Source: Elusimicrobium sp. An273 (GTDB taxonomy: Bacteria; Elusimicrobiota; Elusimicrobia; Elusimicrobiales; Elusimicrobiaceae). From it: a DNA stretch of 64,000 nucleotides. The translations under genes and the position numbers were made by a program. The number at the start of each line of letters is the position of its first letter. The stretch's first letter is position 1. Below, in pieces: positions 1 through 64,000 of the stretch. The stretch covers positions 124,001 through 188,000 of the forward strand of contig NZ_NFJD01000001.1 in assembly GCF_002159705.1 (NCBI RefSeq), given 5' to 3'. Below the pieces are notes generated by a model. It worked only from the letters and a program-made list of their open reading frames with translations, was not told where the DNA came from and did no database searches.

Positions 1-1
1 C

Positions 2-319
2 GCCCACTTGGAATACGAACAATTTTTGCGTTCGCTGCGCGACGACGTGGTGGAAACGCGCAATACGCTTTCCCTTAAAATGCGCTCGCTGGAAATTTCC
101 AAACTGCGCCTGCAGGCCGCCACCGAAAAATTTGACGCCACCCAGCTGAAATACAAAAACGGGCTGATGGGCGCAACCGACCTGACGGTCGCCCGCCAAG
201 AATTAATTTCCGCACAGGTGGATTACGCCACCTTGCTTTCCGAGCTGACGCTTTCGCGCCTGCGCTACCAATACGCCTTGGGAGAACAGCTGTATGATTA
301 CAAACCGGAGGGGTTATGA
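2..319 (+). CDS. TolC-like outer membrane efflux protein, C-terminal end (5' truncated by window)
   Basis: The open frame enters from the left edge and stops at TGA 317-319, so only about the last 105 residues are visible. They are long amphipathic helices of the outer-membrane-factor type. The stretch TEKFDATQLKYKNGLMGATDLTVARQ resembles the last helical repeat of the TolC family, where a K-x-G-L-x-x-x-x-D-L-x-x-A-R pattern is typical. TolC-family proteins form trimeric channels through the outer membrane and periplasm. The next gene starts inside this stop codon (ATGA) and encodes a membrane-fusion adaptor, followed by ABC transporter subunits. This supports a tripartite exporter operon. 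The family call rests on the fragment plus its context. Confidence 0.75.
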   Translation, partial: AHLEYEQFLRSLRDDVVETRNTLSLKMRSLEISKLRLQAATEKFDATQLKYKNGLMGATDLTVARQELISAQVDYATLLSELTLSRLRYQYALGEQLYDYKPEGL

Positions 320-1299
320 TTAAAAAAATGTTAAAACGCATCTGGAAGCCGATTTTGTTTTTACTGCTGGCGGCAGCCGTAGTGGCTGGCGGGTGGATGT
401 GGGGCGTAAAGCCTTTGATTGCAAAACTCAAAGGGGATGTGATTATGCCGGAAGACATCGTATCCGTTAAAAAAGGGTCGGTGGAAATCTTTCTTAAAAG
501 CCAAGGAACGGTCATGGCCAAGCAAGATATCAAAGTAACTTCCAAACCCAGCGGCATTCTGCAAGCCGTATACGTAAAAGAAGGCGATACCGTAAAAAAA
601 GGAACCAAATTAGCCCTTATTAAACCGGGGCGCAATGAATTTGAAGATTATAAACCGGTGCCGATCTATGCGCCGGCGGACGGAACGGTGGTCAAATGCC
701 ACGCCGATTCCAAAGAATACGAAAAAGACTTATCGGAGCGGAATTTATCGCTCCCCCGGCTGGGAACCTTTCTGGAAGGTTCTTACGACAATACCGAAAA
801 TGCCACTTGCTTGCTGCGTTTGGTCAATACCGACACGCTGGTCATTCCGCTGTATGTAAGCGAAACGCAAGTGCTGCAGCTTAAAAAAGGAATGCCGGTG
901 CAAATAGAAGTCATCTCCTTGGGCGATAAGGCCGAACCGTTAACCGGAAAAATCACGTACATTTCCACCCAAATCGAAAAAAGCGGCGACCGCTGGAGCG
1001 ACAGCAAAGGATTTTTGGTGTTGGTGGAGCTCCCCCGCGACGGAAAAAACATTTTGCTGGGCGTAAACACCAATATCACGATTGTGCTGCAAAAGAGCGA
1101 AAACGTCTTAACGATTCCGGCCAACGCCCTGTTTGAAAAAGACGGAAAGAACTATGTGTTCAAATACCGGGGCAAAAACAAAGCGGACAAGACCGAAGTT
1201 TCCACCGGGTTGGTAAACGACACGACCGTAGAAATTACCGACGGCCTGAAAGAAGACGACCAGGTGCTGATTGCGCTGCCCTACGGAGAATCATGGTAA
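316..1299 (+). CDS. Periplasmic adaptor (MacA/HlyD family membrane-fusion protein), lacking the alpha-hairpin
   Basis: 327 residues. One N-terminal membrane segment lies at about residues 12-33. Then comes a split lipoyl domain (first half about 70-100, second half from about 118, APADGTVV), then beta-barrel and membrane-proximal domains with TIPANALF near 265. It would link an inner-membrane ABC transporter to the TolC-like channel. Unusually, the two lipoyl halves are joined by only about 11 residues. MacA and most RND adaptors have a long coiled-coil hairpin there that touches TolC. The gene overlaps the TolC-like stop by 4 bases and has GGAGG 5 bases upstream. It overlaps the ATPase start by 7 bases, so the genes are translationally coupled. 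The family is clear; the substrate is unknown. Confidence 0.85.
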   Translation: MIKKMLKRIWKPILFLLLAAAVVAGGWMWGVKPLIAKLKGDVIMPEDIVSVKKGSVEIFLKSQGTVMAKQDIKVTSKPSGILQAVYVKEGDTVKKGTKLALIKPGRNEFEDYKPVPIYAPADGTVVKCHADSKEYEKDLSERNLSLPRLGTFLEGSYDNTENATCLLRLVNTDTLVIPLYVSETQVLQLKKGMPVQIEVISLGDKAEPLTGKITYISTQIEKSGDRWSDSKGFLVLVELPRDGKNILLGVNTNITIVLQKSENVLTIPANALFEKDGKNYVFKYRGKNKADKTEVSTGLVNDTTVEITDGLKEDDQVLIALPYGESW

Positions 1300-1955
1300 T
1301 TCATTGTGAACATCTCGTAAAAATTTACCAAACCGCCCAATCGTTTCGGGCGTTGGATGACGTGTCGCTGGATATAGAAAAAGGGGATTTTATCTCCATC
1401 ATGGGCCCCAGCGGCTGCGGGAAAAGCACTCTTCTTAATATCTTGGGCCTTTTGGATGAACCCACTTCCGGCGAATACCTGTTAAACGGCGTCAAAACCG
1501 CCCGAATGCCCGACCGCACCCGCTCCCACTTCAGATGCACGAACATCGGTTTTATCTTTCAGTCGTTTAATTTAATGCCCCGGCTCTCCGTTTTGCAAAA
1601 CATCGCCCTGCCCATGCGCTACAACAGCCTTATTCCCCGCAAGGAAATTTTGCCGCGGGCGCGTGAACTGCTGCGCCGGGTAGGCTTGGAACAAAAAGCG
1701 GGAAATACGCCCCTGCAGCTTTCCGGCGGGCAATGCCAGCGCGTAGCCTGCGCGCGAGCCTTGGCCAACCGGCCGGAAATTATCTTGGCGGACGAGCCCA
1801 CCGGCAATTTGGATTCCAAATCCGGAGCGGAAATTTTGAATTTACTGCAAGAGCTGAACCAAAACGGGCTGACTATTATTATGGTTACGCACGACGAAAA
1901 AATTGCCGCCGGCGCCCGGCGCATTATCCGTATGAAGGACGGTAAAATCGTATGA
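1293..1955 (+). CDS. ABC transporter ATP-binding protein (MacB/LolD type)
   Basis: 220 residues, the usual length for a stand-alone nucleotide-binding subunit of the MacB/LolD/FtsE group. Visible motifs are Walker A GPSGCGKST (about 39-47), the Q-loop in FIFQSFNL, the signature LSGGQCQRVACARAL (about 143-157), Walker B IILADEPTGNLD and the switch MVTHDE. It powers the FtsX-type permease encoded next. Its stop overlaps the permease start (ATGA at 1952-1955), and a GGAG lies about 8 bases before its own ATG. In E. coli MacB the ATPase and permease are one protein; here they are separate, as in LolCDE or YknYZ. Confidence 0.93.
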   Translation: MVIHCEHLVKIYQTAQSFRALDDVSLDIEKGDFISIMGPSGCGKSTLLNILGLLDEPTSGEYLLNGVKTARMPDRTRSHFRCTNIGFIFQSFNLMPRLSVLQNIALPMRYNSLIPRKEILPRARELLRRVGLEQKAGNTPLQLSGGQCQRVACARALANRPEIILADEPTGNLDSKSGAEILNLLQELNQNGLTIIMVTHDEKIAAGARRIIRMKDGKIV

Positions 1956-3205
1956 AACTGCCCGATTTAATTTCCACCGGCTGGGCCGAAATTACAAGCC
2001 ATAAAATGCGCAGTTTTTTAAGCGTGTTTGCCATTGCAATCGGCATTGCCACCTTTTTCTATACCTTAAGCGTCCTCAGCCAGCGCTACCGCGATATTAA
2101 CCGCACCGCCGAAATATCCGGCAAAGGCCGCCTGGATACCAGCATCGAGGCTCCCCTTTCCATGGATCAATACCAGCAGCTGCTCAGTTCCTTGCCGGAA
2201 GGTTCTTCCTTGGCGTTCCGGACGAATGAATATATCACCAGAGCCATTTACAAAGGGCAGACGTTAACCGGTTTTTTTGTGGAAGGCATTCTTCCTTCGT
2301 TTCAAGACAGCGCTTTTGCCTATCAGGTGGAAGGACGTTTCTTTAACTGGAAAGACATTATCAACAAACACCGCGTGGCCCTTATCGTGGTCTATCCGCG
2401 CGACAAAAAAGAGCGGCGCGTTTTCTCCGCCCCCACCTGGGCGCCCGACAAAGACCGAATAGACCTGAAAGAATTCGTCAAACGCATCAATTTGCTTAAC
2501 CAATCTATTACCATAGAAGATCAAAGCTTTACCGTCGTGGGTATTCTGCGCGCGCCCACCGTGGACAAGGATTTTCGTTTCCGGGGCGACCAGGAAACGA
2601 TGCAGCAGATTTTTATTCCCTATTCCACTTGGTACGATATCCTTCCTTCGTGGAGAGATTATTACGAAACCAAAATCCGCATTGTCGCCGGCAGCGAAAC
2701 GAACGCCAATCAAGCCTCTACGGCTTTAAGCAGTTTTTTGCATCACCAGTTTGGCACCAATTTCCAATTTAGCATTAATTTCTTCCGCGACAAATTGAAT
2801 TTGGACAGACAAGCCGCCTGGAAAAACCTGCGCTCGATGATTTTTATCGGTTTAATTGCAATGATTGCGGGCGGCATCGGCATTATGAACATTACGATGG
2901 TGGTGATTTTTTCCCGCACGCGCGAAATCGGAATCCGCCGCGCCTTGGGCGCCACCCGCTTTGACATTCTTATTCAATTTCTGGTGGAAGCGCTGCTGTT
3001 GGGCTTGTGCGGCGCCATGGGCGGCATGCTGCTTGGATATCTGGCCGTCGTACACATGGCGGACAACGCCGACCAAATGACCTTTTCCTGGTGGGTGGTC
3101 GCCATCTCCATTTTCATTGCGCTGGCCACCAGCTTTTTGTTTGCGCTGTACCCGGCGTACCAAGCTTCCAAACTCAAACCGGTGGACGCGCTTAAATACG
3201 AATAA
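1952..3205 (+). CDS. ABC transporter permease, MacB/FtsX family
   Basis: 417 residues with the MacB architecture. One membrane helix lies at about 18-42, then a large extracytoplasmic MacB_PCD-type domain to about 285. Three helices follow at about 290-320, 340-370 and 380-405. The FtsX core motif is visible as GIGIMNITMVVIFSRTREIG, followed by IRRALGATRFDILIQF. The C-terminal YPAYQASKLKPVDALKYE is the standard MacB ending. Proteins of this family work as mechanotransmitters that drive periplasmic substrates out through a TolC-like channel. It is the last gene of the exporter operon; a separate promoter-like element precedes the next gene. The substrate cannot be read from the sequence. Confidence 0.92.
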   Translation: MKLPDLISTGWAEITSHKMRSFLSVFAIAIGIATFFYTLSVLSQRYRDINRTAEISGKGRLDTSIEAPLSMDQYQQLLSSLPEGSSLAFRTNEYITRAIYKGQTLTGFFVEGILPSFQDSAFAYQVEGRFFNWKDIINKHRVALIVVYPRDKKERRVFSAPTWAPDKDRIDLKEFVKRINLLNQSITIEDQSFTVVGILRAPTVDKDFRFRGDQETMQQIFIPYSTWYDILPSWRDYYETKIRIVAGSETNANQASTALSSFLHHQFGTNFQFSINFFRDKLNLDRQAAWKNLRSMIFIGLIAMIAGGIGIMNITMVVIFSRTREIGIRRALGATRFDILIQFLVEALLLGLCGAMGGMLLGYLAVVHMADNADQMTFSWWVVAISIFIALATSFLFALYPAYQASKLKPVDALKYE

Positions 3206-3215
3206 GCCCTTATTT

Positions 3216-3224
3216 TGATACAAT
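3216..3224 (+). promoter_or_regulatory. Extended -10 promoter of rnhA, leaderless geometry
   Basis: TGA-TACAAT ends at 3224, exactly six bases before the ATG at 3231. Transcription normally begins about seven bases after the -10, so the mRNA would start at or next to the start codon. No Shine-Dalgarno sequence lies before the ATG. No good -35 is visible, as is usual with TGN-extended -10 promoters. Confidence 0.6.
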
Positions 3225-3230
3225 ACCCCT

Positions 3231-3815
3231 ATGCAAGTAAAAATAAACATTGACGGCGGTTCCCGCGGAAACCCCGGCCCCGGCGCCGCGGCGTATGTGA
3301 TTTGCTCCCCGGACGGCACCATATTGGCGCAGGAAGGGCATTTTATGCCGCATTGCACCAATAACCAGGCCGAATACACCGCCCTAAAGCTGGCTTTAAT
3401 TAAAGCCAAAGAACTGGGCGCAACGGAGCTTTTTATTCAATCGGACTCGCTGCTCCTCGTTAAACAATTCTTAGGCGAATACAAAATCAAACATCCGGAC
3501 TTGGCGGCCCGCATGGCCGTCATCCGCCGCCTGGCCGCCCCGCTTACCATTCATATGCAACACGTCTTGCGCCACCTCAATAAAGCGCCGGACGCCCTGG
3601 CCAACAAGGCGATGGACGCCAAGCAGTCCGTCGGGTTTAACCCCATTGTCCACTTGCCGCCAGAGGAGGAAACGCTCCCCCCCGCCGCGCCGGAAAATAT
3701 CGTAAACGGCGTAGAAGTAAAACCGGTACAACGGCCCAAACCCGCTCCCGCCAAATCCGCTTCCAAGCGCGCCCTCAAAAAGCCGCACCAGCCGGACTTG
3801 TTTGGCGAGCTGTAA
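3231..3815 (+). CDS. rnhA: Ribonuclease HI with Pro-rich tail and sliding-clamp-type C-terminal motif
   Basis: 194 residues. Residues 1-130 form an RNase H fold with the four catalytic acids visible: D8 (INIDGG), E48 (NNQAEY), D72 (QSDSLL) and D121 (NKAPDALANKA). It cleaves RNA in RNA-DNA hybrids. The short form without an N-terminal hybrid-binding domain resembles the RNase HI-like group found in many Gram-positives and archaea. A Pro/Lys-rich linker (about 145-185) leads to the last residues HQPDLFGEL. There Q187-P-D-L-F191 fits the beta-clamp-binding consensus QL(S/D)LF. This suggests tethering to the replication clamp. The gene probably has a leaderless mRNA and is followed at once by the RNase P RNA gene. 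Confidence 0.92.
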   Translation: MQVKINIDGGSRGNPGPGAAAYVICSPDGTILAQEGHFMPHCTNNQAEYTALKLALIKAKELGATELFIQSDSLLLVKQFLGEYKIKHPDLAARMAVIRRLAAPLTIHMQHVLRHLNKAPDALANKAMDAKQSVGFNPIVHLPPEEETLPPAAPENIVNGVEVKPVQRPKPAPAKSASKRALKKPHQPDLFGEL

Positions 3816-3823
3816 CCGCTTTT

Positions 3824-3832
3824 TGCTACAAT
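3824..3832 (+). promoter_or_regulatory. Extended -10 promoter of rnpB
   Basis: TGC-TACAAT ends at 3832, five bases before the predicted 5' end of the RNase P RNA at about 3838. The spacing fits a direct start of the RNA. The element begins right after the rnhA stop codon. Confidence 0.6.
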
Positions 3833-3837
3833 AAGAA

Positions 3838-4175
3838 AAGCAGCCCAGATAACCGCTCCCGGCCAATTCCGGCTTGGGGGAGGAACTTCCGGACTCCACA
3901 GGGCAGTGCGCCGTTCGAAAGGACGGGACGGCGGGGCCAGATTACCCCGCTGGACGGAAAGTGCAACAGAAAAAATACCGCCCGCAAGGGTAAGGGTGAA
4001 AGGGTGCGGCAAGAGCGCACCGCGCGTTTAGCAATAAACGCGGCAAGGCAAACCCCGCACGGAGCAAGGCCAAACCGGTTCACACGCGGCCCGCGTTTGC
4101 AACCAAGTAGGCCGCTTAGAGTAATGGTTATCCCGGCCCGCAAGGGCCGACAGAATCCGGGGTATCGGCTGCTTC
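3838..4175 (+). ncRNA. rnpB: RNase P RNA (bacterial type A)
   Basis: The catalytic RNA of ribonuclease P, which trims the 5' leaders of tRNA precursors. The conserved family blocks occur in order: GAGGAACTTCCGGACTCC with ACAGGGCA (P3/P4 and J3/4 region, 3880-3908), GGACGGAAAGTGCAACAGAAA (about 3953-3973), GGGTGAAAGGGTGCGGCAAGAGCGCACC (3991-4020), and ACAGAATCCGGGGTATCGG (4150-4168), which completes P4. The ends AAGCAGCC (3838-3845) and GGCTGCTT (4167-4174) pair as helix P1. Length about 338 nt is normal. A strong terminator follows at once. Confidence 0.97.
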
Positions 4176-4180
4176 TTTTT

Positions 4181-4207
4181 AACTCCGCTTGTATGCGGAG
4201 TTTTTTA
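4181..4207 (+). terminator. Rho-independent terminator of rnpB
   Basis: Stem CTCCGC/GCGGAG (4183-4188 with 4195-4200), a 6-base loop and a run of T from 4201. It lies just after the 3' end of the RNase P RNA. Confidence 0.85.
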
Positions 4208-4243
4208 TTCATTCGGAACGGCCGAACGCGCCGCTTTACATAA

Positions 4244-4272
4244 AAAACGCCCGCTATTAAGCGGGCGTTTTG
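4244..4272 (-). terminator. Bidirectional terminator after the histidine kinase
   Basis: Perfect 11-bp stem AAAACGCCCGC/GCGGGCGTTTT (4244-4254 with 4261-4271), loop TATTAA, with T runs in both directions. It mainly ends the minus-strand rsmI-tsaC-kinase operon and backs up the rnpB terminator. Confidence 0.85.
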
Positions 4273-4289
4273 CTTATTAAATCCAACCC

Positions 4290-5291
4290 TTATTCGGGCA
4301 TAACGGTTTTCTTTTCCACATTCGGGATAGGCGCTTTGTCGGCGTCCGCCGCCGCGGCGGCAGGCGTCTGCGGAATGGAAAACCAAAATACGGAGCCCTG
4401 CCCCAGCCCGGCGCTCTCTACGCCGATTTCCCCTCCGTGCGCGTTGACGATTTCCTGCGCGATGGAAAGGCCCAATCCCCAGCCTTGTTTCTTTAAGGTG
4501 CGGTCATTTTCGGACTGGTGAAACTTTTGAAACACCTTATCTTTTTCCGTATGCAACAGGCCCGGGCCGTTGTCCGCCACTTTAAACGTAAGCATGCCGT
4601 TTAACACATAAAACCGGGCTTCCACACTCCCCCCCTGAGGAGAAAATTTGATCGCGTTTCCGATTAAATTATTCAGCACCTGCGAAATGCGGAAACGATC
4701 CGCCACCACGGTTACTTCGGCGGGATATTCGCACTTTTGCAGAAAAATCCCTTTTTTCTGGGCGTTGACGGCCTGCAAGGTGATGACATCGTTTAAAAGG
4801 GCGTTAAAGTTAAACGGCTGGGCGTCCATTTTGAAGCGGCCGGATTCAATCATGGAAATATCCATTAAATCCGCCATTAACATGTTCATATTGTCCGTGG
4901 CTTTTAAAATGTTGTTCAGCGCGGTCTGGTCGTTATTTCCGCCGCCTTGCGGATTATCCATCATCAGCACGGACGTAAACCCCTGAATGGAAGAAAGCGG
5001 CTGGCGCAAATCGTGCGCCACGATAGACATAAATTTGGCGCGGATTTCGTTTAACCGGTTCAGCTCTTGGTTGGAAAGACGCAGTTTTTCCACCATGCTT
5101 TCCAGCACATTTACCTTGCCCGAAAGCTGCATCTGCAGGGTGGCAATTTGCTGTTGGTAATTATGCTCCGCCTTCATAATGGTGCGGTGCATTTTTTTAA
5201 GCACGAATTTTTTGGTAATCCAATACGTCAATAGCGACAAAGACGCCGCCACCAACAAGGAATAAGAAACCAGAATTTGCCATAGCGTCAT
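4290..5291 (-). CDS. Membrane-anchored sensor histidine kinase (orphan)
   Basis: 333 residues. One N-terminal membrane helix (about 6-23) is followed directly by a coiled coil (about 40-85), with no periplasmic sensor domain, PAS or HAMP. Then come HisKA with the phosphoacceptor H93 in VAHDLRQPL, and HATPase_c with the N-box NNLIGNAIKFSP, G1 ADNGPGLL and G2 WGLGLSIAQEIV. The kinase core is intact, so it should autophosphorylate; the signal is unknown and may be sensed in the membrane or cytoplasm. No response regulator lies nearby. It starts 3 bases after tsaC and has GGAGG before its ATG, so it is the last gene of the rsmI-tsaC operon. The C-terminal 25 residues are Ala/Pro-rich and look unstructured. 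Confidence 0.92.
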   Translation of the reverse strand: MTLWQILVSYSLLVAASLSLLTYWITKKFVLKKMHRTIMKAEHNYQQQIATLQMQLSGKVNVLESMVEKLRLSNQELNRLNEIRAKFMSIVAHDLRQPLSSIQGFTSVLMMDNPQGGGNNDQTALNNILKATDNMNMLMADLMDISMIESGRFKMDAQPFNFNALLNDVITLQAVNAQKKGIFLQKCEYPAEVTVVADRFRISQVLNNLIGNAIKFSPQGGSVEARFYVLNGMLTFKVADNGPGLLHTEKDKVFQKFHQSENDRTLKKQGWGLGLSIAQEIVNAHGGEIGVESAGLGQGSVFWFSIPQTPAAAAADADKAPIPNVEKKTVMPE

Positions 5292-5294
5292 CGG

Positions 5295-5945
5295 TTATGC
5301 CTCCTTTTTCCCCTGCAGGGCAAGTCCCATTGTTTGCTCCAGCGCCGCGCGGGCAATTCCTCCCTCCCGCAGCAAAACGGGGGTTTCCCCCGTCAAATCC
5401 ACCACGCTGGAAGCCGTGGGGCTAAGCGTACCGCCCAAAAAGATATAATCCACTTTTCCTTTAAATGTTTCCAAAATGCCTTTTTCATCCGTCAAGACGG
5501 GCTGGCCGTGCAAGTTGGCGCTGGTGCACGCCATAGGCGCCTGCATCAGGGACAGTAATTTTACCAAAAAAGTATTCCCCGGCACCCGAATGCCCAGCCC
5601 CGCAAACCCGCGCGCCAGCGGCTTGCCTTTATCGGAGGGCGGCACAATGGCCGTCAGCGCGCCGGGCCAATAGGCCTGCGCCAATTTTTCGGCCGCGGGC
5701 GAGAAACGGGCAACTTGATGGGCTTGGCGTAAAGAACCCGTTAAAATTTGCAGCGGCGAAGTGGCCGGCCGCTCTTTAATGCGGTAAATTTCCGCTATCG
5801 CCGTTTCACAAAACGCGCCGGTGCCAATGCCGTACACGGTATCGGTAGGCAGTACCGCCACGGCACCTTTTTCAAGGGCTTGGGCCGCCAGCAACATATA
5901 TTCCGGCGTCATTTCTTCCGTTTTAAAAATAAGCGTCTTGCGCAT
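5295..5945 (-). CDS. tsaC: Threonylcarbamoyl-AMP synthase (TsaC/Sua5/YrdC family)
   Basis: 216 residues. It makes threonylcarbamoyl-AMP from threonine, bicarbonate and ATP, the first step of the t6A37 modification of ANN-decoding tRNAs. The YrdC fold is shown by VAVLPTDTVYGIG near the N-terminus, KERPATSPLQIL, the YWPGALTAIVP motif and CTSANLHGQPV. There is no C-terminal Sua5 domain, so it is the short TsaC form. I chose the ATG at 5945 over an upstream in-frame ATG at 5981 because GGGAGGAAG sits about 6 bases before it. This start overlaps the end of rsmI by 23 bases. Other t6A genes (tsaB, tsaE) lie about 9 kb away; tsaD is not in the window. Confidence 0.93.
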   Translation of the reverse strand: MRKTLIFKTEEMTPEYMLLAAQALEKGAVAVLPTDTVYGIGTGAFCETAIAEIYRIKERPATSPLQILTGSLRQAHQVARFSPAAEKLAQAYWPGALTAIVPPSDKGKPLARGFAGLGIRVPGNTFLVKLLSLMQAPMACTSANLHGQPVLTDEKGILETFKGKVDYIFLGGTLSPTASSVVDLTGETPVLLREGGIARAALEQTMGLALQGKKEA

Positions 5946-6633
5946 GTTCTTCCTCCCGCTCGGCCGCGGCCGGGCGGTCAATAATCATTACAAATTCTCC
6001 CTGCACTTTCTGTTTTTTGCCCAAAGTTTCCGCCAGCTGCTGCGCCGTACCGCGCAGCCATTCTTCATACACCTTGGAAAGTTCCCGCGCCAAAATAACC
6101 GGCGTTTCGTTGCCCAGCGTATCGGCAATCAGCTGCAGCATTTTCACCACGCGGTAGGGCGATTCGTACAGCACCACCGGGTGTTGCAGCGCATAAGCGG
6201 CCGCAATCAGCTTGGCGGCCTTGCCGGGCTTGCGCGGCAAAAACCCCAAAAACGTAAACGCTCCCCCGGTAATGCCCGCCCCCGCCAAAGCGCACGCCAC
6301 CGCGCTGGGCCCCGGCAGGGAAGACACTTTTATCCCTTCCGCCACCGCCGCTTTGACCAGTTTCCACCCCGGGTCGGAAATACACGGGGTGCCGCAGTCC
6401 GACACCAAGGCGCAGGTTTTGCCGCTTTTTAGCGCCTCCAAACACCGCGCCACCGAACGATCGTCATTTTCGTTATAGCGGTAAGTCGGTTTGGAAAGGC
6501 CGAAATGAGACAGCAAAATCTGGGTGCGGCGCGTATCTTCGCACAACACGGCATCGGCGGTTTTAAGAACCTCCAAAGCGCGCAGGGTAATATCCTGCAA
6601 ATTGCCGATAGGCGTGGGGACGATATAGAGCAT
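5923..6633 (-). CDS. rsmI: 16S rRNA (cytidine-1402-2'-O)-methyltransferase RsmI
   Basis: 236 residues. It is a SAM-dependent tetrapyrrole-methylase-fold enzyme that 2'-O-methylates C1402 in the 30S decoding centre. Diagnostic motifs are the N-terminal YIVPTPIGNLQDIT, the CEDTRRTQILLSHF block, VSDCGTPCISDPG and LPGPSAVACALAGAG, then FLGFLPRK and VLYESPYRVV. It lacks the extra C-terminal domain of E. coli RsmI, as many homologues do. It is first in an operon with tsaC and a histidine kinase. No Shine-Dalgarno precedes the ATG; a TATACT box ends eight bases upstream, so the mRNA may be leaderless. Confidence 0.95.
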   Translation of the reverse strand: MLYIVPTPIGNLQDITLRALEVLKTADAVLCEDTRRTQILLSHFGLSKPTYRYNENDDRSVARCLEALKSGKTCALVSDCGTPCISDPGWKLVKAAVAEGIKVSSLPGPSAVACALAGAGITGGAFTFLGFLPRKPGKAAKLIAAAYALQHPVVLYESPYRVVKMLQLIADTLGNETPVILARELSKVYEEWLRGTAQQLAETLGKKQKVQGEFVMIIDRPAAAEREEEHAQDAYF

Positions 6634-6641
6634 ATAGTAAG

Positions 6642-6647
6642 AGTATA
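6642..6647 (-). promoter_or_regulatory. Possible -10 of the rsmI operon (near-leaderless)
   Basis: On the minus strand TATACT is followed by eight bases and then the rsmI ATG. No ribosome-binding site lies in those eight bases. The surrounding sequence is AT-rich, so the exact hexamer is uncertain. Confidence 0.4.
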
Positions 6648-6725
6648 TAAAATAGCAGGGCGCGCCAACAGGAAATCTTGCGGAAAAACAAAAAAATAAA
6701 ACGTAACGAAAGGGAGGTTATTTAG

Positions 6726-6731
6726 TACAAT
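6726..6731 (+). promoter_or_regulatory. -10 box upstream of the first YfcC-type carrier
   Basis: TACAAT in an AT-rich gap, 50 bases before the ATG at 6782. No convincing -35 is visible. It would give a leader of about 45 nt carrying AGAGGAAA as the likely ribosome site, about 13 bases from the ATG. Confidence 0.35.
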
Positions 6732-6781
6732 ATTTAATTGTTATTTATTTTAAAAACACACAGAGGAAACACAGAAAAGAA

Positions 6782-8248
6782 ATGTCTAAAATTCTGTCCA
6801 AAATAAAACTCAACACGTTCGCCATTATTCTTTCCATCGTGGCGGTCGTGGCGGTGCTGACGTGGATTGTGCCCAGCGGCGCCTATGACAAAATGGACGT
6901 AGACGGCCGGCAGGTCGTCGTCGCCGGGACGTATCACCCCGTGCCGGCCAACCCCCAAGGGTTGTTTGATGTACTCAAAGCCCCGATTCAAGGGTTTTCC
7001 AACACGGCGGAAGTGATTGTATTTCTGCTGGTCATCGGCGGTGTGCTGGCCGTGGTGGAAAAAACGGGCGCCATTGCCGCCGGCATTCAGGCCGCCAGCG
7101 GTTTCTTTCAGCGCAAGCCCCATTTGCGGTTTATGTTTATCCCGCTGGGGATTATTGTGTTTTCGTTGTGCGGCGCCACCTTCGGCATGTGTGAAGAAGC
7201 GCTGATTTTCATCCCCATTTTTATTCCCCTGGCCCTTTCGCTGGGGTACGACTCCGCCCTCGGCACCGCCATTCCGTTTATCGGTGCGGGGGTAGGGTTT
7301 GCCGCCGCGTTTACCAACCCCTTTACCGTAGGCATTGCGCAGGGCATTGCCCAAGTGCCGCTCTATTCGGGCATCGGCTACCGCTTTATCATCTGGATCA
7401 TCTGCACCACGGTGGTAATTACGTGGCTGAGCGTATATGCGCGCAAAATCCGCAAAGATCCCACCAAAAGCTTAACTTACGAGTTTGATATCGAAAAACG
7501 CAAGGAATTAAAACTCAACAAAGAAGAAACCCGCATGACCCGCCGCCAAAAATGGGTGCTGGTGGCCTTTGGATTAGGCATGCTGACGCTGATTGCGGGC
7601 GTGTTAAAACCGCAGCTGTGCTCCATGATTAAAGGCATGTGGGGCGTGGATTTGATGCAAATGCTGCACCTGGAAGCAAGCGGCTGGTACATTACCGAAA
7701 TTGCGGCGTTGTTTTTGGGCGTTGGCTTTTTGTGCGGTTTTTTGGGCAAAATGAGCATGCAAAAATTTACGGACGCTTTCTTTGACGGCGTGCGCGGCAT
7801 GGCGGAAATTGCCATGCTGTTGTGTTTTGCTCAGGCCATTGTGATTATTGCCAACAACGGGCATATTTTGGACACGCTGCTTAACTGGATGTCCGGCGCC
7901 ATCAGCCGGCTGCACCCGGTGTGCGCTTCGTGGGCGGCCATGGTACTGCAAACCGTGATTGATTTCTTTATTCCATCCGGATCCGGCAAAGCCGTGCTGA
8001 CCATGCCCATTTTGGCGCCGCTGGCCGATTTAATCGGCATTACGCGCCAGACGATGGTGCTGGCCTTCCAACTGGGCGGCAGCTGGATGAATATGGTCAT
8101 CCCCACCGACCCGGTAACCATTGCCGCCATCGGCTTTGCGCGCATTGCGTATCCGAAATGGCTTAAATGGATGCTGCCGCTGTTGGCCGTGATGTACTTG
8201 TTGTCGTTTGTGCTGCTGATTCCGCCGTATTTGATGAAGTGGCAATAA
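6782..8248 (+). CDS. YfcC family membrane carrier (C4-dicarboxylate/amino-acid carrier superfamily)
   Basis: 488 residues with about 12 predicted membrane helices, all hydrophobic and Gly-rich. The N-terminal TWIVPSGAYDKMDVDGRQVV and the block LCGATFGMCEEALIFIPIFI are typical of YfcC/ArcD-like carriers of the DcuC superfamily. NPFTVGIAQGIAQVP and the C-terminal IPSGSGKAVLTMPILAPLADL fit the same group. These carriers are thought to move dicarboxylates, basic amino acids or peptides; the substrate here is unknown. A paralogue of similar length follows directly on the same strand, separated by a terminator-like hairpin. The leader contains AGAGGAAA, spaced unusually far (about 13 bases) from the ATG. 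The same spacing occurs before the paralogue. Confidence 0.85.
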   Translation: MSKILSKIKLNTFAIILSIVAVVAVLTWIVPSGAYDKMDVDGRQVVVAGTYHPVPANPQGLFDVLKAPIQGFSNTAEVIVFLLVIGGVLAVVEKTGAIAAGIQAASGFFQRKPHLRFMFIPLGIIVFSLCGATFGMCEEALIFIPIFIPLALSLGYDSALGTAIPFIGAGVGFAAAFTNPFTVGIAQGIAQVPLYSGIGYRFIIWIICTTVVITWLSVYARKIRKDPTKSLTYEFDIEKRKELKLNKEETRMTRRQKWVLVAFGLGMLTLIAGVLKPQLCSMIKGMWGVDLMQMLHLEASGWYITEIAALFLGVGFLCGFLGKMSMQKFTDAFFDGVRGMAEIAMLLCFAQAIVIIANNGHILDTLLNWMSGAISRLHPVCASWAAMVLQTVIDFFIPSGSGKAVLTMPILAPLADLIGITRQTMVLAFQLGGSWMNMVIPTDPVTIAAIGFARIAYPKWLKWMLPLLAVMYLLSFVLLIPPYLMKWQ

Positions 8249-8256
8249 GATTTTTT

Positions 8257-8313
8257 GCGTCCCGCCGCATTTTTGGGCAAAAAAGCCCGTGTTTGAGCCG
8301 GCGGGACGCTTTT
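8257..8313 (+). terminator. Terminator between the two YfcC-type genes
   Basis: An 11-bp stem GCGTCCCGCCG/CGGCGGGACGC (8257-8267 with 8299-8309) ends in TTTTT. The 31-base loop contains a second small hairpin, GGGC-A6-GCCC. It probably ends the first transcript, or partly ends it. Confidence 0.75.
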
Positions 8314-8365
8314 TATGCTTGCAAGCAAAAAATACGCCGTATAGAAAAGAGGAAAACTAAAACAA

Positions 8366-9760
8366 ATGAAAAAAATGCTGTGCAACACCTATTTTTTGGT
8401 GTTCTCCATTATGGTGTTTGTGGCCGCGCTGACGTGGATCGTCCCCTCCGGCCTGTATGACCGGGTGGAGGCCGACGGCCGCACCTATGCGGTGGCGGGC
8501 TCCTACCACAGCGTCGCCAAAAACCCGCAAGGCATTGACGCCGTTCTTTCCGCCCCGGTGGAAGGCTTCACGCAATGTGCGGAAATTATTGCTTTTATTT
8601 TGGTGGTGGGCGCCTTGTTCACCATTATCGAGCGCACGGGCGCCATTAATACGCTGATTAAGAAAGTCAGCTTCTTCTTTGCCAGCCGTCCTAAATACAA
8701 GAAACTGTTTATTCCCGTCTGTATGTTTCTGTTCTCCCTGTGCGGGGCGATGTTTGGCATGGAAGAAGAAACGCTTATTTTTATTCCCATCTTTATTCCG
8801 CTGGCGCTTTCGCTGGGGTATGATACCGTCATCGGCATGTCCATCCCGTTTATTGGCGCCTTTACCGGATTTTCTTCGGCCTTCGTCAATCCGTTTACCG
8901 TAGGAATCGCCCAAACCATTGCCCAGCTGCCCATGTATTCCGGCTGGCAGTACCGGGTGGTGATTTGGTTTATTTTCACCTCGGTCGTGGCGGGCTTTTT
9001 TACCTGGTACGGCGAACGCGTGCGCAAGAACCCCACCAAAAGTTTAACCTATAAAATGGATTTGGACAAACGGGCCGAGCTGAAAATCATCAACGATGTG
9101 GTGGTGGACGAATCGTTCCGCCTCACCCGCGCCCACAAACGCGTGATTGCGTCGTTTGTATTGGGAATGGGGCTTTTGTTTTACGGCGTCATCCGCTACC
9201 AATGGTATATGATTGAAATTGCGGCGGTATTTTTGGGCGTATCCATTGCGTGCGCCTATTTCGGCAAGCTGACGCTGGATCAGGCGACCAACGCCATTAT
9301 AGACGGCGCCAAATCCATGATTGGCGTGTGTATTTTGATGGCGCTGGCGCGCTCTATTGTAATTGTAGCTACCAACGGCCATATTTTAGACACGTTCCTG
9401 CACGCCATGACGCAAAGCGTAGGCGGGCTGCACCCCATTTTGGCCTCGCAGGCGATGTTTGTCATCCAGACGGTGCTGAACTTCTTTATCGCCTCCGGGT
9501 CGGGCCAAGCGGTGCTGACGATGCCCATTATGGTGCCGCTGGGAGATTTGGTAAACGTTTCGCGCCAGACGGTCATTTTGGCCTACCAATTCGGCGAAGG
9601 CTGGGGCAACCCGATTATCCCCACCGCCCCGGTTACCATGGGGGCGCTGGCGTTGGCAGGCATTTCGTACCCGATGTGGGTGAAATGGTTTTTAAAGCTG
9701 GAAGTGATTCTGGTGGCCCTGTCGCTGATTCTGCTTATTCCGGCGTATTATATTTGGTAG
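8366..9760 (+). CDS. YfcC family membrane carrier, tandem paralogue
   Basis: 464 residues with the same topology and motifs as the gene before it: TWIVPSGLYDRVEADGRTYA, LCGAMFGMEEETLIFIPIFI, NPFTVGIAQTIAQLP and IASGSGQAVLTMPIMVPLGDL. By eye the two are roughly half identical, with the best match in the central helices and the KSLTY loop. The copy is about 24 residues shorter, mostly in the loop before the second half. It has its own AGAGGAAA site and probably its own promoter (a TATAGA box near 8340). It most likely arose by tandem duplication followed by substrate divergence. The substrate is unknown. Confidence 0.85.
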   Translation: MKKMLCNTYFLVFSIMVFVAALTWIVPSGLYDRVEADGRTYAVAGSYHSVAKNPQGIDAVLSAPVEGFTQCAEIIAFILVVGALFTIIERTGAINTLIKKVSFFFASRPKYKKLFIPVCMFLFSLCGAMFGMEEETLIFIPIFIPLALSLGYDTVIGMSIPFIGAFTGFSSAFVNPFTVGIAQTIAQLPMYSGWQYRVVIWFIFTSVVAGFFTWYGERVRKNPTKSLTYKMDLDKRAELKIINDVVVDESFRLTRAHKRVIASFVLGMGLLFYGVIRYQWYMIEIAAVFLGVSIACAYFGKLTLDQATNAIIDGAKSMIGVCILMALARSIVIVATNGHILDTFLHAMTQSVGGLHPILASQAMFVIQTVLNFFIASGSGQAVLTMPIMVPLGDLVNVSRQTVILAYQFGEGWGNPIIPTAPVTMGALALAGISYPMWVKWFLKLEVILVALSLILLIPAYYIW

Positions 9761-9768
9761 AATGAATT

Positions 9769-9798
9769 AAGCCCCTTGGCCCGGCCAAGGGGCTTTTT
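9769..9798 (+). terminator. Terminator after the second YfcC-type gene
   Basis: Near-perfect palindrome AAGCCCCTTGGCC/GGCCAAGGGGCTT (9769-9781 with 9783-9795), followed by a T run. Its 3' arm ends only about 10 bases before the next ATG. Confidence 0.85.
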
Positions 9799-9805
9799 AA
9801 AAGCT

Positions 9806-11233
9806 ATGTTAAATGAATTAAAAACCGTTTCCTACTTTCACTGGGCGGATTGGGCCGTCTTTTTTGCGGTGCTGGCCGCCACGGCAGGGGCGGCCATATA
9901 CGGAAACCGCCGGTTAAAAAAGAAGCAGGGCAAAAAACCCGTCAGCGTGCTGGATTATTTGCTTATGGGCCGCCAGCTGACGCTGCCGCTGTTTGTGGCC
10001 ACCTTGGTGGCTACGTGGTACGGCGGGATTTTCGGCGTCAATGAAATTACGTTTAACTACGGCATTTATAATTTTGTAACCCAAGGGCTTTTTTGGTACG
10101 CGGCGTATTTGATTTTTGCTTTTTTTATCGCCGAAAAAGTAGCTCGTTACCAATCCATGACGCTGCCCGACCTGACGGGGCAGATGTTCGGCCCGAAATC
10201 AGCCAAAGTGGCGGCGCTGTTTACGTTCTTCTACATTACGCCGGTGGCTTATGTGCTGAGTTTGGGAATGTTTTTGCATATGGTTTTTGGCATAGGCATA
10301 CTGCCGGGGATGGCCTTAGGCACGCTGTTTGCCGGGCTGTATACGGCGTGGGGCGGGTTCCGCTCGGTGGTGTTTTCGGACTTGGTGCAATTTTTCGTCA
10401 TGTGCAGTGCGGTGCTGTTGGTGGTGGTATTTTCCGTAGGTACTTTTGGCGGGCTGGATTTTTTAAAAGCGCATTTGCCGGCCTCCCACTTTACGTTAAC
10501 GGGCGGCAACTCGTGGCTAAATACGCTGATTTGGGGGTTTATCGCTTTATCTACGCTTATTGACCCCAGCTTTTACCAGCGCTGTTTTGCCGCCAAAAAT
10601 CCGAGCGTCGTCAAAAAAGGCGTGTTAATTTCCACGTTTATTTGGTTTTGCTTTGACCTGTGCACCACGGCGGGCTCGCTGTATGCGCGGGCGCTTCTGC
10701 CGCAGGCCCAGCCGGGGCAGGCCTATTTCTTTTATGCCATCCAGCTGCTGCCGGTGGGACTGCGCGGATTCTTTGTGGCGGGGATTTTGTCCATCATTTT
10801 GTCCACGCTCAATTCCTTTCTGTTTATTGCTTCCAACACGCTTAGTTTTGACCTTTTGCGAAACCGCTTTAAAAATGTCGTTCTTTCCAACCGCATCGCC
10901 ATTTTTGCCGTGGGGATATTGGCCATTTTGATGGCGCACCTGTTCCACGGCAGTTTTAAAGAGATTTGGCTGGTGCTGGGGTCGTATTTTTCGGCGTGTT
11001 TGCTGGTGCCGATTTTGATGGGGTATCTGTCGCCGGGGCGCATCAGCGACGGGCTGTTTGTGTTCTCTTCCCTGGCCAGCGCCGCCGCCATGACGGCGTG
11101 GCGCTTTGTGCGCAAACACGAAGTGCTGGAAGCCGTAGATCCCTTTTACATCGGCGTAGCCACGGGGCTAGTGATTTTAATTTTACTGCGCAGGAGCAAA
11201 AATGCCAGCATTTCACGCATTACTTATCGGTAA
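9806..11233 (+). CDS. Sodium:solute symporter family protein
   Basis: 475 residues from the ATG at 9806. A TTG start at 9776 is open but lies inside the preceding terminator hairpin, so I rejected it. About 13 membrane helices are expected for the SSS (PutP/PanF) family. GAAIYGNRRLKKKQGKKP is followed by DYLLMGRQLTLPLFVATLVATWYGG, the usual SSS first-core-helix region. TAWGGFRSVVFSDLVQFFVM is the conserved fifth-helix signature, and ILSIILSTLNSFLFIASNTLSFDL a conserved later one. Its end overlaps the start of the thiamine pyrophosphokinase gene by 32 bases, so the two are coupled. That makes thiamine or a related vitamin a reasonable but unproven substrate. No ribosome site is obvious. Confidence 0.85.
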   Translation: MLNELKTVSYFHWADWAVFFAVLAATAGAAIYGNRRLKKKQGKKPVSVLDYLLMGRQLTLPLFVATLVATWYGGIFGVNEITFNYGIYNFVTQGLFWYAAYLIFAFFIAEKVARYQSMTLPDLTGQMFGPKSAKVAALFTFFYITPVAYVLSLGMFLHMVFGIGILPGMALGTLFAGLYTAWGGFRSVVFSDLVQFFVMCSAVLLVVVFSVGTFGGLDFLKAHLPASHFTLTGGNSWLNTLIWGFIALSTLIDPSFYQRCFAAKNPSVVKKGVLISTFIWFCFDLCTTAGSLYARALLPQAQPGQAYFFYAIQLLPVGLRGFFVAGILSIILSTLNSFLFIASNTLSFDLLRNRFKNVVLSNRIAIFAVGILAILMAHLFHGSFKEIWLVLGSYFSACLLVPILMGYLSPGRISDGLFVFSSLASAAAMTAWRFVRKHEVLEAVDPFYIGVATGLVILILLRRSKNASISRITYR

Positions 11234-11831
11234 CGGGCAGACGGACGATTCCGCTTTTCTCAAAACCTTGGCCGCACAAGCGCAGCTGGTGGCGGCGGCG
11301 GACGGCGGGGCCGACCGCGCGCTGCAAGCCGGCCTGACGCCGGACGTGATTATCGGGGATTTGGATTCGGTTTCCGCGCGGGCCAAACACGCCGTACGCC
11401 CGGAGAACCTGATTTTCGTAAACAACCAAAACAATACCGACCTGGAAAAAGCGCTGGACTGGCTGTGCGCGCGCGGCGTATCTTCCTGCACGCTGGTGGG
11501 TTTTATGGGCGGCCGGTGGGATTTTACGCTGGGGAACTTCCTTTCGGTTGTTCCCTACGCCAAAAAAATGGCGCTTGCGTTTGCCGGCCCGGGCTGGAAA
11601 TTCTACCCCGTTTACAAAAGCCGCCGCTTTGCCTGCCGGCCGGGAGCGCGCGTGAGCCTTATCCCGCTGCGCGTTTGCCGCGGCGTAAGCCTAAAAGGGC
11701 TTAAATATCCCCTTCAAAATGCGCGCCTGCATTTGGGCGGAACGGGCCGCACGCTAAGCAACCAAACCACCGGAAAAACGTTTTCCGTTTCCATGCAAAG
11801 CGGCTTTTTGTTCGTATACGCCGAAGATTAA
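11202..11831 (+). CDS. thiN: Thiamine pyrophosphokinase
   Basis: 209 residues. It transfers pyrophosphate from ATP to thiamine to give thiamine diphosphate. Family motifs are AAADGGADRAL (about 30-40), the metal-binding GDLDSV, NNTDLEKALDW and GFMGGRWDFTLGN. The usual GGRxDH is GGRWDF here, with Phe replacing the common His. The C-terminal beta-sandwich contains SNQTTGKTFSV. Length is normal for the bacterial family. A GGAG (in GCAGGAGCAAAAATG) inside the symporter gene serves the ATG. The 32-base overlap with the symporter suggests joint uptake and activation of the vitamin. No TPP riboswitch was found upstream of the pair. Confidence 0.9.
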   Translation: MPAFHALLIGNGQTDDSAFLKTLAAQAQLVAAADGGADRALQAGLTPDVIIGDLDSVSARAKHAVRPENLIFVNNQNNTDLEKALDWLCARGVSSCTLVGFMGGRWDFTLGNFLSVVPYAKKMALAFAGPGWKFYPVYKSRRFACRPGARVSLIPLRVCRGVSLKGLKYPLQNARLHLGGTGRTLSNQTTGKTFSVSMQSGFLFVYAED

Positions 11832-12304
11832 ATTTTTCCGTCGCGCCAATCTGCACACAGTTTGCTCTGGGCATCGGTAGCATAGGCAGAAGCATTACAA
11901 AAACGGGTTCCGCCCATCGTCATCATCATTACATAAGCCACATGTCCGTTGGCGTCTATACGACTGGCCGAAGCCATGCCAGGCACATTCGTGGTCATTG
12001 TCCACGCGCCAAAAATAAAATCCTGCGTCTTTTTGAGCGGCCCGAAAGCTACCACACCATCTCCGACGGCATCCACATCTTCCCCCGTCACGCCCACGTC
12101 CAAATCGTCCAATTTTTGGGCGTATTGATTATTGGCCAAGTAATAAACTTGCTGAGCTTTGTATATACTGCTTAAGACGGATATTGCATTACTCATTCGG
12201 GCTTTTTCCACCGCTTTTGTATATTGAGGCAACGCCACTGCAGATAAAATACCAATAATTAGTACCACTACCAACAACTCAATAAGAGTGAATCCTTTTT
12301 TCAT
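11828..12304 (-). CDS. Type IV pilin-like / PulG pseudopilin
   Basis: 158 residues starting MKKGFTLIELLVVVLIIGILSAVALPQY. The prepilin peptidase site is G4|F5 with the invariant E9, followed by the hydrophobic alpha-1 stem. The stem continues with TKAVEKARMSNAISVLSSIYKAQQVYYLANNQYA, the usual Elusimicrobia/PulG pattern. Two Cys near the C-terminus (RFCNASAYATDAQSKLCAD) could form the pilin disulfide loop. After cleavage by PilD it would be built into a pilus or pseudopilus, but no assembly ATPase or secretin gene is in the window. A GGAG site lies 9 bases before the ATG. It follows the TPR gene by 70 bases and converges with thiN with a 4-base overlap. Confidence 0.92.
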   Translation of the reverse strand: MKKGFTLIELLVVVLIIGILSAVALPQYTKAVEKARMSNAISVLSSIYKAQQVYYLANNQYAQKLDDLDVGVTGEDVDAVGDGVVAFGPLKKTQDFIFGAWTMTTNVPGMASASRIDANGHVAYVMMMTMGGTRFCNASAYATDAQSKLCADWRDGKI

Positions 12305-12374
12305 TTAAGCTCCTTTTTTAAGAATCTTTTCCAAGACAATTTTAATCCGCTGCTAAACCGTTTTTTCAAATTTT

Positions 12375-13922
12375 TTATTTGGATAAAATTTTCTTATAGA
12401 GTTTATCGGCTTCTTTTATTTTGCCGCGGGCACGTTCCAAATAGGGGCGGGCTTCTTTTGTTTTCCCCTGGGCGCACAACACGGCCCCTATGTGATAAGA
12501 AATTTCCACGTCAGAGGCGACCGTTTCCGGCGCAATAGCAGCCAGCAAATCCGCCGCGGCCTGCAGTTTGCCCTGTTTAAAATAAATCCACGCCTGCGTG
12601 TCTATAAACGAATTGTCTTCCGGGGCCAGCGCCAACGCGCGGGCAATGTATTCTTGCGCGTCTTCCAGCCGGATGTTCCGGTTGGCCAGCGAATAGGCAT
12701 ACAAATTAAGCGCCGGGGCATTGTTGGGGTTTTTCTCTAAAATCCGCTCCAGCTGGGCGTCCATCTCCTTATATTTTTTAAGGCTTTCCAGCGTAAACGC
12801 GTATTGCAGGCGGGCGTCTTCGTATGCGGGGTTGGAATCCAACAGTTTTTTTAACACCCGGGCCGCTTTTTTGTACTCCTGCACTTCGTTTAACGCCAAG
12901 GCATAGAAATAGGCAATTTCTACGTTCCCGTCAAATTTTTTATAGGCCTGTTCCAAGGTGTTTAAACTTTCCTGCGGTTGGTTTAAGCGCTGTTGGTAAA
13001 AGCTGACTTGCAGCCATTTGGAGGCGGAACGGTCGTAATCGGCCGAATCTTTTAAGTAGCCGATCGCGCGGGAAAAATCGCCTTTCTGCTCGGCAATCAA
13101 GGCCAGAAAATAGGCCGAAGGCACGTCGCCGTTATCGTCGGCCTTGGCTTTTAAGAAATAAGCCTCGGCTTTCGGCACGTCGTTCGCCATCAAAAATACC
13201 GACGCCATGCGCGAGAGCGTGTCGGCGTTGGCATAGCCCATCTTTTCCAATTCTTCAAACTCGTGCAGCATCAAAAAATACTGCGAAGCTTTTTCGTACA
13301 CTTCCCCGCGGCCCAGGCGCGCCTCGGGGTTGGAAGGGTCGGCCTCGACGGCTTTATTGTAATAAACCAAGGCTTGGTTTAAATCTTTTATCCGCAAATA
13401 CAACGTGCCTATTTCCGTGTAGACATCCGATTTCAAAGCCGGATATTCTTCCGCCAACGGGAGCAATTTGGAAACGGCCTTGTCCACATTGGTAACGGTC
13501 AGGAGCAGCACGTATTGGTAAAGAATACGCGTATTGTCCGGCTCCAGCTTAAGGGCTTTTTCATAGGCGGTTTCTGCCTCGGAGAGATTCCCCTTTTTCC
13601 ATTGGTAGGCGGCATACACCATCCAGTCTTCGGCTTCGTTTTCGCCTTCTTGAATAAAGGAAGCGTAAGCATCGGCTTTTGCCGCATTTCCCTGCGCAAG
13701 CGCCTCGGAAACCAGCAAACGCTTGAGGTATTTAGAAGAAGGATTCATCTCCAGCGCTTTTTCCAAATACGAAAAAGCCCGCGGGTCTTCTTCCCGCTGG
13801 GCATATACCGCTTTTAAAAATTGGTTAAACAGGCGGGCTTCCTGCTTGTTTTCTTTGCTAAGCGAAAGCCCCCACACCGGAGCCGCCGCCAACAAAACCG
13901 CCAGCACAAGATATTTTTTCAT
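12375..13922 (-). CDS. Exported tetratricopeptide-repeat protein
   Basis: 515 residues. An N-terminal signal peptide (MKKYLVLAVLLAAAPVWG) is followed by about a dozen TPR units, for example AYEKALKLEPDNTRILYQYVLLL, ALVYYNKAVEADPSNPEARLGRGEVYEKA and a late block EYIARALALAPEDNSFIDTQAWIYFKQGK. It is probably a periplasmic or outer-membrane scaffold for protein-protein contacts. Similar proteins act as PilF/BamD-like or exopolysaccharide assembly scaffolds, but nothing here points to one role. The start has GGGGATT upstream and overlaps the rimI stop by 4 bases (ATGA-type coupling). It lies between rimI and a pilin gene. Confidence 0.85.
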   Translation of the reverse strand: MKKYLVLAVLLAAAPVWGLSLSKENKQEARLFNQFLKAVYAQREEDPRAFSYLEKALEMNPSSKYLKRLLVSEALAQGNAAKADAYASFIQEGENEAEDWMVYAAYQWKKGNLSEAETAYEKALKLEPDNTRILYQYVLLLTVTNVDKAVSKLLPLAEEYPALKSDVYTEIGTLYLRIKDLNQALVYYNKAVEADPSNPEARLGRGEVYEKASQYFLMLHEFEELEKMGYANADTLSRMASVFLMANDVPKAEAYFLKAKADDNGDVPSAYFLALIAEQKGDFSRAIGYLKDSADYDRSASKWLQVSFYQQRLNQPQESLNTLEQAYKKFDGNVEIAYFYALALNEVQEYKKAARVLKKLLDSNPAYEDARLQYAFTLESLKKYKEMDAQLERILEKNPNNAPALNLYAYSLANRNIRLEDAQEYIARALALAPEDNSFIDTQAWIYFKQGKLQAAADLLAAIAPETVASDVEISYHIGAVLCAQGKTKEARPYLERARGKIKEADKLYKKILSK

Positions 13923-14353
13923 AACCGAATCCCCATAATTAACGCGTCATCGGTTCCGCCATAGAATTTTTCCCGGCGGCCCCATTCCGAAAATCCGGCT
14001 TTGGTGTAAAGCGAAATCGCCGGCAGGTTGGTTACGTTTACTTCCAGCGTAACCGTCCGTCCGCCGCGGGCGCGCACATCGCGCAAGGCGTGGGCAAGCA
14101 GCCGAAAGCCAATCCCCCTGCGGCACCGGGCCGGGCAAACTGCAAAATTTAAAATTTCCCCCATATCCGCCGCCAGCCGCAGAGCCAAAAAGCCTTGCAC
14201 TTCACCGTTTTCTTCCCAGCACCAAATATGGGAAGCGGCATTGGCAATTTCACCCGCAAAGCCTTTTTCTCCCCAATGCGCGCTCATCGGCTGGGTGCTT
14301 TCAATCCAAGCCAAACGCGGCGCATCCAAGGTAACGGCCGGGCGCATTTTCAT
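13919..14353 (-). CDS. rimI: Ribosomal protein-alanine N-acetyltransferase RimI-like (GNAT family)
   Basis: 144 residues, GNAT fold. The acetyl-CoA pyrophosphate loop is in CPARCRRGIGFRLLAHAL (R-x-x-G-I/G pattern), followed by VTLEVNVTNLPAISLYTKAGF, which is the RimI-type C-terminal motif. RimI acetylates the N-terminal Ala of ribosomal protein S18, whose gene rpsR is also in this window. Position directly after tsaB, with the start codon overlapping the tsaB stop, is the classic bacterial tsaE-tsaB-rimI arrangement and supports the name. Substrate specificity in this lineage is not proven. Confidence 0.87.
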   Translation of the reverse strand: MKMRPAVTLDAPRLAWIESTQPMSAHWGEKGFAGEIANAASHIWCWEENGEVQGFLALRLAADMGEILNFAVCPARCRRGIGFRLLAHALRDVRARGGRTVTLEVNVTNLPAISLYTKAGFSEWGRREKFYGGTDDALIMGIRL

Positions 14354-15045
14354 ACGGGTTTTACAAGCTCAAAACGGGCCGGTTTTAAATACAGCGGCTC
14401 CAACGCGTCTTTCGTCCAGCGTTCTTCCGCCGCCATTTCCAGCAAGCGGGCCGGCTGCAATTTGCAGGCCTTCGGCTCCGCCAGCGCATAGCCCGAGCCG
14501 ACCAGCCCCTCCAAGCCCGCGCCGTCTTTGTCGCTGCCGGCTATAAAAAGCGGCTGGGCATACGCGGCCAAACGCGCCAGCAGTTCTTCGCGCGAAAGCC
14601 ACGCAGGGCCTTCGTTTTTAGCGTCAAAAATTTGTAAAAAGTATTCTTCCCGAAACGCGTGCAGCACTACCGCCAGCACCCCTTGGGGATGTTGCTTTTG
14701 CCAAGTTTGAAATTTGCGGGAAGCAAGCGTTTGAAAGCGCACGGCTTCAAACATCGTCGTGCCGCGCACCTCGGTATGGTTTAAATACTTCATCATGGAA
14801 GCAAACGTAAGCGAAATGCGAATCCCGGTAAAGCGCCCCGGCCCGCGGATTAAGAAAATGCGGCCGATGTCGTTTAGCGATGCGCCGGCTTTGGCCAGCA
14901 GCGTATGCAGCGCCGGGAAGAGCAGCTTCTCCTGTTTGACGCCTTTGCGGCGCACGGTATAGATTTTTCCGTCTTTTTCCAACGTCAACAGCAAGGGCGA
15001 GGCAGACGTGTCCATCGCGAGCGTTACTAGTTTGCCGCTTTGCAT
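14350..15045 (-). CDS. tsaB: tRNA threonylcarbamoyladenosine biosynthesis protein TsaB
   Basis: 231 residues, ASKHA fold. It is the inactive Kae1-like partner that forms a dimer with TsaD and binds TsaE in the t6A synthase complex. Evidence: N-terminal TLAMDTSASPLLLTLEKDGK, HTLLAKAGASLNDIGRIFLIRGPGRFTGIRISLTFASMMKY (the GPGSFTGLRIG block of the family) and YLKPARF near the end. It starts 19 bases inside the tsaE gene and overlaps rimI by 4 bases, so the three are coupled. The central part contains a low-similarity lobe, as usual for TsaB. Confidence 0.92.
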   Translation of the reverse strand: MQSGKLVTLAMDTSASPLLLTLEKDGKIYTVRRKGVKQEKLLFPALHTLLAKAGASLNDIGRIFLIRGPGRFTGIRISLTFASMMKYLNHTEVRGTTMFEAVRFQTLASRKFQTWQKQHPQGVLAVVLHAFREEYFLQIFDAKNEGPAWLSREELLARLAAYAQPLFIAGSDKDGAGLEGLVGSGYALAEPKACKLQPARLLEMAAEERWTKDALEPLYLKPARFELVKPV

Positions 15046-15500
15046 AAAGCCTCCAACAGCGCGTCCGAAACGCGCCCGAAGGATTTGAGCGCGATGACGC
15101 GGTCATCTCCTTCCTGTAAAATAAAATCCATTTCCAGCCGGTCTTCCGGCAGCATATGACGAATGGGATCCGGCCACTCCGCCAGGATAATGGCTTTATC
15201 GTCTTCCAGCATTTCTTCAAAGCCCAGGTTAAACACTTCGCCTTCTTCCAGGCGGAACAAATCGATATGAAACAAACGGCAATGTTTGTTTTTGTATTCT
15301 TTCATCAGGCTAAAGCTGGCGCTGGTGGGCGAGCTTTTAAGCCCCAACGCCGCCGCCACGCCTTTTACAAACACCGTTTTCCCCGCGCCAATCGGCCCGC
15401 GCAAAAATACAATTTCTCCGCCTTTTAAGGCGCGCGCAAACCGCCCGGCCAAGGCCAGCGTTTCTTCGCGGGAATGGGAAGCAATTTCAGCTGTTTTCAT
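15027..15500 (-). CDS. tsaE: tRNA threonylcarbamoyladenosine biosynthesis ATPase TsaE
   Basis: 157 residues. A small P-loop ATPase that drives turnover of the TsaB-TsaD complex. Walker A is GPIGAGKTVFVKGVA, followed by SPTSASFSLMKEY (the family SPTF-x-L switch) and FHIDLFRLEEGEVFNLGFEEML. Then comes IILAEWPDPIRHMLPEDRLEM, the Walker B-like and W/E motif region. I chose the ATG at 15500, which overlaps the upstream stop as TAATG, rather than an upstream TTG at 15521. Length matches the family (about 150-160). It follows the CBM48-like membrane gene and precedes tsaB in one operon. Confidence 0.93.
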   Translation of the reverse strand: MKTAEIASHSREETLALAGRFARALKGGEIVFLRGPIGAGKTVFVKGVAAALGLKSSPTSASFSLMKEYKNKHCRLFHIDLFRLEEGEVFNLGFEEMLEDDKAIILAEWPDPIRHMLPEDRLEMDFILQEGDDRVIALKSFGRVSDALLEALCKAAN

Positions 15501-15958
15501 TATTTCACCGTTTTGATGCAAATTTCGTGTCCGTCCACTTCCCGGCGGTCTAAATTGGTGGGATCCAGCACTTCTTTCCCGTCCACCGAAAATACATATT
15601 TGTATTCGCCGCCCGTCAAAGCAACGGAAGTTTCAAAATATCCTTTGCGGTAAGGTTTCAGGACAATCGGGTCTTTCCCCCAGCGGTTAAAATCCGCCAG
15701 CAATTCCACCTTTTTGGCGCCGGGAGCGGTAATGTAGAATTTGCGGTATTTCACTTCCGTATCATAATTATGCCGCACCGGCTGCATGCGGGCCAGCAGG
15801 CTTTCTTTGTTAAGCGGCGCCACGGAGGCGGAGCTTTCAATCGTGTCGGCGGCGTAATCGTAATAATCTTCGCTGGCGGCGAAAAACCACGTCAGCACGA
15901 TGGCAATCAGCAACACAAACAGCACAAACAAGGCGCCGGGTCTTTTAATTTTGGGCAT
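15500..15958 (-). CDS. Membrane-anchored protein with glycogen-binding-type (CBM48/E-set) domain
   Basis: 152 residues. A membrane segment at about 9-28 is followed by a short linker and a C-terminal E-set domain. The domain shows KYRKFYITAPGAKKVELLADFNRWGKDPIVLKPYRKGYFETSVALTGGEYKYVFSVDGK in outline, the CBM48/AMPK-beta glycogen-binding pattern (F-N-x-W, then G-x-Y-x-Y-x-F). In branching enzymes and AMPK beta this fold binds alpha-glucans. Here it would face the periplasm as a stand-alone domain, so its ligand is uncertain. A GGAG lies about 9 bases before the ATG. It overlaps the radical SAM gene by 14 bases and tsaE by one base. Confidence 0.72.
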   Translation of the reverse strand: MPKIKRPGALFVLFVLLIAIVLTWFFAASEDYYDYAADTIESSASVAPLNKESLLARMQPVRHNYDTEVKYRKFYITAPGAKKVELLADFNRWGKDPIVLKPYRKGYFETSVALTGGEYKYVFSVDGKEVLDPTNLDRREVDGHEICIKTVK

Positions 15959-16598
15959 CCAAAAAACTCCTTAGATAGAACTGGGCACCGTCGGCCTCGG
16001 CAATTTTTTGAACGGCTTTCGGGTCGGCTCCGGTTTGGTCTACACAGCTGGCGACCACCTTGTCAAACCCGGCCGCTACGCACGAGCGAATAAAAGCGCG
16101 CACGGCCTCGTAACCGTTTTCATACCCCTCTTCCGGCCGAACAATGCGGCGCCACACGGTTTCGTTTTCGGCGTTCAGGCTGACGTTTACCACATCCACC
16201 ACGCGGCGCAATTCGGGCACGGTGTCTTTATGGTTAATCAAATTTCCCAACCCGTTGGTATTTAAGCGGATTTTAAAAGGCGGGTATTTGGCCTGGGCCA
16301 TCCAGCCTTTTAACGTTTGAGCCACGAAAAGAAGCACATCCAGGCGCATGGTCGGCTCGCCGTATCCGCAAAAAACGACTTCTTTAAAGGGCGCTTTTTT
16401 AAGTTCCTCGTCCAAGGCGGCCACGACCTCGCTGGCGGAGGGCTCGCGGCCTTGCAAATTCAGATTATTGCCGTGAAAATCCATATGCCATTTGGTTTTA
16501 ATGCAAAAAGCACACAAATTGGGGCAGCGGTTGGTAATGTTTAAATAAACGCCTTCCCCGAAACGGTATACGACTTTTGGCCTATTTTCAGTTTTCAT
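15945..16598 (-). CDS. Radical SAM enzyme (TatD-linked type suspected)
   Basis: 217 residues. The [4Fe-4S]/SAM motif is CPNLCAFC (C-x3-C-x2-C) in LNITNRCPNLCAFCIKTKWHMDF. The GGE-like motif is VVFCGYGEPTMRLD, and IRLNTNGLGNLINH plus DVVNVSLNAENE complete the half-barrel. The small size and the NRCPNxCxFC-x-R/K pattern resemble the TatD-linked radical SAM family, but no tatD gene is adjacent. The reaction is unknown. I set the start at the ATG at 16598 (AGAGG 5-6 bases upstream). The longer open frame to 16871 runs through the antisense strand of tRNA-Ser and is not credible. It is the first gene of the operon that continues to tsaE-tsaB-rimI. Confidence 0.85.
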   Translation of the reverse strand: MKTENRPKVVYRFGEGVYLNITNRCPNLCAFCIKTKWHMDFHGNNLNLQGREPSASEVVAALDEELKKAPFKEVVFCGYGEPTMRLDVLLFVAQTLKGWMAQAKYPPFKIRLNTNGLGNLINHKDTVPELRRVVDVVNVSLNAENETVWRRIVRPEEGYENGYEAVRAFIRSCVAAGFDKVVASCVDQTGADPKAVQKIAEADGAQFYLRSFLDAQN

Positions 16599-16614
16599 AA
16601 ATACCTCTTTTTGT

Positions 16615-16623
16615 ATTATAGCA
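16615..16623 (-). promoter_or_regulatory. Extended -10 promoter of the radical SAM-tsaE-tsaB-rimI operon
   Basis: On the minus strand TGC-TATAAT ends 16 bases before the ATG at 16598, giving a leader of about 10 nt that contains AGAGG. No -35 is needed with this extended box. Confidence 0.65.
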
Positions 16624-16701
16624 ATTTGGACAGACGCGCACCGCCACCGGCCCGGCAGAAAAGCAGACAAGCCCGCCCCAAAATTAATAAAATAAAAACA
16701 A

Positions 16702-16786
16702 GGAGAGGTGGCCGAGTGGTTTAAGGCACTAGTCTTGAAAACTGGCATACCGCAAGGTATCGAGGGTTCGAATCCCTCCCTCTCCG
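16702..16786 (+). tRNA. tRNA-Ser(TGA)
   Basis: 85 nt. Acceptor GGAGAGG (16702-16708) pairs with CCTCTCC (16779-16785), with discriminator G16786. The anticodon loop is CTTGAAA with TGA at 16736-16738. A long variable arm (ATACCGCAAGGTAT) identifies a class II serine tRNA, and the T-loop is GGTTCGAATCC. The 3' CCA is not encoded. Confidence 0.97.
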
Positions 16787-16821
16787 CGGGTTTTGCGCAC
16801 ACACACTTTTTATTAAACCTT

Positions 16822-17625
16822 ATGGCAACTTCTCTTATTTTTTTAGGTACGGGCAATGCCCTTGTAACCAAATGCTACAACACCTGTTTTGCCTTGCAGA
16901 ACGGGGATGAATTTTTTCTGACCGACGCCGGCGGCGGCAACGGCATTTTGGCCCAGCTTGAAAAAGCCCGCATTCCCCTGCCGCAAATCCGCTCCCTGTT
17001 TGTTACCCACGGCCATACTGACCATATCTTAGGCGTGATTTGGGTGATTCGGCTGGCGGCCTCTCTTTTTACGCGGGGCAAACACCCGGGGCTGACGATC
17101 TATTGCCACGACGAATGCGAAAAGAAACTGCGCGCCTTCTGCCAAATGACGCTGACGGCCAAACTGCAGGCCGTGCTGGACAACGGCGTCCGATTTGTTT
17201 GTTTGCAAGACGGGGATTCTTTCCAAGCGGCCGGGTTTGCGTGCACCGCGTTTGACATCCACTCCACCAAAACCAAACAATTCGGCTACCGAGCTGTCTT
17301 GCCGGACGGGCAAACCCTGGTTTGCCTGGGGGACGAGCCGTATAACCCCGCCTGCCAACGCTATGCCCAACAAGCCGACTGGCTGCTAAGCGAAGCGTTT
17401 TGCCTCTTTAGCGAACGAGAGCAATTTAAACCCTACGAAAAGCACCACAGCACCGCCCGCGATGCGGCGTGCACCGCCGCGCAACTGGGCGCAAAAAACT
17501 TGGTGTTGTACCACACGCAGGATAATTGCCTGCCTGAGCGCAAGCGCTTATATACCGCCGAAGCCAGGCAATGCTTTTCCGGCCCGGTGTATGTGCCGGA
17601 TGATTTGCAAACGATTGTTTTATAA
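16822..17625 (+). CDS. MBL-fold metal hydrolase, ribonuclease Z-like
   Basis: 267 residues. Metallo-beta-lactamase fold with the zinc motif VTHGHTDHILG (HxHxDH), a later metal ligand Asp in CLGDEPYN and a C-terminal KHHSTARDAACTAAQLGAKNLVLYHTQ. That last block closely matches the end of RNase Z and related phosphodiesterases. The lack of a recognisable exosite arm makes tRNase activity uncertain; it may be another phosphodiesterase of the family. I chose the ATG at 16822 because the longer open frame begins inside tRNA-Ser. It follows that tRNA by 35 bases with no terminator between, so the two may share a transcript. Confidence 0.8.
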   Translation: MATSLIFLGTGNALVTKCYNTCFALQNGDEFFLTDAGGGNGILAQLEKARIPLPQIRSLFVTHGHTDHILGVIWVIRLAASLFTRGKHPGLTIYCHDECEKKLRAFCQMTLTAKLQAVLDNGVRFVCLQDGDSFQAAGFACTAFDIHSTKTKQFGYRAVLPDGQTLVCLGDEPYNPACQRYAQQADWLLSEAFCLFSEREQFKPYEKHHSTARDAACTAAQLGAKNLVLYHTQDNCLPERKRLYTAEARQCFSGPVYVPDDLQTIVL

Positions 17626-17640
17626 TTTTTTCATACACCA

Positions 17641-17666
17641 AAAACCCCGCCTTTCGGCGGGGTTTT
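17641..17666 (+). terminator. Bidirectional terminator, MBL gene / 17683 gene
   Basis: AAAACCCCGCC-TTTC-GGCGGGGTTTT, a 7-bp GC stem extended by A/T arms. It lies between two convergent genes and can stop both. Confidence 0.88.
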
Positions 17667-17682
17667 AATCAGGGCAAGTTTT

Positions 17683-18210
17683 TTAACTGCGGTAGGGGTC
17701 TTCCTGAGGGGAATCTTCTTCGTCAAAATCTTCTTCTTCCGCGCGGATGGCCTGCGCAAAATCCGCCCAGTCTTTTCCCGCCGCTTCAAAGCTGATCGTC
17801 AGCCCGGTGTTGGAATAAGGGCCAAACACTTTATCTTCCCCGGCAAAGATATTTTGCTCCAAGGTCATTTGCAGCAAAAAATTATCCGGCTGGTTGTATG
17901 CCGAACAACACCCCGCAGGCGGCGGCACAGGCCGCATATACAGGGAAACTTTAGGCTCCAGCATCATCCAATTGTTTTCTTTCCGTTCGGCCAGCGTTTC
18001 GGCAATAAAATCGGACAAGTAAACATTTTCTTCGTCTTTCAACGCCACCAGTTTCGGCTCCAGCGCCGGATTGAAAACATTTTCTCCTTCGCAAAACAGT
18101 CCCAACTGGTATTCCATAAATTCCCCTTCGCTGCCCGGGTTAGACCATATGGTCAGCGGGGTAATTTCCAATTCCAAATGTCCTTTTTTGCCAAACTTAA
18201 TTTTTGCCAT
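17683..18210 (-). CDS. Hypothetical protein
   Basis: 175 residues, no signal peptide or membrane segment. I do not recognise the family with confidence. The protein looks like a mostly beta soluble domain (MAKIKFGKKGHLELEITPL at the start, VSLYM and LQMTLEQN in the middle). It ends in ISFEAAGKDWADFAQAIRAE and a very acidic tail. The pattern faintly recalls WapI-type immunity proteins, but that is a weak hint. A strong AAGGAG site lies 6-7 bases before the ATG. It is a single-gene unit closed by a bidirectional terminator. The middle contains PPPAGCCSAY, an unusual Cys pair. Confidence 0.7.
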   Translation of the reverse strand: MAKIKFGKKGHLELEITPLTIWSNPGSEGEFMEYQLGLFCEGENVFNPALEPKLVALKDEENVYLSDFIAETLAERKENNWMMLEPKVSLYMRPVPPPAGCCSAYNQPDNFLLQMTLEQNIFAGEDKVFGPYSNTGLTISFEAAGKDWADFAQAIRAEEEDFDEEDSPQEDPYRS

Positions 18211-18306
18211 ACACGCTCCTTACCTTTCTTTCTGTTTGCGGCAGAACCATAAGCCCCGCCGCTATTTGCCGATATTATTTTTATTATATTTATTTTCAGT
18301 TCATTT

Positions 18307-18315
18307 TGATAGAAT
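18307..18315 (+). promoter_or_regulatory. Extended -10 promoter of the 18332 gene
   Basis: TGA-TAGAAT ends 16 bases before the ATG at 18332. The short leader holds AGGA at a normal distance. Confidence 0.55.
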
Positions 18316-18331
18316 ATAAAAAAGGATTTCT

Positions 18332-18943
18332 ATGCGCTACATTCTTTATTTATTCACAATGGCCTTATTGTTTGTGGGCGGGATGATGGTGGGAAACATC
18401 TACCTGCCGCAGCGCGCCGCCACATTGGCCTCGGCCGTATCCGTGCCGCCCCTGTCGCAGGAAAACCCAGTGCTTCAACACACCAACCGGGAGGCGGCAG
18501 AGCGCAATTTAAACATTTTAGACCAGGCCATGCAGTCCTGCCCCGTGGTGGTAAATGAAGAAAAAGACCGTCTGGTAAACCAAATCCGTCTGCTGTTGGC
18601 GCTGGAAGATTTTGAACTGAAAAAGGCGCGGCTGGAATTGGAAATGGCCAAAAATACGGATACCAACCGCCCCACCGCCCAATTTACGCAAGCCGTTTCC
18701 GACTACAACGAAGCGCGGGAATTTGCCGAACAACTGGCGGACGAACTTTTCCCGGCGCCGGCCCCGCAGGCCGAACCCGCAGGCGAAACGGCCACCTCTT
18801 CGGAAGGAACGACCCCATCTGCCGAACAAGCCAAGCAGCCGGCCGATCAGGCAACCGATGCGGCCCCTGCCACTCAATCGGCCGCGCCCGCCGACAAAAA
18901 ACCCTCCGCCGCTACCGCAGCCGAGGGCTCTTCCAAAAAATAA
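18332..18943 (+). CDS. Membrane-anchored protein with helical domain and Pro/Ala/Gln-rich tail
   Basis: 203 residues, family not recognised. Residues 4-26 form a signal anchor or signal peptide. Residues about 50-135 are helical and charged (AERNLNILDQAMQ, RLLLALEDFELKKARLELEMAK), probably a short coiled-coil. From about 143 to the end the chain is low complexity, rich in Ala, Pro, Glu, Gln and Thr and ending in KK. It should be periplasmic. A similar tail occurs in the lipoprotein at 24214-25329. The neighbours are single-gene units, so context gives no role. AGGA lies 6 bases before the ATG. Confidence 0.75.
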   Translation: MRYILYLFTMALLFVGGMMVGNIYLPQRAATLASAVSVPPLSQENPVLQHTNREAAERNLNILDQAMQSCPVVVNEEKDRLVNQIRLLLALEDFELKKARLELEMAKNTDTNRPTAQFTQAVSDYNEAREFAEQLADELFPAPAPQAEPAGETATSSEGTTPSAEQAKQPADQATDAAPATQSAAPADKKPSAATAAEGSSKK

Positions 18944-18950
18944 ACATTTC

Positions 18951-19883
18951 TTAAAAATTATATTTATCCAATACGGTATGTTCTGCCGTTTTGTTCTGCA
19001 GTCGTGTCTGCGGGCCGACAATGGCATCTTTAAGCGCGCAATCCGTCAGTTGGGCCTCATACGCAATAGAAACATAAGGCCCCAGCGTGCAATTTTGGGC
19101 CTGCACCCCGTCGGCAATCCAACACGGAGGAATAATTTTATTGTTTCGTTCCAGCCCGGCGGGAATACGGTGGTGGCGGTCTAAAAGCAGGCGGTTAGTC
19201 TGCAGCAAGACTTCCACCGTTCCGCAGTCAAACCAATCGTTCATCTGCACCGGATGAATTTCCACCCCCCGCGCCAGCAACACCGAAAGAGCGTCCGTCA
19301 GCTGGATTTCGTTTTTGACGGTTTTCCCCGAGCGGATGACTTCTTCCAACGCGCTAAAAAGCTGTGCCGAGTCCAAAAACGAATACGCCCCGATAATGGC
19401 CAAATTGGATTTGGGACGGGCGGGTTTTTCTTCAAACGAAACGATTTTGCCGTTTTTTAATTCCACAATGCCAAAGCGGGACGGATCCTGCACCGCCCGA
19501 ATGCCGATTGCGTTTTGCCCGCCAAAAACCAACGGTTTTAAATCGCCGTCTACAATCGTATCCCCCAGCAAAATAAAACACGGGCCGGATACTTTTTCTT
19601 TGGCCAGGTAAATGGCCTGGCCCAGCCCTTTGGGCTCCGGCTGTTCTACGAAGTTAGCCTCCAAATGCGGATACTGCGATTGGACAAATTCAATAATAGC
19701 TTCTTTTTTATAACCGACGATGAATACCACTTTTTTAATGCCCAAGCTTTCCACCTGATCCAAAATATGGCCCAAAATCGGCTTCCCTGCCACACAAATC
19801 ATGGTTTTGGGCATATTGGCGGTATAGGGGAGCAGACGCACCCCTTTTCCCGCCGCCGGAATAATAGCGGTAAACTCGTTCAT
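18951..19883 (-). CDS. Sugar-1-phosphate nucleotidyltransferase
   Basis: 310 residues. The N-terminal nucleotidyltransferase core has the signature AAGKGVRLLPYTANMPKTMI (GxGxRLxPxT...PK), the substrate block QPEPKGLGQAIYLA, the catalytic LLGDTIVDGDL and FEEKPARPKSNLAIIGAY. After residue about 225 a short left-handed beta-helix region (IIPPCWIADGVQAQNCTLGPYVSI) follows, as in GlmU-like and RmlA-like long forms. It would make an NDP-sugar from a sugar phosphate; UDP-, dTDP- or GDP-sugar cannot be decided. It lies 3 bases after malQ in a ridA-malQ operon, so a link to alpha-glucan metabolism is possible. Confidence 0.88.
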   Translation of the reverse strand: MNEFTAIIPAAGKGVRLLPYTANMPKTMICVAGKPILGHILDQVESLGIKKVVFIVGYKKEAIIEFVQSQYPHLEANFVEQPEPKGLGQAIYLAKEKVSGPCFILLGDTIVDGDLKPLVFGGQNAIGIRAVQDPSRFGIVELKNGKIVSFEEKPARPKSNLAIIGAYSFLDSAQLFSALEEVIRSGKTVKNEIQLTDALSVLLARGVEIHPVQMNDWFDCGTVEVLLQTNRLLLDRHHRIPAGLERNNKIIPPCWIADGVQAQNCTLGPYVSIAYEAQLTDCALKDAIVGPQTRLQNKTAEHTVLDKYNF

Positions 19884-19886
19884 GGT

Positions 19887-21458
19887 TTAGACCCGTCCCG
19901 TTTCTTTTAACAGTTCGCGGTAGGTGGCTAGCTGAGGAGCATATACTTGTGCCGCTTGGGCAGGCGTATAGGCGCTGCGGTACGTCCAATTGTTCTCGCC
20001 TACGGTGCCGGGCGTGTTTACCCGATCCAGCGTACCGATAATATCCTGCCAGGAAAACAGCGTAATGGCCGAGTTGGAATCCAACACCCGGCGCAAAATC
20101 GCCCGTTGGGAATAGTCGTTAAATGGCACGTTGCCGTCCGTCTTTTGGGCGGAAATCATTTCCCAAATGTTGGCGCGTTCGTGCACGTCCATGGTTTCCC
20201 ACCAGCCGCGCACGGTTTCGGTGTCGTGGGTGGAAGTGGTGGCTAAAGACACTTGCGGATAATTGCGCGGCTCGCGGTAATAGCCGTTGTCTTCCCGTTC
20301 CCAACGCAACACTTTATAGCCCGGGATGCGCAAATCCGCCAGCATCCGGCGCACATAATTGGGGATTACCCCCAAATCTTCGCCCACCGGCAATTTGCCT
20401 TTGGCTTCGTCCAACACCATACGCAAAAAGTTGTAACCGCGGTCAATTTGGTTTTGCTCGCCCTGGATATCAAAACTGCCCACCTGATCCCCCGGCGCGA
20501 ACACATACGTGCGGAAAAAACCCACCAAATGGTCTAAGCGGAAAATGTCATACAGTTCCGTTACGCGGCGGATTTTGCGGCGCCACAAATCCAAGTTATG
20601 GGAATGCTGGTATACCCAGTCATAGGCGGGCAGGCCCCAGCGCTGGCCGCCCTTGGAAAATTGGTCTGCCGGCGCGCCGATTTCCCACCCCAGGCGGTAG
20701 TTGGCCCGTTCCGACCAGACTTCCGCACTGTCCAAATTGGTGCCGAACGGAATGTCGCCAAAAATAAGCACGCCTTTTTCTTGGGCAAACGTTTTGGCTT
20801 GGCGGAGCTGCTGGTCTAAAATCCACTGCATATAAGAAAAATAGTGGACGTATTCGCGGTACTGCGCTTCAAACGCGCGCACGGCCGACGGTTCAAAATT
20901 GCGCAGGCCTTCGGGCCATTGCGTCCACGTCTGCCATTTATAAAATTCTTTTAAAGCGCGGAAAAGCGCATAGCCCCGCAGCCAGCCCGCTTGGGCGGCG
21001 CAGTAGGCTTCAAACGCTTGGAAGCGCGGCGAATTGGCCGCGGCCTGCGTTTCCAAAAAATACTGATACCCGAACCAAAGCGCTTTTAACTTGGCTTGCT
21101 TGACCGCAAAGAAAGGCGCCCGGGGGGCGTCGTGCCATTCGCGGATTTTAAAGGAAATGGAGTCAATAAATTCCTGTGCGCGCGGGCTGGCCGCCACATC
21201 GGGCACATTGGAAATATCGGCGTATACCGGGTCGGTCGCGAAGGCGCTTAAGGCAGAATAAGGGCAATTCTCGCCGGGGGCGGTTTCCTGCAAGGGCAAA
21301 ATTTGAATAATTTTAGCCCCCTGCGCGGCCAAAAACTCCGTCCATTCCCGCAGCGAAGAAAAATCCCCCACGCCCCAATCCCCCGCGGTTTTCATGGCGG
21401 AAAGCGGCAACAATATGCCGTTTAAACGGCTGGAAAGCACTTGGTCTTGAATCGTCAT
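19887..21458 (-). CDS. malQ: 4-alpha-glucanotransferase (amylomaltase, GH77)
   Basis: 523 residues, full length for GH77. It transfers maltosyl or longer alpha-1,4-glucan chains between glucans. Motifs: LPLSAMKTAGDWGVGDF at the N-terminus, KIIQILPLQETAPGENCPYSALSAFATDP, the nucleophile region IFRLDHLVGFF (Asp in FRLDH), the acid/base VGEDLGVIP (Glu) and TTSTHDTETVRGWW. It points to glycogen or malto-oligosaccharide use in the cytoplasm. It lies between ridA (6-base gap) and the nucleotidyltransferase (3-base gap). No clear ribosome site precedes the ATG, so translation may be coupled to ridA. Confidence 0.95.
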   Translation of the reverse strand: MTIQDQVLSSRLNGILLPLSAMKTAGDWGVGDFSSLREWTEFLAAQGAKIIQILPLQETAPGENCPYSALSAFATDPVYADISNVPDVAASPRAQEFIDSISFKIREWHDAPRAPFFAVKQAKLKALWFGYQYFLETQAAANSPRFQAFEAYCAAQAGWLRGYALFRALKEFYKWQTWTQWPEGLRNFEPSAVRAFEAQYREYVHYFSYMQWILDQQLRQAKTFAQEKGVLIFGDIPFGTNLDSAEVWSERANYRLGWEIGAPADQFSKGGQRWGLPAYDWVYQHSHNLDLWRRKIRRVTELYDIFRLDHLVGFFRTYVFAPGDQVGSFDIQGEQNQIDRGYNFLRMVLDEAKGKLPVGEDLGVIPNYVRRMLADLRIPGYKVLRWEREDNGYYREPRNYPQVSLATTSTHDTETVRGWWETMDVHERANIWEMISAQKTDGNVPFNDYSQRAILRRVLDSNSAITLFSWQDIIGTLDRVNTPGTVGENNWTYRSAYTPAQAAQVYAPQLATYRELLKETGRV

Positions 21459-21464
21459 AACCGT

Positions 21465-21842
21465 CTATTTTTTGGCAATCGCTTCAATTTCTACCATACT
21501 GCCTTTGGGCAAGGCCACCACCTGAATGGTGCTGCGGGCGGGCGGATTGTCTTTAAAGAAAGAAGCATACACCGCGTTCATTTCGGCAAATTTGGTCAAA
21601 TCCGTCATAAACACCGTGGTTTTAACCACATGTTTCAACGCGCAGCCGGCTTCTTTTAAGATGTTTTCCAAGTTTTTTAAAATCAGTTCGGTTTGCACCT
21701 GCACATCGCCGCTGTAAATCTCGCCTGTTACGGGGTCAATCGGCAGCACACCGGAAGTAAAAACGAAGCCGCCGTCGTCAATGGCTTGCGAATAAGGCCC
21801 GATGGCTTTGGGCGCATTGTTGGAATTAATGACTTTTTTCAT
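21465..21842 (-). CDS. ridA: RidA family reactive intermediate deaminase
   Basis: 125 residues, the usual RidA length. RidA hydrolyses 2-aminoacrylate and related enamine/imine intermediates made by PLP enzymes. Motifs: NAPKAIGPYSQAIDDGGFVFTSGVLPIDP, the key Arg in NPPARSTIQVVALPKG and the final Glu in MVEIEAIA. It is first in an operon with malQ and the sugar nucleotidyltransferase. GAGAGGG lies about 5 bases before the ATG. The trimer active-site residues (Y, R, E) are all present. Confidence 0.95.
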   Translation of the reverse strand: MKKVINSNNAPKAIGPYSQAIDDGGFVFTSGVLPIDPVTGEIYSGDVQVQTELILKNLENILKEAGCALKHVVKTTVFMTDLTKFAEMNAVYASFFKDNPPARSTIQVVALPKGSMVEIEAIAKK

Positions 21843-21950
21843 AAAACCCTCTCTAAATAAGTTTGGGCGTCAAAGCCCATTTGTTATATGGTATCAAGCA
21901 CGGCGGGGGATGTCAAACAATTTTACATACCCGGCAGTTCAAAAAGAGGT

Positions 21951-21980
21951 TTGACGCAAAAAGCGCAAAAGTGTTATAAT
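21951..21980 (+). promoter_or_regulatory. Promoter P1 upstream of the tRNA-Lys/tRNA-Glu unit
   Basis: TTGACG (21951-21956), an 18-base spacer and TATAAT (21975-21980) preceded by TGT, so both a good -35 and an extended -10. Start near 21987, about 130 bases before tRNA-Lys. Confidence 0.7.
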
Positions 21981-22024
21981 AAAGTATCGAAAAAAAGCTG
22001 CAACAACAAATAAAAATAAATTTC

Positions 22025-22053
22025 TTGTGCGACAGCTTAATTTGTAGTATAAT
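22025..22053 (+). promoter_or_regulatory. Promoter P2 upstream of the tRNA-Lys/tRNA-Glu unit
   Basis: TTGTGC (22025-22030), a 17-base spacer and TATAAT (22048-22053). Start near 22060, leaving a 57-base 5' leader before tRNA-Lys. The two tandem promoters probably feed the same tRNA transcript. Confidence 0.65.
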
Positions 22054-22116
22054 ATTTATGTTGGGTTTAACCCGATGCAAGATTAAACCCGGATCGTTTT
22101 TTTGACTGCTTTTTTA

Positions 22117-22188
22117 GCGCTCGTAGCTCAGTGGTAGAGCATCCGCCTTTTAAGCGGGGGGCCGTGAGTTCAAGTCTCACCGGGCGCA
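22117..22188 (+). tRNA. tRNA-Lys(TTT)
   Basis: 72 nt. Acceptor GCGCTCG (22117-22123) pairs with CGGGCGC (22181-22187) with one G-T pair; discriminator A22188. The anticodon loop CTTTTAA carries TTT at 22149-22151. The T-loop is in GAGTTCAAGTCTC. CCA is not encoded. Confidence 0.93.
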
Positions 22189-22196
22189 CTTTAAAT

Positions 22197-22268
22197 GCCC
22201 TCTTCGTCTATCGGTTAGGACGTCGGATTTTCAATCCGAAAAGAGGAGTTCGATTCTCCTAGAGGGCG
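22197..22268 (+). tRNA. tRNA-Glu(TTC)
   Basis: 72 nt. Acceptor GCCCTCT (22197-22203) pairs with AGAGGGC (22261-22267); discriminator G22268. The anticodon stem-loop TCGGA-TTTTCAA-TCCGA carries TTC. It lies only 8 bases after tRNA-Lys, so both come from one transcript. CCA is not encoded. Confidence 0.95.
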
Positions 22269-22303
22269 TTTTTTATTTCCCATTTAGCCGTTAGGCGTTT
22301 TAC

Positions 22304-22335
22304 AGGAAGAGGCCGAGATCCCTCTTCCTTTTTTA
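22304..22335 (+). terminator. Terminator of the tRNA-Lys/tRNA-Glu unit
   Basis: AGGAAGAGG/CCTCTTCCT stem (22304-22312 with 22321-22329) followed by a T run. Confidence 0.85.
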
Positions 22336-22358
22336 TTTTCCGCCCCTCTTTTTCCCTT

Positions 22359-22367
22359 TGCTATAAT
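22359..22367 (+). promoter_or_regulatory. Extended -10 promoter of the EamA gene, leaderless geometry
   Basis: TGC-TATAAT ends at 22367, exactly six bases before the ATG at 22374. No ribosome site can fit, so the mRNA should begin at the start codon. Confidence 0.65.
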
Positions 22368-22373
22368 AGCGAT

Positions 22374-23258
22374 ATGAACAAAACCCGGCTTGCCGTCATT
22401 TATGCACTAACCGCGGCCCTGTGCTACGGCTTAAGCGCTCCTTTTTCCAAACTGCTTCTGCGGCAGATTTCCCCCGCGTTTTTGGCTTCTTTACTGTATT
22501 GGGGCGCTGGGCTGGGCATGCTGGCGGTGTATGTGTTTCCTGCAAAATCCGCCCCTTCTGCGCCCGCGCTGTCCGGCAAAGATTTCCCGTGGCTGGCCGC
22601 TATGGTGCTGCTGGATGCCGCCGCCCCGATGCTGTTGCTTTGGGGGCTGCAAACCACGACTCCGGCCACGGTAGCACTGCTGAACAATTTTGAAATTGCC
22701 GCTACGGCGTTAATTGCGTTTTGGTTATTTAAAGAAACGGTCAGTAAACGGCTGTGGGCGGCTGTTGTATTGATTACGGCCGCTTCGGTCTTATTAACGG
22801 TGGATGATTTTTCCGCGCTGTCTTTTTCCAAGGGGGCGCTGTTGGCGTTGGCGGCAAGTATTTGCTGGGGATTTGAAAACAACACCACCCGCCAGTTATC
22901 TGCCAAAAACCCCGTACAAACGGTCATGGTTAAGGGATTTGGCTCCGGTAGTTTGTCCTTATGCGTGGCCGCTTATACCGGGCAGATACATCTTGCCCCC
23001 GGCTATATATTAGGAGCATTGCTGCTGGGAGCGCTTGCGTACGGGTGCAGCGTGTATTTTTATATTTTAGCCCAACGCTACTTGGGCGCGGCCCGCACCG
23101 GCGTTTTTTATGCGGCGGCGCCTTTTATGGGAGTGCTCTTTTCTTTTATGTTAATTGGACAGCCGATCGGCTGGTCTTTTTGTACGGCACTGGCGCTTAT
23201 GCTGGCGGGCACTTGGCTGGCCGCGGCCGACACGTCCTCCCGCCCCGAAGTACCTTAA
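22374..23258 (+). CDS. EamA/DMT superfamily transporter
   Basis: 294 residues with ten predicted membrane helices arranged as two EamA repeats. The first repeat begins [25 protein letters not shown] and the second [22 protein letters not shown]. The two share the usual A-x-x-C/W-G motif. Members export or import amino acids, nucleotide sugars or other metabolites; the substrate is not readable. It is a single gene with a probable leaderless mRNA and converges on the MsrBA gene with a 4-base overlap. Confidence 0.88.
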
Positions 23259-24109
23259 AAGCGCTTTACCCGGCGGTGGCAATACGGCTGCGCACCGGTG
23301 CGTTCATAATAGCGGTGATGATAATCTTCGGCCGGCCAAAAAGAAGAAGCTTCTGTTACCTGCGTAACGACGGGATAGCCCTTGCTTCGCAATAACGCGA
23401 TGACCGCCAACGCCGTTTGGCGCTGGGCCTGGGTCGTGTAAAAAATTTCCGAGCGGTACTGCGATCCCACATCCGGCCCTTGGCGGTTTTGCTGGGTCGG
23501 GTCGTGAATTTCCATAAATCCTTTCACCAACGTTTCATAACTTACCTGTTTGGGGTCAAACACAATCCGCACGGCTTCGGCATGGCCGGTGAGCTGGGAA
23601 CAAACTTGTTCGTAGGTGGGGTGCGGCTCGTAGCCGCCCGTATAGCCGGGCTCTATTTGCAAAATACCCGGAAAATTTTTCATCAGATGCTCTACCCCCC
23701 AAAAACAGCCGCCCGCAAAAATAGCCACTTCTCCCCGCGGGCTGGTGGTTTCTTCCCCGGCCGGCTGAAACACCAAAGACAACGAATTAACGCAGTGGCG
23801 CACATTTTTGGCGGTTAAGTGTTCCCCTTCAAACACGTGTCCCAAATGCCCCCCGCAGCGCGCGCACACAATTTCCGTCCGCACGCCGTCGGCATCCGGC
23901 ACGCGTCTGACCGCACCGGGGATTTCATCATCAAAGCTGGGCCAGCCGCAGGCGGAGTTAAATTTGTCCTCACTTCTATACAGCGGCGCACCGCATTGGC
24001 GGCACAGATAACGGCCGGCCGCTTTGTGGCGGTAGTATTTCCCGCTGAACGGGGGTTCCGTTCCTTTTTCAAGCAGGATGTGTTTTTCTTCCGGATTCAG
24101 GGGTTTCAT
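23255..24109 (-). CDS. msrAB: Bifunctional methionine sulfoxide reductase, MsrB-MsrA fusion
   Basis: 284 residues. Residues about 1-120 are MsrB: zinc pairs CRQC and CARC, and the catalytic Cys in RHCVNSLSL. Residues about 125-284 are MsrA with the catalytic [14 protein letters not shown] and the [27 protein letters not shown] block in outline. The protein reduces both R- and S-methionine sulfoxide with thioredoxin. The B-then-A order is the reverse of the common PilB-type A-B order but is known in other bacteria such as treponemes. There is no signal peptide, so it is cytoplasmic. AGAGG precedes the ATG. It gives oxidative repair to what is probably an anaerobe. Confidence 0.95.
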
Positions 24110-24195
24110 AGTTACCTCTTTTTCATCCTATCCGTTTCCCGCTTGGCCGTCAAGCCTAAAAAGCGGGTTATGTTAATCCCGCCTTTCAGAAAAGC

Positions 24196-24201
24196 TATAA
24201 T
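24196..24201 (+). promoter_or_regulatory. -10 box of the Slp-like lipoprotein gene
   Basis: TATAAT (24196-24201), twelve bases before the ATG at 24214. The leader would be only about 6 nt and lacks a ribosome site. Confidence 0.5.
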
Positions 24202-24213
24202 ATAACCAGTTAT

Positions 24214-25329
24214 ATGAAAAAATTTTTAATTTTATTGTTTTGCGTCTTTTCCGCCGCCTGCAGTTCTATGATTCCTTATAAGGATCAGAATCTGGATTAT
24301 CTGCAAGGCATTGAAAAAGATCCCTCCGCCTACCGCGGGCAGGTGGTGTCTTTCGGCGGCGAAGTAAAAGGCACGACCGAGGACACGCTGCGCCTAAGGC
24401 TGGTGCTTAAAATAGACGCGCCTTTATATTATTACGCCACCGGGAAAGGGAACGCCCTGTCGTATGAGCTGTTGCTGGTAACGTTTAACAAACGCTCCAT
24501 GCCGGCCATGACGGGCATTAAAAAAGGACACGAAATTAAAGTATTGGCGAGGGTAAGCAGTTATGAAACGCGCAAAAATTTCACCGGCAAAGATATTGCC
24601 GTGCTGCATTTGCTGGCGTTTGCCATTTCCGACCGAACCATGCACAAAGATTTCTTCCGCCCGGAAACGCCGGATCGCCAGTTATACGAATCGTGGAAAG
24701 AAGGACGGCTGTTTTTTGAAGAATCCGCCCAAGAAGTGATTGCCCGCTACCCTGTGCCGGCCGGGCAGGATATGCCGGTGCCGGTGTATGTGCCCCCGGC
24801 CCAAGAGCCCGCGCCCGAGCCTGCACCCGCAGCATCCGAGCCGGAAAAAGGTATCGTGTTTGACGCCGAAGAACCCACTTTTATCGTAGCGCCGCAAGAG
24901 CCGCAGGCGCAGCACCAATCCACGCAAACCGCCTCGGCCCCGGAAAACGCGCCCGACGGCAAACAAGCTTCGTCTTCTGATAAAACGCTCCCTCCCGCCG
25001 CCGAAAAAGGCGAGGAGCCGACCGATAAACTGCCTTCGGCAACCGAGCCGACAACGCAAGAAGCTGCCGAAGAGGCCGCTCTTCCTTCCGATTCTTCCGC
25101 TCCGGCCCCCGTGCAAGCTGCCCCGGCAAACGAACCCGGGGAGACCTCACAAGACCTTGCTCCCCAGCAAGCTCCTATGCCCCCAGCCGAACAACCGCTT
25201 GCCACGCCGGCCCCACAGCCGCAAACAGACGCGCAAGCCGCGGCCGATTCCCAACCGCAAACAGACGCTTTGCCGCAGGATATTACAGCCCCGGCGGAAG
25301 TTTTGCCTTCATCAAGCGGCGCAGATTAA
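24214..25329 (+). CDS. Slp-like lipoprotein with long Pro/Ala/Gln/Glu-rich tail
   Basis: 371 residues. A type II signal peptide, MKKFLILLFCVFSAAC, places the lipobox at SAAC with Cys16. Residues about 28-150 (DPSAYRGQVVSFGGEVKGTTED, LLLVTFNKR, IKKGHEIKVLARVSSYE) resemble the OB-like domain of Slp-family outer-membrane lipoproteins, where xNPxxYxGKxVxxGG is typical. From about residue 195 to the end the chain is a low-complexity region of Pro, Ala, Glu, Gln, Thr and Ser. It may span the periplasm or contact peptidoglycan. The -10 lies close to the ATG. The last 47 bases overlap the convergent flavin reductase gene. Confidence 0.72.
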   Translation: MKKFLILLFCVFSAACSSMIPYKDQNLDYLQGIEKDPSAYRGQVVSFGGEVKGTTEDTLRLRLVLKIDAPLYYYATGKGNALSYELLLVTFNKRSMPAMTGIKKGHEIKVLARVSSYETRKNFTGKDIAVLHLLAFAISDRTMHKDFFRPETPDRQLYESWKEGRLFFEESAQEVIARYPVPAGQDMPVPVYVPPAQEPAPEPAPAASEPEKGIVFDAEEPTFIVAPQEPQAQHQSTQTASAPENAPDGKQASSSDKTLPPAAEKGEEPTDKLPSATEPTTQEAAEEAALPSDSSAPAPVQAAPANEPGETSQDLAPQQAPMPPAEQPLATPAPQPQTDAQAAADSQPQTDALPQDITAPAEVLPSSSGAD

Positions 25330-25825
25330 ATTTTTCGCCGTCTGCCCGGAAGGTACCGTCGCCCACCGCGTGCACCATCCGCCCGTCCGCGCACGACGGG
25401 TTCTCCCACGCCTGCAAGGCCTTTAACACAAAAATTCCATACGCCTGCCAAAACCGCTCCACCCGGCACTCCACGCATGCCGCACAATCGGCCAACAGCG
25501 GCGCTTTGACTTGCGAAGCAGGCAACGTACGCAGGGAAAATTTTTTAAATTTATCCGTATCTTCCCCGCTTTCCATTCCCAACTTCACCGCCGTCTTCAG
25601 CAGGGCAGGGCCCGGCACACACAGCACGCATTCTTTCTGTTTGCGCAGTGCGCCAAACGAATAGTTCCAAGGGCCGGTGCATAAGGCAAAGCGGCCGTCA
25701 AAGTCCAGCGGCATCGCCCAGGAAAGAGGCATTACGTTATTTTTTTGCCCGTCAAAAGTAGTCAGCAGCAACAGCGGGCCGGGCTCAATAAACGTAAGCG
25801 CTTTTTCTATTTTCACTTTTTTCAT
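25283..25825 (-). CDS. Flavin reductase-like FMN-binding split-barrel protein
   Basis: 180 residues. The flavin-reductase (FMN-binding split barrel) pattern is seen in PLLLLTTFDGQKNNVMPLSWAMPLDFDGRFALCTG in outline, then NYSFGALRKQKECVLCVPGPALLKTAVKLG. The latter fits the conserved segment in which a nucleotide-like N-x-S-x-x-x-I motif is common. Such proteins use or carry FMN and often act as NAD(P)H:flavin oxidoreductases. Cys-rich segments (DCAACVECRVERFW) are notable. GGAG lies 6 bases before the ATG. Its 3' end overlaps the lipoprotein gene by 47 bases with no terminator between. Confidence 0.8.
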   Translation of the reverse strand: MKKVKIEKALTFIEPGPLLLLTTFDGQKNNVMPLSWAMPLDFDGRFALCTGPWNYSFGALRKQKECVLCVPGPALLKTAVKLGMESGEDTDKFKKFSLRTLPASQVKAPLLADCAACVECRVERFWQAYGIFVLKALQAWENPSCADGRMVHAVGDGTFRADGEKFNLRRLMKAKLPPGL

Positions 25826-25876
25826 AAAGGCTCCTTGTTTTTTATTGTAGGCTTATTTTCCGCAAACGGCAAGAAA

Positions 25877-25901
25877 AAATCCCGCTTGATAAGCGGGATT
25901 T
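25877..25901 (-). terminator. Terminator after the pilin-like gene
   Basis: AAATCCCGCTT-GAT-AAGCGGGATTT, an 11-bp stem. On the minus strand it is followed by TTTTT, 20 bases after the stop of the pilin-like gene. Confidence 0.82.
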
Positions 25902-25920
25902 AAAAAGAAAGAACGGACGG

Positions 25921-26481
25921 TTATACAGCGCCTTGCGGCTTATCTTCTTGCGCTTCGGCTGGTTTGCGCATCAGCAACGGCTCCACATACGCCGTAAATT
26001 TACGGCAAAACCAGCGGGAGATCCAGCCGCCGTCGGGCTCACAGCGAAAAGCCGGCTGCGGGAAAGAATCCTCTAACATATAATCAAACAATCCCGTATC
26101 CCGCACGGTGTAGATTTTACCGGAAGCCCGGTCTTGCGACAGTTCAATTCCAAACGAAAAACCGTCTTCCGCCGCTTCCAAATCCTGAGCTGAAAAGGCA
26201 AAAAAGCGTTCTTCTCCCACTTCCGGCGCGGGGGCAAAAGCCCCTTGCTCTTGTGCGATTTTAGAAAGGTACCGTTCCAACTGCCGCCAATCATCCGTAT
26301 AAGTGTTGTGCTTTAAAAAATACAAATTTTCAGCCGACACCAAATTAATCAACACCGCTTCCGCTCCCCCCGCTTTGGCGCGTTCCACTGTCCACAGATA
26401 ATGCGGCAACGCCGCACCCACCGCAACCGCCAGCAACACCAGCAAAACTAAAAATCTTTTCCACGAAAATTTCTTTTTCAT
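25921..26481 (-). CDS. Pilin-like membrane protein without a prepilin peptidase site
   Basis: 186 residues from the ATG at 26481 (GGGGGAAAA upstream). The N-terminus is MKKKFSWKRFLVLLVLLAVAVG. It has the basic leader and hydrophobic helix of a pilin but no G-F-T-x-x-E cleavage motif and no Glu5. The next part, LPHYLWTVERAKAGGAEAVLINLVSAENLYFLKHNTYT, follows the PulG pattern closely (LPQY..AVEKAR..EA...L..I..AQ..YY...N.YT). The C-terminal domain has a Cys pair around the GGWISRWFC segment. It lies just downstream of a true pilin gene. It probably cannot be processed by PilD and may stay as a membrane-bound relative or assembly helper. Confidence 0.75.
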   Translation of the reverse strand: MKKKFSWKRFLVLLVLLAVAVGAALPHYLWTVERAKAGGAEAVLINLVSAENLYFLKHNTYTDDWRQLERYLSKIAQEQGAFAPAPEVGEERFFAFSAQDLEAAEDGFSFGIELSQDRASGKIYTVRDTGLFDYMLEDSFPQPAFRCEPDGGWISRWFCRKFTAYVEPLLMRKPAEAQEDKPQGAV

Positions 26482-26499
26482 TTTTTCCCCCTGCTGTCT

Positions 26500-26527
26500 A
26501 AAACGGCTTGCTTTAGGCAAGCCGTTT
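26500..26527 (-). terminator. Hairpin between the two pilin-family genes
   Basis: AAACGGCTTGC/GCAAGCCGTTT stem (26500-26510 with 26517-26527). On the minus strand it follows the 26533 pilin and is followed by a short T run. It may fully or partly stop transcription before the pilin-like gene. Confidence 0.6.
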
Positions 26528-26532
26528 ATAAA

Positions 26533-27087
26533 TTAATTTCCTTCCACTTTGGGCACCATCGGATCCGGGCTTAACTGCGCCGCATCCGCCACCCCCATAT
26601 AATCCACGCAAATCGCCAGATCTTTTTCATTCCCCCAGTCCGGCACGCAGGTGGATTTCGTGTCATCAAACGGGCGGACAATCCGGTACGTGTACGTATC
26701 GTCCCCCACTCTTCTGGCTACCGCAAACCAACGGCCCGTAGCGTCCGTTTCAAACGAAATGGCAAAGCCGGATTTCGGCTTGCCCGACAGCATACCGCCC
26801 CGCGTGTAATAAATGGTGTTTAATTTGCCGTTGGCAAAATCATTATTTTCTTTGGGCGTGCGCACCGCAAGCGGCCCCGCATCCAGCTGGTGCCAATACG
26901 GCGTGTAGCGCTGGAATTTGATAAAGACCCGCTCCTGCGATAAAATGGCCGACCCGATGGCGGTATCCGCCTCGGCAATGCGCATACGCTCAATAAACCG
27001 CCCGTAATACATAACCGCCACGCTGGACAAAATGGCTACGATAATTACGGTTACCAATAATTCCAACAGCGTGAAACCTTTTTTCAT
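26533..27087 (-). CDS. Type IV pilin-like / PulG pseudopilin
   Basis: 184 residues. The leader and stem MKKGFTLLELLVTVIIVAIL contain the PilD site G4|F5 and Glu9. Then SSVAVMYYGRFIERMRIAEADTAIGSAILSQERVFIKF continues the alpha-1 helix. The globular part is about 120 residues with two Cys near the end (STCVPDWGNEKDLAICVDY), a pilin-type D-region loop. A GGAGA site lies about 6 bases before the ATG. The next gene downstream is a pilin-like protein lacking the cleavage motif. No pilus motor genes are nearby. Confidence 0.9.
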   Translation of the reverse strand: MKKGFTLLELLVTVIIVAILSSVAVMYYGRFIERMRIAEADTAIGSAILSQERVFIKFQRYTPYWHQLDAGPLAVRTPKENNDFANGKLNTIYYTRGGMLSGKPKSGFAISFETDATGRWFAVARRVGDDTYTYRIVRPFDDTKSTCVPDWGNEKDLAICVDYMGVADAAQLSPDPMVPKVEGN

Positions 27088-27121
27088 ACACTCTCCTTAT
27101 CAAGCGGAGTAAAAAAACAGA

Positions 27122-27709
27122 TTACAAGCTCATGAACGATGAAATTCCGCCCATTACCATATCCACCGACATCAAAATCAGGATCATACCCGTCAGGCGT
27201 TCAATGGCGATTAAGCCGCGTTTTCCCAACAATTTGCTGAGCGGAAAAGAGGCCATCAAAATAACCGAATTGATTAACGAAGCCCCGATAACCGCCCCCA
27301 ACGTGATGAGTTTATTGGATTGCTGGGCCGCCGTAATCATGACCATAGACAGCGCCGCCGGGCCCGCCACCAACGGAATGGCCAACGGCACCACAAACGG
27401 TTCGTCTTCTTTGGGGTCGTTTTTGGGTTCTTCTTCGCCGCCAAAAACCAATTTGACCGAAATAATAAACAAAATAATGCCGCCTGCAATGCTCAGCGAA
27501 TACTCATGAATGCCAAAAGCATGCAAGAACCATTTGCCCAAAAACAGAAACGCAATCATAATAAGCAGGGCAATCCCCAATTCGCGCAGCAAGACGATTT
27601 TGCGCCGTTCCGGGGCTACTTTTTTAAGGGCGGTAATAAACAGCGGGATATTGCCGAACCCATCCATAACTAACGCCAGCGTGATAACAGAGGAAATAAA
27701 AGAATCCAT
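27122..27709 (-). CDS. MarC family integral membrane protein
   Basis: 195 residues with six predicted membrane helices. MarC family pattern: VMDGFGNIPLFITALKKVAPERRKIVLLRELGIALLIMIAF in outline, then the mid-loop with PKNDPKEDEPFVVPLAIPLVAGPAALSMVM, where the P-L-A-I-P-L-x-A-G-P motif is diagnostic. The function of MarC proteins is unknown; the old link to antibiotic resistance is not supported. I chose the ATG at 27709 (AGGAC upstream) over one at 27751, which lacks a ribosome site. A long leader of about 65 nt contains a small hairpin, CCCTCA/TGAGGG. Confidence 0.88.
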   Translation of the reverse strand: MDSFISSVITLALVMDGFGNIPLFITALKKVAPERRKIVLLRELGIALLIMIAFLFLGKWFLHAFGIHEYSLSIAGGIILFIISVKLVFGGEEEPKNDPKEDEPFVVPLAIPLVAGPAALSMVMITAAQQSNKLITLGAVIGASLINSVILMASFPLSKLLGKRGLIAIERLTGMILILMSVDMVMGGISSFMSL

Positions 27710-27779
27710 ACAATACAAGTCCTTTTTTATACACAAAGTAAGCTCCCTCATTTTTACGTGAGGGATTTTCTTCCTATAT

Positions 27780-27788
27780 AGTATAGCA
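27780..27788 (-). promoter_or_regulatory. Extended -10 promoter of the MarC gene
   Basis: On the minus strand TGC-TATACT ends 70 bases before the ATG. The leader carries the hairpin CCCTCACGTAAAAATGAGGG at 27748-27767. Confidence 0.5.
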
Positions 27789-27832
27789 AAATTACTACCT
27801 TAGCGGTTTTGTAAGCCGCAAAAATCGTTTTT

Positions 27833-27861
27833 TTGTTCCCGGAATATATTTTTAGTAAGAT
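27833..27861 (+). promoter_or_regulatory. Promoter of the ClC channel gene (near-leaderless)
   Basis: TTGTTC (27833-27838), a 17-base spacer and TAAGAT (27856-27861), followed by eight bases and the ATG at 27870. No ribosome site is present. Confidence 0.5.
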
Positions 27862-27869
27862 ATTAGAAT

Positions 27870-29243
27870 ATGCTTAATGAACACAAAAATAATGTAATTA
27901 GCATTATTAAATGGTTTTTGCTGGCGTCCGCCGTCGGGTGCGTCGTAGGCGTATTGGATGCGGCGTTTTTGAAAATTCTAGACCGCGCCATTTCGTTTCG
28001 AAACGGCATTCCGCTTTTTTACATTTTGCTTCCGTTTGTGTTATACGGCGTAGCGCTTCTGGGGCGAAAAGTAGCCAAGCGCCACACCGATTACTCAACC
28101 GATGCCGTAATCAACAAAATCAACTCCTACCGTTCCATTTCTTTTATTTCTATTTTCAAAGGATTTACCCTATCTATCGTAACGATGGTGATGGGCGGAT
28201 CCGCCGGGAAGGAAGCCCCCTGTGCAGACGTGGGGGCCGGCGTTTCTTCCATTTTGGCCCGCTGGGTGCGCATGAGCCCGCAAGACCAGCGCAAAATGAT
28301 GATTTGCGGCGTGAGCGCCGGGTTTGCAGGCGTATTTGGCGTGCCGATATCCGGGGCGCTGTTTGGGCTGGAAGTATTGTGGGCGGGGCATATTTTTTAT
28401 GAAGTGATGTTCCCCGCATTGGTAGCCGGCATTACGGCCTTTCAGGTAACCTCTTTCTTGGGGGTGGATTATATTTACCACCCGCTTCATTTCGTGCCGG
28501 TGTTTTCGGAGCAGTTCTTTTTAAAAATGATTATCGCCGGAATGTTTTTCGGGTTAATTTCCATTTTATTTATTGAAATTACCAAATTTACGCGGGTTCT
28601 TTTTCGCTATATTGCCCTTAAAACCCGGTTGTTTTGGGCGTGCGTAACGGGCGGGCTTTTGCTGGTGGCGGTAGGTTATTTTATTTCGCCTCTTTATTTG
28701 GGCCTCGGAATGCCCGGCATTGAATCGGTGCTGGGCGGTGCGGCGCCGGAGTCCCCGTTTGGATTTCTGTACAAAATGATTACTACCTCCGTTACCTTTG
28801 CCGCCGGCGGCATTGGCGGCGTGGTAACGCCCATCTTTTTCGTAGGGGCACAGGCAGGCGCCATGCTGGCGGACTTTTTGCGCGTAGACAGCGCCACCTT
28901 GGCCGCCTTGGGGCTGGTGGCCGTTTTGGCGGGTACGGCCAACACACCGCTTTCGGCCAGCATTATGGCTATTGAACTTTTTGGGGCCGACATTGCCCCG
29001 TATGCCACGGTGGCCTGCGTCATCAGCTTTTTAGTAACCGGGCAGCAAAGCATTTATCCCAGCCAGCGCATTTCTCTGGAAGGAGGCAAAACCGGCGACG
29101 CACCGGACGCTTCTTCTTCCAATTACGATACGCCCCTGCGCCCGGCCAAAATTCCTTACCGCAAAACCATGTTTAAACAAGCCTTTAAAAAAATGGTTAA
29201 ACACTTGATTCCAAACCCCAAAGGTTTTGATGACGAGAAATAA
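27870..29243 (+). CDS. ClC family chloride channel/antiporter
   Basis: 457 residues with the voltage-gated ClC fold and 10-12 membrane helices. The region of the gating glutamate reads GGSAGKEAPCADVGA, equivalent to GxxGxEGP, with Ala replacing the usual second Gly. GVSAGFAGVFGVPISGALFGLEV and FAAGGIGGVVTPIFFVGAQAGA are the second and third selectivity-filter regions. No CBS domains follow; the C-terminus is a short basic tail. It probably exchanges chloride for protons or conducts anions. It is a single gene, probably leaderless, closed by a strong terminator. Confidence 0.92.
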   Translation: MLNEHKNNVISIIKWFLLASAVGCVVGVLDAAFLKILDRAISFRNGIPLFYILLPFVLYGVALLGRKVAKRHTDYSTDAVINKINSYRSISFISIFKGFTLSIVTMVMGGSAGKEAPCADVGAGVSSILARWVRMSPQDQRKMMICGVSAGFAGVFGVPISGALFGLEVLWAGHIFYEVMFPALVAGITAFQVTSFLGVDYIYHPLHFVPVFSEQFFLKMIIAGMFFGLISILFIEITKFTRVLFRYIALKTRLFWACVTGGLLLVAVGYFISPLYLGLGMPGIESVLGGAAPESPFGFLYKMITTSVTFAAGGIGGVVTPIFFVGAQAGAMLADFLRVDSATLAALGLVAVLAGTANTPLSASIMAIELFGADIAPYATVACVISFLVTGQQSIYPSQRISLEGGKTGDAPDASSSNYDTPLRPAKIPYRKTMFKQAFKKMVKHLIPNPKGFDDEK

Positions 29244-29273
29244 AAAACCCCGGCCGTTCAGGCCGGGGTTTTT
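29243..29273 (+). terminator. Terminator between ClC and adenosine deaminase genes
   Basis: AAAACCCCGGCC-GTTCA-GGCCGGGGTTTT with T/A runs on both sides. It serves both convergent genes. Confidence 0.9.
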
Positions 29274-29286
29274 AAATAACAGTTCA

Positions 29287-30510
29287 CTAATACAGCGGAA
29301 TGCCGTATTCTTTGGCCAGGGCGTTGTAACGGTCTATAACTTTGCGCACAAAGCGGCGCTTTTCAATATAACTGCCCGGGAAGAATCCGCTCTTAAACCC
29401 GGCAATGACGATGTTTTTTAAGTCTTTTGGCGTCAGGTTTACGTTGCGCACCAACAGTTCCATTTCTTTGGTAACCGTCGTATTGGAAACCAGGCGGTTG
29501 TCCGTATTGATGCTTACCGGCAGGCCGCGCTTAATCATCTCTTTAATGGGATGATCTTTGACGGATTTAATCTGCGGCAAGGTTTGCAAATTGCTCGTTA
29601 AGCATACTTCAATCCCGATGCGCTCGCTGGCAATATAGTCCGCCAACGAATTGACGTACTCTTCTTTGTTTTTTACTTTTTTATCTTTAATCATTTCCGC
29701 CGCAAACAAATGCGTGCCGTGCCCCAAGCGGTTGGCGTAGCAGTCGGTAATGGCCTGGAAAATGGATTCCGGGCCGTACGCCTCGCCGGAGTGGACGGTC
29801 TTGCGGATAAAATGTTTATGTACGTAGCGGTACGCGTCCAAATGGTCGGCCGCCGGATAGCCGGCTTCTTCGCCCGCAAGGTCAAACCCCACTACGGGCA
29901 GTTTTTCTTCTTTGGCCAACTTTACCACCATCTTTGCCAGTTCCAGCGAAGCAATGGAAAAAATTTCGCTCTTGCTGGACTGCGACAGCGCTTTAATCAG
30001 CCCCGCATAATAAGGGGACATAAACTGGTTAAAATTACGCATCGCACAGGCGATAATGCCAAAATAAAATTCCAAATCTTCTCCCTTTTTAACCGCGGCA
30101 GAAGAATTGTGTTCTTTTTGGGCCCGTCTTAAGCCGCACACCACGGCGCGCACGGCTTCCTGCGCGGTCAGCTTTTCGTTGGCGTGCAGCTGCGGCGCAA
30201 AGCGCACCTCCAGATAGCGTACCCCCTCGGCAATGGCGTCCTGCCCCAGTTCATAGGCAATGCGCTCAATGTTTTCGGCGTTTTGCATCACGGCGCCCGT
30301 ATAGGAAAAGCCTTTTAAATACTCCACCAAAGAAGCATACTTGTCTTTAAATACTTTTTGGCGCAGGCCTTTTTCCGTATAATCGGGCAGTTCCACGCCT
30401 TCTTTTTTAGACAATTCGATTAAGGTAGAAAGGCGCAGAGAGCCGTCCAAATGGACGTGCAAATCCGCTTTGGGAATGCGTTTTAAAAACTCGGAGGGCA
30501 CTTTTTTCAT
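29287..30510 (-). CDS. add: Adenosine deaminase family protein
   Basis: 407 residues. Zinc TIM-barrel deaminase with KADLHVHLDGSLRL (HxH), VGFDLAGEEAGYP, HSGEAYGPESI (zinc His and catalytic Glu), NRLGHGTHL, CLTSNLQT and SINTDNR, where the usual NTDDP is NTDNR. It converts adenosine, or a related 6-aminopurine nucleoside, to inosine for purine salvage. It is somewhat longer than the usual 330-350 residues, from insertions in the middle. GGAG precedes the ATG. It lies one base after cysS, the last gene of the PIN-TRAM/ispDF/cysS operon. Confidence 0.92.
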   Translation of the reverse strand: MKKVPSEFLKRIPKADLHVHLDGSLRLSTLIELSKKEGVELPDYTEKGLRQKVFKDKYASLVEYLKGFSYTGAVMQNAENIERIAYELGQDAIAEGVRYLEVRFAPQLHANEKLTAQEAVRAVVCGLRRAQKEHNSSAAVKKGEDLEFYFGIIACAMRNFNQFMSPYYAGLIKALSQSSKSEIFSIASLELAKMVVKLAKEEKLPVVGFDLAGEEAGYPAADHLDAYRYVHKHFIRKTVHSGEAYGPESIFQAITDCYANRLGHGTHLFAAEMIKDKKVKNKEEYVNSLADYIASERIGIEVCLTSNLQTLPQIKSVKDHPIKEMIKRGLPVSINTDNRLVSNTTVTKEMELLVRNVNLTPKDLKNIVIAGFKSGFFPGSYIEKRRFVRKVIDRYNALAKEYGIPLY

Positions 30511-30511
30511 A

Positions 30512-31912
30512 TTATTTTTTCTCCGTTTGCTGGCCCTTAGGCGTATCTTTTACCACATATCCTTTTTGGGCAATCGCGTCGCGAAGTTCATCGGATTTTT
30601 TCCAATCCTTTGCGGCGCGGGCGCGGGCGCGTTCTTCCAAAAGCCGGGTTACTTCTTCAGGAAGCGGCTCGGAAGAAACTTCCGGCTGGACAAACAAATC
30701 CAGCGCAAGAATCGTGTCGGCAAACTGCAAAAAATCCAGCTTTTCCCCGGGCGTCAATTCGGCGTTCCGTACGGCTTCCCACGCAAGAGCCAGCGCTTTG
30801 GGCGCGTTTAAATCGTCTTCCATGGCAGCCGTAAATTTTTCTTTCCACGCACGGGATTTGTCGGTTTGCTGCGCGCGGTTTTGCGCCGCCGTACGCACTT
30901 GGCTGCACAAAGCGCGCAAATTCTTTAAGCTCTTGGCGGCGCTGTCCATACTTTCATACGAAAATTCCAATTGCGTGCGGTAATGCGCACCCAAGCATAA
31001 ATACCGGTAGGCCAGCGGCTCGTATCCTTTTTCTCTCAATACATCCAGCGTCACAAAAGTGCCACCGGACTTGGACATTTTGCCCGAACGCAAAATCAAA
31101 AATTCGCCGTGCACCCAATAATTGACGTATTTTTCGCCGGTGGCGGCTTCGCTCTGGGCGATTTCGTTGGTGTGGTGGATGGTGACGTGGTCAATCCCGC
31201 CGCAGTGAATATCCAGCGTATGTCCCAGGTACTTCATTGCCATGGCCGAGCATTCAATATGCCAGCCGGGGAAACCGACCCCCCACGGGCTGTCCCATTC
31301 CATTTGGCGTTTTTTATCCTTGGGGGAGAATTTCCACAAGGCAAAATCCGTCGGGTTGCGCTTTTCGTCACTCATTTCCACCCGCGCGCCGCCTTGCAGG
31401 CCGCTGATGCGCGCATGGCCCACCAGCGCGTCATAGCGCGGGAATTTGGACGTATCGTAATAAATACCGTCCGACGTGCGGTAGGTATAGCCTTTTTCTT
31501 CCAGGGTTTTTACCAGCGCAATCATTTCTTTGATATGCTCGGTAGCCCGGCTGATGACACTCGGGCGCGAGCAGTGCAGCGCGTCGTAATCCTGCCAGAA
31601 TTTAGCTTCATAAAATTTGGCGATATCCCACGCGCTTTTTCCTTCGCGGGCGGTGGCCACTTCCATTTTATCTTCGCCGTCGTCCGCGTCGGACACCAAG
31701 TGCCCCACATCCGTTACGTTCATCACGTGTTTCAGCGGATAATGCAGGCGAATGGTGCGCGCCAGCAAATCTTCAAAAATATACGTGCGCAAATTGCCGA
31801 TGTGGGCATAATTGTAAACGGTCGGCCCGCAGCAGTACATCGTTACCTGTTTTTCATTTTGCGGTTTAAATTCGTCTTTATGCCGGGTGGCCGTATTGTA
31901 CAAATACATCAT
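30512..31912 (-). CDS. cysS: Cysteine-tRNA ligase
   Basis: 466 residues, typical length. Class I synthetase signatures: CGPTVYNYAHIGNLRTYIFEDLLAR (HIGN in place of HIGH) and KMSKSGG for KMSKS. The zinc-site residues lie in CSAMAMKYLGHTLDIHCGGIDHVTIHHTNEIAQSEA, where the distinctive GGxDHxxxHHxNEIAQSEA block is diagnostic for CysRS. AGAGG lies about 12 bases before the first ATG; two ATGs are adjacent. It follows a lipoprotein gene by two bases and precedes adenosine deaminase. No T-box leader is present. Confidence 0.97.
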   Translation of the reverse strand: MMYLYNTATRHKDEFKPQNEKQVTMYCCGPTVYNYAHIGNLRTYIFEDLLARTIRLHYPLKHVMNVTDVGHLVSDADDGEDKMEVATAREGKSAWDIAKFYEAKFWQDYDALHCSRPSVISRATEHIKEMIALVKTLEEKGYTYRTSDGIYYDTSKFPRYDALVGHARISGLQGGARVEMSDEKRNPTDFALWKFSPKDKKRQMEWDSPWGVGFPGWHIECSAMAMKYLGHTLDIHCGGIDHVTIHHTNEIAQSEAATGEKYVNYWVHGEFLILRSGKMSKSGGTFVTLDVLREKGYEPLAYRYLCLGAHYRTQLEFSYESMDSAAKSLKNLRALCSQVRTAAQNRAQQTDKSRAWKEKFTAAMEDDLNAPKALALAWEAVRNAELTPGEKLDFLQFADTILALDLFVQPEVSSEPLPEEVTRLLEERARARAAKDWKKSDELRDAIAQKGYVVKDTPKGQQTEKK

Positions 31913-31914
31913 AT

Positions 31915-32484
31915 TTATTGTGCCTCTTTCATCTGTTCAATATAGTTGGATGCAATGGTATTAAAAAACAGCGTGCAGGTGGACTGGCCCACATCGTTGG
32001 CGGAGCGTTCGCTGAGCATGCAGCGCACTTCAATATCCGAAAGCGGATTGACCGCCCCCACACTGCTCATGGCGTACGTAAAACCCACCGGGCGGTATTT
32101 TTTAAGCGCCACCGTGTAGGCTTGATCCAACGCTTTTTGGAAAACCGCCATTTCCTTGCGCGAGGCCGAAGGCCCTAATTTAAATTTATGCGCCGCTACA
32201 TTTACCACCACATCGCCGTAATTTCCATAGGTGCTGGCGATATTTTCAGACGTAAAATCTTCATCTTCGCTCAGCGGCTGCCCCGGCTGGGCGTTTTCGT
32301 CCGCGCCGGCCAGCACGGAAGGATCCGTGGGAATATCGGAGGTAAATTCATAGTACACTTCATTTCCCGGGTAGCGGGAATAATCAATCCCCTGGGTTAC
32401 TTTTTTGCGGGAGCGAAAGTCCGTGGTGCTGCAGGCACACACAAACACCGCCAACAATAAAGTGATCACGAAACGAGTCTTCAT
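31915..32484 (-). CDS. Hypothetical lipoprotein
   Basis: 189 residues from the ATG at 32484 (GGAGC 7-8 bases upstream). A type II signal peptide, MKTRFVITLLLAVFVCAC, has a lipobox FVCAC with the modified Cys at position 18. No known domain is recognised. The mature part looks globular and mixed alpha/beta, with two Cys near the C-terminus (EVRCMLSERSANDVGQSTCTLFFNTIA) that could form a disulfide. The ATG overlaps the ispDF stop (ATGA), so it is co-expressed with ispDF and cysS. An outer-membrane or periplasmic role is likely, but the function is unknown. Confidence 0.78.
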   Translation of the reverse strand: MKTRFVITLLLAVFVCACSTTDFRSRKKVTQGIDYSRYPGNEVYYEFTSDIPTDPSVLAGADENAQPGQPLSEDEDFTSENIASTYGNYGDVVVNVAAHKFKLGPSASRKEMAVFQKALDQAYTVALKKYRPVGFTYAMSSVGAVNPLSDIEVRCMLSERSANDVGQSTCTLFFNTIASNYIEQMKEAQ

Positions 32485-33632
32485 AAGCTGCTCCTTAATT
32501 TTAATGTAGCCACGGCCTGGCACATGGCCGCTTCGCCGCGGCCGATTTCGCCCACGTGTTCGTGGCTTTTTGATTTAAAACTCACGCGTTCCACCGGCAT
32601 TTCAAACACCTTGGCCAGCGAGTGACGCACCGCGTCGTAATGCGGTTTCATTTTGGGTTCTTGGGTTATGATGGTGGCGTCTATATGGTCAATTTCCGCG
32701 TGGTGCGCGCGGACGATTTCCAACACTTTTTTGGCAATCGTCACGCTGGAAATGCCTTTAATGGAATCATCCGTTGGCGGGAACAAAATACCGATTTCGC
32801 CCGCACACAACGCGCCCAAAACAGCATCGCACAGAGCGTGCAGCACCAAATCCCCGTCGCTATGGCCCAAAAAGCCCTTCGTGTGCGGAATTTCCACCCC
32901 GCCCACATACAATTTCCGCCCCGGTTCCAGGCGGTGCAAATCAAAACCAAATCCGGTTCGGTACACCGTTTTTTCTTCTACAAGCGCCTCCGCAAACACC
33001 AAGTCTTCCGGCGTGGTAATTTTATTGTTTTTATAATCAGACGGCACCAAATGCACCGCAACGCCCGTTTTTTCCACCAGCTGCGATTCGTCGGTGGCGT
33101 CTTTTTTCTGGCCAAACTGCTCTAGGGCGCGGGCCAGCACTTCCCGGCGGTAGCATTGCGGCGTTTGGGCCGCCCATAACACGGAGCGGTCTAACGTCTT
33201 TTCCACAACGCCGTTTTGGCCCACTTTAATGGTATCTTTTACCGGTACGGCCAGCACCGCCGCGCCAAACTGCAGGGCCGCCTGCAAACATTGTTCAATA
33301 TGCTGCGGGTTGACCAGCGGGCGGGCGCCGTCGTGCACGGCGATTGTTTGCGCCGCCGCAGACGTTTGGGCAAAGCCGTTTTTGACCGATTCCAACCGGG
33401 TATCCCCGGGGTCTGCATAGATTAAATCCGTAAAATACTTATTTAATTCCGCACGGTTTTCCGGCGGGGTAACCACTACAATTTCCCGAACGTCGGGGCA
33501 TTTTTGAAAGGCTTCTATCGTACGAACCAAAACGGGTTTTCCTCCAAGCGGCAGCATTTGTTTGGGGCGGCCCATTCGTTTGCCGCTTCCCCCCGCTACC
33601 AACACCGCTGAAGAAAAACCCGTCCGATTCAT
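32481..33632 (-). CDS. ispDF: Bifunctional IspD/IspF (MEP isoprenoid pathway)
   Basis: 383 residues from the ATG at 33632 (AAGG upstream; a TTG at 33659 is possible but weaker). The N-terminal half is IspD, 2-C-methyl-D-erythritol 4-phosphate cytidylyltransferase: VLVAGGSGKRMGRPKQMLPLGGKPVL, AVHDGARPLV and ATDESQLVE. The C-terminal half is IspF, MEcPP synthase: GFGFDLHRLEPGRKLYVGGVEIPHTKGFLGHSDGDLVLHALCDAVLGAL in outline (DxH metal ligands and the HSDGD block) and SHEHVGEIGRGEAAMCQAVA. The two catalyse steps 3 and 5 of isoprenoid precursor synthesis. It lies between the PIN-TRAM gene and a lipoprotein. Confidence 0.96.
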   Translation of the reverse strand: MNRTGFSSAVLVAGGSGKRMGRPKQMLPLGGKPVLVRTIEAFQKCPDVREIVVVTPPENRAELNKYFTDLIYADPGDTRLESVKNGFAQTSAAAQTIAVHDGARPLVNPQHIEQCLQAALQFGAAVLAVPVKDTIKVGQNGVVEKTLDRSVLWAAQTPQCYRREVLARALEQFGQKKDATDESQLVEKTGVAVHLVPSDYKNNKITTPEDLVFAEALVEEKTVYRTGFGFDLHRLEPGRKLYVGGVEIPHTKGFLGHSDGDLVLHALCDAVLGALCAGEIGILFPPTDDSIKGISSVTIAKKVLEIVRAHHAEIDHIDATIITQEPKMKPHYDAVRHSLAKVFEMPVERVSFKSKSHEHVGEIGRGEAAMCQAVATLKLRSSL

Positions 33633-33642
33633 GTACAAAGCC

Positions 33643-34590
33643 TTATTTAATTTTGGCAAAAATCATCCGGCCAGAAGACGTTTGCAAAATGGAATAAACG
33701 GATACTTCCGCCCGTTTGCCGATGTATTTGCGTCCGTCCTCCACCACGACCATTGTTCCGTCGTCCAAGTAGCCGATGCCCTGTTCTTTTTCTTTGCCGT
33801 CTTTCATAATAAACAGCGACATGCTTTCCCCCGGCAGCACTACCGGTTTTAAGGCGGTGGCCAAGTCGGCAATGTTCAAGGCAATTACGTCGTGCAAGGC
33901 GGCGATTTTGTTGACGTTAAAATCCAGGGTAACCACTTCCGCGTCCAGGCTTTTGGCCAGTTTTACCACGCGTTCTTCCATCGTGTCGGCTTTGGGCGTT
34001 TTGGAAGTAACCCGCACGGCAATTTCGCTCAGCTCCCGCAGGCGCGCCGCCACGTCCAGCCCGCGCCGTCCTTTGGCGCGTTCCAGCGGGTCTTTGGAGG
34101 CCGCCATTTTGTTCAGCTCGTCTAATACGAAAACCGGCAGCACGATAATGCCGGAGAGAAAATTAATTTCGCACAAATCTACGATGCGCCCGTCCATCAG
34201 CGCCGTTACGTCGGCTACTTTCAAATGGTGCCCGGTGTAGGAAAGCCCTTCCAAATCGCGCGATTTAATCAGGCTCGCAATGACGCCGAATATGATGAGG
34301 CCGATTTCAATGTCGCGCCCGTACGTCATCCAAAAGTTCATTACGTCCGCTTCGGCGAAATGAATCATGCCGTAGTCAAAAAACACATACAGCATATACC
34401 CCAGCAAAAAGCCGGAGCAGGCAATCATAATTTTAATCAGGCGCAGGCGTTTAAACAGCACTTCGCCCCCCACCACCAGCGCGCCGCACAGCAGGCCCGC
34501 CAACAGGCTCATCCATTCTTTATCGATAAAATTGTACGTCAGAAAAGGAAAAGCCACCAACGTGGAAATACGGAAAATCCAAATAGGCAT
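33643..34590 (-). CDS. YacL-type membrane PIN-TRAM protein
   Basis: 315 residues. Four N-terminal membrane helices span about residues 5-110. A PIN nuclease domain (about 125-230) shows acidic residues in VADVTALMDGRIVDLC, VLDELNKMA, KGRRGLDV and VVTLDFNVNK. A C-terminal TRAM RNA-binding domain (GESMSLFIMKDGKEKEQGIGYLDDGTMVVVEDGRKYIGK) completes it. This matches the YacL family of B. subtilis. It may cleave or bind RNA at the membrane. Gene order radA, PIN-TRAM, ispDF, cysS recalls the radA-disA-yacL-ispD-ispF-gltX-cysE-cysS cluster of Firmicutes. GGAGGG precedes the ATG. Confidence 0.9.
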   Translation of the reverse strand: MPIWIFRISTLVAFPFLTYNFIDKEWMSLLAGLLCGALVVGGEVLFKRLRLIKIMIACSGFLLGYMLYVFFDYGMIHFAEADVMNFWMTYGRDIEIGLIIFGVIASLIKSRDLEGLSYTGHHLKVADVTALMDGRIVDLCEINFLSGIIVLPVFVLDELNKMAASKDPLERAKGRRGLDVAARLRELSEIAVRVTSKTPKADTMEERVVKLAKSLDAEVVTLDFNVNKIAALHDVIALNIADLATALKPVVLPGESMSLFIMKDGKEKEQGIGYLDDGTMVVVEDGRKYIGKRAEVSVYSILQTSSGRMIFAKIK

Positions 34591-34701
34591 ATGCCCTCCA
34601 AAACGGGGAAAAACTCCCCAAATAGAACTAGCTATATTTTAGCACTTTACAGGCCTTTTTTGCAGAATTTCTTAGGCGTACGGTACGACGGGGAAACGCT
34701 T

Positions 34702-36069
34702 TTAGCGCAGTTTAAGGGCCAGCGCGTTTAAATCCGCCAGCTCGCACAGCGAAAGCGTTTGGAGTTTTTGCTTCTCCGTTTTAGACACGGGTGCGCAAAA
34801 AGCTTTTTTAAATCCCAGCCGCTGCGCTTCTTCCAGCCGTCTGTCTAAAAGCGGCACCTTGGCCACTTGCCCCAAAATGCCCACTTCCGCCATAAATACG
34901 CTGTCGGGCGCGATGGGAATATCCCTGCAGGAGCTGATTACCGCCGCGCACACGGCCAAATCCAGCGCCGGATCCTTTAGCTTCACGCCGCCCGTTAAGC
35001 TGACGAAAATGTCTTTATTGTCAAGCGGCAGGCCGATGTGTTTTTCCAGTGCTGCAAACAGCATCAGGCACCGGTTTAAATCCACCCCCGTGGCCACCCG
35101 CCGCGGAAACGGATAGCGCGTAGGCGATACGAGCGCCTGCACCTCGGTCAGCAGCGGGCGCGAGCCTTCCGCCGCCAACGAGTACGCCCGGCCTTTTAGG
35201 GCGCGGTCGCGCGAGGTTTGGGCAAAGTATTCGCTGGCATTTTCCACCGATTCCAAGCCGGCAGACGTCATTTTAAACAGGCCGATTTCGCTGGTGGAGC
35301 CAAAGCGGTTTTTGTGCGGGCGCAGCAGGCGAAGAACGTTGTCTTTCTCCGTGTCAAAATACAACACGCAGTCCACCATATGTTCCAAAATTTTCGGCCC
35401 GGCCAGCTCGCCGTCTTTGGTTACGTGCCCCAGCACGAACGTGATAATTCCTTTGGGTTTGCACAGGCGCACCAGCTCGCTGGTGCATTCGCGCACCTGC
35501 GCCACCGTGCCGGCAGAAGACGTAAATTCCGGGTGGTACACCGTTTGGATGGAATCCAAAATCAGCACTTCCGGGTTTACCTGTTCTACCGACTCCACAA
35601 TTTTCTGGATGTCTGTCTCGCACAGCAAAAAGATATTTTCCCCCTGCACCTGCAGCCGGCGGGCGCGGCCGGAAATCTGGCCGATGCTTTCTTCGCCGGA
35701 AATGTACAGTACTTTTAAGGTTTTGGAAAGTTCCGCCGCCACCTGCAGCATCAGGGTGGACTTGCCGATGCCCGGCGCACCGGCCAAAAGCGTAAGCTGC
35801 CCTCTGACAAGGCCCCCGCCAAGCAGCCGGTCAAATTCGGGGATATGTGTTTGGATGCGGGGTTCCTGCACGGATTTGCTTTCGGAAAGTTTTACTACTT
35901 CGGATGAAAAATCCGTAAAGCTGCGTGTGCGCGCGGGCGCTTTTTTGCTTTCCTGCTGTTTTACCTCTTCCACCAACGTGTTCCATTCCCCGCAGTCCGG
36001 GCATTTTCCGGCCCATTTGGGGGATTCGTACCCGCATTTCTGGCAGACAAAAACCGTTTTAAACTTCAT
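34702..36069 (-). CDS. radA: DNA repair protein RadA/Sms
   Basis: 455 residues. The N-terminal zinc finger is CQKCGYESPKWAGKCPDCGEW. The RecA-like core has Walker A LLAGAPGIGKSTLMLQ, Walker B VLILDSIQTV and the family-specific HKNRFGST. The C-terminal Lon-protease-like domain is present (GGVKLKDPALDLAVCAAVISS and IPIAPDSVFMAEVGILGQV). RadA is a branch-migration helicase in homologous recombination. I chose the ATG at 36069 (GAGG-CAAGG upstream), 8 bases after the mlaD stop. It is the last gene of the dnaB-alr-mlaEFD-radA run. Confidence 0.97.
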   Translation of the reverse strand: MKFKTVFVCQKCGYESPKWAGKCPDCGEWNTLVEEVKQQESKKAPARTRSFTDFSSEVVKLSESKSVQEPRIQTHIPEFDRLLGGGLVRGQLTLLAGAPGIGKSTLMLQVAAELSKTLKVLYISGEESIGQISGRARRLQVQGENIFLLCETDIQKIVESVEQVNPEVLILDSIQTVYHPEFTSSAGTVAQVRECTSELVRLCKPKGIITFVLGHVTKDGELAGPKILEHMVDCVLYFDTEKDNVLRLLRPHKNRFGSTSEIGLFKMTSAGLESVENASEYFAQTSRDRALKGRAYSLAAEGSRPLLTEVQALVSPTRYPFPRRVATGVDLNRCLMLFAALEKHIGLPLDNKDIFVSLTGGVKLKDPALDLAVCAAVISSCRDIPIAPDSVFMAEVGILGQVAKVPLLDRRLEEAQRLGFKKAFCAPVSKTEKQKLQTLSLCELADLNALALKLR

Positions 36070-36077
36070 ACCTTGCC

Positions 36078-37370
36078 TCACGAGCCGGCCATAGCGGCCA
36101 GGCCAAAGAAAGACGAAATATCTTGGTCGTTAAACGAGATGTTGGCCTTGACGGCAAAATCGTTGGTTTCCAGCACGTCGCGCGCCCAGGCACCCACCGA
36201 GAAGTAGCGGTTGAAGCGGAAGTCTACCCCGTAGGTTAAATTCGGTTTGTTAAACAGACGCCCGTTGATGACGCGGTCGCGCCCCCAGTCGGAAAACTCG
36301 CCCGTGAAGGTGAAGCGTTCCAAAAATTCTTTGTCATAGAACGGCTTGAGCTCCAGCGCCACGCCGCCAGCACCGCGGATTAAGCCCGCCGATATGGTGG
36401 CCCACTTGTTGTACAAGCCGAAGCGCACGTCAAACTGGTTCTTTTCCAAATAGTCTTTAGCGTCTAAGCGGTCGTCCTCGTTGCCGATATTGGCAATACC
36501 GGCGCGGTAGAAGGTATAACCGCTGGAAGGATAAATTTCAAGCGCCAGGTCGCTTGTAGCCAGGGCCGGGCCCGGCATATAGAAGAAATCATAATCCCAA
36601 TACACGCGGAAGCGGCTCATTTTGCCTACAAACGTTTTAACTTCGCCCATGGTTTCTTTCAAATCTTTCACGCTGTCCTTCACGTCTTCCTTCATCTGCG
36701 GGTCTTTAATCAAACTGCCGATTACCCCTTCCCCCTGCTCCAAGCTGTTCATCAGCGAGTCGGCCTTGGCCATTAAATCATTTAATTTGGCGGAAGCGAC
36801 GTCCAAGTTCTGTACCGAGCGCGAAAGATACGGCCGCATCTGCGCCACCAGCTGGTTTAAATTGGCCGACAGCTGCCGGACTTCGTGCATCGTCTGGTTT
36901 AATTTTTCGCCGAACTGGCCTTGATTGTTGACGCTGTCCACAAACTCTTTAATGCTGCTCATGGTTTTGGTAATCATCACGTCCATGGGCATTTCGTCCG
37001 CGCCGCGCACCAAGGCGCCGGGTTTTAATACGCCCGCCGCAGGCGTGCCTTGTTCCACCTTCAGGTATTTCGTGCCGATAATCCCCGTCATCACTACGCT
37101 GAACCGGGCATCACGGAAAATTTCCACCCCTTCGTGAATATCCGCCACCACAACGGCCTGGCCTTTTTCAATGCGGATGTGGCGCACGCGGCCCACTTCC
37201 ACGCCGGAAAGTTTCACGGGCGCTTTGACGGGCAGGCCGGACACGTCTTCAAACGCCACGTTAATCTCATACGAACGCGTGACGGAAAGACCCCCTAAAA
37301 AATACAGGGAAAATCCAAAAATTACAATCCCCAATACGGTAAAAATGCCTAATTTGGTTTCTGGTTTCAT
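36078..37370 (-). CDS. mlaD: MlaD-type MCE protein with C-terminal beta-rich (outer-membrane barrel-like) domain
   Basis: 430 residues. A membrane helix at about 8-28 is followed by one MCE domain (about 36-115; FEDVSGLPVKAPVKLSGVEVGRV, IIGTKYLKVEQG). Next is a long helical region with coiled-coil character (about 130-250; NLNQLVAQMRPYLSRSVQNLD, DPQMKEDVKDSVKDLKETMGEVK). The last 170 residues (about 255-430) are rich in alternating aromatic/polar beta strands and Gly/Asp turns, such as FRVYWDYDFFYM, YTFYRAGIA and LTYGVDFRFNRYFSVGAWAR. E. coli MlaD ends after about 180 residues. A fused barrel of this kind is known from the Veillonella parvula Mla system. It would bridge inner and outer membranes for lipid transport. 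Confidence 0.87.
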   Translation of the reverse strand: MKPETKLGIFTVLGIVIFGFSLYFLGGLSVTRSYEINVAFEDVSGLPVKAPVKLSGVEVGRVRHIRIEKGQAVVVADIHEGVEIFRDARFSVVMTGIIGTKYLKVEQGTPAAGVLKPGALVRGADEMPMDVMITKTMSSIKEFVDSVNNQGQFGEKLNQTMHEVRQLSANLNQLVAQMRPYLSRSVQNLDVASAKLNDLMAKADSLMNSLEQGEGVIGSLIKDPQMKEDVKDSVKDLKETMGEVKTFVGKMSRFRVYWDYDFFYMPGPALATSDLALEIYPSSGYTFYRAGIANIGNEDDRLDAKDYLEKNQFDVRFGLYNKWATISAGLIRGAGGVALELKPFYDKEFLERFTFTGEFSDWGRDRVINGRLFNKPNLTYGVDFRFNRYFSVGAWARDVLETNDFAVKANISFNDQDISSFFGLAAMAGS

Positions 37371-37416
37371 ACCTTCATCCTTTTGTTAAAATCTCCGCGC
37401 CCAGGCGCCTGTAAAA

Positions 37417-38181
37417 TCAGTCTTTCATCAATTTCATTTGTATCGGCCCGTGGCTGCTGCCGGTTACAAATTGTTTGACATACGGATTATCGGTGTGTTT
37501 AAATTCTTCCGGCGTGCCGTACATCAAAATATCCCCTTCGTACAGAAAGGCAATATAGTCTGCTATCTTAAAAGCCGAGTGCATGTCGTGCGTAATGACG
37601 ACCGACGTTACCCCCAGTTTGGCTTTCAAATCCATAATTAAATCGCTGATAATGTCCGACATAATCGGATCCAGCCCGGTGGTGGGCTCGTCGTACAAAA
37701 TCACCTGCGGCTCCACCGCCAGCACGCGCGCCAGCGCCACGCGCTTTTTCATTCCGCCGGAAAGCTCGCTGGGGTTGAGTTTGGCCACGTCTTCCTGCAG
37801 GCCCACCAACGCCAGTTTTTCTTTGCTCACGGCCGGGTAATCTTTCTCCGGCGTGTCCGTCAAGTATTTCAGCCCGAACGTTACGTTTTCGCCCACGGTC
37901 ATCGAGTCAAACAGCGCCCCTTCCTGAAACAAATACCCAAACCGCCGGCGCAGAGCCGCCAGTTTGATTTCGCTGCGGATTTTGGTAATGTCTTTTCCCC
38001 CTACCAAAATTTGCCCGCCCGTGGCCTGTTCCAAACCGATTAGGCATTTAATCAGCGTGCTTTTGCCCGAGCCGGAACCGCCCAAAATACAGGTCGTTTT
38101 GCCTTCCTCTATTTTCAGGTTGACGTTTTTTAACACTTCTTTCGTTCCGAAACTCTTTTTAAGCCCGATGATTTCAATCAT
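37417..38181 (-). CDS. mlaF: MlaF, ATP-binding protein of the Mla lipid transporter
   Basis: 254 residues. Walker A GGSGSGKST, Q-loop YLFQEGALFDSMTV, signature LSGGMKKRVALARVLA and Walker B VILYDEPTTGLDPIMSD, in the MlaF/Ttg2A order and length. It pairs with MlaE to power lipid movement between membranes. I used the ATG at 38181; a TTG at 38193 is open but unlikely. The MlaE stop lies immediately upstream (TAA then T then ATG). It precedes mlaD by 46 bases. Confidence 0.96.
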   Translation of the reverse strand: MIEIIGLKKSFGTKEVLKNVNLKIEEGKTTCILGGSGSGKSTLIKCLIGLEQATGGQILVGGKDITKIRSEIKLAALRRRFGYLFQEGALFDSMTVGENVTFGLKYLTDTPEKDYPAVSKEKLALVGLQEDVAKLNPSELSGGMKKRVALARVLAVEPQVILYDEPTTGLDPIMSDIISDLIMDLKAKLGVTSVVITHDMHSAFKIADYIAFLYEGDILMYGTPEEFKHTDNPYVKQFVTGSSHGPIQMKLMKD

Positions 38182-38182
38182 A

Positions 38183-38959
38183 TTAAATTCCAAACGCCGT
38201 CAGAATAGCGGTTAAGAAATAATCCAGCACCAAAATAAGCACAATGGTGGTTACCACCGCGCCGGTGGTGGACTTGCCCACCCCCTCGGCCCCGCCGCGG
38301 GTGCTGATGCCTTTGTAGCAGCACACCGTGGCCACCATAAACGCAAACACAAACGTTTTGATAAACCCGTGCATAAAATCCCGCACGCCCATAAACGACG
38401 TAATATCCGTGATATACACTTCGCCGGCAATGCCCAGCGCATACACCGCCACCAGATATCCGCCCAACACGCCGAACAAATTGGAAAAAAGCGTCAAAAT
38501 AGGCATGGTCAGCATAAACCCGAACATCCGCGGAATAACCAAATAGCGGATGGGGTTGGTGCCTAAGGTATACAGGGCGTCAATCTGCTCGGTAACGGCC
38601 ATGGTGCCAATCTGCGCCGTTACGGCGGCGCCCGCCCGGCCGGACACAACCACACTGGTCAGCACGGGGCCCAGCTCGCGGATTAACGAAAAGGTTACAA
38701 TCGTTCCCACAAAAATCGGTTCGCCAAAAATGTTGCCAATGGTATTGCCCGCCTGCAGCGCAAGCACCATCCCGGTAAACAAGCTCGTCAGCGCCGTAAC
38801 GCCCAAGGATTCCACCCCGATGGTTACGCTCTGGTCTACCGCCTGGCGAAACTCAAACCGCGAATGCGTCAGCCAAAACAGGCTGGAGCGCACCATTTGG
38901 GCGGCTCCGCCGATTTGGTCAAACATACGGGTCATATACGTTCCGATGGCGGTAAACAT
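38183..38959 (-). CDS. mlaE: MlaE family lipid ABC transporter permease
   Basis: 258 residues with five to six membrane helices. MlaE family motifs are SLGVTALTSLFTGMVLALQAG, IRELGPVLTSVVVSGRAGAAVTAQIGTMAVTEQIDAL in outline (the E-x-G-P-V-L-T and GRxGAxxxAExG blocks) and the C-terminal GGAEGVGKSTTGAVVTTIVLILV. It forms the membrane core with MlaF and receives MlaD. I used the ATG at 38959, which overlaps the alr stop (TAATG), not the longer frame to 39004. No mlaA, mlaB or mlaC is present in the window. Confidence 0.95.
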   Translation of the reverse strand: MFTAIGTYMTRMFDQIGGAAQMVRSSLFWLTHSRFEFRQAVDQSVTIGVESLGVTALTSLFTGMVLALQAGNTIGNIFGEPIFVGTIVTFSLIRELGPVLTSVVVSGRAGAAVTAQIGTMAVTEQIDALYTLGTNPIRYLVIPRMFGFMLTMPILTLFSNLFGVLGGYLVAVYALGIAGEVYITDITSFMGVRDFMHGFIKTFVFAFMVATVCCYKGISTRGGAEGVGKSTTGAVVTTIVLILVLDYFLTAILTAFGI

Positions 38960-40065
38960 TATTCTTTGTAAATCCTCGGCACGCGCGGCATTAACAGCGT
39001 GCACAGTTCGTAATCAATGGTTCCGGCTTTTTGGGCCAGTTCGGCAAAGGTAACTTCTTCGTCTCCCTGGCGGCCGACGGCCACGGCTTCATCGCCCACG
39101 GTTACCGGGCCCGCTTGGGTAATGTCCACCATCAGCATATCCATGGTAACGTTTCCCAGCACCCGGCAGCGTTTGCCGCGGATTAAAATTTCGCCTTTAT
39201 TGGACAGGGCGCGCAGGTAGCCGTCCCCATACCCTAAGGGGAGCGTGGCCACTTTCATCGGGCGCGGCGCAATAAAACTGCGGTTATAGCTGATGCTGCT
39301 GCCAGCCGGCACGTCTTTTACATACACTACCCGGGTTTTTAAAGACAAAATAGGCTCAAAGCCTTTTTCCAGCCCAAAAGCGCTGTGGCCGGTGCGCACC
39401 ATATCGTAGCGCACATCGGGCCGGGCCACAATGGCGGCCGACGCTGCCACATGGCAATGATTAATATGAATATGGTGCAGCTGGACATTGGTCAGCGTGT
39501 CGCGGTAGTAGCCGATTTGCTCCTCGGTATAGGCCGGGTCGGTTTCTACGCTGGAGAGGTGGGTATACAGCCCGTCCAGCACCACATGCGGGTCGTGCGC
39601 CAAGAAATCAATCACGTTAAACACGCCGCCGCGGCGGGTGCCGATGCGGCCCATTCCCGTGTCTTGCTTCACGTGGCAGAACGCTTTTTGACCCAGTTTG
39701 GCAGCAATTTGGCTAACAGCTTTGGCCGCGTCCAAACTGGCAATGGTAACCGCCAAGTGGTTTTTAATAGCGTATTCAAATACTTCAAACGGATACAGAC
39801 TGCCCAGCACCAAAATCGGCAGCGTTACGCCCGCCTGGCGCAGGGCAATGCCTTCCTCTACCGAGGCGGTTCCAAAAAAATCGCTCAGGTGGTTTTGCTG
39901 TAGAAAAAGGCCCAGCTTTTCGGCCCCGTGCCCATAGGCATTGGCTTTTAAAACCGTCAGCACTTTCACGCCGGCCCCCGCTTGGGCATGCACTTTGTGC
40001 ATATTGCGGGCCAGCTTTTTTAAATCCACTTCCGCCACTGTTGGGCGTAAAATAGGCATAGACAT
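38959..40065 (-). CDS. alr: Alanine racemase
   Basis: 368 residues. PLP enzyme that makes D-alanine for peptidoglycan. Evidence: VEVDLKKLARN-type start (AEVDLKKLARNMHKVHA), the PLP lysine in TVLKANAYGHG, GRIGTRRGG, then HINHCHVAASAA and the C-terminal SYNRSFIAPRPMKVATLPLGYGDGYLRAL with the catalytic Tyr near VRTGHSAFGL. GGAG lies 6 bases before the ATG. It starts 3 bases after the dnaB stop and ends overlapping mlaE. Confidence 0.95.
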   Translation of the reverse strand: MSMPILRPTVAEVDLKKLARNMHKVHAQAGAGVKVLTVLKANAYGHGAEKLGLFLQQNHLSDFFGTASVEEGIALRQAGVTLPILVLGSLYPFEVFEYAIKNHLAVTIASLDAAKAVSQIAAKLGQKAFCHVKQDTGMGRIGTRRGGVFNVIDFLAHDPHVVLDGLYTHLSSVETDPAYTEEQIGYYRDTLTNVQLHHIHINHCHVAASAAIVARPDVRYDMVRTGHSAFGLEKGFEPILSLKTRVVYVKDVPAGSSISYNRSFIAPRPMKVATLPLGYGDGYLRALSNKGEILIRGKRCRVLGNVTMDMLMVDITQAGPVTVGDEAVAVGRQGDEEVTFAELAQKAGTIDYELCTLLMPRVPRIYKE

Positions 40066-40068
40066 TTG

Positions 40069-41487
40069 TTACTCCGGAAGCGACATCATCGTATTGCCGC
40101 TCATCTCTTGCGCATTTTCCATATGTTCAGGCGCAGGGTTGGTAAACAAGGCGTACTCGCCAAAGAACGCCAAATCAATATCCCCCACGGGGCCGTTGCG
40201 CTGTTTGGCAATAATCAGCGTGGCTTTGTTTTTAAGCGATTCATCGTCGCGCTTGTAATACGCCTCGCGGTGAATCAAGGCTACCACGTCGGCGTCCTGT
40301 TCAATAGAGCCGGACTCGCGCAAATCGGAAAGCTGGGGTTTGTTGTCGGTGCGGGATTTGTCTTCATTTTTACGGCTCAGCTGCGAAAGCGCCAGCACCG
40401 GCACGTTAAGCGTGCGGGCCAAGTCCTTAAGCATGCGGGAAATTTCGGACACTTCCTGCTGGCGGCTTTCCGCGCGGCGTTCTCCGCCGCGGATCAGCTG
40501 CAGGTAATCAATCACGATCAGCCCCAATTCCTTGCCCTGTTTTTTTAATTCCGTAGCCAACCGGCGCGAGCGCATGCGAAGTTCGGTAATGGAAATGCCG
40601 GACGTATCGTCAATATACATCGGCGCCGAGGCCAAGCGGCCCAGCTCCCGCGTTAAGTCCGACCATTTGCTCTGTTCGTAATACCCGGTGCGCAGTTTGT
40701 AAATTTCCACCATGGCCGCCGCACCCAGCATACGTTCAAAAATAATGTGCCGCCCCATTTCCAGCGAGAAAAACGCCACCGGAATGTTGCAATCCACGCA
40801 CGCATGGTGGGCGATGTTGAGGGCCAAGGCCGTTTTCCCCTGGCTGGGGCGCGCCCCCAAAATAATTAAATCCGACTTGCGCAACCCGCCGGTTTTGCGG
40901 TCAAACTCATCCAGCCCCGTGGGCACCCCTTGGATGGCGCTTTTGTTGCGCACGGCTTTTTCCAAGATTTCTATTACTTCGGGCGCCAGTTCTTTGGAGG
41001 AAATAAAACCGGACAGTTTTTGCTTCTGGCTGAGGCGGTAAATTTGGTCGGCCGCTTCGTCAATTAAAATTTGCGGGTCGTCGTCTTCCTCTTTATAGCA
41101 GCGCTGCACCAGGCCCGTGGCGGTGCGGATTAAATCGCGCACGACAAACTTTTTATACACAATCTGGGCGTAATGCTTGACGTGCGCCGCCGTGGAAACT
41201 TTGTCCACCAGCTGGGTTAAATACACCTCGCCCCCCAGCTGCGTAAGCTGGTGGTGCTTCTTTAATTCTTCCGTCAGCGTGATAATATCCACGGCCTGGC
41301 TGCGGTCGGCCAAAGCTTTCATGGCGGCAAAAATCTTCTGGTGGGCTTCTTTATAAAAATGTTCCGGCTTTAAAATTTCCAAAGCTTCCGTCACGGCGTC
41401 GGCGTCCAACAGCATAGAGCCCAAGACGGCCATTTCCGCATCAATGGCTTGCGGCGGGATACGTTCTTCCAACAAATTACTGGCCAT
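40069..41487 (-). CDS. dnaB: Replicative DNA helicase DnaB
   Basis: 472 residues from the ATG at 41487 (AGAGG 4-5 bases upstream). The N-terminal domain is IPPQAIDAEMAVLGSMLLDADAV. RecA-like helicase motifs: Walker A ILGARPSQGKTALALNIA (usually PSMGKT), FFSLEMGRHIIFERMLG, IVIDYLQLIRGG and LSQLSRKNEDKSRTDNKPQLSDLRESGSIEQDADVV in outline. It is the ring helicase at the replication fork. The longer open frame to 41721 has no family support. No intein is present. An extended -10 promoter lies 67 bases upstream, and alr follows with coupling. Confidence 0.97.
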   Translation of the reverse strand: MASNLLEERIPPQAIDAEMAVLGSMLLDADAVTEALEILKPEHFYKEAHQKIFAAMKALADRSQAVDIITLTEELKKHHQLTQLGGEVYLTQLVDKVSTAAHVKHYAQIVYKKFVVRDLIRTATGLVQRCYKEEDDDPQILIDEAADQIYRLSQKQKLSGFISSKELAPEVIEILEKAVRNKSAIQGVPTGLDEFDRKTGGLRKSDLIILGARPSQGKTALALNIAHHACVDCNIPVAFFSLEMGRHIIFERMLGAAAMVEIYKLRTGYYEQSKWSDLTRELGRLASAPMYIDDTSGISITELRMRSRRLATELKKQGKELGLIVIDYLQLIRGGERRAESRQQEVSEISRMLKDLARTLNVPVLALSQLSRKNEDKSRTDNKPQLSDLRESGSIEQDADVVALIHREAYYKRDDESLKNKATLIIAKQRNGPVGDIDLAFFGEYALFTNPAPEHMENAQEMSGNTMMSLPE

Positions 41488-41553
41488 AATACCTCTTAAA
41501 AATGGGAAACTCAAACTCCGCGTTTTTGCTAGTGCAAAAACGCTATTTCTTTC

Positions 41554-41562
41554 ATTGTAGCA
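41554..41562 (-). promoter_or_regulatory. Extended -10 promoter of the dnaB-alr-mla-radA operon
   Basis: On the minus strand TGC-TACAAT ends 66 bases before the dnaB ATG at 41487. The gap 41488-41686 holds this and the POT gene leader; I see no other feature in it. Confidence 0.6.
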
Positions 41563-41655
41563 ATTTCTGGCAGAAAAGGGGGCCCTCCCTGTTGGCTTTC
41601 CGCAAGCAAAAGGGTGATATTTTTTCCCCGTCGCAAGGCAAAATTTAGTAAAGTG

Positions 41656-41661
41656 TATTAT
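41656..41661 (+). promoter_or_regulatory. -10 box of the POT transporter gene
   Basis: TG-TATTAT, 25 bases before the ATG at 41687. The leader contains AAGGAGG 6-7 bases from the ATG, the strongest ribosome site in this region. No -35 is clear. Confidence 0.4.
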
Positions 41662-41686
41662 TCTTTGTTTTTTTAAGGAGGATTTC

Positions 41687-43135
41687 ATGGAACAAACAGC
41701 CGTAAAAACGAAACAACCCACCGGGCTTTGGCTCCTGTTTATGACCGAGCTCTGGGAACGCTTCAGCTACTATGCCATGCGCAGTATCCTGATTTTGTAT
41801 ATGGTGTATCTGCTCGGGATGGACAAGAGCGGCGCTTCCAACGTATACGGAACGTTTACCAGTTTGGTTTATCTTTCCACTTTGCTGGGCGGTTTCTTAG
41901 CCGACCGATACCTGGGCCAAAAATGGGCCACCATTTGGGGCGGACTGATGATTGCGGGCGGGATGTTCATCATGAGCGTGCCCACCGTGGCTTTCCTCTA
42001 TATCGCCATGGGGCTCATTATTTTGGGGAACGGTTTTTTCAAACCCAATGTGGTGGCCATTGTCGGGCAGTTATATGAAAAGAACGACGCCCGGCGCGAC
42101 GGCGGATTTACGATTTTTTACATGAGCGTCAACATCGGCGCCTTCTTCGGGCCGCTGCTGGTGGGCCATTTGGCGGCAGGGGGCAACTATAAAGCGGCCT
42201 TCTGGATTGCCGGGGCCGGAATGGTGATTGGCCTGTTTACCTTTATTTTGGGATACAAAAAATTCCTCTTGGGCAAAGGGGCCGCTCCCAAAGACAAACC
42301 GACTTTCTACAAAGACCCCGCCCTCTGGGCCATCGTGCTGGCCATTCCGATGGTCGTTTTGTATATGCAGGGGCATCACACCGCTTCTTACATTTCCTTT
42401 GCGGTGCTGGCCGCTGCCTACTATATGTACAACAAAAAGGTCAACCGGGTAAAAACCGAAAACACCGCCCCGCTGACCCGGCAGGAAAAACAGCAGATCG
42501 CCGTAATCGGCATTTTGGCGTTTTTCAGCATTTTCTTCTGGGCCGCGTTTGAACAGGCGGGGGCGGCGCTGAACCTGTTTGCCTACGAATATACCGACCG
42601 CGTCATCTCCTTCTTTGGCCACAGCTGGGAAATTCCGGCCAACTGGTTTCAAAGCTTAAACCCGCTGTACGTGGTCATTTTTGCGCCGTTGTTTTCCAAA
42701 TTATGGATTGAACTGGCCAAAAAAGGCATAGAACCCTCCACTCCGGCCAAGTTTATGGTGTCGCTGTGGCTGATTGCCTTGGCTTTTGGCGTAATGCTGC
42801 TGGGCGCGTTTGCACTGGTGGGAAATGCCAAAATCAGCTTGTTCTATTTGGCGTTTACGTACCTGTTCCAGACGTTTGCCGAACTGTGCATTTCGCCGGT
42901 GGGCAAATCCATGGTTACCAAACTGGCGCCGGCGCGGTTTGTATCGCTGCTGATTGGGGTGTGGTACTTGTCCAACGCGGTAGCCAACAAATTGGCGGGG
43001 GTGTACTCCGGCTATTTCCAGCGCATCAGCAACGAACAGTTCTTCCTGTGGCTGGTGATTGTGCCGCTGGCGGTATCCGGGCTTTTGCTGGTGTTTTTAA
43101 AACCCATCAAAAAATGGATGCACGGCGTACACTAA
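41687..43135 (+). CDS. POT family proton-dependent oligopeptide transporter
   Basis: 482 residues, about 14 membrane helices. The family signature near the N-terminus is visible: MTELWERFSYYAMRSILILYMVYLL (ExxERFxYY proton-binding motif), then STLLGGFLADRYLGQKWATIWGG and the second signature FTIFYMSVNIGAFFGPLLVGHLA (FYxxINxGA). It imports di- and tripeptides with protons, as in DtpT. AAGGAGG lies before the ATG. It is a single gene with its own terminator. It fits an organism living on amino acids and peptides. Confidence 0.95.
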   Translation: MEQTAVKTKQPTGLWLLFMTELWERFSYYAMRSILILYMVYLLGMDKSGASNVYGTFTSLVYLSTLLGGFLADRYLGQKWATIWGGLMIAGGMFIMSVPTVAFLYIAMGLIILGNGFFKPNVVAIVGQLYEKNDARRDGGFTIFYMSVNIGAFFGPLLVGHLAAGGNYKAAFWIAGAGMVIGLFTFILGYKKFLLGKGAAPKDKPTFYKDPALWAIVLAIPMVVLYMQGHHTASYISFAVLAAAYYMYNKKVNRVKTENTAPLTRQEKQQIAVIGILAFFSIFFWAAFEQAGAALNLFAYEYTDRVISFFGHSWEIPANWFQSLNPLYVVIFAPLFSKLWIELAKKGIEPSTPAKFMVSLWLIALAFGVMLLGAFALVGNAKISLFYLAFTYLFQTFAELCISPVGKSMVTKLAPARFVSLLIGVWYLSNAVANKLAGVYSGYFQRISNEQFFLWLVIVPLAVSGLLLVFLKPIKKWMHGVH

Positions 43136-43149
43136 GATGTTTCCAACAT

Positions 43150-43179
43150 AAAACCCCGGGTCAAAAACCCGGGGTTTTT
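43150..43179 (+). terminator. Terminator between POT and pilin genes
   Basis: AAAACCCCGGGT-CAAAA-ACCCGGGGTTTT, a near-perfect stem with T runs both ways. Confidence 0.9.
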
Positions 43180-43213
43180 ATTTAGCGATACTAAATAAAC
43201 GAGTGTGGATTTC

Positions 43214-43756
43214 TTAATTAATTGGGAATTTCCCAATACTGTATAGAGCTGGTTCCGCCCGTACTGGCCCCGCCAAAACTGGCACATACATCTCTCCAGC
43301 GACCGGCCGTAGCCCGCATAAGGTTTTCTTCTGGTCTAAATAGAATTGAAATTCCACCGTGGATCCTACTGGCCCGCCATCCGGAAGATAAATGTGAATC
43401 CTTTTTTGCCAAGCATTCAAATCTACTGTCCAGTCTCCATTGCACGTATAGCGCCCGCGCCCGCCTTGCGCTTCATAAGAAATGCTTTTAAACTCACAAT
43501 CGGCCACTTGTGTGTCCAATTCTTCCATATACGGGCTGTATTTGCCGTTGGCCATATAATACAGTTTTTCGGCTTGGATAAGCGGGGCGGCCCACGTCAT
43601 CACTTGGGTGAGGCGCGACTTGTCTACCACGCGCTGGTACTGCGGTACAGCAATGGCCGCCAAAATACCGATAATTAATACCACTACTAAGAGCTCTATA
43701 AGCGTAAATCCGGCGTTTTTACCGTCAGAGAAGGATTTTTGATAAATTTTTGCCAT
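43214..43756 (-). CDS. Type IV pilin-like / PulG pseudopilin with candidate phase-variable promoter
   Basis: 180 residues from the ATG at 43756. The leader is longer than usual: MAKIYQKSFSDGKNAG before the PilD site G|FTLIELLVVVLIIGIL, with Glu5 of the mature chain. AAIAVPQYQRVVDKSRLTQVMTW continues the stem. The globular part has Cys in VADCEFKSI, GRYTCNGDW and KTLCGLRPV. There is no ribosome site. The promoter fits a leaderless mRNA: TAAATT lies six bases before the ATG. The -35/-10 spacer contains T13, and a perfect inverted repeat covers the -10 and codons 3-6. Expression may switch by slippage. Confidence 0.88.
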   Translation of the reverse strand: MAKIYQKSFSDGKNAGFTLIELLVVVLIIGILAAIAVPQYQRVVDKSRLTQVMTWAAPLIQAEKLYYMANGKYSPYMEELDTQVADCEFKSISYEAQGGRGRYTCNGDWTVDLNAWQKRIHIYLPDGGPVGSTVEFQFYLDQKKTLCGLRPVAGEMYVPVLAGPVRAEPALYSIGKFPIN

Positions 43757-43770
43757 ACGCAAAATTTATC
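43741..43770. repeat. Perfect 10-bp inverted repeat over the pilin -10 and start codon
   Basis: GATAAATTTT (43741-43750) and AAAATTTATC (43761-43770) flank a 10-base centre that holds the pilin ATG. One arm contains the -10 hexamer and the other codons 3-6. It looks like an operator for a dimeric regulator. Confidence 0.6.
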
Positions 43771-43790
43771 AAAAAAAAAAAAAGAGTCAA
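43763..43790 (-). promoter_or_regulatory. Pilin promoter with T13 spacer
   Basis: On the minus strand TTGACT (43790-43785), a 16-base spacer made of C, thirteen T and GA, then TAAATT (43768-43763), then six bases to the ATG. The homopolymer is the longest in the window and sets the spacing between the two promoter boxes. Confidence 0.6.
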
Positions 43791-43901
43791 GGGGCGAGCC
43801 GCCCCTCCCTGCTCTAGGCCCGTTCATCCGATTGGTTTAGGCCACACTGTTTCCGTACTGTTGCACTCTTTTCCACATTTCATTTATTCCAAATTCACAC
43901 A

Positions 43902-43930
43902 AAAAGAAAACCCCCGCTTTCGCGGGGGTT
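43902..43930 (-). terminator. Terminator of the rpsF-ssb-rpsR-rplI operon
   Basis: AACCCCCGC/GCGGGGGTT stem (43909-43917 with 43922-43930); on the minus strand it is followed by TTTTCTTTTT. It lies 24 bases after the rplI stop. Confidence 0.88.
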
Positions 43931-43953
43931 ACAAAACGCAATCGGGTCGGGAT

Positions 43954-44466
43954 TTATTTGGCTTCGGCAACCGCTTCGGCTTTTTCTTCCGGCTTGGCAT
44001 CGGCTACTTTTTCTTCCACCGTGGTCAAGGGGTTAATCTGCACTTTAATCGTGGCGGTAACAGTCGGCTTCAAATAAATGCCCACTTCGGTTTCACCCAA
44101 AGCTTTAATCGGCATATTGAGCTCGATGGCATCCTTGGAGATGTTGTGCCCCAAAGCATTCAAGGCTTTGTAGATATCGGCTTTGTTGACGGAACCGAAT
44201 ACCACGCCGTCGCTGTTGACGGTTTTGGTAAACGGAAGCACCACACCGGCCAATTTTTCGGCAATGGCGCGCGCTTCGGCCAGTTCCGCTTCAATGCGTT
44301 TGGCGCGTCTTTCGGCGCCCAACTGCCAGTTCTTAATCGCGCCTTCGGTGGCGAGTTCCGCCAAGCGGTGCGGGATCAAGAAGTTGCGGGCATAGCCGGG
44401 TTTCACATCTACGATGCTGCCCACCATACCCAGGTTTTTTACATTCTGTTTCAAAATAACTTTCAT
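43954..44466 (-). CDS. rplI: Ribosomal protein bL9
   Basis: 170 residues from the ATG at 44466 (GGAGG upstream; the TTG at 44472 is less likely). N-terminal MKVILKQNVKNLGMVGSIVDVKPGYARNFLIPHRLAELAT is the bL9 signature, the conserved RNA-binding domain with G-x-x-x-D-V-x-x-G-Y-A-R-N-F-L. A long connecting helix and the C-terminal domain follow. The tail is extended by about 20 Glu/Ala/Lys-rich residues. It binds 23S rRNA domain V and the L1 stalk base. It is the last gene of the rpsF operon. Confidence 0.97.
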   Translation of the reverse strand: MKVILKQNVKNLGMVGSIVDVKPGYARNFLIPHRLAELATEGAIKNWQLGAERRAKRIEAELAEARAIAEKLAGVVLPFTKTVNSDGVVFGSVNKADIYKALNALGHNISKDAIELNMPIKALGETEVGIYLKPTVTATIKVQINPLTTVEEKVADAKPEEKAEAVAEAK

Positions 44467-44482
44467 TTCCAAATCCTCCGGC

Positions 44483-44806
44483 TTATTTCTTGGGCAACGA
44501 GTACGGCAAAATCGCCAGGTTGCGGTCGCGTTTGATCGCTTTGGTGATTTGGCGCTGGTGTTTAGCGCAGGTGCCGGTGATTCTTCTGGAAAGGATTTTG
44601 CCGCTTTCCATGGTGAAAGACTTCACGAACTGAAAGTTCTTGTAATCGACGTTGTCGATTTTTTCCGCGCAGACTTTGCAGACTTTTCTTCTGCTTTCAA
44701 AGCGCTTTTTGCCCATAAACGGACGCGCCGGTCTTTCGAGGCGGGCGGCCGGAGCAGCGGCAGGGGCCGCGGCGGGGGCTTGGGTGTTTTTAATTTCTTC
44801 AGACAT
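44483..44806 (-). CDS. rpsR: Ribosomal protein bS18
   Basis: 107 residues. The core has CKVCAEKIDNVDYKNFQFVKSFTMESGKILSRRITGTCAKHQRQITKAIKRDRNLAILPY in outline, the bS18 family pattern. Four Cys positions (C-x2-C, GTC) are of the zinc-type (C+) form. The N-terminal 40 residues are Ala/Pro-rich and specific to this lineage. bS18 pairs with bS6 on the 30S platform. RimI, the S18 acetyltransferase, is also encoded in this window. AGAGAG lies before the ATG. Confidence 0.97.
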   Translation of the reverse strand: MSEEIKNTQAPAAAPAAAPAARLERPARPFMGKKRFESRRKVCKVCAEKIDNVDYKNFQFVKSFTMESGKILSRRITGTCAKHQRQITKAIKRDRNLAILPYSLPKK

Positions 44807-44829
44807 TTGTTATCTCTCTTTGGTTCCTG

Positions 44830-45273
44830 TTAAAAAGGCACGTCGTCTTCCATCACGTCCGTGGTGGGGACGTCGTCCTTGGCGGCCGGGGCAGCGTCTT
44901 GGTTATACGAAGCCGCGGCGCCGGATTCCAGTATTTGGATTCTCCGGGCGGTTACCTGCAAGGATTTGCGGGTCTGTCCGGTATTTTTGTCGGTGTATTC
45001 GCTGCTGGTGAGGCGGCCTTCCACTTGTACGGGAGTCCCTTTTTTCACCCGGTCTTTACACCGTTCGGCGGCAGCACCCCAAACCACTACGGGAACAAAC
45101 ACCGTGTCGTCCTTCCACTCGTTTGTGGTAGCATCCAAATATCTGCGGTTGACCGCAATATCACAACGGCACACTGCCTGACCTTTCTGTGTAAAAGACA
45201 CGTTAGGGTCACGTGTTAACCGTCCGACTAGAAGTACAAGGTTCTGTTCCGGTAATTTGATTTGTGCTGACAT
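44830..45273 (-). CDS. ssb: Single-stranded DNA-binding protein
   Basis: 147 residues from the ATG at 45273 (AAGG upstream). An OB-fold lies at about 10-112 with NLVLLVGRLTRDPNVSFTQKGQAVCRCDIAVNRRY and WGAAAERCKDRVKKGTPVQVEGRLTSSEY in outline. The short linker ends in the acidic tip VMEDDVPF, a variant of the usual DDxPF motif that recruits partner proteins. It sits between rpsF and rpsR, the standard bacterial order. Confidence 0.97.
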   Translation of the reverse strand: MSAQIKLPEQNLVLLVGRLTRDPNVSFTQKGQAVCRCDIAVNRRYLDATTNEWKDDTVFVPVVVWGAAAERCKDRVKKGTPVQVEGRLTSSEYTDKNTGQTRKSLQVTARRIQILESGAAASYNQDAAPAAKDDVPTTDVMEDDVPF

Positions 45274-45280
45274 AGCGACC

Positions 45281-45601
45281 TTATTTTGCAACGGCAGGAG
45301 CCGGTTTTACTTTCACTTCCACCGAGTTCATCGTCATGGAGCGAAGTACTTTTTCGTTAAGTTTCAAGGCGTCTTCAAATACTTTTACGAATTTGGGTTC
45401 GGCTTTGAACTTAAGGTAGAGGTAAAAACCGTCGCGAACGTGGTTTACTTCGTGGGTGAATTTTCTTCTGCCCAGTTTTTCTTCGCTGACGACTTCTCCA
45501 CCGTTTTTCGTAATCAAGTCTTTGGCTTTGGTTACGAATTCACCCACTTCTCCGTCGGAGAGTTGGGGTTTAACAATAATTACGCTTTCGTAAGTTCTCA
45601 T
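45281..45601 (-). CDS. rpsF: Ribosomal protein bS6
   Basis: 106 residues from the ATG at 45601. MRTYESVIIVKPQLSDGEV and GRRKFTHEVNHVRDGFYLYLKF (the family R-x-L/F-A/T-Y/H-x-I-x-K/H-x-x-x-G-x-Y segment) identify bS6. The longer frame to 45700 begins with a GTG in the leader and has no family support, so I used the ATG. First gene of the operon rpsF-ssb-rpsR-rplI. A leader of about 125 nt separates it from an extended -10 promoter and may hold the S6:S18 autoregulatory site. Confidence 0.96.
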   Translation of the reverse strand: MRTYESVIIVKPQLSDGEVGEFVTKAKDLITKNGGEVVSEEKLGRRKFTHEVNHVRDGFYLYLKFKAEPKFVKVFEDALKLNEKVLRSMTMNSVEVKVKPAPAVAK

Positions 45602-45726
45602 ATACCAATTATTCTTTTTTATTGCGTTTTGCAGGGCCAAAAAGCCCCCGCGGGCCTCTAGACCCGGAGAGTTTCTGCGGATAGATTCGGCTTTGCTCAC
45701 CTATAGCCGGGGCAATCCTGACCCTA
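45602..45726 (-). promoter_or_regulatory. Long rpsF leader, candidate S6:S18 autoregulatory region
   Basis: About 125 nt between the promoter and the rpsF ATG, much longer than other leaders in the window. It holds GC-rich hairpin-forming pieces (GCCCGCGGGGGC followed by TTTTT at about 45644-45633) and several CCG triplets. An S6:S18-binding leader RNA is known before rpsF in many bacteria; that this one belongs to the family is inference. Confidence 0.4.
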
Positions 45727-45731
45727 TGGAT

Positions 45732-45740
45732 ATTATAACA
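45732..45740 (-). promoter_or_regulatory. Extended -10 promoter of the rpsF operon
   Basis: On the minus strand TGT-TATAAT ends at 45732, with start near 45725. The expected -35 position (TCCCGT) is poor, as is usual with a TGN extension. Confidence 0.6.
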
Positions 45741-45791
45741 AAATTAGCGCCAAAACGGGAGTTTTATCGCGCGGCGCATTTTCCGAACACC

Positions 45792-46817
45792 CTAAAAATA
45801 GAAATTGGCACAAGGGCGGTCTTTTCTCTTAGGGTGCGTCTGCAGATAGAACACGCTAGCCGCCGGCGAACTGATGGCCACGAAGTGGCCGTCTTGCAAA
45901 TACGCGGAAATTCCTGCTAACGCCTGCGGGGAAAACAACCGCTCAAACAACGCCGTATTTTTGGCAAAAAACTGCCGCCCGGATTCCAATTCTTCAGCGG
46001 ATACGCTCATTTGTTCCCATCGGCTGACAGTACTTTCCGATGGAAATGCCCTTCTATTGGAAAAGAAATGTTGGGCCAACGCCCCGGGCGCGGGAACCCA
46101 ATGCACGATATCAGGCATCCCGGTAATAAGCGGCACATGCGCCAACCGTTTGACAGACTGGTTTAACACGCTAAACCACACATCTTCCACAGAAGCCTTT
46201 TGGGCAAGGGTGGGCATGGTGAGCAACCCTTTAGCAACCAGCTCACTGATGGAGCCGCTCCCGATATTTTTCCCGGCCATACTCATCACACAAGAAGCGT
46301 TATCCCCTATTGCGGAAACCGAAAAGCCGGAATAACAAGACGCATCAATAACGGCCGTTTGAACCGAGTGTTCCTGTAATTGCTGTAAAATGGGATTTAA
46401 ATCCCGAATATCGTGATAGTGCCCGCTTTGGTCACAAATGCCGTGTATTTCTTTTTTGTTGCTTCCATGCGTTGAAATCACAATTAGCACTTGTTTCACA
46501 GGTTCGTTACGGACTTGCTGGAGGGCAACCAAAAAATCTTTCCAAAAAAAGGGTTTTACATCAGCCACCTCTGTTTTTTTTGCTTCGTCTATAAAGCCGT
46601 GCACTTGCCACTTTTTAGAGGACAAAAAATTATTCCAAGCGTTAAATTCATCCGTAAAATTATTTCTATATTCATCACAAGAACCGCCCACCAAAAAGGC
46701 TTGTTTTGCCTCCGGGCCGTCTGGCAAGGCAAACGCATTTAGCGGATTGAACATAACACTTACAGCCAATGCGCTCGCCGCCGCAAAACACACACGCAAT
46801 CGTTTTTTTATCTGCAT
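45792..46817 (-). CDS. Secreted caspase-like (clan CD) peptidase domain protein
   Basis: 341 residues from the ATG at 46817 (GGAG 7 bases upstream). A signal peptide (MQIKKRLRVCFAAASALAVS...NAFA) leads into a domain with a caspase-type dyad. The His lies in QVLIVISTHGSNKKEIHG and the Cys in TAVIDASCYSGFSVSAIGD, each after a hydrophobic strand. This matches the H-G and D-x-C-x-S-G pattern of metacaspases and C13/C14-like families. The 160 residues after it show no known domain. It would act in the envelope or outside. It lies 24 bases after yggU and probably shares its leaderless transcript. Activity and substrate are unknown. Confidence 0.72.
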   Translation of the reverse strand: MQIKKRLRVCFAAASALAVSVMFNPLNAFALPDGPEAKQAFLVGGSCDEYRNNFTDEFNAWNNFLSSKKWQVHGFIDEAKKTEVADVKPFFWKDFLVALQQVRNEPVKQVLIVISTHGSNKKEIHGICDQSGHYHDIRDLNPILQQLQEHSVQTAVIDASCYSGFSVSAIGDNASCVMSMAGKNIGSGSISELVAKGLLTMPTLAQKASVEDVWFSVLNQSVKRLAHVPLITGMPDIVHWVPAPGALAQHFFSNRRAFPSESTVSRWEQMSVSAEELESGRQFFAKNTALFERLFSPQALAGISAYLQDGHFVAISSPAASVFYLQTHPKRKDRPCANFYF

Positions 46818-46841
46818 AGGATGCTCCAATTGGGGGTACTG

Positions 46842-47066
46842 TCAACGTTTTAAAAAAATTTTGGCCGGGCTCGTGGCGCCTTTAATAAGGGAAAGTTTAT
46901 TTTCCGCCACGCCCAAGTGCTGCGCTAAAAGGGTGCGCACGGCTTCGTTGGCGCGGCCTTGCTCGGCCGGCGCTTTGACCCAGATTTCGTACGAATCGGG
47001 CCCTTTTTGCTCCAGGCGGTTTTTCTTTTCGCCCGCGTGCACTTTTACCTTGAGGTAGCTTTCCAT
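46842..47066 (-). CDS. YggU/DUF167 family protein
   Basis: 74 residues. The DUF167 pattern is clear: LKVKVHAGEKKNRLEQKG, then EIWVKAPAEQGRANEAVRTLLAQHLGV (PAxxGxANxAL) and LSLIKGATSPAKIFLKR (I..G..SR.K). The function of the family is unknown. I used the ATG at 47066 rather than the frame to 47150, which begins beyond a terminator hairpin. A full promoter sits upstream with its -10 exactly six bases from the ATG, so the mRNA is probably leaderless. Confidence 0.9.
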   Translation of the reverse strand: MESYLKVKVHAGEKKNRLEQKGPDSYEIWVKAPAEQGRANEAVRTLLAQHLGVAENKLSLIKGATSPAKIFLKR

Positions 47067-47072
47067 ACGGAC

Positions 47073-47101
47073 ATTGTACTTTTTCCCGGCCGGCGGCGCA
47101 A
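47073..47101 (-). promoter_or_regulatory. Promoter of yggU, leaderless geometry
   Basis: On the minus strand TTGCGC (47101-47096), a 17-base spacer, TACAAT (47078-47073), six bases, then ATG at 47066. Both boxes and spacing are close to consensus. Confidence 0.65.
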
Positions 47102-47138
47102 AAAAACGGGGAAAGGATTTTCCTTTTCCCCGTTTTTT
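47101..47138 (-). terminator. Terminator of the gpmI operon
   Basis: AAAAAACGGGGAAAGGA-TTTT-TCCTTTTCCCCGTTTTTT, a long stem with one mismatch near the loop. It lies 15 bases after the gpmI stop and ends next to the yggU -35. Confidence 0.9.
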
Positions 47139-47153
47139 AAAAAGGCCCAACGG

Positions 47154-48710
47154 TTATTTTTCAACAATCAGGCTTTTGGCCGTCATATCGGCAGGCTTTT
47201 TAAGGCCCATCACGTCCAACACCGTTACCGCAATGTCGCCCAAGTTGCCCGTGGCGGCCATTTTGGCGTTTTTATGGTCTTTGCTGACGTACACAAAATC
47301 CACCAAGTTGGTCGTGTGCGCCGTTTTGGGCATATTGATTTTTTCGTCCCACATTTCTTCGGCGTTGCCATGGTCGGCCGTGATGAACACCGTGTATCCG
47401 GCCGCCAGCGCAGCTTCCGTTACGGCGCCGGTGCATTCGTCCACCACTTCTACGGCTTTAACCACGGAATCAAAGTTGCCCGTGTGTCCCACCATATCGC
47501 AGTTGGCAAAGTTGATGACAATGAAATCATACTTGTTGGTGGCGATTTGCTTGAGGGCTTCGTCTTTAACAAAGTATGCTTCCATTTCCGGATGTTCGGC
47601 AAAGGTAGCCGGATCAAAGCGGCCTTTGATTTCAATGCGGTCTTCCCCGGGGTACGGTTTAATCAATTTTCCGTTGAAGAACGACGTAACGTGTTTGAAT
47701 TTTTGCGTTTCCGCCAGGCGCAGCTGTTTTAAGCCGGCCTTGGAAATCACTTCGCCCAGCAGGTTGTTCATTCCGCCGCCGTCTGTCATAGACGGAAGGG
47801 CGTTGTAAGGGAACGCGTCGTAGTACTTGGTCAGCCCGCAGTACACGCAGGGCACGCGCGGCCCGCGGTTTTTGCCGGGGTAGTTATCATCGATAAAGGC
47901 ACGGGTAAGCTGGATGGCGCGGTCTTGGCGGAAGTTGAAGAAAATCACGCTGGAACCCGCTTCCATCCCTTTATAATCGCCCAGCACGGTAGGCGGAATA
48001 TATTCATCCACCATCGGGCCGCCGTCGGGCGTTTTCATGGTTTTGTAATCGGTCAGCACCACTTCTTCGGCGGTGGTACCGTGCAAGCCTTCGGCGCGGA
48101 CAATTAAATTATACGCTTTATCGGTCAGGCTCCAATCTTCGCCGCGGTCCATGGCGTAGTAGCGGCCCTGAATCGTGGCAATTTGGCCCACGCCGTATTC
48201 CTTCATTTTGTCTTCCAGCGTGCGGATAAAGCCCACTGCGCTCTGCGGCGGCGTGTCGCGCCCGTCCGAAAAGAAATGCACATACACATTTTTAATGCCT
48301 TTCTCGGCGGCGTATTTTAAAATGGCAAACAGATGGTCTTGGTGGGCGTGCACGCCTTCATCCTGCACCAGCCCCATCACATGCAGCGGTTTGTTGTTTT
48401 TGAGGCAGTTGTCAATGCAAGCCGAAAACGCGGCGGACTTAAACAAGGAGCCGTCTTCAATCGTGTCTTTTAAGCGTTTGAGTTCCTGGATGACGATTCT
48501 TCCCGCACCCATATTCAGGTGTCCTACTTCGGAAGATCCCATATACCCGGCCGGAAGCCCCACTTGCTCGCCGGACGCTTCAATCTGCGTGTGCGGATAT
48601 TGCGCCAGGTATTTATCCATATTCGGCGTTTTAGCGGTGGTTACCGCATTGTGCGGGCCGGCCTTGGCATCCCCCCAGCCGTCTCTAATAATTAAAACCA
48701 CTTTATTCAT
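47154..48710 (-). CDS. gpmI: Phosphoglycerate mutase, 2,3-bisphosphoglycerate-independent
   Basis: 518 residues, standard length. It interconverts 3- and 2-phosphoglycerate using two Mn ions and a phosphoserine. Motifs: LIIRDGWGDAKAGPHNAVTTAKTPNMD in outline, the nucleophile Ser in YMGSSEVGHLNMGAGRIV, HVMGLVQDEGVHAHQDHL, HFFSDGRDTPP, FRQDRAIQLTRAF and VFITADHGNAEEM. AAGGAG lies before the ATG. It follows an exonuclease gene by 2 bases in a kinase/DUF3307/exonuclease operon and is closed by a strong terminator. Confidence 0.97.
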   Translation of the reverse strand: MNKVVLIIRDGWGDAKAGPHNAVTTAKTPNMDKYLAQYPHTQIEASGEQVGLPAGYMGSSEVGHLNMGAGRIVIQELKRLKDTIEDGSLFKSAAFSACIDNCLKNNKPLHVMGLVQDEGVHAHQDHLFAILKYAAEKGIKNVYVHFFSDGRDTPPQSAVGFIRTLEDKMKEYGVGQIATIQGRYYAMDRGEDWSLTDKAYNLIVRAEGLHGTTAEEVVLTDYKTMKTPDGGPMVDEYIPPTVLGDYKGMEAGSSVIFFNFRQDRAIQLTRAFIDDNYPGKNRGPRVPCVYCGLTKYYDAFPYNALPSMTDGGGMNNLLGEVISKAGLKQLRLAETQKFKHVTSFFNGKLIKPYPGEDRIEIKGRFDPATFAEHPEMEAYFVKDEALKQIATNKYDFIVINFANCDMVGHTGNFDSVVKAVEVVDECTGAVTEAALAAGYTVFITADHGNAEEMWDEKINMPKTAHTTNLVDFVYVSKDHKNAKMAATGNLGDIAVTVLDVMGLKKPADMTAKSLIVEK

Positions 48711-48712
48711 AC

Positions 48713-49315
48713 TTAATTCTCCTTATTTACTGCTATCAAATCTTTCCAGCGTTTGTATTGGAACGGCTCCAGCTGTTCCAACGTTTGCACGCCGTGCTTA
48801 CTTAATATTGTAAGAAAATAATAGAAAATCTGCTCAGCCATCTTCGTATCGGCCATGGCCCGGTGCCACCCTTGCGGATTAATTCCCAAATCCGCCGCAA
48901 TACAGCCCAAGTTGTTTTTGGCAAACCGCCCGCTCTTGCGCGCGAGCTTAAGCGTATCCAACACCGGATAGGGCGGGAACTTCATGCCGCACTGGGCAAA
49001 TTCGCTCTTTAAAAACCCCACATCAAAATCGGCGTTGTGCGCCACAATCACGCAATTATCCAACAGCGAAAGCAGCTTGGGCAACACCGCCGCAAACCGC
49101 GGGGCGGACGCCACCATTTCGTTTGTAATGCCGTGAATGGCCACCACATCCGGGTGCATGGGCATATCGGGGTTGATGAGGGTAGAAAATTCCTCTGTCA
49201 CCCGCCCGCCCTGCGAAACGGAAACCGCTATCTCGCAGATTTTTCCTCCTTCTAAGGGAGAAAGGCCTGTGGTTTCGGTATCCAAACAAGCAAATTTAAT
49301 TTCAGATAGCTGCAT
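48713..49315 (-). CDS. DnaQ-like 3'-5' exonuclease (DEDDh)
   Basis: 200 residues. Exo I FACLDTETTGLSPLEGGKICEIA (D-x-E), Exo II VIVAHNADFDVGFL (HNAxFD), Exo III with GWHRAMADTKMAEQIFYYF (H...D), the DEDDh pattern of DNA polymerase III epsilon subunits and PolC exonucleases. It may proofread or trim DNA or RNA. It is the only such domain here and lacks a polymerase-binding tail that I can recognise. It starts 3 bases after the DUF3307-like gene and sits 2 bases before gpmI. Confidence 0.92.
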   Translation of the reverse strand: MQLSEIKFACLDTETTGLSPLEGGKICEIAVSVSQGGRVTEEFSTLINPDMPMHPDVVAIHGITNEMVASAPRFAAVLPKLLSLLDNCVIVAHNADFDVGFLKSEFAQCGMKFPPYPVLDTLKLARKSGRFAKNNLGCIAADLGINPQGWHRAMADTKMAEQIFYYFLTILSKHGVQTLEQLEPFQYKRWKDLIAVNKEN

Positions 49316-49318
49316 ACG

Positions 49319-50032
49319 TTACCAATTCAAATAAAAGCGCAGGCGCACTAAAAATCCGATAAAGGCCGCCCCGAAAGCTCCCACGTAAAACGCCATATTG
49401 GAAATATCCATTAACCGTATTTTGCGGGCGTACAGGCAGGCCGCAAACCATACCAGCAACAATACCACCCACCGCCAGCCCGGCAGGAGCATAATCAAAA
49501 AGAAAATGGCGCACATCATCGTCAACAGCCAGCGTTCGTCAAAGGTGGGATAGTCGCGCCCGTAGCGGTCTTGCTCCACGGAAAAAATAAACCACCCCAA
49601 CACGCGTGTAGCCGTTACCAACCCCACACAAAAAATAATCCACGGTTCGGCAAAAAAGTTGCCCGTTTCGTACAACACTTTAAACGGCACGCATAAGAAC
49701 AAGAACAACAGGTTGACGATGGTTTTGGTAAAAAACGTCAGCACATGGCCGTGGCGCATTTTGCCGCCGAACTGGAAAAACCGGTCTGCAAACACCAAGA
49801 ACACGCAAAACAGCAAAATGCACAGCCAGCCCGGAATATGCCAAAAGCCCAAAAAGGGCCACGGCATCGTCAGGTAGCCGTAGCACAGCAAAAAAGCCCA
49901 CGCCAAAAATACGCCGGCATGCAGGGCAATGGCCCGGGGGCGGTTTTGCTCTTCCATCCGGTTAATCGTTTTGTGGAAGAAGACAAAATCCGTCAAAAAG
50001 AAAGCTAAAAACAAACGCCAAAAAACAATCAT
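49319..50032 (-). CDS. Multi-pass membrane protein, DUF3307-like
   Basis: 237 residues with about seven membrane helices and many aromatic residues. The first part, FFLTDFVFFHKTINRMEEQNRPRAIALHAGVFLAWAFLL, follows the DUF3307 pattern (D-F-x-x-Q/H ... K/R ... LH). A second acidic/basic segment (GRDYPTFDERWLLTMMCAI) repeats the flavour of the domain. The function of DUF3307 proteins is not known. GGAGAG precedes the ATG, which overlaps the histidine kinase stop by 4 bases. Family assignment is tentative. Confidence 0.62.
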   Translation of the reverse strand: MIVFWRLFLAFFLTDFVFFHKTINRMEEQNRPRAIALHAGVFLAWAFLLCYGYLTMPWPFLGFWHIPGWLCILLFCVFLVFADRFFQFGGKMRHGHVLTFFTKTIVNLLFLFLCVPFKVLYETGNFFAEPWIIFCVGLVTATRVLGWFIFSVEQDRYGRDYPTFDERWLLTMMCAIFFLIMLLPGWRWVVLLLVWFAACLYARKIRLMDISNMAFYVGAFGAAFIGFLVRLRFYLNW

Positions 50033-51738
50033 TTTCTCTCCTTGGGCAGGCAGACGGTAAACGTACTGCCTTTGCCCGGTTCCGAGGTTACGTCCAGCGA
50101 CCCGCCGTGCGCCTGCACGATTTGCCGGCTGATAAATAACCCCAGCCCGTAGCCGGGCCGGTCGGAACGGATTTGGTGGTATTTTTGAAAAAGTCCTTTT
50201 ATATCCTGCGCGGAAATGCCGATGCCGCTGTCCTGCACGGACAGGTAGTACGCCTTTTCATCCTGCACGGCGCGGATGCGCACGAAGCCTTTGTCCGTAA
50301 ATTTAACGGCGTTGGAAACCAAGTTCATAATGACCCGCTGCAACAGCTTCGGGTCGGCGGGCAGCCGGTCCACTTCCGTTTCGGCCGTCAGCTCCAGGCC
50401 TTTTTCCCGGGCGGTAGGCTCCAGCGTATCGGTTACGTTTTTAAATAAGGCGGCCACCTCCACGCTTTCTTTTTTGGGGGTCATCATACCCGCCTGCACG
50501 CGCGATACGTCCAGCACGTCTTCCAAAAGCGAGGATAGATTGCGCGCGGCCTGGCTCATCATTTCCAAATAGTTTTTCTTTTCTTCCTCGCTTACTTTTC
50601 CGCTTTGCAAAATATACAAATATCCCTGCAGGCCCAGCAAGGGGGCTCTTAAATCGTGCGCCACGGAGCGGAACACCTGTTCTTTCATTTCGCTCACCTG
50701 CGCCTGCAGCTGCAGCACCTGATAATCTTTTAAATCGGCCGTCATTTGGTTGAACGCTTTAATTAATTGCTTAAACTCCCCCCACCCGATTTCTTCGTCC
50801 ACTTTTTCGTCCAAATTGCCGTTGCTTACTTCCTGCGCCGCATGCGCCAGCGCTCCAATGGGCTCGCCCAAGCGCTCGGCAAACGTCAGCGCGCCAAAAT
50901 ACGCCAGTGTGGCAATGGAGAGCAAAAACAAGGCGATAATGATGTTGGTATAGTAAATACTGCGGTAGGCTTCGCTCTTGAGCTGCAATACCGTTACGTA
51001 CGCGCCTAAGATGGGCGAAGCGGAAAAAGCCCCCACATACGTTTCCCGCGGGGTTTTTAAATTTTTAATCAGCTGATTTCCCGAAGCGAATGCATTTTTA
51101 AGCGTTTCCGCGTCAAAAGCGGGCTTATATTGGTAATCGTTGGCATAAACGGCGCCGTCCTGATCCACAATATAGATCCGCCCGGTAAGCCCGATGCGCT
51201 GTTCCTGCACGCGGGAGAGAAAGCCAAAAAAGCTCATAATTCCGTATAAGAAATCGCCGTTGGAGAGCGGATAAATAAACTCGCTGATGGGCCGCCCGGC
51301 CACCACGTCAAAACTGCTGACGGACAAGCGCGGCGTTTTTGCCAATTCGGGCAAGGACGGATCCTGCGATAAATCCAGCGCGGGAATTTGTTTTAAAATT
51401 TGTTTTTCCCCCGCCCGGTACAATTCTTTTCCCTTCGGGGAGATCACGGCAAGCATCAAAAAATCGGGGTTTGCGTTCAGGGCTTCCTGCAAAATGGGCT
51501 GAGGGTTTTGTTTTTTGCGCAAGGCTTGCGTAACTTGCGGCGCAAAGGCCAGGCGCCAGGTTAAATCTTCTATATGTTGGTTCATGGAAGAAGATACAAT
51601 CTGGGCCAAGTTGGCGTGCGTTTCCAAGATATTGTTTTTTAAATGTACCTGGTAATAGGTCAGCAGCAAGATCATCGGGATCAGCGGCATCAGCACCACA
51701 GCCAGGAACAATTTAAAAAGTTTAGAAAATAAAGACAT
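50029..51738 (-). CDS. Sensor histidine kinase (extracytoplasmic sensor, HAMP, HisKA, HATPase)
   Basis: 569 residues. TM1 lies at about 8-28 and TM2 at about 262-285; the 230 residues between form an extracytoplasmic dCache-like sensor domain (YRAGEKQILKQ, IYIVDQDGAVYAND). A HAMP domain follows TM2. HisKA carries the phosphoacceptor His in FRSVAHDLRAPLLGLQGYLYI; the N-box is MNLVSNAVKF, G1 VQDSGIGISAQDIKGLFQKYHQ and G2 YGLGLFISRQIVQAHGG. No response regulator is adjacent. It heads an operon with the DUF3307-like, exonuclease and gpmI genes. AAGGTGG precedes the ATG. Confidence 0.93.
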   Translation of the reverse strand: MSLFSKLFKLFLAVVLMPLIPMILLLTYYQVHLKNNILETHANLAQIVSSSMNQHIEDLTWRLAFAPQVTQALRKKQNPQPILQEALNANPDFLMLAVISPKGKELYRAGEKQILKQIPALDLSQDPSLPELAKTPRLSVSSFDVVAGRPISEFIYPLSNGDFLYGIMSFFGFLSRVQEQRIGLTGRIYIVDQDGAVYANDYQYKPAFDAETLKNAFASGNQLIKNLKTPRETYVGAFSASPILGAYVTVLQLKSEAYRSIYYTNIIIALFLLSIATLAYFGALTFAERLGEPIGALAHAAQEVSNGNLDEKVDEEIGWGEFKQLIKAFNQMTADLKDYQVLQLQAQVSEMKEQVFRSVAHDLRAPLLGLQGYLYILQSGKVSEEEKKNYLEMMSQAARNLSSLLEDVLDVSRVQAGMMTPKKESVEVAALFKNVTDTLEPTAREKGLELTAETEVDRLPADPKLLQRVIMNLVSNAVKFTDKGFVRIRAVQDEKAYYLSVQDSGIGISAQDIKGLFQKYHQIRSDRPGYGLGLFISRQIVQAHGGSLDVTSEPGKGSTFTVCLPKERK

Positions 51739-51755
51739 ATTCCACCTTATTATAA

Positions 51756-51764
51756 ATTATATCA
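51756..51764 (-). promoter_or_regulatory. Extended -10 promoter of the 51738 histidine kinase operon
   Basis: On the minus strand TGA-TATAAT ends 17 bases before the ATG. A second TATAAT-like stretch overlaps. The short leader carries AAGGTGG. The gap 51739-51926 holds this, the next promoter and G/C-rich small palindromes of unknown meaning. Confidence 0.55.
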
Positions 51765-51914
51765 ATTCAAAACCCGGAAACGGATAAAATTCTGCTTTCG
51801 CTGCACAGGCCCAAAAGGCCTAGGGGCGGCTGGGTCTGTCCTTCAAAAAGAGTTGGGCCTTTTTTAGGCCGTCATACGGGCCCTTTGACCCTGGCGAAAG
51901 CCCTTTGGAAAGCC

Positions 51915-51920
51915 TATAGT
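51915..51920 (+). promoter_or_regulatory. -10 box of the 51927 gene, leaderless geometry
   Basis: TATAGT followed by exactly six bases and the ATG at 51927. No ribosome site. Confidence 0.5.
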
Positions 51921-51926
51921 ATAAGT

Positions 51927-52190
51927 ATGACAAAACACCTGATTTTATTCGCTTCCCGTATGCGCCGGGCTTTCCGACAGGAAAGAGAAAAGACCCTGCG
52001 CCAGCAGGACATACGCACCGTATGCATACAGGAACAAATTATTTGCTTAAGCGAGCAAGAGGCCGCCTTTGTAGCGCTGGAAACCAGCCGGCTGCTGCGT
52101 GCCCAGCGCCAGGAAGCCAAACGCAAAAAACGTTTGGGCATTCCTCCCCCGCCCGCGCCCGGCAAAATTGCCTACGCGGTCTATATGTAA
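51927..52190 (+). CDS. Small basic protein of unknown function
   Basis: 87 residues from the ATG at 51927; an upstream in-frame GTG- or TTG-type start at 51885 is possible but less likely. The protein is rich in Arg, Lys, Gln and Leu, with long helical stretches (SRMRRAFRQEREKTLRQQDI, QEAAFVALETSRLLRAQRQEAKRKKR), then a short Pro-rich IPPPPAPGK end. It could bind nucleic acid or be a small regulator, but I recognise no family. It is flanked by its own promoter and a good terminator, which supports a real gene. Confidence 0.6.
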   Translation: MTKHLILFASRMRRAFRQEREKTLRQQDIRTVCIQEQIICLSEQEAAFVALETSRLLRAQRQEAKRKKRLGIPPPPAPGKIAYAVYM

Positions 52191-52209
52191 TTTATAAATA
52201 TAAAAACCA

Positions 52210-52238
52210 AAAATCCGCTTACAAAAGCGGATTTTTTT
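52210..52238 (+). terminator. Terminator of the 51927 gene / ChaN-like gene
   Basis: AAATCCGCTT-ACAA-AAGCGGATTT with T7 on the plus strand and A-rich on the other side. It can serve both convergent genes. Confidence 0.88.
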
Positions 52239-52256
52239 GTTTGCCCAAAATCTTTC

Positions 52257-53408
52257 TTACTCTCGTCTCTGGGCGACTTTTTGAATATGCAAATCACAGC
52301 CCCCTACCAGCGCACTGCGCTTGCTTTTCATCCAACGAATCAAAAATACCGGCTGAGAAGGATTGCTTTGCTGCAATTGGCGTCCTAACCCGCGGACAGA
52401 TATCGGAATGGGGATATTGCGCTCCAGCAAGGTATTAAAATCTCCGATGCCGGAAGAAGAGTATTCCACCACAAACGGTTTAAATTCTTTTAACAATAAA
52501 GGTAACGAGAACGGCTGGTTATAGTCGGTATGCCCCATGCCGGCATGAATAAAAACCACCGCGTCCGGATCCTGCGCATAAATGCGGCGGATAATTTGCG
52601 CCCAATACTGGTTGCGCTCCTGCATGCCGCTGGGAGCGATGGTTTTCCAAGCCAAGGGGGTTTGTTGGAAAGAAGTATAGCGAGTGCGGAGCAATTCGCG
52701 TGATAAAGCCGGGTTTTCCAACCCCACCACCCATACTCCCGCCGCAAGCAGCCGCTTGGTCAGCGGGCGGTAGTAGGGGCGTTTTACCACCAATTGGTCT
52801 ACCTCTTTTTCTTTCTTTAAAATATATAATTCCGGCACGGGCGGAGCATCCACAAACTCGGAAGCATAATAGATGTTTTTGTCGGGATGCGCCCTTTTAA
52901 ACTGCATCAGTGCTTCTTCCACATTTTGGGCCATCCAATTAATCTCATGCACTTCGCCCAGCAACACCAACCGGGCATCATACGGAATATAGTTCAAATA
53001 GTCAATTTTGCCTTGCACCGGCTCCACTTGCACGTTTTTTTGCAGTTCTCCTTTTCGGCTATAGGCATAGGCATCGCGCTCCAGCCAGTGCGCCACCAAG
53101 GCGCGCTGCATTTCTTTGTTTTGCTGCAGCAGCTTCGACGTAGCCGCTTGGGGATTTAGCGTAAAATAATCTTCCAGCATCGTGTTTAAATCTTCAAATC
53201 CGTTCTCTTCCAAATTCTTAATATAATTTTTCCGCTGGGATAAAACGGCCGCAGCTGAAGGAGATACCCCCGCAATACGGCCGCCCGCCGCCGAGGCGGA
53301 CGAACCAAGCAGTTCTTTGGCCACCACGGACGGCAATTTTTGCAACTGAGCCCACGAAGATAAAGGAAAAGCCCCCAACAAGAGGCAACAAAGTAAAAAA
53401 GTTCTCAT
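52257..53408 (-). CDS. ChaN-like (haem-binding uptake, Tiki superfamily) exported protein
   Basis: 383 residues from the ATG at 53408, which begins a signal peptide MRTFLLCCLLLGAFPLSSWAQ. An in-frame ATG at 53435 is a second option. The ChaN/DUF399 pattern is seen in ARLVLLGEVHEINWMAQNVEEALMQFKRAHPDKNIYYASEF in outline (LGEVHE corresponds to the family GExH motif) and in the C-terminal VVFIHAGMGHTDY (GxGH). ChaN proteins bind haem or metals; Tiki relatives are proteases. The N-terminal third has no known domain. It would be periplasmic. It is a single gene. Confidence 0.72.
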   Translation of the reverse strand: MRTFLLCCLLLGAFPLSSWAQLQKLPSVVAKELLGSSASAAGGRIAGVSPSAAAVLSQRKNYIKNLEENGFEDLNTMLEDYFTLNPQAATSKLLQQNKEMQRALVAHWLERDAYAYSRKGELQKNVQVEPVQGKIDYLNYIPYDARLVLLGEVHEINWMAQNVEEALMQFKRAHPDKNIYYASEFVDAPPVPELYILKKEKEVDQLVVKRPYYRPLTKRLLAAGVWVVGLENPALSRELLRTRYTSFQQTPLAWKTIAPSGMQERNQYWAQIIRRIYAQDPDAVVFIHAGMGHTDYNQPFSLPLLLKEFKPFVVEYSSSGIGDFNTLLERNIPIPISVRGLGRQLQQSNPSQPVFLIRWMKSKRSALVGGCDLHIQKVAQRRE

Positions 53409-53465
53409 ATCTATACTATGTCTTTTTAAACGCATTCCGGCCAGGGCCTTTGGGCCCTCTTGGGC

Positions 53466-53498
53466 AAAGAAAGAGGGCCTAACTTAAGTTAGGCCCTC
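53466..53498 (-). terminator. Terminator after etfA
   Basis: Perfect palindrome GAGGGCCTAACTT/AAGTTAGGCCCTC (53473-53485 with 53486-53498). On the minus strand TTTCTTT follows. It lies 20 bases after the etfA stop. Confidence 0.85.
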
Positions 53499-53518
53499 CG
53501 GTTATTTTGCAAAACCAG

Positions 53519-54709
53519 TTATTTGGTTTTTTTAACTTGTTCAATAATCCGCGGCAGGATTTGGCGGGCGTCGCCCACAAAGCCGTATTTGCAGACATTG
53601 AAGATAGGCGCGTTGGCGTCTTTATTGATGCCGATAATCACGTCGCTGTGCTCCATTCCTACAATATGCTGCACCGCGCCGGAAATACCGCACGCCACAT
53701 ACAGTTTGGACGCCACGGTCACCCCGCTCTGGCCAATCTGTTTTTCTTTGGGTTTCAAGCCCAAATCAATGGCAGCGCGGCTGGCACCTACGGCACCGCC
53801 CAAATCGGCCGCCAATTCTTCGAGCAAAGCAAAACCGCTTTTGTCTTTCATCCCGCGGCCGCCGGCGATGACCACTTCGGCTTCGTCCAGCTTGTCCATG
53901 GCGGACACTTCGTCAAAGTGCGTATTGATAATGCGCACTTTGGCCGCCTGGGGCGGAACGGCGATGGCTTCCGTTACCACTTGAGCCATTTTGCCGGGGG
54001 TGGTGACCACTTTTTTAAACACATTGGGGCGCACGGTGGACATTTGCGGCCGGTAGTCCGGGCATTTGATGTCCGCCATGATGTTGCCGCCAAAAGCGGG
54101 GCGGGTTTGAATCAGGTTGCCGTCTTTTACGGACAATCCCGTGCAGTCCGCCGTCAACCCTACAAACAGTTCCGACGAAATCCGCGGCGACAAGTCGCGC
54201 CCGATATACGTGGACGGATACAGCACCACACTGGGGTTGTATTTTTTAATCAGCGTTACCATCGCGTTGGCGTACGCCAGCGTGTTGTAGTGATGATATT
54301 CCGGGCCGTTTACGGCGTAAATTTTATCGGTGCCGTATTGGGAAAGTTCCGCATAATACTGGGATACGTTATCCCCAATCACAACCGCACACAATTCTTC
54401 GCCCAATTGGTTGGCCAGTTCCCGCCCTTTGGACAGCAGTTCAAAGCCCACCGGGCGCACTTTTTGGGTTTTCCCGTCGTCGGCGATTTCAATAAACACC
54501 CACACGCCTTTGTAGGCGGAAAGGTCTTTTTTCACCGCACCGGAAGCCGGCAAAGAAAGCGCTTTTACCGGGCAGACGGACACACACGCACCGCACATGG
54601 TGCAGTTGGCGTTGGGCACCGCTTTGCGGTTTACCAAAGAGAGCGCGCCAAACGGACAAGCGCCTACGCATTTGCCGCAACCTACGCAATTAGAAGCTAC
54701 CTGAATCAT
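53519..54709 (-). CDS. etfA: Electron transfer flavoprotein subunit alpha with N-terminal 2[4Fe-4S] ferredoxin domain
   Basis: 396 residues. Residues 1-60 carry two ferredoxin motifs, CVGCGKCVGACP and CTMCGACVSVCP (each C-x2-C-x2-C-x3-C-P). Then comes EtfA proper: YKGVWVFIEIADDGKTQKVRPVGFELLSKGRELANQLGEELCAVVIGD in outline, PSTYIGRDLSPRIS, AFGGNIMADI and the FAD-binding C-terminal VVIAGGRGMKDKSGF, LYVACGISGAVQHIVGM. It transfers electrons from an acyl-CoA dehydrogenase through FAD; the clusters give it a path to ferredoxin-type partners. Such EtfA forms occur in anaerobes. GGAG precedes the ATG, which lies inside the etfB end. Confidence 0.95.
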   Translation of the reverse strand: MIQVASNCVGCGKCVGACPFGALSLVNRKAVPNANCTMCGACVSVCPVKALSLPASGAVKKDLSAYKGVWVFIEIADDGKTQKVRPVGFELLSKGRELANQLGEELCAVVIGDNVSQYYAELSQYGTDKIYAVNGPEYHHYNTLAYANAMVTLIKKYNPSVVLYPSTYIGRDLSPRISSELFVGLTADCTGLSVKDGNLIQTRPAFGGNIMADIKCPDYRPQMSTVRPNVFKKVVTTPGKMAQVVTEAIAVPPQAAKVRIINTHFDEVSAMDKLDEAEVVIAGGRGMKDKSGFALLEELAADLGGAVGASRAAIDLGLKPKEKQIGQSGVTVASKLYVACGISGAVQHIVGMEHSDVIIGINKDANAPIFNVCKYGFVGDARQILPRIIEQVKKTK

Positions 54710-55494
54710 TTGATTACACTCTCCTTTTTCAAAATTTCCACAAATTTATCCGCCAGTTCCACGGCAGAACCCGTGAACATTTCCCCTTTCGGGCGCGCCG
54801 GCGGCGGGAAGATGCGGTCTACCCGCGTGGGCGATCCTTCCAACCCGATTTTGTGCGGGTCGGCCGCGATATCCGCAGCAGACCACGTGAGCGTTACTTT
54901 ATCCTGCGCTTTGTGCGCCGCCATAAAAGAAGGATATTTGGGCGCATAGTCGTGCGGCATGGTCATCGTAACGAGTACGGGCAAATCCGCTTCCAAAATT
55001 TGGTGGCCGCCGTCAATCAATTTTTTCACGACCACTTGATTGCCGTTGGCGTCAATGCTTTCGCAGAAGGTAATTTGGGGGATGCCCAAATGGTGGGCAA
55101 TGCCGGGGCCGGTTTGGGCGGTATCGCCGTCAATGGCCATTTGTCCGCAGAGGATCAAATCGTACTGGCCGATTTTGCGAATGGCCATGGCCAACGCATA
55201 AGAAGTGGCCCACGTGTCCGAGCCGGCAAGCGCCCGGTCGGCCAACAACACACCTTCATCGGCGCCCAAGGCCAGCGCCAAGCGCAGCACGGCGTTTGCC
55301 TGGGCGGGGCCCATGGAAAGCACCGTTACTTTCGCGCCGGTTTTGGCTTTGATGTCCAACGCTTTTTCCAACGCGTAATGGTCATAGGGGTTCAAGATGC
55401 TGGGCACGCCCGCGCGGATGAGCGTACCGGTTTTCGGATCCACTTTTACTTGTGTGGAATCGGGAACTTGTTTAATACAAACAATGATATTCAT
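54706..55494 (-). CDS. etfB: Electron transfer flavoprotein subunit beta
   Basis: 262 residues. IVCIKQVPDSTQVKVDPKTGTLIRAGVPSILNPYDHYALEKAL in outline is the EtfB start, followed by VTVLSMGPAQANAVLRLALALGADEGVLLAD and CGQMAIDGDTAQTGPGIAHHLGIPQITF, the EtfB signature. It forms the FAD/AMP-binding heterodimer with EtfA. Electron-bifurcating Etf complexes have the same general layout, but bifurcation cannot be assigned from sequence by eye. It overlaps etfA by 4 bases and follows the dehydrogenase by 10 bases. Confidence 0.96.
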   Translation of the reverse strand: MNIIVCIKQVPDSTQVKVDPKTGTLIRAGVPSILNPYDHYALEKALDIKAKTGAKVTVLSMGPAQANAVLRLALALGADEGVLLADRALAGSDTWATSYALAMAIRKIGQYDLILCGQMAIDGDTAQTGPGIAHHLGIPQITFCESIDANGNQVVVKKLIDGGHQILEADLPVLVTMTMPHDYAPKYPSFMAAHKAQDKVTLTWSAADIAADPHKIGLEGSPTRVDRIFPPPARPKGEMFTGSAVELADKFVEILKKESVIK

Positions 55495-55504
55495 GCGTTA
55501 TATC

Positions 55505-57148
55505 CTATTTCTTGAAAACTTCTCTGAGTTTGGCGGAAACGACGTCCATATCGTCAATAATTCCGCGCATTTTTTCTTCAATGCCTACCAAGTTTACGCC
55601 TTGGCTCAAGTCGGCCGCGTTGCTGTTGGGGCAGGTGCCCAAAATAAGGCGCATGCCTTCCGTAGCGGTTTTGAAAGCGCTCTGGCGGGCGTTGACGCGG
55701 GCCATCGTGCTAAGGGTATTTAAGTCAAAGCGGCTGCCTTCGGTAATGACCTTGTTGGCGCACTGGCGGGAGAATACGGCCGCCACTTCCATTTCGCTGA
55801 TGAGGTCGCCCAGCATAAAAGTTACGTACTGGTGGCGGGTCAGCTTATTGGCGCGGCAGTCTTCCAACACGCGGGCCAAGGCTCTAAAGCCCAAGGCCAC
55901 GCTGTCGGCGCCCACATTGGGGTTCTGCGCGTGGATGGCGTCAAACTCGGCGGCTTGGTTCAAATAGTATTGACCGCGGCTCTTTAAATGTTCCTGCCAG
56001 CGCCCGCGGAAGATGGTCATTTCCAACACTTCGCTGGTGCCTTCGTAAATGCAGGTGATTTTGACGTCGCGTTTAATTTTTTCAACCGCAAATTCTTTCG
56101 TGTATCCGAAACCGCCCATCGCCTGGATGGAGTCTTCGGCGGCTTTGTTGCCGGTTTCCGTGGCGTACAGTTTGGCGATGGCGCCTTCGGTGGCGAGGCC
56201 GTGGTTGTTTACTTCCAATTGTTTGGCCGTCCAGTCAATATACGCGCGGGCCGCTTCAAAGCGCACATAATGCGGGGTGATGAGCTTTAACATAAAGCCC
56301 TGTTTTTCGGCCAGCGGGCCGCCGGCCTGAATGCGCTGCTGGGCGTACTGCAAGGCGGTTTCCACCGCTTCTTCGCCGCCGCCCAAGCCAAAGGCCGCTA
56401 CCATTAAGCGCGTATAGCCGAATACGGCCTGCGCCTGCAGGAAGCCTTGGCCTTCTTTGAGCCCGATTAAATTTTCAGCCGGCACATACACTTCATCAAA
56501 CGCCAATCCGGCGGTGTTGGACAAGCGGATACCGTGCTTGTCTTCGTGTACGTCCTGCGTAAAGCCGGGGGTGCCTCTTTCTACGATAAACCAGCTCGGG
56601 CCGCCGGGGGCCAGTGCGAGCACGGTGTAGATGTCGGCCACGCCGCCGTTGGAAATCCACATTTTGCTGCCGGTAATTTTGTAGCCCACCACTTTGCCGT
56701 CTTTCACTACGTGTTCGGCGCGGGTGCGCAGGGATACCAAGTCGGAACCGGCATCGGCTTCTGTGGCGCCATAGGCTACCAATTTGTTTTCTTGGGCAAT
56801 TTTCTTAAACCATTTGGCTTTCTGTTCCGGGGTGCCGCCCACGTTAATCGGGTCGCTGCCCAGGAACGTGGCGAACACGCCGGTGGCGATGCCCAGGTCA
56901 ATGCGGGCCAACTGTTCGCACACGCGGTAGATTTCGGTGGTCTGGCCGCCGAGTCCGCCGTATTCTTCGGGAATAAGCAAAAGATGCACGCCCAATACGT
57001 CATGGTCGTACATCTCTTTTAAAATGTCTAACGGAATTTCGTTTTTCGCGTCATGCTCCCGGATCAGGTTAAAAGAAATCCGGTTCTTCGCATATTGCTT
57101 TAAACTGTCCAACATCAGGTTTCTGGTTGTCAGGTCATTTTTAGCCAT
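55505..57148 (-). CDS. Acyl-CoA dehydrogenase with extended C-terminus
   Basis: 547 residues from the ATG at 57148 (GGAG upstream). The ACAD fold has YGATEADAGSDLVSLRTRAE and WISNGGVADIYTVLAL (FAD and substrate contacts), SNTAGLAFDEVYVPAENLIG, YIDWTAKQLE and QAMGGFGYTKEFAVEKIKRDVKITCIYEGTSEV. The catalytic base Glu is in YEGTS. About 150 extra residues follow, as in the long bacterial ACADs. It oxidises or reduces an acyl-CoA at C2-C3 and passes electrons to the EtfBA encoded next. No thiolase, hydratase or ligase lies nearby, so the substrate is unknown. Confidence 0.94.
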   Translation of the reverse strand: MAKNDLTTRNLMLDSLKQYAKNRISFNLIREHDAKNEIPLDILKEMYDHDVLGVHLLLIPEEYGGLGGQTTEIYRVCEQLARIDLGIATGVFATFLGSDPINVGGTPEQKAKWFKKIAQENKLVAYGATEADAGSDLVSLRTRAEHVVKDGKVVGYKITGSKMWISNGGVADIYTVLALAPGGPSWFIVERGTPGFTQDVHEDKHGIRLSNTAGLAFDEVYVPAENLIGLKEGQGFLQAQAVFGYTRLMVAAFGLGGGEEAVETALQYAQQRIQAGGPLAEKQGFMLKLITPHYVRFEAARAYIDWTAKQLEVNNHGLATEGAIAKLYATETGNKAAEDSIQAMGGFGYTKEFAVEKIKRDVKITCIYEGTSEVLEMTIFRGRWQEHLKSRGQYYLNQAAEFDAIHAQNPNVGADSVALGFRALARVLEDCRANKLTRHQYVTFMLGDLISEMEVAAVFSRQCANKVITEGSRFDLNTLSTMARVNARQSAFKTATEGMRLILGTCPNSNAADLSQGVNLVGIEEKMRGIIDDMDVVSAKLREVFKK

Positions 57149-57316
57149 ATTTGGGAGTCTCCAAAATACAATATAGATATATGATACCAATTTTTAAGCC
57201 CCGGCGCACTGTATCAGGCCGGGTAACGAGGGCTTTTTCCGCTCGCCGGGGTTCGGAAAATCCAAAAAAATGGCCGCCCGATGCCGGCGGGCGATGTCCA
57301 ATTCCTTTGAAATATG

Positions 57317-57322
57317 TATAAT
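57317..57322 (+). promoter_or_regulatory. -10 box of the HIT gene, leaderless geometry
   Basis: TATAAT ends at 57322, exactly six bases before the ATG at 57329. No ribosome site lies between. Confidence 0.6.
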
Positions 57323-57328
57323 ACCCAT

Positions 57329-57664
57329 ATGAACTGTATTTTTTGCGGCATTGCCGACGGCTCCATTAAAAGCCAGTTAGTATACGAAGACGAGGACGTG
57401 GTGGCTTTCAAAGATTTAAATCCGCAAGCCCCCACGCACCTGCTCATCATCCCGCGCAAGCACATTGCGCGCCTGTCCGAAGCGGACGAAAAAGACGCCC
57501 TGCTGCTGGGCAAAATTTTGCTGGTTGCCAAAAAGCTGGCCCAGCAGTTTGACTTAAAAGACTTCCGCCTGGTTACCAACAACGGCAAAGGCGCGGGCCA
57601 AAGCGTAGATCACCTGCACTTCCATTTAATGGCGGGGCGGCGCTTTTTGTGGCCGGCGGGCTAA
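57329..57664 (+). CDS. HIT family nucleotide-binding hydrolase
   Basis: 111 residues, the usual HinT length. NCIFCGIADGSIKSQLVYEDEDVVAFKDLNPQAPTHLLIIPRKHI in outline is the HINT start, and GKGAGQSVDHLHFHLMAGRRF carries the HxHxH histidine triad (VDHLHFH) that gives the nucleoside phosphoramidase activity. The N-terminal C-x2-C (CIFC) may bind zinc with the His residues. Five codons upstream are open in frame, but the -10 position supports this start. It lies upstream of the rpsU operon. Confidence 0.96.
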   Translation: MNCIFCGIADGSIKSQLVYEDEDVVAFKDLNPQAPTHLLIIPRKHIARLSEADEKDALLLGKILLVAKKLAQQFDLKDFRLVTNNGKGAGQSVDHLHFHLMAGRRFLWPAG

Positions 57665-57692
57665 AAGCCGTACCAAAACGGAAAAAATAAGT

Positions 57693-57698
57693 TATAAT
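57693..57698 (+). promoter_or_regulatory. -10 box of the rpsU-dnaG-rpoD operon
   Basis: TATAAT at 57693-57698 in an AT-rich stretch, start near 57705, about 58 bases before the rpsU ATG. No good -35 is visible. Confidence 0.5.
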
Positions 57699-57762
57699 AT
57701 ATATAAGGTAGAAAATACCGTTTTATTTTTGTCTATTGACCGTAGAAGGTGGTGAGAAAGGA

Positions 57763-57957
57763 ATGGTTTTTGTAAAAGTCAGAGACGCCGAGCACTTGGA
57801 AGAAGCTCTCAAACGCTTCAAAAGAGAATGTGAGAAGAACGGCATTTTGAAAGAAATCAAAAGACGCGAAACTTACATGCCTCCGAGCGTAAAGAGAAAA
57901 ATCAAATCTCAGGAAGCTCAACGCCGCGCTCGCCGCACCAAACGCAGACGTTTTTAA
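57763..57957 (+). CDS. rpsU: Ribosomal protein bS21
   Basis: 64 residues from the ATG at 57763 (GGTGGTGAG and AAAGGA upstream; a longer frame from 57736 lacks support). MVFVKVRDAEHLEEALKRFKRECEKNGILKEIKRRETYMPPSVKRK in outline is the bS21 pattern, and the end is strongly basic (RRARRTKRRRF). It binds near the anti-Shine-Dalgarno region of 16S rRNA. It is first in the rpsU-dnaG-rpoD macromolecular synthesis operon; its promoter lies about 65 bases upstream. Confidence 0.96.
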   Translation: MVFVKVRDAEHLEEALKRFKRECEKNGILKEIKRRETYMPPSVKRKIKSQEAQRRARRTKRRRF

Positions 57958-57972
57958 TTAAAGAAGAAACCC

Positions 57973-58014
57973 AGGCAATAGTCCTTTACGCAAGTATCGG
58001 GCTATTGCCTTCTT
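57973..58014 (+). terminator. Hairpin between rpsU and dnaG (partial terminator or processing site)
   Basis: AGGCAATAG/CTATTGCCT stem with a 23-base loop, followed by TTCTTTGCCTTTAA, not a clean T run. The MMS operon of E. coli has an attenuator at the same place; equivalence here is inference. Confidence 0.5.
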
Positions 58015-58044
58015 TGCCTTTAATCTAAAACAGGCGGCGCAGAC

Positions 58045-59793
58045 GTGAACAATAACATCGTAGAACAAATTAAGGACAGATTGGACATTGTAGAATTTAT
58101 CCGGCAGTATGTACCGGATTTAAAACGCGCGGGTAAAACTTACAAGGCCTGCTGTCCTTTTCATAAAGAAAAGACCCCTTCCTTCACTTGCAGCAGCGAA
58201 AAGGGGTTGTTCTATTGTTTCGGCTGCCAGGAAGGGGGTGACATTTTCGCGTTCTTGATGAAAATGGAGAACCTTTCCTTTAACGAAGCGTTAGAGAAAT
58301 TGGCCGGGCTGGCGGGCGTGGAATACAAACCCGCCAAACCGCTCACGGGCGAGGAAATCCGCCGCGCGAACGCGCGCAAACTGTTGGATTTTGCCAAGGC
58401 GTTCTATCACAAAAATTTAATGTCCGCCGGCGGCGAATACGCGCGCGCGTACGTAAAAGAGCGCAATTTAACCAAGGAAACGTGCCAAAAATTTGAATTG
58501 GGCCTGGCTAAAAACGAGCCCACCGCCCTGGCCCGCGAAGCCAAGGCCGCCGGTTATACCGATAAAGATTTAAAAGACGCCGGTTTGTGCGTGCTTACTT
58601 CGTACGGCCCGCGGGATTACTACCGCAACCGCCTGATGTTCCCCATCATTAACCAACGGGGCGACACGGTCGGCTTCGGCGGGCGGATTTTAGGGGAAGG
58701 CGAGCCCAAGTATTTAAACTCGCCGGAAACGGTTCTTTTTACAAAAAGCCACATTTTGTACGGATTAAACTTTGCCGGGCCGGCTATCCGCAAGGCCGGG
58801 CGGGCGGTGCTGTTGGAAGGGTATATGGACGTGATTGCCTGCCACCAGGCCGGCGTGGAATATACCGTGGCGCCGCTGGGCACCAGCCTGACGGAAGATC
58901 ACGCCCGCTTGTTAAAACGCTATACGGACAATGTGGTCGTTTTGTTTGATCCGGACGCCGCCGGCATTAAAGCGGCGCTGCGCGGGGCCTTAATTTTAAT
59001 TGAGCGGGGGCTGTTTGTAAAAGTAGCCTCACTGCCCGAAGGCTTAGACCCCGACGAATACATCGCCAAATACGGCAAAGAAAGTTTTGAAACGGTTTTA
59101 AACCAGGCGGAAGATTTAATCGCGTTTCATACCCGCCTGCAGCTGGGGCTCTACCCCCAGCCGATGGACGCGCAAAACAAAACGCGCGTGATTTCGGAAC
59201 TGGCGGAAACCATCGCCAAACAACCGGATGAAATCGTCCGGCGGGAATGGGCCAAATACGTGGCCGAACATGTAGGCGTGGATGAACAGCTGGTGCTGGA
59301 GCGATTGCGCAAACCGGCCTTGCAGCCGGCTTATGCACGCAGGCAGCCGGCTCCGTCCGCGGGGGCGGCCGTGGCCAGCGCCGCGGAAGAGGACTTGCTG
59401 TCCTGGTTATTAAAAAGCCCGCAGCACACGGTGCTGTGCTGTGAACTGTCGCAGGAAGATTTTTCCACCGCGGCGGCGTGGAAGATTTTTCAAGCCGTCG
59501 TACAAGCACACGGGGAAGACCCGCAGGCCGCCAACTTGGCGGAACGGGCGGCCCAAAAAGTGCCCGAATACAAGACGGAGCTGGTTAAATTGGCTATGTT
59601 ACAGGCTCCGGCGGATTTTGATCCCGCGCGCGATATAGCGGCTTGCGCCGCTAAGCTGGAACAGGCCGGCTTGCACAAGCGGCTGGAAGCCGTCAGACGG
59701 CAAATGAAACAACTCGGTGCGGGAAACGTGCCGCAGGAAGTTTTTCAAAAATATATGCAGTTGCAGAACAAATTAAAAAAATACCGCAGTTGA
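58045..59793 (+). CDS. dnaG: DNA primase
   Basis: 582 residues starting with GTG at 58045. The zinc domain has [31 protein letters not shown] (C-H-C-C ligands). The TOPRIM core contains [19 protein letters not shown] and [17 protein letters not shown] with the acidic metal-binding residues. The C-terminal DnaB-binding domain is the last 150 residues. It makes the RNA primers for replication. It lies between rpsU and rpoD in the classic MMS operon; a hairpin precedes the gene and rpoD follows by 7 bases. Confidence 0.97.
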
Positions 59794-59800
59794 GGGAAAT

Positions 59801-61513
59801 ATGGCATCTGGAAACAAAGCGCTGAAAGATTTAGTTGAAGAAGGAAAAGAAAGCGGTTTTCTATCGTTGGAAGACTTGAACCGCTCTATTGCCGCGTCCG
59901 ACATGAGCGCGGAAGACATTGACGGCGTGATGGGCACGCTGGACGACTTGGGCATCCAAGTGGTAGACCAGAAAAAATTCAAATCGGTTTCCGCTCCGGA
60001 AAAAGAAGCCCTGAGCGAAGACTGGTCGTCCAGCCCGGATATTTCCAACTCCATTCGGATGTATCTGTCCGAAATGGGCAAGGTGCCGCTGCTGTCGCGC
60101 GATGAAGAAATTACCCTGGCGCGCAATATCCGCGAACGCGAAAAAGAACTGCGCAAGCTGGTGTTGGAATCCCCCATTACCATGCGCGAAATCTGCAACT
60201 GGGAAGAACTGGTAGATCAGGAAGAAATGACCACCAAAGAGCTGATGCCCCGCGGCAAACGCACCACGCGCGAGCTGAACAATATGCGCAAAAAACTGAA
60301 AGATGCCGCCCAGTTCATCGGCAAACGCGAGCAGGAAATTACCAAACTGATGAAAGAACTGCGCGAAGGCGATTTAAGCGACAAAAAGCGCAACAACGCC
60401 ATTGAAAAACTGGAAGCCAAACAAAAAGAAGTGGTGGCCTGCATTACCAAACTGAATTTAAACCAAAACAAAATCAAACGTTTGACCAACAAAATCAAAA
60501 ACTTGGCCGACCGCTTAACCGAAGCCCGCAACGATATGAAGCGCTTTGACGATTACTTCGGCCCGTATGCGGAAGTAAAAAAACTGGTCAACCGGTTTAA
60601 AGCGGGCAAAATAACCGAAAAAGAATTCAAAAAAGCCACCAAATTTACTTTGCCCGAATTGGAACGGGCGCTTGCCAACATTGAAGACGTGCAAAGACGC
60701 CACGCCCAAATGGTGGAAACCCTGCCCATGACGGAAAAAGAGTTTTTGGCGTTCAACGACCGCATCGTCTTCTTTGAAGATATGATTTTGCAGGATAAAT
60801 TGAAACTCATCAAGGCCAACCTGCGCTTGGTGGTTTCCATCGCCAAGAAACACGTCAATTCCAATTTGGAACTGTCCGACCTTATTCAGGAAGGCGGCTT
60901 AGGATTGATGAAAGCCGTAGAAAAATTTGAATACAAACGCGGGTTTAAATTTTCCACCTATGCCACTTGGTGGATCCGCCAGAGCATCAACCGCGCCATT
61001 GCCGACCAGGCCAACACCATCCGCATCCCGGTGCATATGAAAGAATTGGTGTCCAAGCTTACCAAAGTAACCAACAAATTCCGCCAGGAACACGGCCGCG
61101 AACCCACGCTGGAAGAGTATTCCAAGACGCTGCGCCTGTCGGTGGAAAAAGTAAAAAGCGTGCTTAAAATCATGCAGGATCCCATTTCGCTTTCTACGCC
61201 GATCGGGGAAGACGAGGACTCCAACCTGGAAGACTTTATTGAGGATAAGAACGGGCCAAATCCCACCAGCGCCGCGGTGGATTTCCTGCGCAAGCAGGAA
61301 GTGGCCGATGTGTTGGCCACGCTGTCGGAACGGGAGGCCAAAATCATCAGCCTGCGCTTTGGGATTGACTCGGGCTACCCCCGCACGTTGGAAGAAGTGG
61401 GAAAAATGTTCAACGTTACGCGTGAGCGCGTGCGCCAGATAGAGGCCAAGGCCATCCGCAAACTGCGCCACCCCAGCCGCACGAAACTGCTGAAAGATTA
61501 TCAGGACAATTAA
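59801..61513 (+). CDS. rpoD: RNA polymerase primary sigma factor (sigma-70, RpoD)
   Basis: 570 residues. Region 1.1 is at the start ([26 protein letters not shown]). Region 1.2 ([27 protein letters not shown]) is followed by a long non-conserved helical insert of about 180 residues. Region 2 has [64 protein letters not shown] in outline (-10 recognition, including the 2.5-adjacent part that reads TGN). Region 4 is [23 protein letters not shown] (-35 recognition). It is the housekeeping sigma factor, consistent with the extended -10 promoters seen here. Confidence 0.98.
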
Positions 61514-61519
61514 TTTCAA

Positions 61520-61549
61520 CCGGGCCCCTTTCAAGGCGGCCCGGTTCTT
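61520..61549 (+). terminator. First terminator after rpoD
   Basis: CCGGGCC (61520-61526) pairs with GGCCCGG (61538-61544), followed by TTCTTTAT. Moderate stem with an 11-base loop. Confidence 0.65.
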
Positions 61550-61552
61550 TAT

Positions 61553-61589
61553 AAAAAAGCCCCGGAGCATTTACTGCTCCGGGTTTTTT
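61553..61589 (+). terminator. Bidirectional terminator, rpoD / metalloprotease
   Basis: CCCGGAGCA/TGCTCCGGG (61561-61569 with 61575-61583), T6 on the plus strand and A6 before it, so it works for both convergent genes. Confidence 0.9.
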
Positions 61590-61602
61590 GGAAAACGAAA
61601 CG

Positions 61603-63051
61603 TTAACGCCCTTTTTTAAACCACTTAATCAGCTGGTTTTGTATTTGTTCCAGCCGGCTCTCATCCACGCTTTTTTCTACCGAAGAACGGATTTTGTTGC
61701 CCCCCAGCGCGGCGGGAAGCGCCGCGGCCGCGGCCTTCTGTCGGGAGGCCCGACGGACATATTTTTGGCTGATATTCCCCTTTTCATCCAAATTAAACGA
61801 TAAATAGAGCAAGGATTTTGCTTGGGGGGTGGCTTCCTGATATTCCACGCTGCCTGCTTTGTTGCGGCCATAGGCAGCGGTCGCTTTTACCAAGCGGTCG
61901 TTCTGGTTAAATAAAACGGTTTTGTATCTGATTTTCCTGCGTCCTTTGCCCGCGGCACCGTTAAATTCCGCCAATACAGCCTCTTTTCCTTGCACCACCA
62001 AGCGAAGGTATTGCTCATACTGATACGAATAATAAATGTCTTCTCCGTTGGGGCCCGTACTCTTCACCGGGCGGCCCAGCGCGTCCCGCTTCAACACGGT
62101 CTCTTCAGAGAAAACCGTAGGGAAAAAAGCCCCTTGCTTTTGGAACGTATAGGTTTGAGAAGCAACTCTTTTTCCCTGTTTATAGGTATGAAGCACGAAA
62201 ACGTTGTGATCCTTCTGTTCAATCAGAAACGGCCCTTTGGAGGCGGATTGCCCGCGCACATAAAATTCATCCGACCGGGGACATAAACTTTTCCACCCGC
62301 TCTCGGCACCGCGAACGGTATGCCGCGTCAAATCAATTAAATTAATGATTCCGTCCGCCTCGTCGCAGGAAATGGACGAATTGTCCTTCATCGTGCCTTT
62401 CCCCGAGCGCATAGAAGAATAGCGGTCGTGGGTATTAGCGTCGCGGGCTTCTTCGTATTGGTCGCTAAGTCCCAGCGAGTGCCCGATTTCGTGCAAACCA
62501 ATCGACGAGGTGGATACTTTCCCCGCGGAGAACAGCTTAAGCCAAAAATGATCTTCCGGTAGGTAAATACGGGGTTTTCCCCCGGGAGACTCTACCCGAA
62601 AATAACACCCGCCCGCCCCGGCGCCGCAATGCTCTTGCATGGTCTTAAAAGGAACGATAAAGAAAACAATATCTGCTTCTTCCTCCCTATTTACAAAATT
62701 CACTTGAATGCCTTTTTGCAAAAGGGGCAGGATATCGCCAAATTCCTGCTGGCGTTTGTTTGCTTGAATAATGCTTGCGGTTTCGGTAAACCATTTATTA
62801 TAGTTTTCTGCAATAATGGTTTGATATTTGTCCAGTCGGTTTTCTTTTTCTTGGGACACGGAAACATAAATACGAATCGGCTGGCCCGCCAGAATTTTGG
62901 GCATCAGGTAGCGCGCCCCCATCGCGGGGGCGGCAATCGCGGGAGAATTGTTTTTTAACGGTTGGTCAAAATCCCGCATCGCCCCCCACGGCGCACTCCA
63001 CAGGCCGGGAGCCAACCCCAAAAGAAAACATAAAGATATAATCTTACGCAT
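61603..63051 (-). CDS. Secreted matrixin-like zinc metalloprotease
   Basis: 482 residues. A signal peptide (MRKIISLCFLLGLAPGLWSA) is followed by a metzincin domain. The zinc motif is IGLHEIGHSLGLSDQYEEA (HExxHxxGxxD), and a Met-turn-like YSSMRSGKGTM lies about 20 residues later. The N-terminal part (about 40-150) may be a prodomain or another part of the catalytic fold. C-terminal of about 250 there is a beta-rich region of YD-repeat flavour (RDALGRPVKSTGPNGEDIYYSYQYEQY), which may bind partners. It should act in the periplasm or outside. It is a single gene. Confidence 0.82.
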   Translation of the reverse strand: MRKIISLCFLLGLAPGLWSAPWGAMRDFDQPLKNNSPAIAAPAMGARYLMPKILAGQPIRIYVSVSQEKENRLDKYQTIIAENYNKWFTETASIIQANKRQQEFGDILPLLQKGIQVNFVNREEEADIVFFIVPFKTMQEHCGAGAGGCYFRVESPGGKPRIYLPEDHFWLKLFSAGKVSTSSIGLHEIGHSLGLSDQYEEARDANTHDRYSSMRSGKGTMKDNSSISCDEADGIINLIDLTRHTVRGAESGWKSLCPRSDEFYVRGQSASKGPFLIEQKDHNVFVLHTYKQGKRVASQTYTFQKQGAFFPTVFSEETVLKRDALGRPVKSTGPNGEDIYYSYQYEQYLRLVVQGKEAVLAEFNGAAGKGRRKIRYKTVLFNQNDRLVKATAAYGRNKAGSVEYQEATPQAKSLLYLSFNLDEKGNISQKYVRRASRQKAAAAALPAALGGNKIRSSVEKSVDESRLEQIQNQLIKWFKKGR

Positions 63052-63104
63052 ACCGTTTCCCGTTCGTTTTCTCCAAATTCACTGTTACTAATAGTATAGG
63101 GTTT

Positions 63105-63140
63105 TTTCAAAAAAACCACCCCCCTTTTGCAAGGGGGGTG
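63105..63140 (-). terminator. Terminator after the TM-helix channel gene
   Basis: CACCCCCC (63117-63124) pairs with GGGGGGTG (63133-63140); on the minus strand a run of T follows. It lies 15 bases after the stop. Confidence 0.85.
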
Positions 63141-63155
63141 CCGTGCACAAGCGGT

Positions 63156-63836
63156 CTATTTTTCTTCTTTTTTAAAGAGTTCTCTTAAAAAATCCGCCAC
63201 CAGCTCTTTAGAACCAAGCCCGACTCCAATGCCAAAGGCAAGCCCCAAAGAAGCCAGCACAATAATGACCACATTATTTACCAACTGGTTGGCAAAGCCC
63301 AAATTTTCCACCGCAATCAACGCACAGAAAAACACAATAAAGATGTTTACCGCTTTGGAAATAAAGAACCCGCCTTTTAAATTGTTGGCTTGAGCGGAGT
63401 TTTCAATAATGTTGCCCATCAACTTGCCAAACAACAGCCCCGCAAACAAAATCAACACCGACACAAACAGCGTGGGGATAAATTCCAAAAATTGCGTAAA
63501 CAAATTGCGGATAATATCCAAATGCAGCACTTCGGCCGCCAATACCACGGCATAAAAGATCACCGCCCACGCCAGCACGAAGGAAATAATATAGGTAGGC
63601 GATTTGCCCAGCCCAAAACGCACGCACAGCTCGTTAATGCCGAGTTTTGAGGTTTTGTCGTCAAACGAAATTTTATTTAAAATTTTCTTAACGTAAGATC
63701 CCACAAACCGGGAAATATACAAACCGATTACCAAAATCAATACCGCCACAACGAGTGCCGCCAGCACCTTCAAACTGCTCTGGCCCACCTGCAGCAGGTG
63801 CGCGCTGACTTGTGTGGAAATGGCTTCTAAATCCAT
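63156..63836 (-). CDS. Conserved TM-helix (small mechanosensitive-channel-like) protein
   Basis: 226 residues from the ATG at 63836 (AGGAGGG upstream; a longer frame to 63920 starts within the recG promoter region). Membrane helices lie at about 25-45, 80-110, 120-145, 155-175 and 180-205. The repeat VLILVIGLYISRFVGSYVKKIL, FAGLLFGKLMGNIIEN and LGLAFGIGVGLGSKELVADFLREL is the TM_helix (PF05552) pattern found in MscS-like proteins. The G-x-G-x-G-S-K/R-E end is typical. The MscS beta domain is missing. Ion conduction is therefore uncertain. Confidence 0.82.
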   Translation of the reverse strand: MDLEAISTQVSAHLLQVGQSSLKVLAALVVAVLILVIGLYISRFVGSYVKKILNKISFDDKTSKLGINELCVRFGLGKSPTYIISFVLAWAVIFYAVVLAAEVLHLDIIRNLFTQFLEFIPTLFVSVLILFAGLLFGKLMGNIIENSAQANNLKGGFFISKAVNIFIVFFCALIAVENLGFANQLVNNVVIIVLASLGLAFGIGVGLGSKELVADFLRELFKKEEK

Positions 63837-63896
63837 AAGAGTACCCTCCTTTTTTTTAATTGTAGCATATATTATTTGTAAAATAAGTATATACGT

Positions 63897-64000
63897 ATGA
63901 CGGCAACCACCCAAATCCAATTTTTAAAAGGCATCGGCCCGGCCAAAGCCAAACTCTTTGAGCGTTTGGAAATCCACACCGTGGAAGATTTGCTGCACTA
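63897..64000 (+). CDS. recG: ATP-dependent DNA helicase RecG, N-terminal start (3' cut by window)
   Basis: The first 34 residues, MTATTQIQFLKGIGPAKAKLFERLEIHTVEDLLHY in outline, match the RecG N-terminus (LKGIGPKxAxxLxxLGIxTVxDLLxHFP). The gene runs out of the window. RecG regresses stalled replication forks. It is divergent from the TM-helix gene and shares its 60-base upstream region. No clear ribosome site precedes the ATG. Confidence 0.85.
   Translation, partial: MTATTQIQFLKGIGPAKAKLFERLEIHTVEDLLH

Follow-up and report, generated by a model that had tools for sequence, protein, structure and literature searches.

A long MlaD with a predicted C-terminal barrel in the MlaEFD operon of Elusimicrobiota, and exchange of the operon in one family

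The window analysed here, a stretch of 64,000 nucleotides from the genome of Elusimicrobium sp. An273 (contig NZ_NFJD01000001.1, positions 124,001 to 188,000), carries mlaE, mlaF and mlaD as neighbours on one strand, the gene set of the Veillonella-type Mla system. Coordinates below are those of the window unless a locus is named.

38183..39004, minus strand: mlaE, permease, 273 aa, GTG start as listed, overlapping the end of alr (PF02405, E 1.7e-74; TIGR00056 above cut-off)
37417..38193, minus strand: mlaF, ABC ATPase, 258 aa (PF00005, E 4.4e-36; MlaF model NF008809, E 9.8e-59, under cut-off)
36078..37370, minus strand: mlaD, long form, 430 aa, ATG start (PF02470, E 1.1e-14; 49 close relatives)

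Read along the minus strand, the genes run dnaB, alr, mlaE, mlaF, mlaD and radA, followed by one for a PIN-domain protein and by ispDF as a fusion, where the names of the non-mla neighbours are our reading of the ORFs, supported for radA by a profile match as well. The fused ispD and ispF form one ORF of 392 aa at 32481-33659. The plus strand across 36078..37370 is broken by stops, and the mlaD frame is not a product of chance, since 49 loci in Elusimicrobia encode MlaD at 66–97% identity, nearly all at full length, and the pattern of its C-terminal domain is kept at mostly 19–42% identity over most of the phylum. The close relatives carry the labels Elusimicrobiales, Elusimicrobiaceae and Candidatus Avelusimicrobium. 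An earlier reading of this DNA from its sequence alone (the sequence-only reading) had described an operon of mlaE, mlaF and mlaD without mlaA, mlaB or mlaC; between alr and radA none of these three genes is present, which bears the description out. It had also proposed a search for MlaA and MlaC in the rest of the genome (1.50 Mb in 14 contigs, 97.8% complete). Neither MlaA (PF04333) nor MlaC (PF05494) gave a match anywhere in that genome, with E. coli and Caulobacter controls positive for both models, and a single PF02470 protein was found in total. TamB (PF04357) likewise had no Pfam match in the window genome, and LptD (PF04453) had none with a model that was positive in just 2 of 14 controls and so says little on LPS.

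The 430 residues of MlaD were expected from the sequence-only reading to run from a membrane helix through an MCE domain and a needle to a separate C-terminal domain, and the ORF, the PF02470 match and AlphaFold2 (AF2) models agree on this order:

37296..37364, minus strand: N-terminal inner-membrane helix, residues 3-25 (hydrophobic sequence; AF2 helix 3-25)
37047..37274, minus strand: MCE domain, residues 33-108 (PF02470, E 1.1e-14; pLDDT mostly >75)
36642..36986, minus strand: helical needle, residues about 129-243, including the conserved GEGVIGSLIKD (AF2 helices 129-243, low confidence)
36126..36620, minus strand: predicted 10-stranded outer-membrane barrel, residues 251-415 (AF2, Foldseek, VIA-align, face alternation in ten strands)
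36081..36125, minus strand: post-barrel tail QDISSFFGLAAMAGS, predicted short helix (alignment; domain-model helix 174-185, low pLDDT)

The full-length AF2 model has a mean pLDDT of 59 and places ten main strands within residues 255-414, with the needle essentially unmodelled. Modelled alone, from an alignment of 47 sequences, the C-terminal domain reaches a mean pLDDT of 72.6 and a pTM of 0.68, and consists of ten antiparallel main strands, two very short loop strands and a low-confidence helix in the tail. The top Foldseek entries for this model are designed and natural transmembrane barrels. In VIA-align the best matches, at Z 13.7–14.6, included 9nh1 (a porin of the Legionella Dot/Icm machine), OpcA (Z 14.3 over 145 residues at 3.2 Å), Pla (Z 14.0) and the designed ten-stranded transmembrane barrel TMB10 (Z 13.7), while nitrobindin, a soluble ten-stranded protein, also matches at a lower Z of about 10.6 over 139 residues. 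The expectation of a barrel-like C-terminus thus held up in the monomer model, which has ten strands with outer-membrane matches and is not helical. The alternating strands that had been noted could be quantified in 30 diverse homologues, where the two faces of the strands differ in their mean content of large hydrophobic residues (0.60 versus 0.25), with almost no difference in the strand 286-297. The resulting alternation of 0.350 compares with 0.199 ± 0.045 when positions in these 30 homologues were shuffled within strands, and 24 of 20,000 shuffles were as high. Invariant positions in the same set include D274, N294, N311, G318, G329, G336 and D415. With the strand limits of the face analysis, loops away from the needle have 5, 11, 2, 15 and 4 residues and those on the needle side 4, 3, 11 and 4, so the modelled loops would fit the long-outside, short-inside rule only roughly. 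An even number of strands would leave both ends of the barrel in the periplasm, as the needle needs. Taken together, the C-terminal domain of MlaD is predicted to be a ten-stranded membrane barrel.

By sequence, the barrel has no match among solved structures and no credible Pfam family, and a plasmid tblastn search for relatives outside the phylum gave just one chance match. A match of 7jwb_D to residues 251-293 (profile positions 252-313) was set aside, as no stretch of it passed alone. Directly after the last barrel strand, at 36078-36128, stands a motif D-x-D-[IL]-x-x-[LF]-[LFI]-G that recurs phylum-wide; D415, just ahead of the tail, and the G of its LLGL/FFGL motif are kept throughout. 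This motif possibly sits at the periplasmic mouth of the barrel.

Across the phylum, PF02470 was present in 141 of 150 sampled genomes, most frames being 394–505 aa long, and 29 long MlaDs from all over the phylum align with the window protein, barrel and D-x-D-[IL] tail included, at 19–72% identity. The barrel form is nearly phylum-wide, in the slot dnaB-alr-[mlaEFD]-radA-PIN-ispDF, and is missing in one clade, the families f11, f12 and f13 (ten genomes), in which uncut MlaD frames are about 270–320 aa; three of these short proteins end in the alignment where the needle ends. The order dnaB-alr-mlaE-mlaF-mlaD-radA was identical in the distant genomes that were read, including one with a short MlaD; at one locus (L092) mlaF was unmatched. 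A split-off barrel gene was considered as an explanation for the short proteins and rejected: a profile of the domain, which did find it in the window genome and in G156, gave no hit in the nine short-clade genomes searched or in G087, G155 and G022. In a tree of the membrane helix and MCE part, built from a small alignment, the short clade branches from among lineages that have the barrel, and members of a family mostly group with one another. On this small alignment it therefore seems likelier that the short clade lost the barrel than that the other lineages gained it late. As a separate observation, G022, a genome of the same genus that is 99% complete, has as its sole PF02470 match a weak one (4.7e-9) and is negative with the barrel profile; its long MlaD may have been lost or may lie in an assembly gap.

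This organization closely resembles the MlaEFD system of Veillonella parvula, a transenvelope system whose MlaD of 419 aa ends in a ten-stranded C-terminal barrel (Grasekamp 2023, PMC10665443). In V. parvula almost every membrane fraction contained full-length MlaD, and the isolated barrel fractionated with the outer membrane (PMC10665443). Both systems have three genes, no MlaA or MlaC, the same domain order, a similar MlaD length (419 versus 430 aa) and ten strands, although the likeness between the two barrels is one of length, order and strand number taken from that paper's description and homology between them is putative. In V. parvula the operon is flanked by tolC and tamB, and TamB acts as a genetic antagonist (PMC10665443), whereas alr and radA flank it here and TamB was not detected. 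The conserved tail motif after the last strand of the window MlaD was seen within the Elusimicrobiota alignment. The match to a reduced Mla system of the V. parvula type, as the sequence-only reading had it, is thus supported by size, domain order and strand number, and the design itself was already known from Veillonella. That its presence in a distant phylum would back an ancestral design also agrees with our results, but adds little, because a survey of 1083 genomes had already argued that MlaEFD is ancestral (PMC10665443). That survey found barrels in just about 10% of MlaDs, with the barrel form widespread in diderm Terrabacteria, in some Proteobacteria and in related phyla, and missing in PVC and FCB; its main text does not mention Elusimicrobia by name.

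Other MCE systems share parts of this design. The E. coli Mla system (MlaFEDB, MlaC and MlaA-OmpC) has MlaE, MlaF and the MCE domain in common with the window system, but its MlaD has 183 aa, without needle or barrel, against 430 aa here, and MlaC ferries lipid between MlaA and MlaFEDB; neither MlaA nor MlaC was found in the window genome, which thus does not show the E. coli-type combination of short MlaD, MlaA and MlaC. No fused barrel is known in Mpc of Brucella abortus. Mpc is a chimeric Mla-Pqi MCE-type transporter proposed to bridge both membranes (PMC12436622) and differs from the window system in mixing Mla and Pqi components. PqiB, LetB (YebT) and mycobacterial Mce1, whose chains the MCE part of the window protein matches by sequence, likewise combine an MCE ring with a long helical or stacked periplasmic tunnel, but are not known to have a ten-stranded barrel on each chain (PMC10665443).

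We consider it very probable that the operon encodes a Veillonella-type MlaEFD lipid transporter that bridges the two membranes with its barrels as anchors. By analogy with the characterized systems, a single MlaD protein probably spans the whole cell envelope and moves lipids between the membranes. As in the solved MlaFEDB, N-terminal helices and an MCE ring would dock six MlaD chains onto dimeric MlaE and MlaF in the inner membrane, and the needles would build a hydrophobic helical tunnel through the periplasm, as in PqiB, Mce1 and V. parvula; the hexameric bridge is read from homology to V. parvula MlaD. The C-terminal end of every chain would be a separate ten-stranded barrel, predicted from the fold and presumably inserted in the outer membrane. 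The barrels would most likely be anchors, fixing the mouth of the tunnel at the outer membrane, and not pores, given their small size, an argument of the Veillonella authors, who regard a ten-stranded barrel as too narrow for lipid (PMC10665443). Phospholipid would then run along the tunnel without MlaA or MlaC, probably driven by MlaF and leaving the outer membrane for the inner one, a retrograde direction taken from V. parvula phenotypes.

A different placement of the C-terminal domain is conceivable, namely that it is a soluble barrel of the calycin or nitrobindin kind, binding lipid in the periplasm at the tip of the needle and never entering the outer membrane. The nitrobindin match (Z about 10.6 over 139 residues) and the moderate confidence of the barrel model would allow for this, and alternating faces are expected in such a protein too. 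Outer-membrane barrels nevertheless score clearly higher (Z 13.7–14.6) and dominate the Foldseek list, D, N, G, R and E residues that are invariant or nearly so sit on the polar face, like the network inside outer-membrane barrels, and the V. parvula counterpart localizes to the outer membrane (PMC10665443), so that we regard a soluble barrel as unlikely. More improbable still is that MlaD serves as a tether without a lipid tunnel, its barrels and needle merely setting the spacing of the envelope. That the barrels are too narrow for lipid (PMC10665443) would suit a tether, as would the barrel-less clade, which retains the operon in the same slot and so indicates that the barrel is dispensable for the job of MlaEF. 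The loci read, however, have MlaE and MlaF together with MlaD in that slot, the MCE domain is that of a family of lipid transporters in which structures have been solved, and the exclusion between mlaEFD and mlaA-mlaC-RND genes described below fits lipid transport better. A lipid-transporting bridge remains our preferred reading.

In one family the slot between alr and radA holds other genes. MlaA was found in a single one of the 150 sampled genomes, G087, together with MlaC and without PF02470, and here the slot contains mlaA, mlaC and a gene for an MMPL/RND protein of 832 aa. The whole family of G087, from the same class, comprises eight genomes, with MlaA in six and PF02470 in two. By tblastn, mlaA-mlaC-RND occupies the slot in four genomes (G087, G154, G152 and G151), and in G150, where a contig ends inside the RND gene, the adjoining radA shows that this gene too lies in the slot. 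G153 has mlaA alone in the slot and a divergent MCE set elsewhere. In G155 alr is followed directly by radA, and mlaA-mlaC-RND lies elsewhere, while in G156 the slot holds mlaE, mlaF and a long mlaD, and no MlaA was found. Representative loci are as follows:

L086:5458-9440: mlaA-mlaC-RND (MMPL) in the slot; L102, L106 and L108 have the same slot
L103:6512-10511: mlaA-mlaC-RND away from the slot (G155)
L117:5913-8344: empty slot (G155)

Among the genomes found, no MlaA carrier has mlaEFD in the slot, an exclusion that rests on one family, not on many independent cases, and includes some genomes less than 90% complete. Chimeric or contaminated contigs were considered as a source of the odd slots and rejected, as radA (8 genomes) and dnaB (7 genomes) group by genus as expected; G155 groups with G156 in both trees (79% in radA). 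At least one independent exchange event, perhaps two, would account for the pattern.

Such an exclusion is expected if both gene sets do the same job, and it suggests that bridge and shuttle are interchangeable. It is quite possible, if somewhat short of probable, that MlaA and MlaC with an RND/MMPL pump form a complete lipid system, free of MCE and ABC components, that replaced the one-protein bridge in its slot in this family and is functionally interchangeable with it. A slightly more doubtful account is that the exchange is a coincidence at a recombination-prone spot, the mlaA-mlaC-RND cassette having another job. All cases do come from one family of eight genomes and may reflect one or two events, G153 is left with mlaA alone in its slot, and in Campylobacter jejuni mlaA-mlaC coexist with mlaEFD, from which they stand apart; there, too, an RND gene presumably follows mlaA-mlaC. 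Coincidence sits less well with the failure to find any MlaA carrier with the slot mlaEFD, and with G155, whose cassette lies away from its empty slot, as though loss of mlaEFD tracks the cassette whatever its location. MlaA and MlaC are moreover known partners in one pathway.

How phospholipid crosses the periplasm in bacteria without MlaA or MlaC is an open question, and there is dispute over the direction in which Mla transports lipid. One more phylum with the bridge form, a clade whose MlaD lacks the barrel and a family in which the whole operon was exchanged offer a natural series for testing the roles of barrel and needle. If the exchange means that the two gene sets are equal in function, the bridge would be linked directly to the pathway of MlaA and MlaC, with the RND pump as an alternative motor. 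While the bridge design was known from Veillonella, the in-slot exchange is apparently unreported: we found no earlier report of it in a search of mostly open literature with few subscription papers, nothing relevant on MlaC with MMPL or RND partners, and no paper treating both Elusimicrobia and lipid asymmetry.

Some further gene sets were observed. At L107:999-3963 (G151) a second mlaA stands immediately before a divergent RND gene (37% identity), and no mlaC match lies in between. A further case in the phylum of MlaC near an RND gene is L089:893-5861 (G085), where MlaC is followed by a TolC-looking ORF of 446 aa, an MMPL/RND protein and an ORF of 204 aa. Some relatives of the same genus carry a second MCE set (L121:4877-8075 in G099; L122:5168-8363 in G025). 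Its members are an MlaE of 360 aa that is extended at the N-terminus, an ABC ATPase, an MlaD of 263 aa and an auxiliary PF03886 lipoprotein (PqiC-like), and the set looks nearer to the Brucella Mpc kind (PMC12436622).

What the first reader, a model, noticed from the sequence alone, without database searches (positions are those of the whole stretch)
43754..43790. Pilin promoter whose -35/-10 spacer is a T13 tract: candidate phase variation
On the minus strand TTGACT and TAAATT are 16 bases apart, and 13 of the 16 are T. Loss or gain of one T by slippage would change the spacer to 15 or 17, which strongly alters promoter strength. Many bacteria phase-vary surface structures by such tracts in promoter spacers, for example fimbriae of Haemophilus and Neisseria adhesins. 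Here the target is a surface pilin, it is the longest homopolymer in the window, and it sits only in this promoter.
Basis: partly seen in the sequence, partly recalled or inferred. Interest (0 to 1): 0.72.

Follow-up and report, generated by a model that had tools for sequence, protein, structure and literature searches.

The report
T-tract promoter of scattered pilin genes
The run of T bases is the spacer of a promoter that a family of gut bacteria uses over and over for its many surface-pilus genes; its length drifts between close relatives, so it could tune or switch single pilins, but switching inside a population is not shown.

Summary
The motif is real: minus strand TTGACT (43790-43785), C, T13 (43783-43771), GA, TAAATT (43768-43763), 16-bp spacing, then ATG at 43756 of a type IV pilin gene. 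It is not unique. All 9 T-runs of 10 or more in this 1.5-Mb genome lie in pilin promoters, and the pattern occurs in 35 of 198 phylum genomes, 33 of them in the window's family. Most copies have a G before T12, also 16 bp. The window's T13 keeps that spacing, so it looks like a G-to-T substitution, not slippage. The tract is nevertheless unstable: in 4 of the 6 closest ortholog pairs the spacing differs (12/16, 12/17, 17/15, 19/14), although 86 of 132 leaderless copies keep 16. Unexpected extras: a 30-bp palindrome over -10 and start codon, a probable leaderless start, and chromosomal slots whose pilin differs between species (37 of 48 pairs with both flanks shared are under 30% identical).

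The parts
43785..43790 (-). -35 hexamer TTGACT; other copies have TTGATT, TTGACG, TTGCAT, TTGTAT and the like
43771..43783 (-). T13 tract filling the promoter spacer (commonest form elsewhere: G followed by T12, same total length)
43763..43771 (-). extended -10, TGA-TAAATT
   Evidence: inferred promoter element, start site not mapped
43741..43770 (-). 30-bp palindrome GATAAATTTT...AAAATTTATC spanning the -10 and the start codon; T and A bases on either side extend it
43214..43756 (-). type IV pilin gene (N-methylation motif), no Shine-Dalgarno seen, predicted leaderless; its last ~36 codons are in a different frame from the ortholog in G024
43793..43869 (-). dispersed ~75-bp element upstream of several T-tract pilins, sometimes in tandem
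43789..43807 (-). G+C-rich stem-loop before the T-tract, terminator-like; shared by some but not all T-tract pilin promoters of this genome
43954..44466 (-). rplI (ribosomal protein L9; name recalled from the sequence) with a terminator-like site at 43930-43909; upstream neighbour that defines the slot
41687..43135 (+). convergent peptide-transporter-like gene (name recalled, no family search run), downstream neighbour of the slot

Best explanation
The T-tract is the spacer of a dedicated pilin promoter of the window's bacterial family (Elusimicrobiaceae by the titles of related records). The promoter is TTGnnn, a short linker that mostly ends in G or A, about T12, then TGATAnAnT, and it stands before many scattered type IV pilin genes. 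In the window's class the first base of the mRNA is probably the A of ATG (leaderless), and a 30-bp palindrome covers the -10 and start codon, where a regulator could bind. T12, giving 16 bp between -35 and -10, is the commonest length. The tract slips, so single pilin genes drift to 10-20 bp spacing and are presumably weakened or tuned one by one while the genes stay open. Shown: the repeated promoter, its place before pilins wherever I looked, the dominant spacing, the length changes between close relatives, the palindrome. Inferred: start site, effect of length on strength, regulator. The window copy itself has the commonest spacing.
For: All 9 T-runs of 10+ in the genome are in pilin promoters; in the nearest relative, G024, 25 of 26 are and the last was not examined. 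13 of 50 pilin genes of this genome, found by Pfam and not by the motif, carry the strict motif. Pattern in 35 of 198 phylum genomes, with no match of the reversed control pattern in any. Spacing 16 in 86 of 132 leaderless copies from seven genomes. ATG at the same distance from the -10 in 134 of 149 places. Ortholog pairs with changed tracts in near-identical surroundings.
Against: No transcription start, RNA or reporter data. G007 alone gives 46 of the 132 copies with 39 at spacing 16, and this uniformity may be recent copying rather than selection. If the true start were upstream, the palindrome would be an RNA hairpin holding the ATG (it folds well as RNA, -14.8 kcal/mol, z -5.25). Copies were found with motif-based patterns, so conservation of the matched bases is partly imposed. 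In one search the genes behind the matches were not examined. One promoter-like locus, L266, has no clear pilin.
Confidence: 0.72

Rival explanations
1. High-frequency reversible phase variation: within one population the tracts of many pilin genes slip back and forth, so each cell shows its own set of pilins, as described for the vlp genes of Mycoplasma hyorhinis.
For: Similar architecture to vlp: a homopolymer in the promoter region of every member of a surface-protein family (PMC10502178, passage seen). Tract lengths from T7 to T13 among paralogs of G000 and up to T15 in G012 and G016. Fast length change between orthologs. Open genes behind unusual spacers.
Against: One length dominates; in G007 39 of 46 copies have spacing 16. 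Two of the six closest ortholog pairs have the same length. The window copy has the commonest spacing. No within-species data. The extended -10 may blunt the effect.
Confidence: 0.33
2. Structural spacer: the T-tract is kept only because its DNA shape or flexibility makes a good spacer for an extended -10 promoter; length changes are tolerated noise without consequence.
For: TG before the -10; strong mode at one length; four tracts clearly broken by other bases keep 17-18 bp (G000:C3:111126, G012:C8:58183, G012:C9:33674, G024:C1:186850). The other three that the script called broken have 16, 17 and 20 and are ambiguous.
Against: 23 of 132 copies lie outside 15-18 bp (20 at 14 or less, 3 at 19-20), which would normally matter; four broken tracts are too few for a test.
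Confidence: 0.3
3. Recombination arm: promoter, leader and N-terminal codons are a shared homology block through which pilin genes are exchanged between slots; the uniform T12 reflects this copying rather than selection on transcription.
For: 37 of 48 pairs with both flanks shared have pilins under 30% identical in the variable region; at the rplI slot rplI DNA is 92-94% identical between the window and five relatives while their pilins are 18-24% identical to the window's.
Against: Does not explain why the block is a promoter found at pilins, nor leadered pilins that share T12 without that leader. Loss of different members of old tandem arrays could mimic replacement; one relative, L191, has two T-tract pilins in a row at this slot.
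Confidence: 0.2
4. Intrinsic terminator: the stem-loop at 43807-43789 plus the T-run ends transcripts from rplI.
For: Terminator-like hit; the stem recurs before some other T-tract pilins of this genome.
Against: A better terminator-like site, 9 pairs with 7 G-C, lies closer to rplI at 43930-43909; several T12 pilin promoters of this genome lack the stem, such as C2:206585 and C3:111681; the scan finds about as many in shuffles (2 against 1.5).
Confidence: 0.03

Closest known systems
vlp surface lipoprotein genes of Mycoplasma hyorhinis
   Same: [quoted passage not shown] the original papers recalled, not read)
   Different: There the tract is of adenines and ON/OFF switching was tied to its changes; here T12 is the clear norm, the genes are scattered type IV pilins, and switching is untested
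sabA promoter T-tract of Helicobacter pylori
   Same: T-tract whose length tunes promoter output like a rheostat (PMC4081817, abstract and other passages seen)
   Different: The sabA tract is adjacent to the -35 and acts on the alignment with UP-like elements; here it fills the spacer
Fimbriae (hif) of Haemophilus influenzae
   Different: Dinucleotide repeat between two divergent genes (recalled), not a homopolymer in a dispersed family
Type IV pilins (PilA/PilE)
   Same: N-methylation motif and cleavage site
   Different: 50 genes with this motif in one 1.5-Mb genome

Membership tests
Phase-variable homopolymer promoters (vlp type) | Homopolymer within the promoter | tested here: met
Phase-variable homopolymer promoters (vlp type) | Shared by many genes for surface proteins | tested here: met
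   13 of 50 pilins of this genome; relatives
Phase-variable homopolymer promoters (vlp type) | Tract length differs between relatives | tested here: met
   4 of 6 closest ortholog pairs; rplI slot
Phase-variable homopolymer promoters (vlp type) | Mixed lengths within a population, linked to ON and OFF | not testable with these tools
   one genome per species, no reads, no expression data
Type IV pilin | Prepilin cleavage and N-methylation motif | tested here: met
   PF07963 35.8 bits against cut-off 21.2; TIGR02532 32.4 against 16.3
Type IV pilin | Assembles into a pilus | not testable with these tools
   needs an experiment
Sigma-70 extended -10 promoter | TGn-TAnnnT with a -35 at 15-19 bp | tested here: met
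   window copy; but 21 of 132 paralogous copies lie outside 15-19 bp
Sigma-70 extended -10 promoter | Mapped transcription start | not testable with these tools
   needs RNA 5' end mapping
Intrinsic terminator | G+C-rich stem before the T-run, kept across the copies | tested here: not met
   stem absent upstream of several T12 pilin promoters

The most novel reading that the evidence does not exclude
Elusimicrobiaceae carry a genome-wide bank of interchangeable pilin genes plugged into fixed chromosomal slots, each behind one standard promoter whose T12 spacer can slip and whose start codon lies inside an operator-like palindrome hidden in the disposable prepilin leader. Slippage sets each pilin's level one by one, and recombination through the shared promoter-leader block changes which pilin sits in a slot: two layers of surface variation in a little-studied gut phylum.
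Probability: 0.4. Interest if true: 0.78.

Novelty: new variant of a known kind. Interest (0 to 1): 0.58.

Why it matters
If true, a phylum with few cultures has a surface-variation system that combines length-variable promoters with exchange of whole pilin genes at fixed sites; among the genomes that carry it, the pattern occurs from 1 to 60 times per genome. It would be directly testable by reading tract lengths in cultures and gut metagenomes, and might explain why these small genomes hold so many pilins.

Tried and rejected
Unique feature of one gene: rejected, the promoter is repeated through the genome and the family. Slippage at the window copy: not needed, the spacing equals the commonest one and the nearest relative has the same length at the same locus. 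Terminator: disfavoured. Pure coding constraint for the palindrome: disfavoured, because synonymous codons are almost absent in codons 3-7 (AAG 2 of 233, TAC 0 of 120, CAG 1 of 125) but common further on in the same genes (199 of 940, 196 of 1124, 245 of 603), and because six leadered copies keep a form of it outside the coding sequence; recent copying could also explain the codon bias. Base-pair covariation inside the palindrome: weak and mixed; of four inner pairs tested one exceeded within-genome shuffles (53 against 39.6, P 0.0008), two did not and one never varies; of the six leadered copies three are only bulged, not symmetric. Link between tract length and gene decay: none seen. Taxon name of a supposed isolate: name not found. 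Genome paper of Elusimicrobium minutum: not held, so what it says about pilins was not read.

Full report
What is there. On the minus strand the sequence reads TTGACT, C, T13, GA, TAAATT, TTGCGT, ATG, with the hexamers 16 bases apart. T13 is the longest homopolymer of the window; the next are 8. The gene behind it is a type IV pilin by its N-methylation motif; by sequence it resembles pilins of solved structure over roughly residues 17-80. It lies between rplI, which is followed by a terminator-like site, and a convergent gene.

It is a repeated promoter. The genome (G000, 1.5 Mb) has 50 genes with the N-methyl motif. I read 150 bases upstream of the motif in all 50: 13 carry TTGAYT, a spacer and GATAMAY. 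In these 13 the hexamer spacing is 16 in six, 12 in three, and 11, 14, 15 and 17 in one each. Every run of ten or more T on either strand of G000 (9 runs) lies in a pilin promoter (one search compared). In the nearest relative, G024, there are 26 such runs; 25 are before pilins, one of them (L303) with a decayed start region, and one was not examined. A first-order Markov model would predict about 92 such runs in a genome of this size, so long homopolymers seem to be avoided except here. Variants with TACANT stand mostly before pilins that have a leader and a Shine-Dalgarno sequence: of 20 loci fetched (two of them the same place), all but L266, where no clear gene was found, lead to pilin genes; in L269 and L280 I read the pilin motif by eye. 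In 198 genomes drawn across the phylum the pattern with ten or more T occurs in 35: 27 of 37 of the window's genus, 6 of 10 of another genus of the same family, and single hits in 2 genomes of a distant genus; the reversed control pattern had no match in any. The genes behind those matches were not read in that call. The stricter leaderless pattern matched 5 of 5 genomes chosen for it and 9 of 26 others of the genus.

The tract in this copy. Most paralogs and the G024 gene at the same locus have CG-T12 or a shorter tract where the window has C-T13; the G024 spacing is the same, 16. The simplest account is a G-to-T substitution. So this copy is not a length variant.

Length in the family. From the stretches fetched I took 266 motif hits on both strands; 117 were dropped because they had no TTG at 9-22 bases with a T-rich spacer (in the printed part mostly mirror images of the palindrome; the print was cut), leaving 149, of which 132 are leaderless pilins, from G007 (46), G016 (20), G012 (18), G021 (16), G024 (14), G000 (13) and G008 (5). 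Spacing: 16 in 86, 17 in 12, 15 in 10, 12 in 7, 14 in 6, 13 in 4, and 10, 11, 18, 19 or 20 in 7. Without G007 it is 16 in 47 of 86. Genes behind short spacers are as long as the others: of the 20 with spacing 14 or less, one has a frame of 110 residues and 19 have 166 or more. Caution: these copies were gathered with motif patterns, which imposes some of the conservation.

Length between orthologs. Of 45 pairs with at least 60% identity in the variable region, the six best (94-100%, identity times coverage) are all between genomes; four differ in spacing (12/16, 12/17, 17/15, 19/14) and two agree (16/16). Two of the six were matched on one flank only. For one pair 66 of 66 bases upstream and 149 of 150 downstream agree while the spacing differs by five bases. 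The tract is a mutation hot spot. At the rplI slot, 41 related loci were read: six carry a leaderless T-tract pilin, with spacings 15, 16, 16, 13, 17 and 14; four more carry another pilin, two of these (L211, L220) behind a T-tract with TATAGT; in the remaining 31 no pilin motif was seen in the stretch read, some of which are cut short by contig ends.

Promoter type and start. The -10 has a TG extension. The ATG stands 12 bases from the first base of the -10 in 134 of 149 places; one each has it at 11 and 13, and 13 have none there. In the window copy no Shine-Dalgarno fits before it, so a leaderless start is likely. This is inference; no start site was mapped.

A palindrome over the start codon. 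GATAAATTTT...AAAATTTATC spans 30 bp with the ATG in its middle. In 131 leaderless copies the 15 outer pairs match in 118-130. Synonymous codons are nearly absent in the right arm but common in the rest of the same genes. Searching eight genomes for the two arms at 9-13 bases found 9 sites in G000, 11 in G024, 31 in G016 and 36 in G013, none in the other four, and none for the reversed control; all listed sites are exactly 30 bp, but the list was cut. The 9 of G000 are pilin promoters, and 15 further G016 sites that I fetched all precede open pilin frames. Six leadered pilins (in G005, G045, G013 and three in G016) keep it outside the coding region, three nearly perfect and three with a bulge. 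A regulator's binding site is my preferred reading; a hairpin in RNA that starts further upstream is not excluded.

Slots with changing pilins. Comparing flanks and pilins between genomes, 48 pairs share both flanks (at least 250 aligned bases at 70% identity on each side); in 37 the variable regions are under 30% identical or show no BLAST match at 0.001, and in 11 they are 38-97%. At the rplI slot rplI DNA is 92-94% identical between the window and five relatives while the pilins are 18-24% identical to the window's beyond residue 45; the sixth, G024, has 99% and 71%. Replacement by recombination is the plain reading; loss of different members of tandem arrays is an alternative (L191 has two T-tract pilins in a row at this slot), and some flank windows may include a neighbouring pilin.

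Verdict. Phase variation is plausible by analogy with the vlp genes (PMC10502178, passage) and the sabA rheostat (PMC4081817, passages), but remains untested. My searches for earlier reports showed in their listings no title or abstract start about this promoter; the library lacks most subscription journals and listings were capped, so this is weak evidence of novelty.

Noticed in passing
window 43213-43330, minus strand: The last ~36 codons of the window's pilin are in a different frame from the ortholog in G024 (L188); the other frame continues the ortholog's C-terminus. Assembly error or a real broken end.
   Followed up: partly
window 43793-43869: A ~75-bp element upstream of the promoter is repeated before several T-tract pilins of G000 and G024 and sometimes stands in tandem.
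   Followed up: no
G024:C1:417889, G024:C6:324, G021:C6:296137, G007:C1:48331, G007:C22:19113: Pilins with frameshifts in the leader or a lost ATG behind T-tract promoters.
   Followed up: no
leadered copies such as L270, L273, L278, L284: Their 5' leaders share GTTGATT...AATCAAC-like stretches before the Shine-Dalgarno, a possible RNA stem (seen by eye).
   Followed up: no
G000 contigs: 46 of the 50 N-methyl genes lie on the minus strand of their contigs; in G024 22 of 26 long T-runs are also on one strand.
   Followed up: no
window genome: Size and G+C content resemble the chicken-caecum isolate An273, listed as Elusimicrobium minutum with 94% 16S similarity (PMC6069880, passages); identity not verified.
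   Followed up: partly
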